From: Lachnospiraceae bacterium UBA3802
Lineage (GTDB): Bacteria; Bacillota; Clostridia; Lachnospirales; Lachnospiraceae
DNA: 11,863 nucleotides
Assembly (NCBI GenBank): GCA_002369155.1
Contig: DFEM01000128.1
Coordinates: forward strand, 1-11,863
Direction of reading: 5' to 3'
The notes beneath the pieces are model-generated. The model was not told the DNA's origin. It saw only the letters and a program-made list of their open reading frames with translations, and made no database searches. Every line of letters begins with the position of its first letter. The first letter of the stretch is position 1. A program made the position numbers and the translations under genes. Positions 1-11,863 of this stretch are shown here, piece after piece.

Positions 1-974
1 AATGCATTAATTTTTTTGAAGCATCCAAAGAAGAAGAGAGTATTGTCTGTTCGGATATAGATTCATTCATCGGGGAACTTACCGAACTTGGCATGATTCT
101 TGAAGGGATGAAAGAGAAAAATCTCGAGTTTATAAAGAATGTTAAAATTGCCGATATTATCATAGGATTTTACGGTGATAAAAACTGTCTGACTGATGCG
201 TTTGATGCTTTTGAGACAGGAGAAAAAAACGGGAAAGCCGATTTAAGAATTGAATTTATTCATGATTATGTTCCGATGACATTAAACGGAAAGACAGTTA
301 TCAGAAACGCACCCCTTGAAGTAATGGAATGCGAAGACAGATATATTCTTAACTTTCCCGAAAGCCGTGAGATAGTTGAATGCCAGATGAATAAAGAAGG
401 GAATCTCGTCAGATTTCATACTTATTCTCAAATGAGCGATGAAGGAAAGGAACTTTTGTTTCATGCAATAAGAAACGTCTTTCTTTACAAAGTTCTTAAG
501 AAAGGAATAGTCGCAATTCATTCCGTATCGATTGATTATAAAGGGAAAGCGTGGCTTTTTTCGGCTTCTTCGGGAACGGGCAAATCCACGCATGCATCTC
601 TTTGGAATAAATTATATGATACCCCTGTTATTAACGGCGATCTGAATCTTTTGGGGATGAAGGACGGAAAGCCTGCAGTATTCGGTTTGCCCTGGTGTGG
701 TACCAGCAATACATTTTCGAATAAAGAATATGAACTTGGAGGTATCTTTTTGCTTAAGCGAAATACATCGGATTTTGTCGAAGAATTATCGGATTCGGAC
801 AGAATTCTTCTTGTGCAGAAAAGACTCATTTCGCCTTCGTGGGACTTCGAAATGACAGACAGGGAATTGGATATTGTAACCGAATTGGTTAAAAACATAA
901 AGGTTGCCGAATTAAATTGCACGAAGAACGATGAAGCGGCAAGAGTAATGAAAGAATATATAGATCAGGAATAA
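1..974 (+). CDS. PqqD-like / HPr-kinase-like fusion protein (5' end outside window)
   Basis: The frame is open from base 3 to the stop at 972-974, so the gene probably starts left of the window. The first 30 codons, ahead of the first ATG at 93, read as the end of a PqqD-like domain: acidic helix, then a D-I-D-S-F-I-x-E-L-x-E-L-G pattern as in the last PqqD helix. About 50 residues later an HPr-kinase-like domain follows. Numbered from Met93 it has AIHSV (141-145), a P-loop SSGTGKST (159-166), NGD (181-183) as a likely metal site, and FGLPWCGTSNTF (197-208), typical of the HPrK-like proteins found beside PqqD. Known: PqqD domains bind leader peptides of modified peptides (RiPPs), and a related kinase, PadeK, phosphorylates a lasso peptide. 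The substrate here is unknown. If the true start is 93 or 108, the protein would be 293 or 288 aa and the PqqD reading accidental. The transporter follows after 25 bases. Confidence 0.72.
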   Translation, partial: CINFFEASKEEESIVCSDIDSFIGELTELGMILEGMKEKNLEFIKNVKIADIIIGFYGDKNCLTDAFDAFETGEKNGKADLRIEFIHDYVPMTLNGKTVIRNAPLEVMECEDRYILNFPESREIVECQMNKEGNLVRFHTYSQMSDEGKELLFHAIRNVFLYKVLKKGIVAIHSVSIDYKGKAWLFSASSGTGKSTHASLWNKLYDTPVINGDLNLLGMKDGKPAVFGLPWCGTSNTFSNKEYELGGIFLLKRNTSDFVEELSDSDRILLVQKRLISPSWDFEMTDRELDIVTELVKNIKVAELNCTKNDEAARVMKEYIDQE

Positions 975-999
975 AAAGATAAGGAAAAACATTTCAGTC

Positions 1000-2358
1000 A
1001 TGGAAAAGAAAAAAGAAAGTTTCGGAAGTAAAATAGGATTTATATTTGCAGCAGCGGGTTCTGCTGTAGGACTCGGAAATATATGGAGATTCCCGTATCT
1101 TGCGGCCAAGTACGGCGGAGGGATATTCCTTTTGGTTTACATAATACTGGCGATTACATTTGGCTTTTCACTTATGATAACCGAAATCGCAATCGGCAGA
1201 AAAACCGGCAAATCAGTTATCGGCGCATATAAGGATGTGGATAAAAGATTTGCATTTTTGGGACCTATTGCAGCTGCTGTTCCTTTTATAATTACTCCTT
1301 ATTATTGTGTAATAGGAGGATGGGTACTTAAGTATTTATGCGTATTCTGTACGGGTGCGGGAAAAAGCGTGGCTGATGAAGGTGAATTCTTTACCGGATT
1401 TATCGGTCGCTGGTACGAGCCTGCATTGTTCTTTGTGGTATTTGCAGCTATTACGGCTCTTGTCGTAATCCTCGGAGTTCAAAAAGGAATTGAACTCATT
1501 AGCAAGGTTTTAATGCCCGTATTGCTTGTATTGATCGTTGGAATAGCCATTTATACAATGACGATTCCGGGCGCCATTTCAGGCCTTAAATATTATGTTT
1601 TGCCAAACTTCAAGGGATTCACCCTTTCCATGTTTTTAAAAACGCTTGTTGCGGCAATGGGACAGCTTTTCTATTCAATGTCTCTTGCAATGGGAATCAT
1701 GGTTACTTACGGTTCATACATGAGAAAAGAAGATTCGCTTGAGGGCAGTGTAAGACAGATTGAAATATTTGACACAGCTGTCGCAATTCTTGCCGGTATG
1801 ATAATCGTACCCGCAGTCTTTGCTTTCAGTAACGGAAACTCCGATGCCTTAAATGCAGGACCCAGTCTTATGTTTATCACACTTCCTAATGTGTTTAAGA
1901 CAATGAAGGGCGGCCAGATTGTCGGAGGATTATTCTTTTTCCTTGTTGCCCTGGCAGCACTTACTTCGGCAATTTCGCTTTTGGAAACCATTGTATCGAT
2001 TGTCTGCGAAAAACTGAAATTAAGCAGAGTTTTGGGTACAATAATCTGTATTTCATTCGTATTGGTAATAGGCATGACTTCCGTATTCGGTTACAGTGTA
2101 TGGGATGAGGTTACGATTTTCGGATATCAGTTCCTTGATTTCTATGACTTTATTTCAAACAATGTAATGATGCCCATTGTTTCGCTTTTGACCTGTATAC
2201 TTATCGGATATTTTGCTAAGACAAAATTCATTGAGGAAGAGGTTCTTTCGGGCGAAAAGAAGTTTGCGGCCAAGGGACTATATAAGGTTATGATTCTGGC
2301 GATTTGTCCTTTGTGCATGCTGGTTATACTTATAAGCAACTTTTTCCTGAGCCTCTAA
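1000..2358 (+). CDS. sodium-dependent transporter, NSS (SLC6/LeuT) family
   Basis: A 452-residue inner-membrane symporter expected to couple Na+ entry to uptake of an amino acid or related amine. TM1 carries GSAVGLGNIWRFPYL (20-34), the family signature. By alignment A22, V23 and N27 fall where LeuT holds its sodium ligands, and R30 matches the extracellular gate Arg. TM6 has GQLFYSMSLAMG with TYGSY (221-240), and TM8 has ALTSAIS (320-326) with the Thr-Ser pair of the Na2 site. Length matches short bacterial members such as MhsT (about 453 aa), which have 11 helices and lack TM12. ATG1000 is preceded by AAGGA at 981-985, a rather long spacing of 14 bases. The 25-base gap to the kinase-like gene suggests co-transcription. 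Substrate cannot be read from sequence. No MetS-like small subunit follows. Confidence 0.95.
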   Translation: MEKKKESFGSKIGFIFAAAGSAVGLGNIWRFPYLAAKYGGGIFLLVYIILAITFGFSLMITEIAIGRKTGKSVIGAYKDVDKRFAFLGPIAAAVPFIITPYYCVIGGWVLKYLCVFCTGAGKSVADEGEFFTGFIGRWYEPALFFVVFAAITALVVILGVQKGIELISKVLMPVLLVLIVGIAIYTMTIPGAISGLKYYVLPNFKGFTLSMFLKTLVAAMGQLFYSMSLAMGIMVTYGSYMRKEDSLEGSVRQIEIFDTAVAILAGMIIVPAVFAFSNGNSDALNAGPSLMFITLPNVFKTMKGGQIVGGLFFFLVALAALTSAISLLETIVSIVCEKLKLSRVLGTIICISFVLVIGMTSVFGYSVWDEVTIFGYQFLDFYDFISNNVMMPIVSLLTCILIGYFAKTKFIEEEVLSGEKKFAAKGLYKVMILAICPLCMLVILISNFFLSL

Positions 2359-2388
2359 ATTCTTTTAAGTTTTCAAAAAGGATTTTTC

Positions 2389-2428
2389 AGCCCCTTTATT
2401 TTGCGAATTTAAGGTAATTACAGGGGCT
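2389..2428 (+). repeat. inverted repeat downstream of NSS gene
   Basis: AGCCCCT (2389-2395) is repeated inverted as AGGGGCT (2422-2428) around a 26-base AT-rich loop, 30 bases after the transporter stop. It could fold in RNA and act as a weak terminator or mRNA 3' end, but there is no following T-run, so the role is uncertain. Confidence 0.35.
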
Positions 2429-2456
2429 TGGCAATATGGCGCCGATTATCGGTTAA

Positions 2457-2465
2457 TGCTATAAT
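2457..2465 (+). promoter_or_regulatory. extended -10 promoter of the small peptide gene
   Basis: TGCTATAAT is a perfect TGnTATAAT extended -10 box. No good -35 lies 16-18 bases upstream (TGGCGC at 2437-2442), as is common for extended -10 promoters. A start near 2472 would give a leader of about 40 bases before ATG2513. This implies that the 60-aa peptide gene is transcribed independently of the transporter. Confidence 0.65.
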
Positions 2466-2512
2466 TGTCTTAAGAAAAAAGAAGTTTTTTGGAAACGAAA
2501 GGAGGATTTGTT

Positions 2513-2695
2513 ATGATAGGTTTAATAGGACTTAACTGGTTTAATCAGAACACAAGCGTTGGCAGAGATTTATGGACAATAACTCTTGCAGAGGGCGGCG
2601 GAAATCCTCAGATGAAGGTTAATCCGATCTACGTCAAAGAAGTTAAAGAAAATGAATCACCGGAAGTGTTTGATAACATTGAAGTTGAAGAATAA
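2513..2695 (+). CDS. 60-residue peptide of unknown function
   Basis: Not recognised. ATG2513 is preceded by AAAGGAGG ending at 2505, with 7 bases of spacing, so this start is preferred over an in-frame TTG at 2489 that would sit upstream of the ribosome binding site. The 60-aa product begins with a short hydrophobic stretch (MIGLIGLNWF), continues through a polar middle with LWTITLAEGGGNP at about 20-32, and ends in a very acidic tail (KEVKENESPEVFDNIEVEE). It has no Cys and no convincing membrane helix or signal peptide, so a cytoplasmic small protein or a precursor peptide is possible. It has its own promoter just upstream and lies 52 bases before the membrane protein gene, with which it is probably co-transcribed. 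A link to the PqqD/kinase protein 1.5 kb upstream is speculation. Confidence 0.75.
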   Translation: MIGLIGLNWFNQNTSVGRDLWTITLAEGGGNPQMKVNPIYVKEVKENESPEVFDNIEVEE

Positions 2696-2713
2696 ATTCC
2701 CGGTGAAATATAT

Positions 2714-2734
2714 TTGAACCTGCTTTCGGTTCAA
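2714..2734 (+). promoter_or_regulatory. hairpin abutting the ribosome binding site of the membrane protein gene
   Basis: TTGAACC (2714-2720) pairs perfectly with GGTTCAA (2728-2734) around a 7-base loop. The last two A of the right arm are the first two bases of the AAGGAGG ribosome binding site (2733-2739) for ATG2748. There is no T-run, so it is not a classical terminator. It could tune translation or stop RNA decay between the two genes; the function is inferred. Confidence 0.5.
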
Positions 2735-2747
2735 GGAGGATAAATAA

Positions 2748-3410
2748 ATGTATAATTTGCTTTTAAACGGAAGTGAGGTTGTTGATACCTTATATAATGT
2801 GGAGGACGGGTTAAATTCACTGAACAATTCGGCATTTTCGTTATACGGCATTTTCCTTGCTCTTTCAGGAATGCTTGGAATCGGTATATCTGCACTTATA
2901 GCAATTATTTCGATTATAACTTCCGTATTCGGTATTCTTTTTGCAATACTCGAATATCTGCTTCCCGCAATTGCTCTGTTTAAAATGGCAAAAAAGGCCG
3001 GATATAAATACCCCTGGCTTGCATTTATACCTGTTGCTCAGACATATCTTGAATTTGTTCTTCCCAGAAGAGAATTCAATCTTTTCTTTAAGACAAAGAA
3101 AAGAAATGTTATGGGTATCGTATTTCTCATAATGACTTATCTCGGAAGTACGATTATTGTAATGCTTAACGTTCTTCCCGCCATCGGACAGCTTTTGGAT
3201 ATTGCGCTTCCGATAGTACTTATGGCGTTTGCATGGAGAAAAAGATATGATATGATCCACACATTCAGAGATAAGGAACTTGCACTTCCGATATCCATTA
3301 TCAGTATCTTTATTCCTGCGGTATATTCAATTGTTTTAATCTTTTCCATGAACAGGGATCCTGAATACGGTGCGGGAAATTATTACAATGTTTACATGGA
3401 AGATTACTAA
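2748..3410 (+). CDS. multi-pass membrane protein of unknown function (DUF5684-like)
   Basis: A 220-residue integral membrane protein. Hydrophobic segments lie at about 33-56, 58-78, 121-142, 144-163 and 178-200. After the second helix comes KMAKKAGYKYPWLAFIPVAQTY (79-100). This matches the pattern seen in small DUF5684-type membrane proteins, where a basic amphipathic stretch with Gly and Trp precedes an 'IP...Y' helix start. The family resemblance is from memory of the pattern, not a search. The C-terminus is polar and Tyr/Asn-rich (EYGAGNYYNVYMEDY). Start choice is firm: AAGGAGG ends 8 bases before ATG2748. It sits 52 bases after the 60-aa peptide gene in the same orientation and is followed by a hairpin, so the two appear to form a two-gene unit. 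No catalytic motif is visible. It could anchor, export or protect against something, but nothing in the sequence decides this. Confidence 0.8.
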   Translation: MYNLLLNGSEVVDTLYNVEDGLNSLNNSAFSLYGIFLALSGMLGIGISALIAIISIITSVFGILFAILEYLLPAIALFKMAKKAGYKYPWLAFIPVAQTYLEFVLPRREFNLFFKTKKRNVMGIVFLIMTYLGSTIIVMLNVLPAIGQLLDIALPIVLMAFAWRKRYDMIHTFRDKELALPISIISIFIPAVYSIVLIFSMNRDPEYGAGNYYNVYMEDY

Positions 3411-3433
3411 AATCAAATAATTAAAAGTGAGGT

Positions 3434-3462
3434 TTTCGCCGGCAGATAATCTACCGGCGAAA
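3434..3462 (+). terminator. hairpin, probable terminator after the membrane protein gene
   Basis: TTTCGCCGG (3434-3442) pairs with CCGGCGAAA (3454-3462), nine base pairs with GC-rich core. The loop itself contains AGA/TCT that can extend pairing. It is followed only by TTTAT, a weak T-tract. It lies 23 bases after the stop at 3410 and 35 bases before ATG3498, so it separates the peptide/membrane-protein unit from rlmD. Confidence 0.6.
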
Positions 3463-3497
3463 TTTATGTGTATAGACTTAAATAAAAAGGAAAAGGC

Positions 3498-4913
3498 ATG
3501 AAAAAAGGCGATAAAATTGAAGGTTTGGTAGTTAAATACGATTTTCCGAATGTCGGTACGGTTTATGTATCGGAAAACGATGAAATCATTCATGTAAAAA
3601 TAAAAAATGCGATTATCGGACAAAGAGTTGCAGGTACGATAAATAAAAAGAAACACGGACTTTATGAAGCCAGACTTGAAGAGGTTGTAAAAAGAGCCGA
3701 CAACGAAACAGCCGATCCCTGTCCTCATTTCAAGGAGTGCGGAGGCTGTACATATCAGACTTTTCCTTATGAAGAACAGATAAAGATCAAAGAAAAACAG
3801 ATTCTTGATTTATTAAAAAAAGCTTTGGCCGATAAAGCATCCGATATTGACGAAGCTTATGAGGGTATGATTGAAAGCCCCGATCGTGCAGAGTATCGAA
3901 ACAAAATGGAGTTTTCATTCGGTGATGAATATAAGGACGGACCGCTTGCACTCGGAATGCATAAAAGAGGCAGTACTTATGATGTGGTCAATACATTTGA
4001 ATGCCGTATCGTGGACGAGGATTTCAGAAGAATATTAAGAACTACAAAAGAGTATTTTGACGGATTGAATATCCCGTATTATCACAAGATGAGACATGAT
4101 GGAGTATTAAGACACCTTTGCGTAAGAAAAGGACGAAAATCAGGCGAAATACTTGTCTTTTTGGTAACTTCTTCTAACTGGAATCTTACATTCTCCAAAG
4201 AAGAATGGACAGATATACTGAATGCATGGAAGGACAGACTTTTGGAGATTAAAACTCTCGGAAGTTTCGCCGGTATTTTGCATGTAAAAAACGACTGTCT
4301 TGCAGATGCTGTAAAGGATGAAGGAACGACAATTCTTTACGGAAGGGATTATTTTGAAGAAGATCTGCTCGGATTGAGATTTAAGATATCTCCTTTTTCG
4401 TTTTTCCAAAACAATTCACTTGCCGCTGAATGCCTTTATTTGAAGGTAAGAGAATATCTGCTTGCCGATGTCAAAGAAAAGAGCGTGGTATATGATTTGT
4501 ATACAGGTACCGGTACGATAGCCCAGCTTGTCTCCAAAGCGGCATCAAAGGTTATCGGTGTGGAAATTGTCGAAGAAGCGGTTGAAGCTGCAAAAGAGAG
4601 CGCTAAACGCAATAATATAACCAATTGCGAATTCATGGCGGGTGATGTATTAAAGTGTCTTGACGGAATAGAAGTGATGCCGGACTACATTATTCTCGAT
4701 CCTCCCAGAGACGGTATCAATCCAAAGGCTTTGGAGAAAATACTTGATTATGAAGTCGAGAGAATAGTATATGTTTCATGCAAACCTTCGAGTCTTGCGA
4801 GAGACCTTGAGGCCTTTTATGCAAAGGGTTATAAAATAAAAAGATTAAGCATGGCGGATCTTTTCCCGAGCACATATCATTGCGAGAGCGTGTGTCTTTT
4901 GTCAAGAGTTTAG
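3498..4913 (+). CDS. rlmD: 23S rRNA (uracil-5-)-methyltransferase, RlmD/RlmCD type
   Basis: A 471-residue SAM-dependent enzyme forming 5-methyluridine in 23S rRNA. An N-terminal TRAM domain covers about 1-62. The Fe-S cluster cysteines are visible: C75, C81 and C84 in CPHFKECGGC, and C169. SPFSFFQNN (298-306) is the conserved Gln region. The Rossmann SAM motif is DLYTGTGTIA (333-342) with acidic E356. DPPRDG lies at 401-406, the catalytic nucleophile C428 in YVSCKPSSLARDL, and the general base E463 in HCESV. All key residues are present and the length is normal, so it should be active. Gram-positive relatives (B. subtilis RlmCD) modify both U747 and U1939, so the exact target is uncertain. 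AAGG 7 bases before ATG3498 supports the start. No clear promoter of its own was found. Confidence 0.93.
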   Translation: MKKGDKIEGLVVKYDFPNVGTVYVSENDEIIHVKIKNAIIGQRVAGTINKKKHGLYEARLEEVVKRADNETADPCPHFKECGGCTYQTFPYEEQIKIKEKQILDLLKKALADKASDIDEAYEGMIESPDRAEYRNKMEFSFGDEYKDGPLALGMHKRGSTYDVVNTFECRIVDEDFRRILRTTKEYFDGLNIPYYHKMRHDGVLRHLCVRKGRKSGEILVFLVTSSNWNLTFSKEEWTDILNAWKDRLLEIKTLGSFAGILHVKNDCLADAVKDEGTTILYGRDYFEEDLLGLRFKISPFSFFQNNSLAAECLYLKVREYLLADVKEKSVVYDLYTGTGTIAQLVSKAASKVIGVEIVEEAVEAAKESAKRNNITNCEFMAGDVLKCLDGIEVMPDYIILDPPRDGINPKALEKILDYEVERIVYVSCKPSSLARDLEAFYAKGYKIKRLSMADLFPSTYHCESVCLLSRV

Positions 4914-4937
4914 GGATGATAGAACTAATGGCTTTTG

Positions 4938-4966
4938 TTGTTAACGGCTTAAGCTTATGATAAAAT
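4938..4966 (+). promoter_or_regulatory. promoter of the GT-C membrane protein operon
   Basis: TTGTTA (4938-4943), 17-base spacer, TAAAAT (4961-4966), with TG at 4958-4959 making an extended -10 (TGATAAAAT). A start near 4973 gives a leader of about 25-30 bases. It lies in the 83-base gap after rlmD, where no terminator hairpin is evident. Confidence 0.6.
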
Positions 4967-4996
4967 AATTGGGTATAAGAAACTGATTGGGAGAGC

Positions 4997-7276
4997 ATGA
5001 TAATGAGTCGGATATGCGACAAATCTGATAATATTTGGAAAAACAAATATGTCGTGATTTTTAATGTTGTTACCGGCCTGATTTTTATCATGCTTTTTAT
5101 ATTGTCTGTTTTGCCGGCAAAAAAATACGACTTTAACGGAAATACATTTATAGCAGCAGGCGAAGCGGCCGACAATCTTGCGATTTACGGCGATATAACT
5201 CTTAATCCGGGTGTATACAGGGTTTTGCTGGACTATGAGACAGAAAACGATGAAGAAGCTTATGTAACGGTTAAGGACGGTACGGTAATTACCGGAGGTC
5301 TTTTGACGAATTATGAGCATTTTTACAAAGACAACGGCCGGACGGATTTTGAAATGTGGCTCTTTGAAAAAGGAGAACATATAGAAGTTTGTGTGAATTC
5401 TACAGGCAAAGGATCTGTAAGTACCGGAAATTTAACTTTCATAAAAACCAATCGTTTATATACGATGGCAATTACAATCCTTGTATTTTTATATCTTTTG
5501 GGAATGGGTATTTTTACATTTCTTTATAAAGATAAAAAAGGACTTATAGCCAAAGAATCAAAGCAGGTTGCATTGGTTCTTTTCGTTATTTTCTTTTTTG
5601 CTTCCCTTCCGTATCTTTACGGTTTCAATATTTCGGGAGCGGATCTTACTTACCATCTTCAAAGAATTGAAGGAGTAAAAGACGGTATTCTTGCAGGGCT
5701 TTTCCCAGTGAGACTCGAGCCGAAATGGCTCTATGATTTAGGCTATGCCGATGCCGTGTTTTACTGCAATCTCTTTTTGATTTTCCCTGCATTTTTGAGG
5801 ATTATGGGATTTCCCGTAAGCTTTTCGTATAATTGTTATTCAATAGCTGTCAATCTGGCTACCGTTCTTATTTCGTATTTCTGTTTTAAGAATATGTTTA
5901 AGAGCAAAAGAATCGGCGTTATCTGTTCGGGCTTGTATACTTTATCGGTATTCAGAATTTACAAACTTGTGATAACCTCTGCAGTGGGGGAGGGAACTTC
6001 ATTTACATTTCTTCCTCTCATTCTTTACGGTTTTTACCTTTTGCTTGCAAAAGAAAAAGAAGAGATTAAGAAAAACGCATGGATACCGATAACGATCGGC
6101 CTTGCGGGAATACTTCAGTCTCATGTTTTAACCTGCGAAATAACAGCATTTGTTATTTTGTTTATTTGTATTCTTTACATTAACAGGGTATTTATTCCAA
6201 AAATCTTTTTTAAACTTTTAAAAGCTGCTTTTATGACTCTGTTTGTATGTCTCTGGTTTGTGGTTCCTTTTCTTGATTATTATCTGACTCAGGATGTTCA
6301 TATCAAGCATGTATCTGCAAGAACCATTCAAAGCAGCGGACTTGAACTTTCGCATTTATTGTTTAATTTCTGGACATCGGGAACACATACCGCTTCGGAC
6401 GGTGCAGGCCTTTATTCTTCACATCCGATAGGCATAGGATTTGTTCTGGTGCTTTTTGCTTTTGTTTTTGCAATTCTTTTGTTTACGGGGAAAATTAAAA
6501 ATAATATCGAGAACAGATTTTTTAAGACTGTTTTCCTGCTTGGAATTGTTTTGATGATAATGAGTTTAAACATATTCCCGTGGGACATGCTTCAGTCTTT
6601 GCATCCCGTTCTTGCCTCGCTTATAAGTTCGCTTCAGTTTCCAAACAGGTTTCTTGGATGGGGAACGCTTTGCATGGTAATTGTTGCCGGATATGATTTA
6701 TCTTTCTTTATGAAGAAGAATGAAAAAGTTCATATCGCAATGATTATCGCAATATGTCTTTTTACGGTTACTTCGGGATTAAGACTCACTGATTACGCCG
6801 TGTACACTTCCAACCAGTATGAACTTTACAATGCAGCCTCGATGGGATACGGATATATTTCAGGAGCGGAATATCTTCTTGAAAGTACGGATTATGAAGA
6901 ATTGACATATATGAAAGCCAAATGCGGCGAAAACATTCAGATTAATGATTATAAAAAGAAAGCGCTCGGCGCTGATTTTGTATGCATAAATTCTTCGGAT
7001 GAAAACGGATACATCGATCTGCCTTTGCTTTTATACAAAGGTTATAAGGCTTTGGATACGGATAAAAAGACTGAACTGATGATTATTGAAGGCGAGAACG
7101 GTCTTGTAAGAATTATTATACCTGCAAATTATGAAGGACATATCAAAGTATCATTTGTAAGTCCTCTTTATTGGCGTGCTGCAGAGATATTCAGTTTAAT
7201 CGCATATCTTGCTCTTTTTGCCTCATGTTTTAAAAAGGGAAGGAGGGAAAAATGCAAAAATCAGGAAAAGTGTTAA
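4997..7276 (+). CDS. putative GT-C fold membrane glycosyltransferase (YfhO / PTPS-related family-like)
   Basis: A 759-residue polytopic membrane protein. After TM1 (about 18-40) comes an extracytoplasmic beta-rich domain (about 43-152, with LNPGVYRV), then many helices. From 214 the sequence GADLTYHLQR, then FPVRLEPKW (236-244) and GYADAVFY (249-256), match the first outer loop of GT-C type enzymes, where an Asp (here D216) is the presumed catalytic base. GEG at 331-333 is also typical. The C-terminal part has LPLLLYKGYKA (about 675-684), a beta domain and a last helix, like YfhO-type proteins. Known: such proteins transfer sugars from lipid-linked donors outside the membrane, in B. subtilis YfhO onto lipoteichoic acid. 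Donor and acceptor here are unknown. ATG5003 fits GGGAG (4989-4993) at 9 bases better than ATG4997 at 3, so the protein may start MSRIC. It overlaps the next gene by 25 bases. Confidence 0.75.
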   Translation: MIMSRICDKSDNIWKNKYVVIFNVVTGLIFIMLFILSVLPAKKYDFNGNTFIAAGEAADNLAIYGDITLNPGVYRVLLDYETENDEEAYVTVKDGTVITGGLLTNYEHFYKDNGRTDFEMWLFEKGEHIEVCVNSTGKGSVSTGNLTFIKTNRLYTMAITILVFLYLLGMGIFTFLYKDKKGLIAKESKQVALVLFVIFFFASLPYLYGFNISGADLTYHLQRIEGVKDGILAGLFPVRLEPKWLYDLGYADAVFYCNLFLIFPAFLRIMGFPVSFSYNCYSIAVNLATVLISYFCFKNMFKSKRIGVICSGLYTLSVFRIYKLVITSAVGEGTSFTFLPLILYGFYLLLAKEKEEIKKNAWIPITIGLAGILQSHVLTCEITAFVILFICILYINRVFIPKIFFKLLKAAFMTLFVCLWFVVPFLDYYLTQDVHIKHVSARTIQSSGLELSHLLFNFWTSGTHTASDGAGLYSSHPIGIGFVLVLFAFVFAILLFTGKIKNNIENRFFKTVFLLGIVLMIMSLNIFPWDMLQSLHPVLASLISSLQFPNRFLGWGTLCMVIVAGYDLSFFMKKNEKVHIAMIIAICLFTVTSGLRLTDYAVYTSNQYELYNAASMGYGYISGAEYLLESTDYEELTYMKAKCGENIQINDYKKKALGADFVCINSSDENGYIDLPLLLYKGYKALDTDKKTELMIIEGENGLVRIIIPANYEGHIKVSFVSPLYWRAAEIFSLIAYLALFASCFKKGRREKCKNQEKC

Positions 7277-8352
7277 TTGCATTATTGCTTCCTCAGGTTC
7301 TGATACTCCTTCTTTTGTTTGCATTAAGTTTTAAGAAAGAAAACTTGTTGATTTCTTTTGGCGATGCAGAAGCAACGGATAACGAAGAATCGGCTATTTC
7401 TTTGTTTGAGGAAAACGAAGTTTTGTTAACACCCGGTGTATACAAAGTTGAAGTATATTTTAAGGATGAGGTGCCAAATGATTCCGGCGTTCAGATTGTT
7501 GCAAAAGATGATATTTATCACAGTCTCTTAAGCAATATGGTTCCTGTTTTTCCGCAGGATAAGTACATTGAGTTCAATGTATGGGCTGCGAAAAAATGCA
7601 TGGCCCGCCCCAAGGTTGTTTCGGGAAAAGAAAATTACAATCCCGTTCTTTATATGAATATTATCAAAACTTCCAAGGGATTTTTTGTCATTGCAAGCAT
7701 TCTTTTTGGGGTGTTTTTTGTAATTGACGCGCTTATTGTTTTACGAATTAAGATTTTAAACAATGAGCTTTCAAAAAAGAAGCAGATTGTATTTGCTGCA
7801 ATGCTTTCGGCGATTATTCTGGCTTTTTTTCCGCTTCTTTCGGGATACTGTTATCTTGGCAGCGAAGGAAGATTTATTTTCTTCCCCGTGTTTTTGCTTC
7901 ACGCCGGACTGCCTTTTTATGCGGTATATAAGATATATGTATTTATGCTGCTTTTATTCAGTGCTCTGACTTCTTATTATTGCATGAGATTTTGCTTTAA
8001 GGATGAAGTTTTTGCAATGATTTTAAGTGTTGTATATCTGCTTTTCCCTTATCATCTTTACAGCATATATGACAAGGGGGCAATGGAAGAGGGGCTTTTG
8101 TACATATTCCTTCCGTTTGTATTTATGATTGTATATTTACTGATTGAAAAGCTCTTTATTAAAAAGAAACTTTCCATAAAGAACATTTGGGTTAATTCTT
8201 CCAAATATTTGAAGGCATTGCTTATAGGCGCTTTGCTCTTATATGTTTTAATTGCGATTTACAAGGTTAACAGTTTTGCATTTGAACACAGAGCGGTGTA
8301 TCTGTATGATGCTGTAAACTCTTTTAAAGTGTACGCATTTTTTGAGAAATAA
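7252..8352 (+). CDS. GT-C-like membrane protein, N-terminal-half paralogue lacking the catalytic loop
   Basis: A 366-residue membrane protein resembling the first half of the upstream 759-aa protein. It has TM1 (about 8-26), then a beta-rich outer domain (about 30-140) with LTPGVYKVEVYF (59-70), mirroring LNPGVYRVLLDY. It continues with helices including FFPVFLLHAGLPF (210-222) and SYYCMRFCF (241-249), which align with LIFPAFLRIMGFP and SYFCFKNMF of its neighbour. Between these parts about 45 residues are missing, including the whole Asp/His/Arg loop and GYADAVFY, so glycosyltransfer as in the neighbour is unlikely. EEGLLYIFLP (279-288) is retained. It ends soon after the next helix. AGGAGG at 7241-7246, 5 bases before ATG7252, and the 25-base overlap suggest coupled translation. 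It could be a partner subunit or a decaying duplicate; the open frame and good ribosome site argue for an expressed gene. Confidence 0.7.
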   Translation: MQKSGKVLIALLLPQVLILLLLFALSFKKENLLISFGDAEATDNEESAISLFEENEVLLTPGVYKVEVYFKDEVPNDSGVQIVAKDDIYHSLLSNMVPVFPQDKYIEFNVWAAKKCMARPKVVSGKENYNPVLYMNIIKTSKGFFVIASILFGVFFVIDALIVLRIKILNNELSKKKQIVFAAMLSAIILAFFPLLSGYCYLGSEGRFIFFPVFLLHAGLPFYAVYKIYVFMLLLFSALTSYYCMRFCFKDEVFAMILSVVYLLFPYHLYSIYDKGAMEEGLLYIFLPFVFMIVYLLIEKLFIKKKLSIKNIWVNSSKYLKALLIGALLLYVLIAIYKVNSFAFEHRAVYLYDAVNSFKVYAFFEK

Positions 8353-8367
8353 AAGTCGGAGATAAAG

Positions 8368-9450
8368 ATGAAAGTTAAGAAGCTTAATGAAAAAAGCTTT
8401 TTTACAATTCTATATGTTTTGCTTGGGATTATTCTTTTAATACCGCTTTTTTCGAAAGATTTAACTCTTATCGAAAAAGGTGTTATGTTCTTTTCCCAGT
8501 ACGTTTCTTTTTTTGCTTCAATTCTTTTCTTTAAAGAATTGTTTAAGGACGAAGATGAATACAAGACGTTTTTTGGAGTGCTTCTTATTGCCGTGAGCCC
8601 TTACCGATTCTTTATATGTTTTTCCGAGAAAGAAAAGCTCACGGCTCTTGCGGTATCATTAATACCGTTATATGCATTCTTTGTTTTAAAAGCGATAAAG
8701 AATGTGAAAATAAAAATCGTGTTTTGCATACTTGCGGGAATCGCGCTTGCTTTAATCGGAATGCTTCATTTTCCGATACTTACTGTTTTGACATTTGTGA
8801 GTATAACTTTGGTATTTGTTTATAAGGCTCCTTTAGTGCTTCTTACGATTGCGTTGGGATTTGGATTAAGCATTCCTTTTTGGCTTGACACGGTTAAATA
8901 TCTTCTTTTCGGAGGGTTTGAAGAATTAAATTATTCTTGTGCTTCGATAATGCCGTACGGATATCGATTCGGAAGTTATTTTAATACCTTTATGAATATT
9001 GATTCCAACCCGGGATTCGGTATAGGATTGATTGTCTGTCTGTTGGCAGGTGTATGGAATACAATCTCTGACAGGAAAAAAGTGCGGAGTAAAACCGATT
9101 ATTATATTTTTATTATGGGAATCCTGTTTATGCTTACGGCATCAAAAAAATTCCCCTGGGAATATGTTCAAAGAATTGCCTCACCGCTTTTAAGATATGT
9201 GGGAATTTGGAGAACGCCGACATTTTTTGCCGGGTTGGCCGGATTTTTCTTATCGGTTATCGGAGCAAAGGCAATCGGCAGTTTGGGTCACAGGAATGAG
9301 CATAATGCAAATGCTGAAGAAGGCAAGGAAAAAAAGAATCTGTCTTCAAATGACAATAACGATAATGCAGCATTTGATGTTTATGAATTGGTAAAGAATG
9401 TTGTGATATTTATATGTATGGGAATATACATATTGCAAAGCTATTTATGA
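8368..9450 (+). CDS. GT-C-like membrane protein, middle-region paralogue
   Basis: A 360-residue polytopic membrane protein resembling the middle (about 285-600) of the 759-aa protein. Shared landmarks are FFKELF with VSPYRFFICFSEKEKLTALAVSLIPLYAFF (77-106), aligning with SVFRIYKLVITSAVGEGTSFTFLPLILYGF. GMLHFPILT (131-139) matches LQSHVLT, FPWEYVQRIASPLLRYVGIWRTPTFFAG matches FPWDMLQSLHPVLASLISSLQFPNRFLG, and NPGFGIG matches SHPIGIG. It lacks the N-terminal beta domain, the catalytic loop and the C-terminal beta domain. Near the end a hydrophilic Asn/Glu/Lys-rich linker (about 302-337) precedes a last helix. GGAG about 7 bases before ATG8368 and a 15-base gap to the previous stop indicate a true operon member. 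The function is not known; it may pair with the preceding half-protein. Confidence 0.7.
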   Translation: MKVKKLNEKSFFTILYVLLGIILLIPLFSKDLTLIEKGVMFFSQYVSFFASILFFKELFKDEDEYKTFFGVLLIAVSPYRFFICFSEKEKLTALAVSLIPLYAFFVLKAIKNVKIKIVFCILAGIALALIGMLHFPILTVLTFVSITLVFVYKAPLVLLTIALGFGLSIPFWLDTVKYLLFGGFEELNYSCASIMPYGYRFGSYFNTFMNIDSNPGFGIGLIVCLLAGVWNTISDRKKVRSKTDYYIFIMGILFMLTASKKFPWEYVQRIASPLLRYVGIWRTPTFFAGLAGFFLSVIGAKAIGSLGHRNEHNANAEEGKEKKNLSSNDNNDNAAFDVYELVKNVVIFICMGIYILQSYL

Positions 9451-9458
9451 TAATACGC

Positions 9459-9489
9459 AAAAAAAGACCGATTGAATCGGTCTTTTTTT
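9459..9489. terminator. bidirectional intrinsic terminator
   Basis: A perfect 14-base-pair hairpin, AAAAAAAGACCGAT (9459-9472), loop TGA, ATCGGTCTTTTTTT (9476-9489). It has a T-run on both strands. It begins 9 bases after the stop of the last operon gene and lies 74 bases beyond the aspS stop, so it can end both convergent units. Confidence 0.95.
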
Positions 9490-9562
9490 ATAAGCTTTTA
9501 TTTTTTCGAAATTTGATTTGGGATGCATTACGCTATATAGCTCATATTCACAGTCTTCCAAA

Positions 9563-10924
9563 CTAAGGCGTGAGATGTGAAGGACCTCTGAAGAGGAACA
9601 TTGCTTCTTTAATGGAAAGTCCGAGAAGAAGCATGGTGAGACGATCGATTCCCAAACCGAATCCACCGTGAGGAGGACATCCGTATTTGAAGAATTCAAG
9701 ATAGAACTTAACGTCTTCGGTAAGTCCCTTTTCGTCAGCCTGTGCTTTCAATACATCGTATCTGTGTTCACGCTGAGCACCTGTGGTAATCTCTACGCCG
9801 CGCCAGATAAGGTCATATCCCTGAGGCACGCCTTTTTCGTCACGCATATGATAGAAGGCTCTCTTTTCGGCACTGTAATCTGTGATAAATAAGAATTCGT
9901 GGTTGTAATGCTTCTTAACCCACTGATAACTTAACTTTTCTGCATCTGTTGTAAGATCTCCTTTTTCGGAATCGGGAACCGTATATCCGTATTCTTTTTC
10001 AAGCGCATCATAAAGATCTGCGAGCTTTACTCTGGGGAAAGGAGTCTCGGGAATGATAATCTCGGCATCGAATTCTTCGGTAGAGAAGAGCTCTTTGATC
10101 TTATCGCCGTATTTTTCCTTAACTTTTGTGAGAGCGTATTTAATGAGGTTTTCCTCCATCTTCATAACGTCTTCACAACCGTTTATATAACTGAATTCAA
10201 GGTCAAAACATGTGAATTCCGTAGCATGCTTGCTGGTGAAGGATTTCTCGGCTCTGAACACGGGGCCTACTTCGAAAATCTTTTCAAATCCGGAAGCCAT
10301 TGCCATCTGTTTGTAGAACTGAGGGCTCTGTGCAAGATAAGCATTGGGAAGGTTGTAGTTGGGGAAGTAATCAAGTCTGAAAACGTCCGCGCCTGATTCA
10401 GATGCTGCTGCGATAAGCTTGGGTGTATGAATTTCAATGAAGTCTTTTTCGAGCAGGAATTCACGAAGAGCTGCTGTCAATGCTGTCTGTGCTTTGAACA
10501 TAAGCTGGTTCTGATCTGTTCTTAAATCAATCCATCTGTATTCGATTCTCTGATCGATGGATGAACGTTCAACTGCAGCTTTCTTCTTTGTTGCGGGAAT
10601 GTATTCCCTTGCGATGGGCAAAGCTGAAGCTATGGATTCGATTTCGAGAGTTGAAGGAATAATTTCAACACCGCCGAGCTTTACGAAATCGCTTAAAAGT
10701 ACAGTACCGGTAACCTTTACAACAGAATCGGGTGTAATCTTTGAAAGTGTTTCTTCCCAGTCGGGATGTTTTTCTTTCTCGATGGTTACCTGAACTTTTC
10801 CGGTAATATCTTTAAGTACAAGAAACGCCATGGCCTTGCCGTCTCTGAAATTCTCGACAAATCCGGCAAGTGATACTTCTTTATCGGCGTATTCTTTCAC
10901 ATTTTCAATGTAAATACGTTCCAT
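9563..10924 (-). CDS. aspS: aspartyl-tRNA synthetase, archaeal type (possibly non-discriminating, Asp/Asn)
   Basis: A 453-residue class II synthetase that charges tRNA with aspartate. An N-terminal OB-fold (about 15-95) binds the anticodon. The catalytic domain has motif 1 around FIEIHTPKLIAAASESGADVF (162-182), then AQSPQFYKQM (198-207). Motif 2 is FEVGPVFRAEKSFTSKH (217-233), followed by GVEITTGAQREHRYD (376-390) and motif 3 GGFGLGIDRLTMLLLG (420-435), ending RGPSHLTP. Length and the absence of the GAD insertion mark the short archaeal/eukaryotic-type AspRS rather than the roughly 590-aa bacterial type. QREHRYD favours Asp over Asn enzymes. Whether it also charges tRNA-Asn is not decidable here. 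The start at 10924 is set by AAAGAGG 8 bases upstream; a longer TTG start at 10990 falls inside the -35 box and is rejected. It converges with the membrane-protein operon and diverges from the HD-GYP gene. Confidence 0.93.
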   Translation of the reverse strand: MERIYIENVKEYADKEVSLAGFVENFRDGKAMAFLVLKDITGKVQVTIEKEKHPDWEETLSKITPDSVVKVTGTVLLSDFVKLGGVEIIPSTLEIESIASALPIAREYIPATKKKAAVERSSIDQRIEYRWIDLRTDQNQLMFKAQTALTAALREFLLEKDFIEIHTPKLIAAASESGADVFRLDYFPNYNLPNAYLAQSPQFYKQMAMASGFEKIFEVGPVFRAEKSFTSKHATEFTCFDLEFSYINGCEDVMKMEENLIKYALTKVKEKYGDKIKELFSTEEFDAEIIIPETPFPRVKLADLYDALEKEYGYTVPDSEKGDLTTDAEKLSYQWVKKHYNHEFLFITDYSAEKRAFYHMRDEKGVPQGYDLIWRGVEITTGAQREHRYDVLKAQADEKGLTEDVKFYLEFFKYGCPPHGGFGLGIDRLTMLLLGLSIKEAMFLFRGPSHLTP

Positions 10925-10961
10925 TAAAAGACCTCTTTTCAACAAAATTTTTACCTTTAAT

Positions 10962-10990
10962 AGTGTAAAACCTGGAGTAGTAAAAGTCAA
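10962..10990 (-). promoter_or_regulatory. aspS promoter
   Basis: On the minus strand TTGACT (10990-10985), 17-base spacer, TACACT (10967-10962). Matches to sigma-A consensus are 5/6 and 4/6 with ideal spacing. The leader to ATG10924 is about 30 bases, too short for a T-box, so no tRNA-sensing control is visible. Confidence 0.7.
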
Positions 10991-11040
10991 TAAAAGCCTT
11001 GTTTTTATGTTTTTTGGACATTAAAAAAACCAAAAAAATA

Positions 11041-11068
11041 TTAACTAATTTCTATTTTGTGATAAAAT
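11041..11068 (+). promoter_or_regulatory. promoter of the HD-GYP gene
   Basis: TTAACT (11041-11046), 16-base spacer, TAAAAT (11063-11068), with TG at 11060-11061 giving the extended -10 TGATAAAAT. A start near 11075 gives a leader of about 54 bases, with no recognisable riboswitch. Confidence 0.6.
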
Positions 11069-11128
11069 ATCTATGTATATGCGAGATGGATTTGTTTTTG
11101 TTATTTAGTATTCTGGAAGGGGAAACTG

Positions 11129-11863
11129 ATGATAGGTAACAAAAAAACAGCATCTATAGTAAGTCTGGTTTTAATTTTTTTAATAGCATCAGGTTTTATC
11201 TTACTTATAATCAGGGTTCATACGATTCCTGATATTTCTTGCATACAGTCTGAAGATACACAACATCCCGAAGAAAATGATCTTTATATGGAAATGCCGA
11301 TTTCGAATGAATGGAACGATTCGGGATATAAAGCAACTCAATATGCGGCTACTTTGAAAAACAATACACTCAATTCATTGAAGGACTGGTCTGTAATCGT
11401 AAAACTCCCTCCCAATGCCATTATTTCCGATTCTTGGAATATCAATATTGAGAGCAATGAGTACGGATCATACGTCATTACAAATGATTCGGAGCAGGGA
11501 TACAATGATACCATAGATCCAAACGGTGAGATAACATTCGGCTTTATTTTGTTTACTAATGAAGACCATTATGAAATAAATCATTTTATTTTAAAGGCTT
11601 CGCCCTTGGCAAAAATCTCCGATTATCCCTTGTTTTACATTCTGTGTGCATTGATTATACTTCTTCTTATTTACGTTTCAATGAATGTTGCAATGTTTAT
11701 AAGAGACCGTCAGTATAAGATAAGACGGGAACTTGATAAAAAAATTATCATCCAGTCGATGAAAACATTCACAAATTTCATCGATGCCAAGGACCCTTAT
11801 ACAAGAGGCCATTCGATTCGTGTGGCATTCTATACGAAGAAGATTGCCGAAAAAATGGGCTTT
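11129..11863 (+). CDS. membrane HD-GYP domain protein with CBM2-like outer domain (3' end outside window)
   Basis: The first 245 residues are in the window; the frame is open to the right edge. TM1 lies at about 8-28 and TM2 at about 167-190, so residues 30-165 face outside. This part reads like a family 2 carbohydrate-binding module: W62, an N-N-T-x-N-S-L-K-D-W core (78-87), DSWN (101-104), YNDTIDPNG (125-133) and FGF (137-139), in the order seen in cellulose-binding CBM2 domains. After TM2 a basic linker (191-210) leads into MKTFTNFIDAKDPYTRGHSIRVAFYTKKIAEKMG (211-244), the start of an HD-GYP domain with first metal His H228. Known: HD-GYP proteins mostly hydrolyse cyclic-di-GMP; the HD and GYP motifs themselves are outside the window, so activity is inferred. 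GGAAGGGG (11117-11124 region) is well placed before ATG11129. It is divergent from aspS, with its own promoter. Confidence 0.82.
   Translation, partial: MIGNKKTASIVSLVLIFLIASGFILLIIRVHTIPDISCIQSEDTQHPEENDLYMEMPISNEWNDSGYKATQYAATLKNNTLNSLKDWSVIVKLPPNAIISDSWNINIESNEYGSYVITNDSEQGYNDTIDPNGEITFGFILFTNEDHYEINHFILKASPLAKISDYPLFYILCALIILLLIYVSMNVAMFIRDRQYKIRRELDKKIIIQSMKTFTNFIDAKDPYTRGHSIRVAFYTKKIAEKMGF

Follow-up and report, generated by a model that had tools for sequence, protein, structure and literature searches.

A membrane receptor gene of a Lachnospiraceae genome pairs a predicted extracytoplasmic CBM2 module with a cytoplasmic HD-GYP domain: a candidate sensor of plant-wall polysaccharide

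In Clostridium thermocellum, RsgI anti-sigma factors carry carbohydrate-binding module (CBM), PA14 or GH10 ectodomains, for which polysaccharide sensing has been proposed (PMC4711584). For the second messenger c-di-GMP, a 2022 review of its inputs gives a predicted carbohydrate role for 7TMR-DISMED2 receptors and describes the PTS protein EIIA as a connection between soluble sugars and c-di-GMP (PMC8846402). The words CBM, chitin and glycan are absent from the main text of that review, and the pairing described here, of a CBM2 module with an HD-GYP domain, may figure in its domain tables (PMC8846402). In the open-licence PMC literature, taken as article text apart from supplementary tables, we found no description of this combination, and the proteins that carry it bear existing names such as HD, HDIG or HD-GYP domain protein, or hypothetical protein.

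The stretch of DNA analysed here, which we call the window, is 11,863 nucleotides long and makes up one whole contig (G000:C101) of Lachnospiraceae bacterium UBA3802, whose genome assembly comprises 2.28 Mb and is 80.7% complete. The receptor gene is the last on the contig: it starts at an ATG behind GGAAGGGG, runs on the plus strand as an open reading frame of 245 codons (11129–11863) that is still open at the contig end, and is preceded by a minus-strand gene (9563–10990) for a class II tRNA synthetase of the D, K and N type. An earlier reading of this DNA, made from the sequence without database searches, had proposed that an HD-GYP domain begins at the end of this frame, and the best homologue bears this out—P0001, which is 98% identical across all 245 residues and 401 residues long in total, runs on beyond residue 245 into PF13487 (HD_5, 129.5 bits) and PF01966 (HD, 83.8 bits) in a Pfam scan. 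The window protein has 138 homologues at E ≤ 1e-3, and among the 120 of these that were listed, precomputed PF00553 annotation is found in 115 and HD families in 119. The pairing of CBM2 with HD-GYP is not a matter of chance. An assembly artefact was also considered and rejected, because the identical architecture lies on many independent contigs. The features of the gene are collected in Table 1.

Table 1. Coordinates in the window of the receptor gene and of the features assigned to it.
Feature	Position	Strand	Evidence
RBS-like GGAAGGGG	11115..11122	+	6 nt before ATG; read from sequence
CBM2 / HD-GYP membrane receptor gene, 245 aa, cut by contig end	11129..11863	+	ORF; Pfam; full-length relative 401 aa, 98% identical
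TM helix 1, ~residues 8–31, N-terminus inside (predicted)	11150..11221	+	hydropathy on P0001; model helix 2–31
Extracytoplasmic CBM2-fold beta-sandwich, residues 52–160 (predicted)	11282..11608	+	predicted model, comparison with known CBM2s; Pfam CBM_2 at 11297–11551
W62, putative binding-face aromatic 1	11312..11314	+	W in 65/65; profile-aligned to EngD CBM2 Trp
W87, conserved CBM2 Trp	11387..11389	+	W in 65/65; profile alignment
W103, putative binding-face aromatic 2	11435..11437	+	W in 65/65; aligned to Trp in EngD and C. fimi CBM2
Y125, putative binding-face aromatic 3	11501..11503	+	Y 40, F 19 of 65; aligned to EngD Tyr, C. fimi CBM2 Trp
TM helix 2 passing unbroken into cytoplasmic helix, residues 167–221 (predicted)	11627..11791	+	model, hydropathy
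HD-GYP domain start, from residue 213, incl. GHSIRV, H228 at 11810–11812	11765..11863	+	Pfam HD_5 213–378 in P0001; alignment A2

Pfam CBM_2 matches residues 57–141 of the window protein at 30.6 bits, above its gathering score of 24, and a genome-wide profile search gives 32.5 bits for the same protein, which is the sole CBM2 match at E ≤ 0.001 in the 80.7%-complete genome; CBM49 also barely passes its Pfam cut-off here (23.5 vs 23.4). The model of the window protein has a helix at residues 2–31, strands at 36–160 and a helix at 167–221, and the strands are predicted to form the beta-sandwich of CBM2. Both the score and the predicted fold thus assign the module to CBM2 (PF00553), and glycan binding is a prediction from that assignment. 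The profile search and the fold prediction therefore agree with the sequence-only reading, which had recognised CBM2-like residues in their family order: W62, W87, W103, N78, Y125-N126...I129-D-P-N-G133 and F137-G-F139 are all present. That reading had also set the domain between two membrane helices, and the model and the hydropathy of the 98% identical P0001 back this outside-in topology, with peaks at about residues 8–31 and 167–191. In P0001, residues 30–166 between the peaks are acidic (22 D/E vs 7 K/R) and residues 190–206 hold 7 K/R, a distribution that fits a loop lying outside the cell. We regard the receptor architecture, with a CBM2 module outside and HD-GYP inside, as real with near certainty.

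The enzyme part could be followed in full only in relatives, the window's own copy ending after residue 245 with GHSIRV (H228, R231) as its visible HD-GYP portion. The completed homologue P0001 has the HD motif, the metal-binding His/Asp set and the GYP motif, so that every motif residue examined is present where the sequence-only reading had expected HD and GYP motifs to be found. In P0001 numbering these residues are H228, R231, H260, D261, K264, H289, H313, H314, E315, G321-Y322-P323, D342, R351 and R354, and each of them is kept throughout the 42 full-length rows of alignment A2, which were chosen from the 120 listed homologues to span their range. Two relatives that are not among these rows, L061 and L068, carry GYM and GYS in place of GYP, and activity there may differ. 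In a profile comparison with the PDB the enzyme part scores highest with 5z7c, a 3′3′-cGAMP phosphodiesterase (231 bits), followed by 4mcw (165.9 bits), so the substrate could be cGAMP; we favour c-di-GMP as the first-choice substrate because the window's genome has 35 GGDEF matches. In the profile alignment a Tyr falls opposite the Glu of the ETQNH segment of 4mcw, which would make a three-metal site less likely and a two-metal site perhaps likelier. A contig scan with one protein query returned three loci, each matching the HD-GYP part only.

To judge the putative binding face we aligned the window protein with 64 chosen homologues, down to 26% identity. Seven residues are invariant in all 65 rows (W62, Q71, N78, W87, W103, F137 and G138), of which W87 occupies what we take to be a core position of CBM2. 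Position 125 holds Tyr in 40 rows, Phe in 19 and another residue in 6, in which the third aromatic is lost. By profile alignment and these counts, W62, W103 and Y125 would occupy the binding-face positions of CBM2, the counterparts in the C. fimi module being W17, W54 and W72, presumably the three exposed Trp that form its cellulose-binding face; the equivalence of W62 rests on the EngD alignment, that with C. fimi (1exg) beginning after W62. The GH5-linked CBM2s of the same genus and order served as a control, and all 22 of their unique rows read W, W and Y/F. The GH5 assignment comes from a Pfam scan for 14 of these rows, from a PF00150 match on the same contig stretch for 5 and from a sequence motif only for 3 (L008, L010 and L019). 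In a wider set of 33 unique sensor rows, Trp stands at the W62 position in 29 and at the W103 position in 33, with Tyr or Phe at the third in 25; the third aromatic is thus missing in 8, and one of the 4 rows with a non-Trp residue at position 62 is a truncated gene.

Two sequence groups of sensors can be told apart in the genus. The window's group, in 9 genomes, is 58–69% identical to P0001 (the window itself aside) and shows W, W and Y/F in all 9 members, while the second group, in 10 genomes, is about 38–43% identical to P0001 and keeps W103 in 10 of 10, W62 in 9 of 10 (the tenth being truncated) and the third aromatic in 6, with Asn in the other 4. The full triad is therefore solid in the window's group and not universal outside it, and of the surface aromatics foreseen in the sequence-only reading, the conserved positions shared with GH5-linked CBM2s stand, whereas a third aromatic cannot be claimed for every relative.

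The ectodomain evolves faster than the enzyme part, with a median identity to P0001 of 34% vs 65%, and the sensors score low as CBM2s, at 18.6 to 38.4 bits, the family member L061 giving no CBM2 match at E ≤ 0.001 in a Pfam scan. Low scores and fast divergence are what one would expect if the CBM2 fold were a relic spacer that has no ligand, the HD-GYP domain being constitutive or driven by some other input. The aromatic positions nonetheless stay conserved through this divergence, and the seven residues that do not vary in 65 rows down to 26% identity argue against a mere spacer, which we hold to be very improbable.

How widely the receptor occurs was followed from the genus to the phylum. 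In the genus it is present in 19 of 25 genomes by Pfam CBM2 search, the sole basis on which absence was judged, so that diverged copies could be missed. At the level of the order, the ectodomain profile has matches in 97 of 392 genomes, GH5 enzymes and other CBM2 proteins being counted among them; the 30 loci fetched (L052–L081) comprise the window, 15 HD-GYP receptors (L053–L058, L060–L066, L068 and L073; six by Pfam and nine by motif), 11 GH5 enzymes and 3 other CBM2 proteins. Across the phylum, 13 of 398 genomes match, and among the 13 newly fetched loci an HD-GYP motif occurs in L142 only. The window and the 16 fetched receptors (15 from the order and L142) all lie within the window's own bacterial family, f1. 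A separate search with the ectodomain of a Butyrivibrio member (P0118, residues 20–215), restricted to candidates 0.55–1.75 times the query in length, returned 95 matches, of which 94 carry HD families and one, P0134, is a protein of 237 residues; no swap to another output was seen among these matches, the query including the linker helix up to the HD domain and so favouring HD-GYP proteins. Precomputed PF00553 annotation is attached to 42 of the 95 and lacking in 53; CBM2-annotated relatives occur in Butyrivibrio sp. MC2021, VCB2006 and XB500-5, and the match in B. proteoclasticus B316 (P0168) is without it. This recurrence across relatives indicates that the CBM2/HD-GYP pairing is a stable architecture. 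In a tree of 70 ectodomains, built from few columns, separating sensors from GH5 CBM2s takes 2 label changes, which suggests one or two origins.

CBM2 domains also turned up in other company. A subtilase-family protein with two CBM2 matches, an unusual pairing, is encoded at L029:1231–3087 (G003). Outside the order, three secreted-looking proteins of ~315 residues (L139:1456–2400, minus strand; L140:919–1872; L141:1435–2379, minus strand) have a C-terminal CBM2-like domain behind an N-terminal part of no assigned family.

The companion enzymes bear on the ligand. GH5-CBM2 enzymes are found in 10 of 25 genus genomes, 2 of these without a detected sensor and the other 8 among the 10 genomes with the second sensor group, and in none of the 9 window-group genomes; both GH5 matches of the window's genome lack a CBM2 match. 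Because no GH5-CBM2 enzyme accompanies the sensor in the window's group, cellulose is uncertain as the ligand. The bacterium's own cellulose was considered as another candidate and is weakened: the window's 80.7%-complete genome has no match to cellulose synthase TIGR03030, and the sole strong match among 25 genomes is in G015, where no sensor was found.

A scan of the receptor's surroundings, covering 34 neighbour proteins at 12 loci as well as the other 8 genes of the window, gave no glycoside hydrolase or polysaccharide lyase above cut-off. The families found are FecR, HSP70, DnaJ, DUF5684, K+ channel, TrkH, TrkA, MscL, MCP, Na+/H+ antiporter, hydrogenase maturation, ABC transporters and others, those nearest to carbohydrate being a weak Glucodextran_B match in L037 (19.6 bits, cut-off 27) and a membrane protein of heparan-glucosaminide acetyltransferase type in L038. 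In five loci (L034, L039, L040, L041 and L042) a gene for a FecR-domain protein starts 23–30 nt downstream of the receptor orthologue; FecR was assigned by Pfam in L039, L041 and a cluster member from L037, and in the other three loci by clustering. The 609-residue L041 protein looks membrane-anchored: inspection by eye places a membrane helix at its N-terminus, and the chain also contains Cys-rich repeats and a low-complexity stretch rich in acidic residues. The FecR gene is probably in the same operon as the receptor orthologue, and its product could be a partner of the receptor. In G010 the orthologue is followed by two large surface proteins, the first with Flg_new and DUF4214 and the second clustering with it. 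Directly upstream of another orthologue lies a CHASE2 receptor with an adenylate/guanylate cyclase domain (L037:5980–7809, G009). In the window itself, 4997–9450 encodes three consecutive hydrophobic-looking proteins of 759, 366 and 360 residues, which have no Pfam match at E ≤ 0.001 and no cluster partner in the 18 loci compared. No Rfam family reaches its gathering score in the window, and Rfam gave no credible element around the L038 sensor and no riboswitch beside the orthologue in G010.

These surroundings could also be read in another way: the ligand might be a protein partner, or might belong to the bacterium's own envelope or matrix (peptidoglycan, teichoic acid, capsule or exopolysaccharide). 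The receptor would then report on the status of wall or biofilm and not on plant fibre. The closely following FecR genes, the two surface proteins in G010, the lack of a glycoside hydrolase among the neighbours scanned and the loss of the third aromatic in some members would all suit such a role. Against it, the aromatic set is that of GH5-linked CBM2s, which is less expected for a protein interface, and TIGR03030 is absent from the matches in the window's 80.7%-complete genome, its single strong match in the 25 genomes (376 bits, below cut-off) falling in the sensor-less G015. On balance we consider sensing of the cell's own surface rather unlikely, and a glycan-sensing mechanism of the receptor likely.

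We turn next to what glycan sensing might control. The sequence-only reading had linked the receptor to a switch between motile and sessile states, and the genome does offer two flagellin-family matches and one PilZ match. As a conserved output, however, a flagellar switch is weakened: among 16 genus genomes searched for flagellin the sensor occurs in 6 of 8 with a match and in 7 of 8 without, showing no association. Since the sensor is kept in genomes that lack flagellin, flagella cannot be its sole output. Riboswitches offer a different view of the c-di-GMP response in relatives: the listed c-di-GMP-I matches number 62, from 25 of 41 genomes, and 47 of them come from 17 genus genomes. The window's own genome (80.7% complete) yielded none, and a search for c-di-GMP-II elements gave no matches, its controls being equally without match. 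At the 20 of 47 genus sites that were fetched (L114–L133), the first gene 3′ of the riboswitch encodes a surface protein with Flg_new repeats at 9 (8 of these with LysM or DUF4214), a pilin-like N_methyl protein at 2, a DUF4214 protein at 1, an EAL protein at 1 and a protein of another or no family at 4, with 3 unscanned, and a pilin-like N_methyl protein is the second gene at one further site. The first of the two surface proteins behind the receptor orthologue in G010 resembles these riboswitch-linked proteins in having Flg_new and DUF4214. With riboswitches placed before surface repeat proteins and pilins in relatives, adhesion is a better candidate output than motility, and adhesins and pilins are, by analogy with these relatives, the better candidates for control by c-di-GMP. 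The surface repeat and pilin-like genes behind these riboswitches form a candidate c-di-GMP adhesion regulon in their own right.

The reading that we prefer, and that we consider moderately probable, is that of a one-component receptor, in which binding of plant-wall polysaccharide by the CBM2 module outside would change c-di-GMP hydrolysis by the HD-GYP domain inside and so control adhesins and pilins, and possibly motility. The module, lying beyond the cytoplasmic membrane, would bind a beta-linked plant-wall polysaccharide that is insoluble or polymeric, with a cellulose-like glucan as the first choice and xylan, mixed-linkage glucan or chitin as possible ligands. Contact with the polysaccharide would alter the packing of TM helix 2 and its unbroken cytoplasmic extension, and the signal would reach the phosphodiesterase, presumably a dimer, changing its rate of c-di-GMP hydrolysis. 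Our guess as to direction is that contact lowers phosphodiesterase activity and raises c-di-GMP, so that the expression of adhesins and pilins would be tied to fibre contact, as might motility in flagellated members. According to PMC6851124, F. succinogenes has ~2.5 times higher c-di-GMP on cellulose than on glucose; this bacterium is unrelated, and the difference would agree with contact being inhibitory here provided that the same logic applied.

The module might instead act as a tether, holding the phosphodiesterase at the point of fibre contact and lowering c-di-GMP locally with no change in catalytic rate. A small ectodomain set directly between two membrane helices would fit this, and CBMs on enzymes act mainly as anchors. 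A tether would have no need of a TM helix 2 that continues into the HD-GYP domain as one helix, an arrangement common in signalling proteins, and we judge simple tethering improbable.

Bacteria that attach to fibre have to know that the plant wall has been touched, and how bacteria sense a solid substrate is, as far as we know, poorly understood. More tentatively than for the mechanism of the single protein, we suggest that the receptor family, common in this bacterial family, may be a touch sensor that passes contact with solid plant-wall polysaccharide through a second messenger to adhesins and pilins. If binding does alter c-di-GMP hydrolysis, insoluble polysaccharide would join the direct inputs to c-di-GMP, and as a touch sensor the family would represent a kind of input that we did not find in the open-licence PMC literature. 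The family offers a single-protein hypothesis with two obvious mutants (W62 and W103) and a defined enzymatic readout, and CBM2-annotated relatives are available in the three named Butyrivibrio strains.

Each half of the receptor resembles a known class of protein. Its ectodomain is like the CBM2s of secreted cellulases and chitinases, such as those of Clostridium cellulovorans EngD (3ndy) and the C. fimi exoglucanase/xylanase (1exg, 6qfs), in its fold, its conserved Trp and its W/W/(Y or W) positions; unlike them, which are borne by secreted hydrolases, the module is joined to a cytoplasmic signalling enzyme and has a membrane helix on either side; it is ~16–23% identical to them, and binds glycan by prediction. 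Its enzyme part shares the HD, metal-binding and GYP motifs of the HD-GYP phosphodiesterases 4mcw and 5z7c, in the completed homologue as in the family, and differs from 4mcw in the Tyr that replaces the Glu of the ETQNH segment. We know of no CBM ectodomain on an HD-GYP phosphodiesterase. Among receptors, the 7TMR-DISMED2 class likewise has a predicted carbohydrate-sensing domain on c-di-GMP proteins and is described as having seven TM helices and a predicted jellyroll (PMC8846402), in place of which our receptor has CBM2. As far as they are described in PMC4711584, the RsgI anti-sigma factors are by analogy the nearest functional parallel, with a carbohydrate-binding module outside on a single membrane-crossing protein. 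An N-terminal cytoplasmic anti-sigma domain of the RsgI type is absent from our receptor, which has fewer than 10 residues ahead of its first TM helix and whose Pfam families above cut-off are of CBM and HD types only. Where the output of RsgI is sigma-I transcription control, that of our receptor would be a second-messenger hydrolase, governed by a CBM2 module held between two TM helices.
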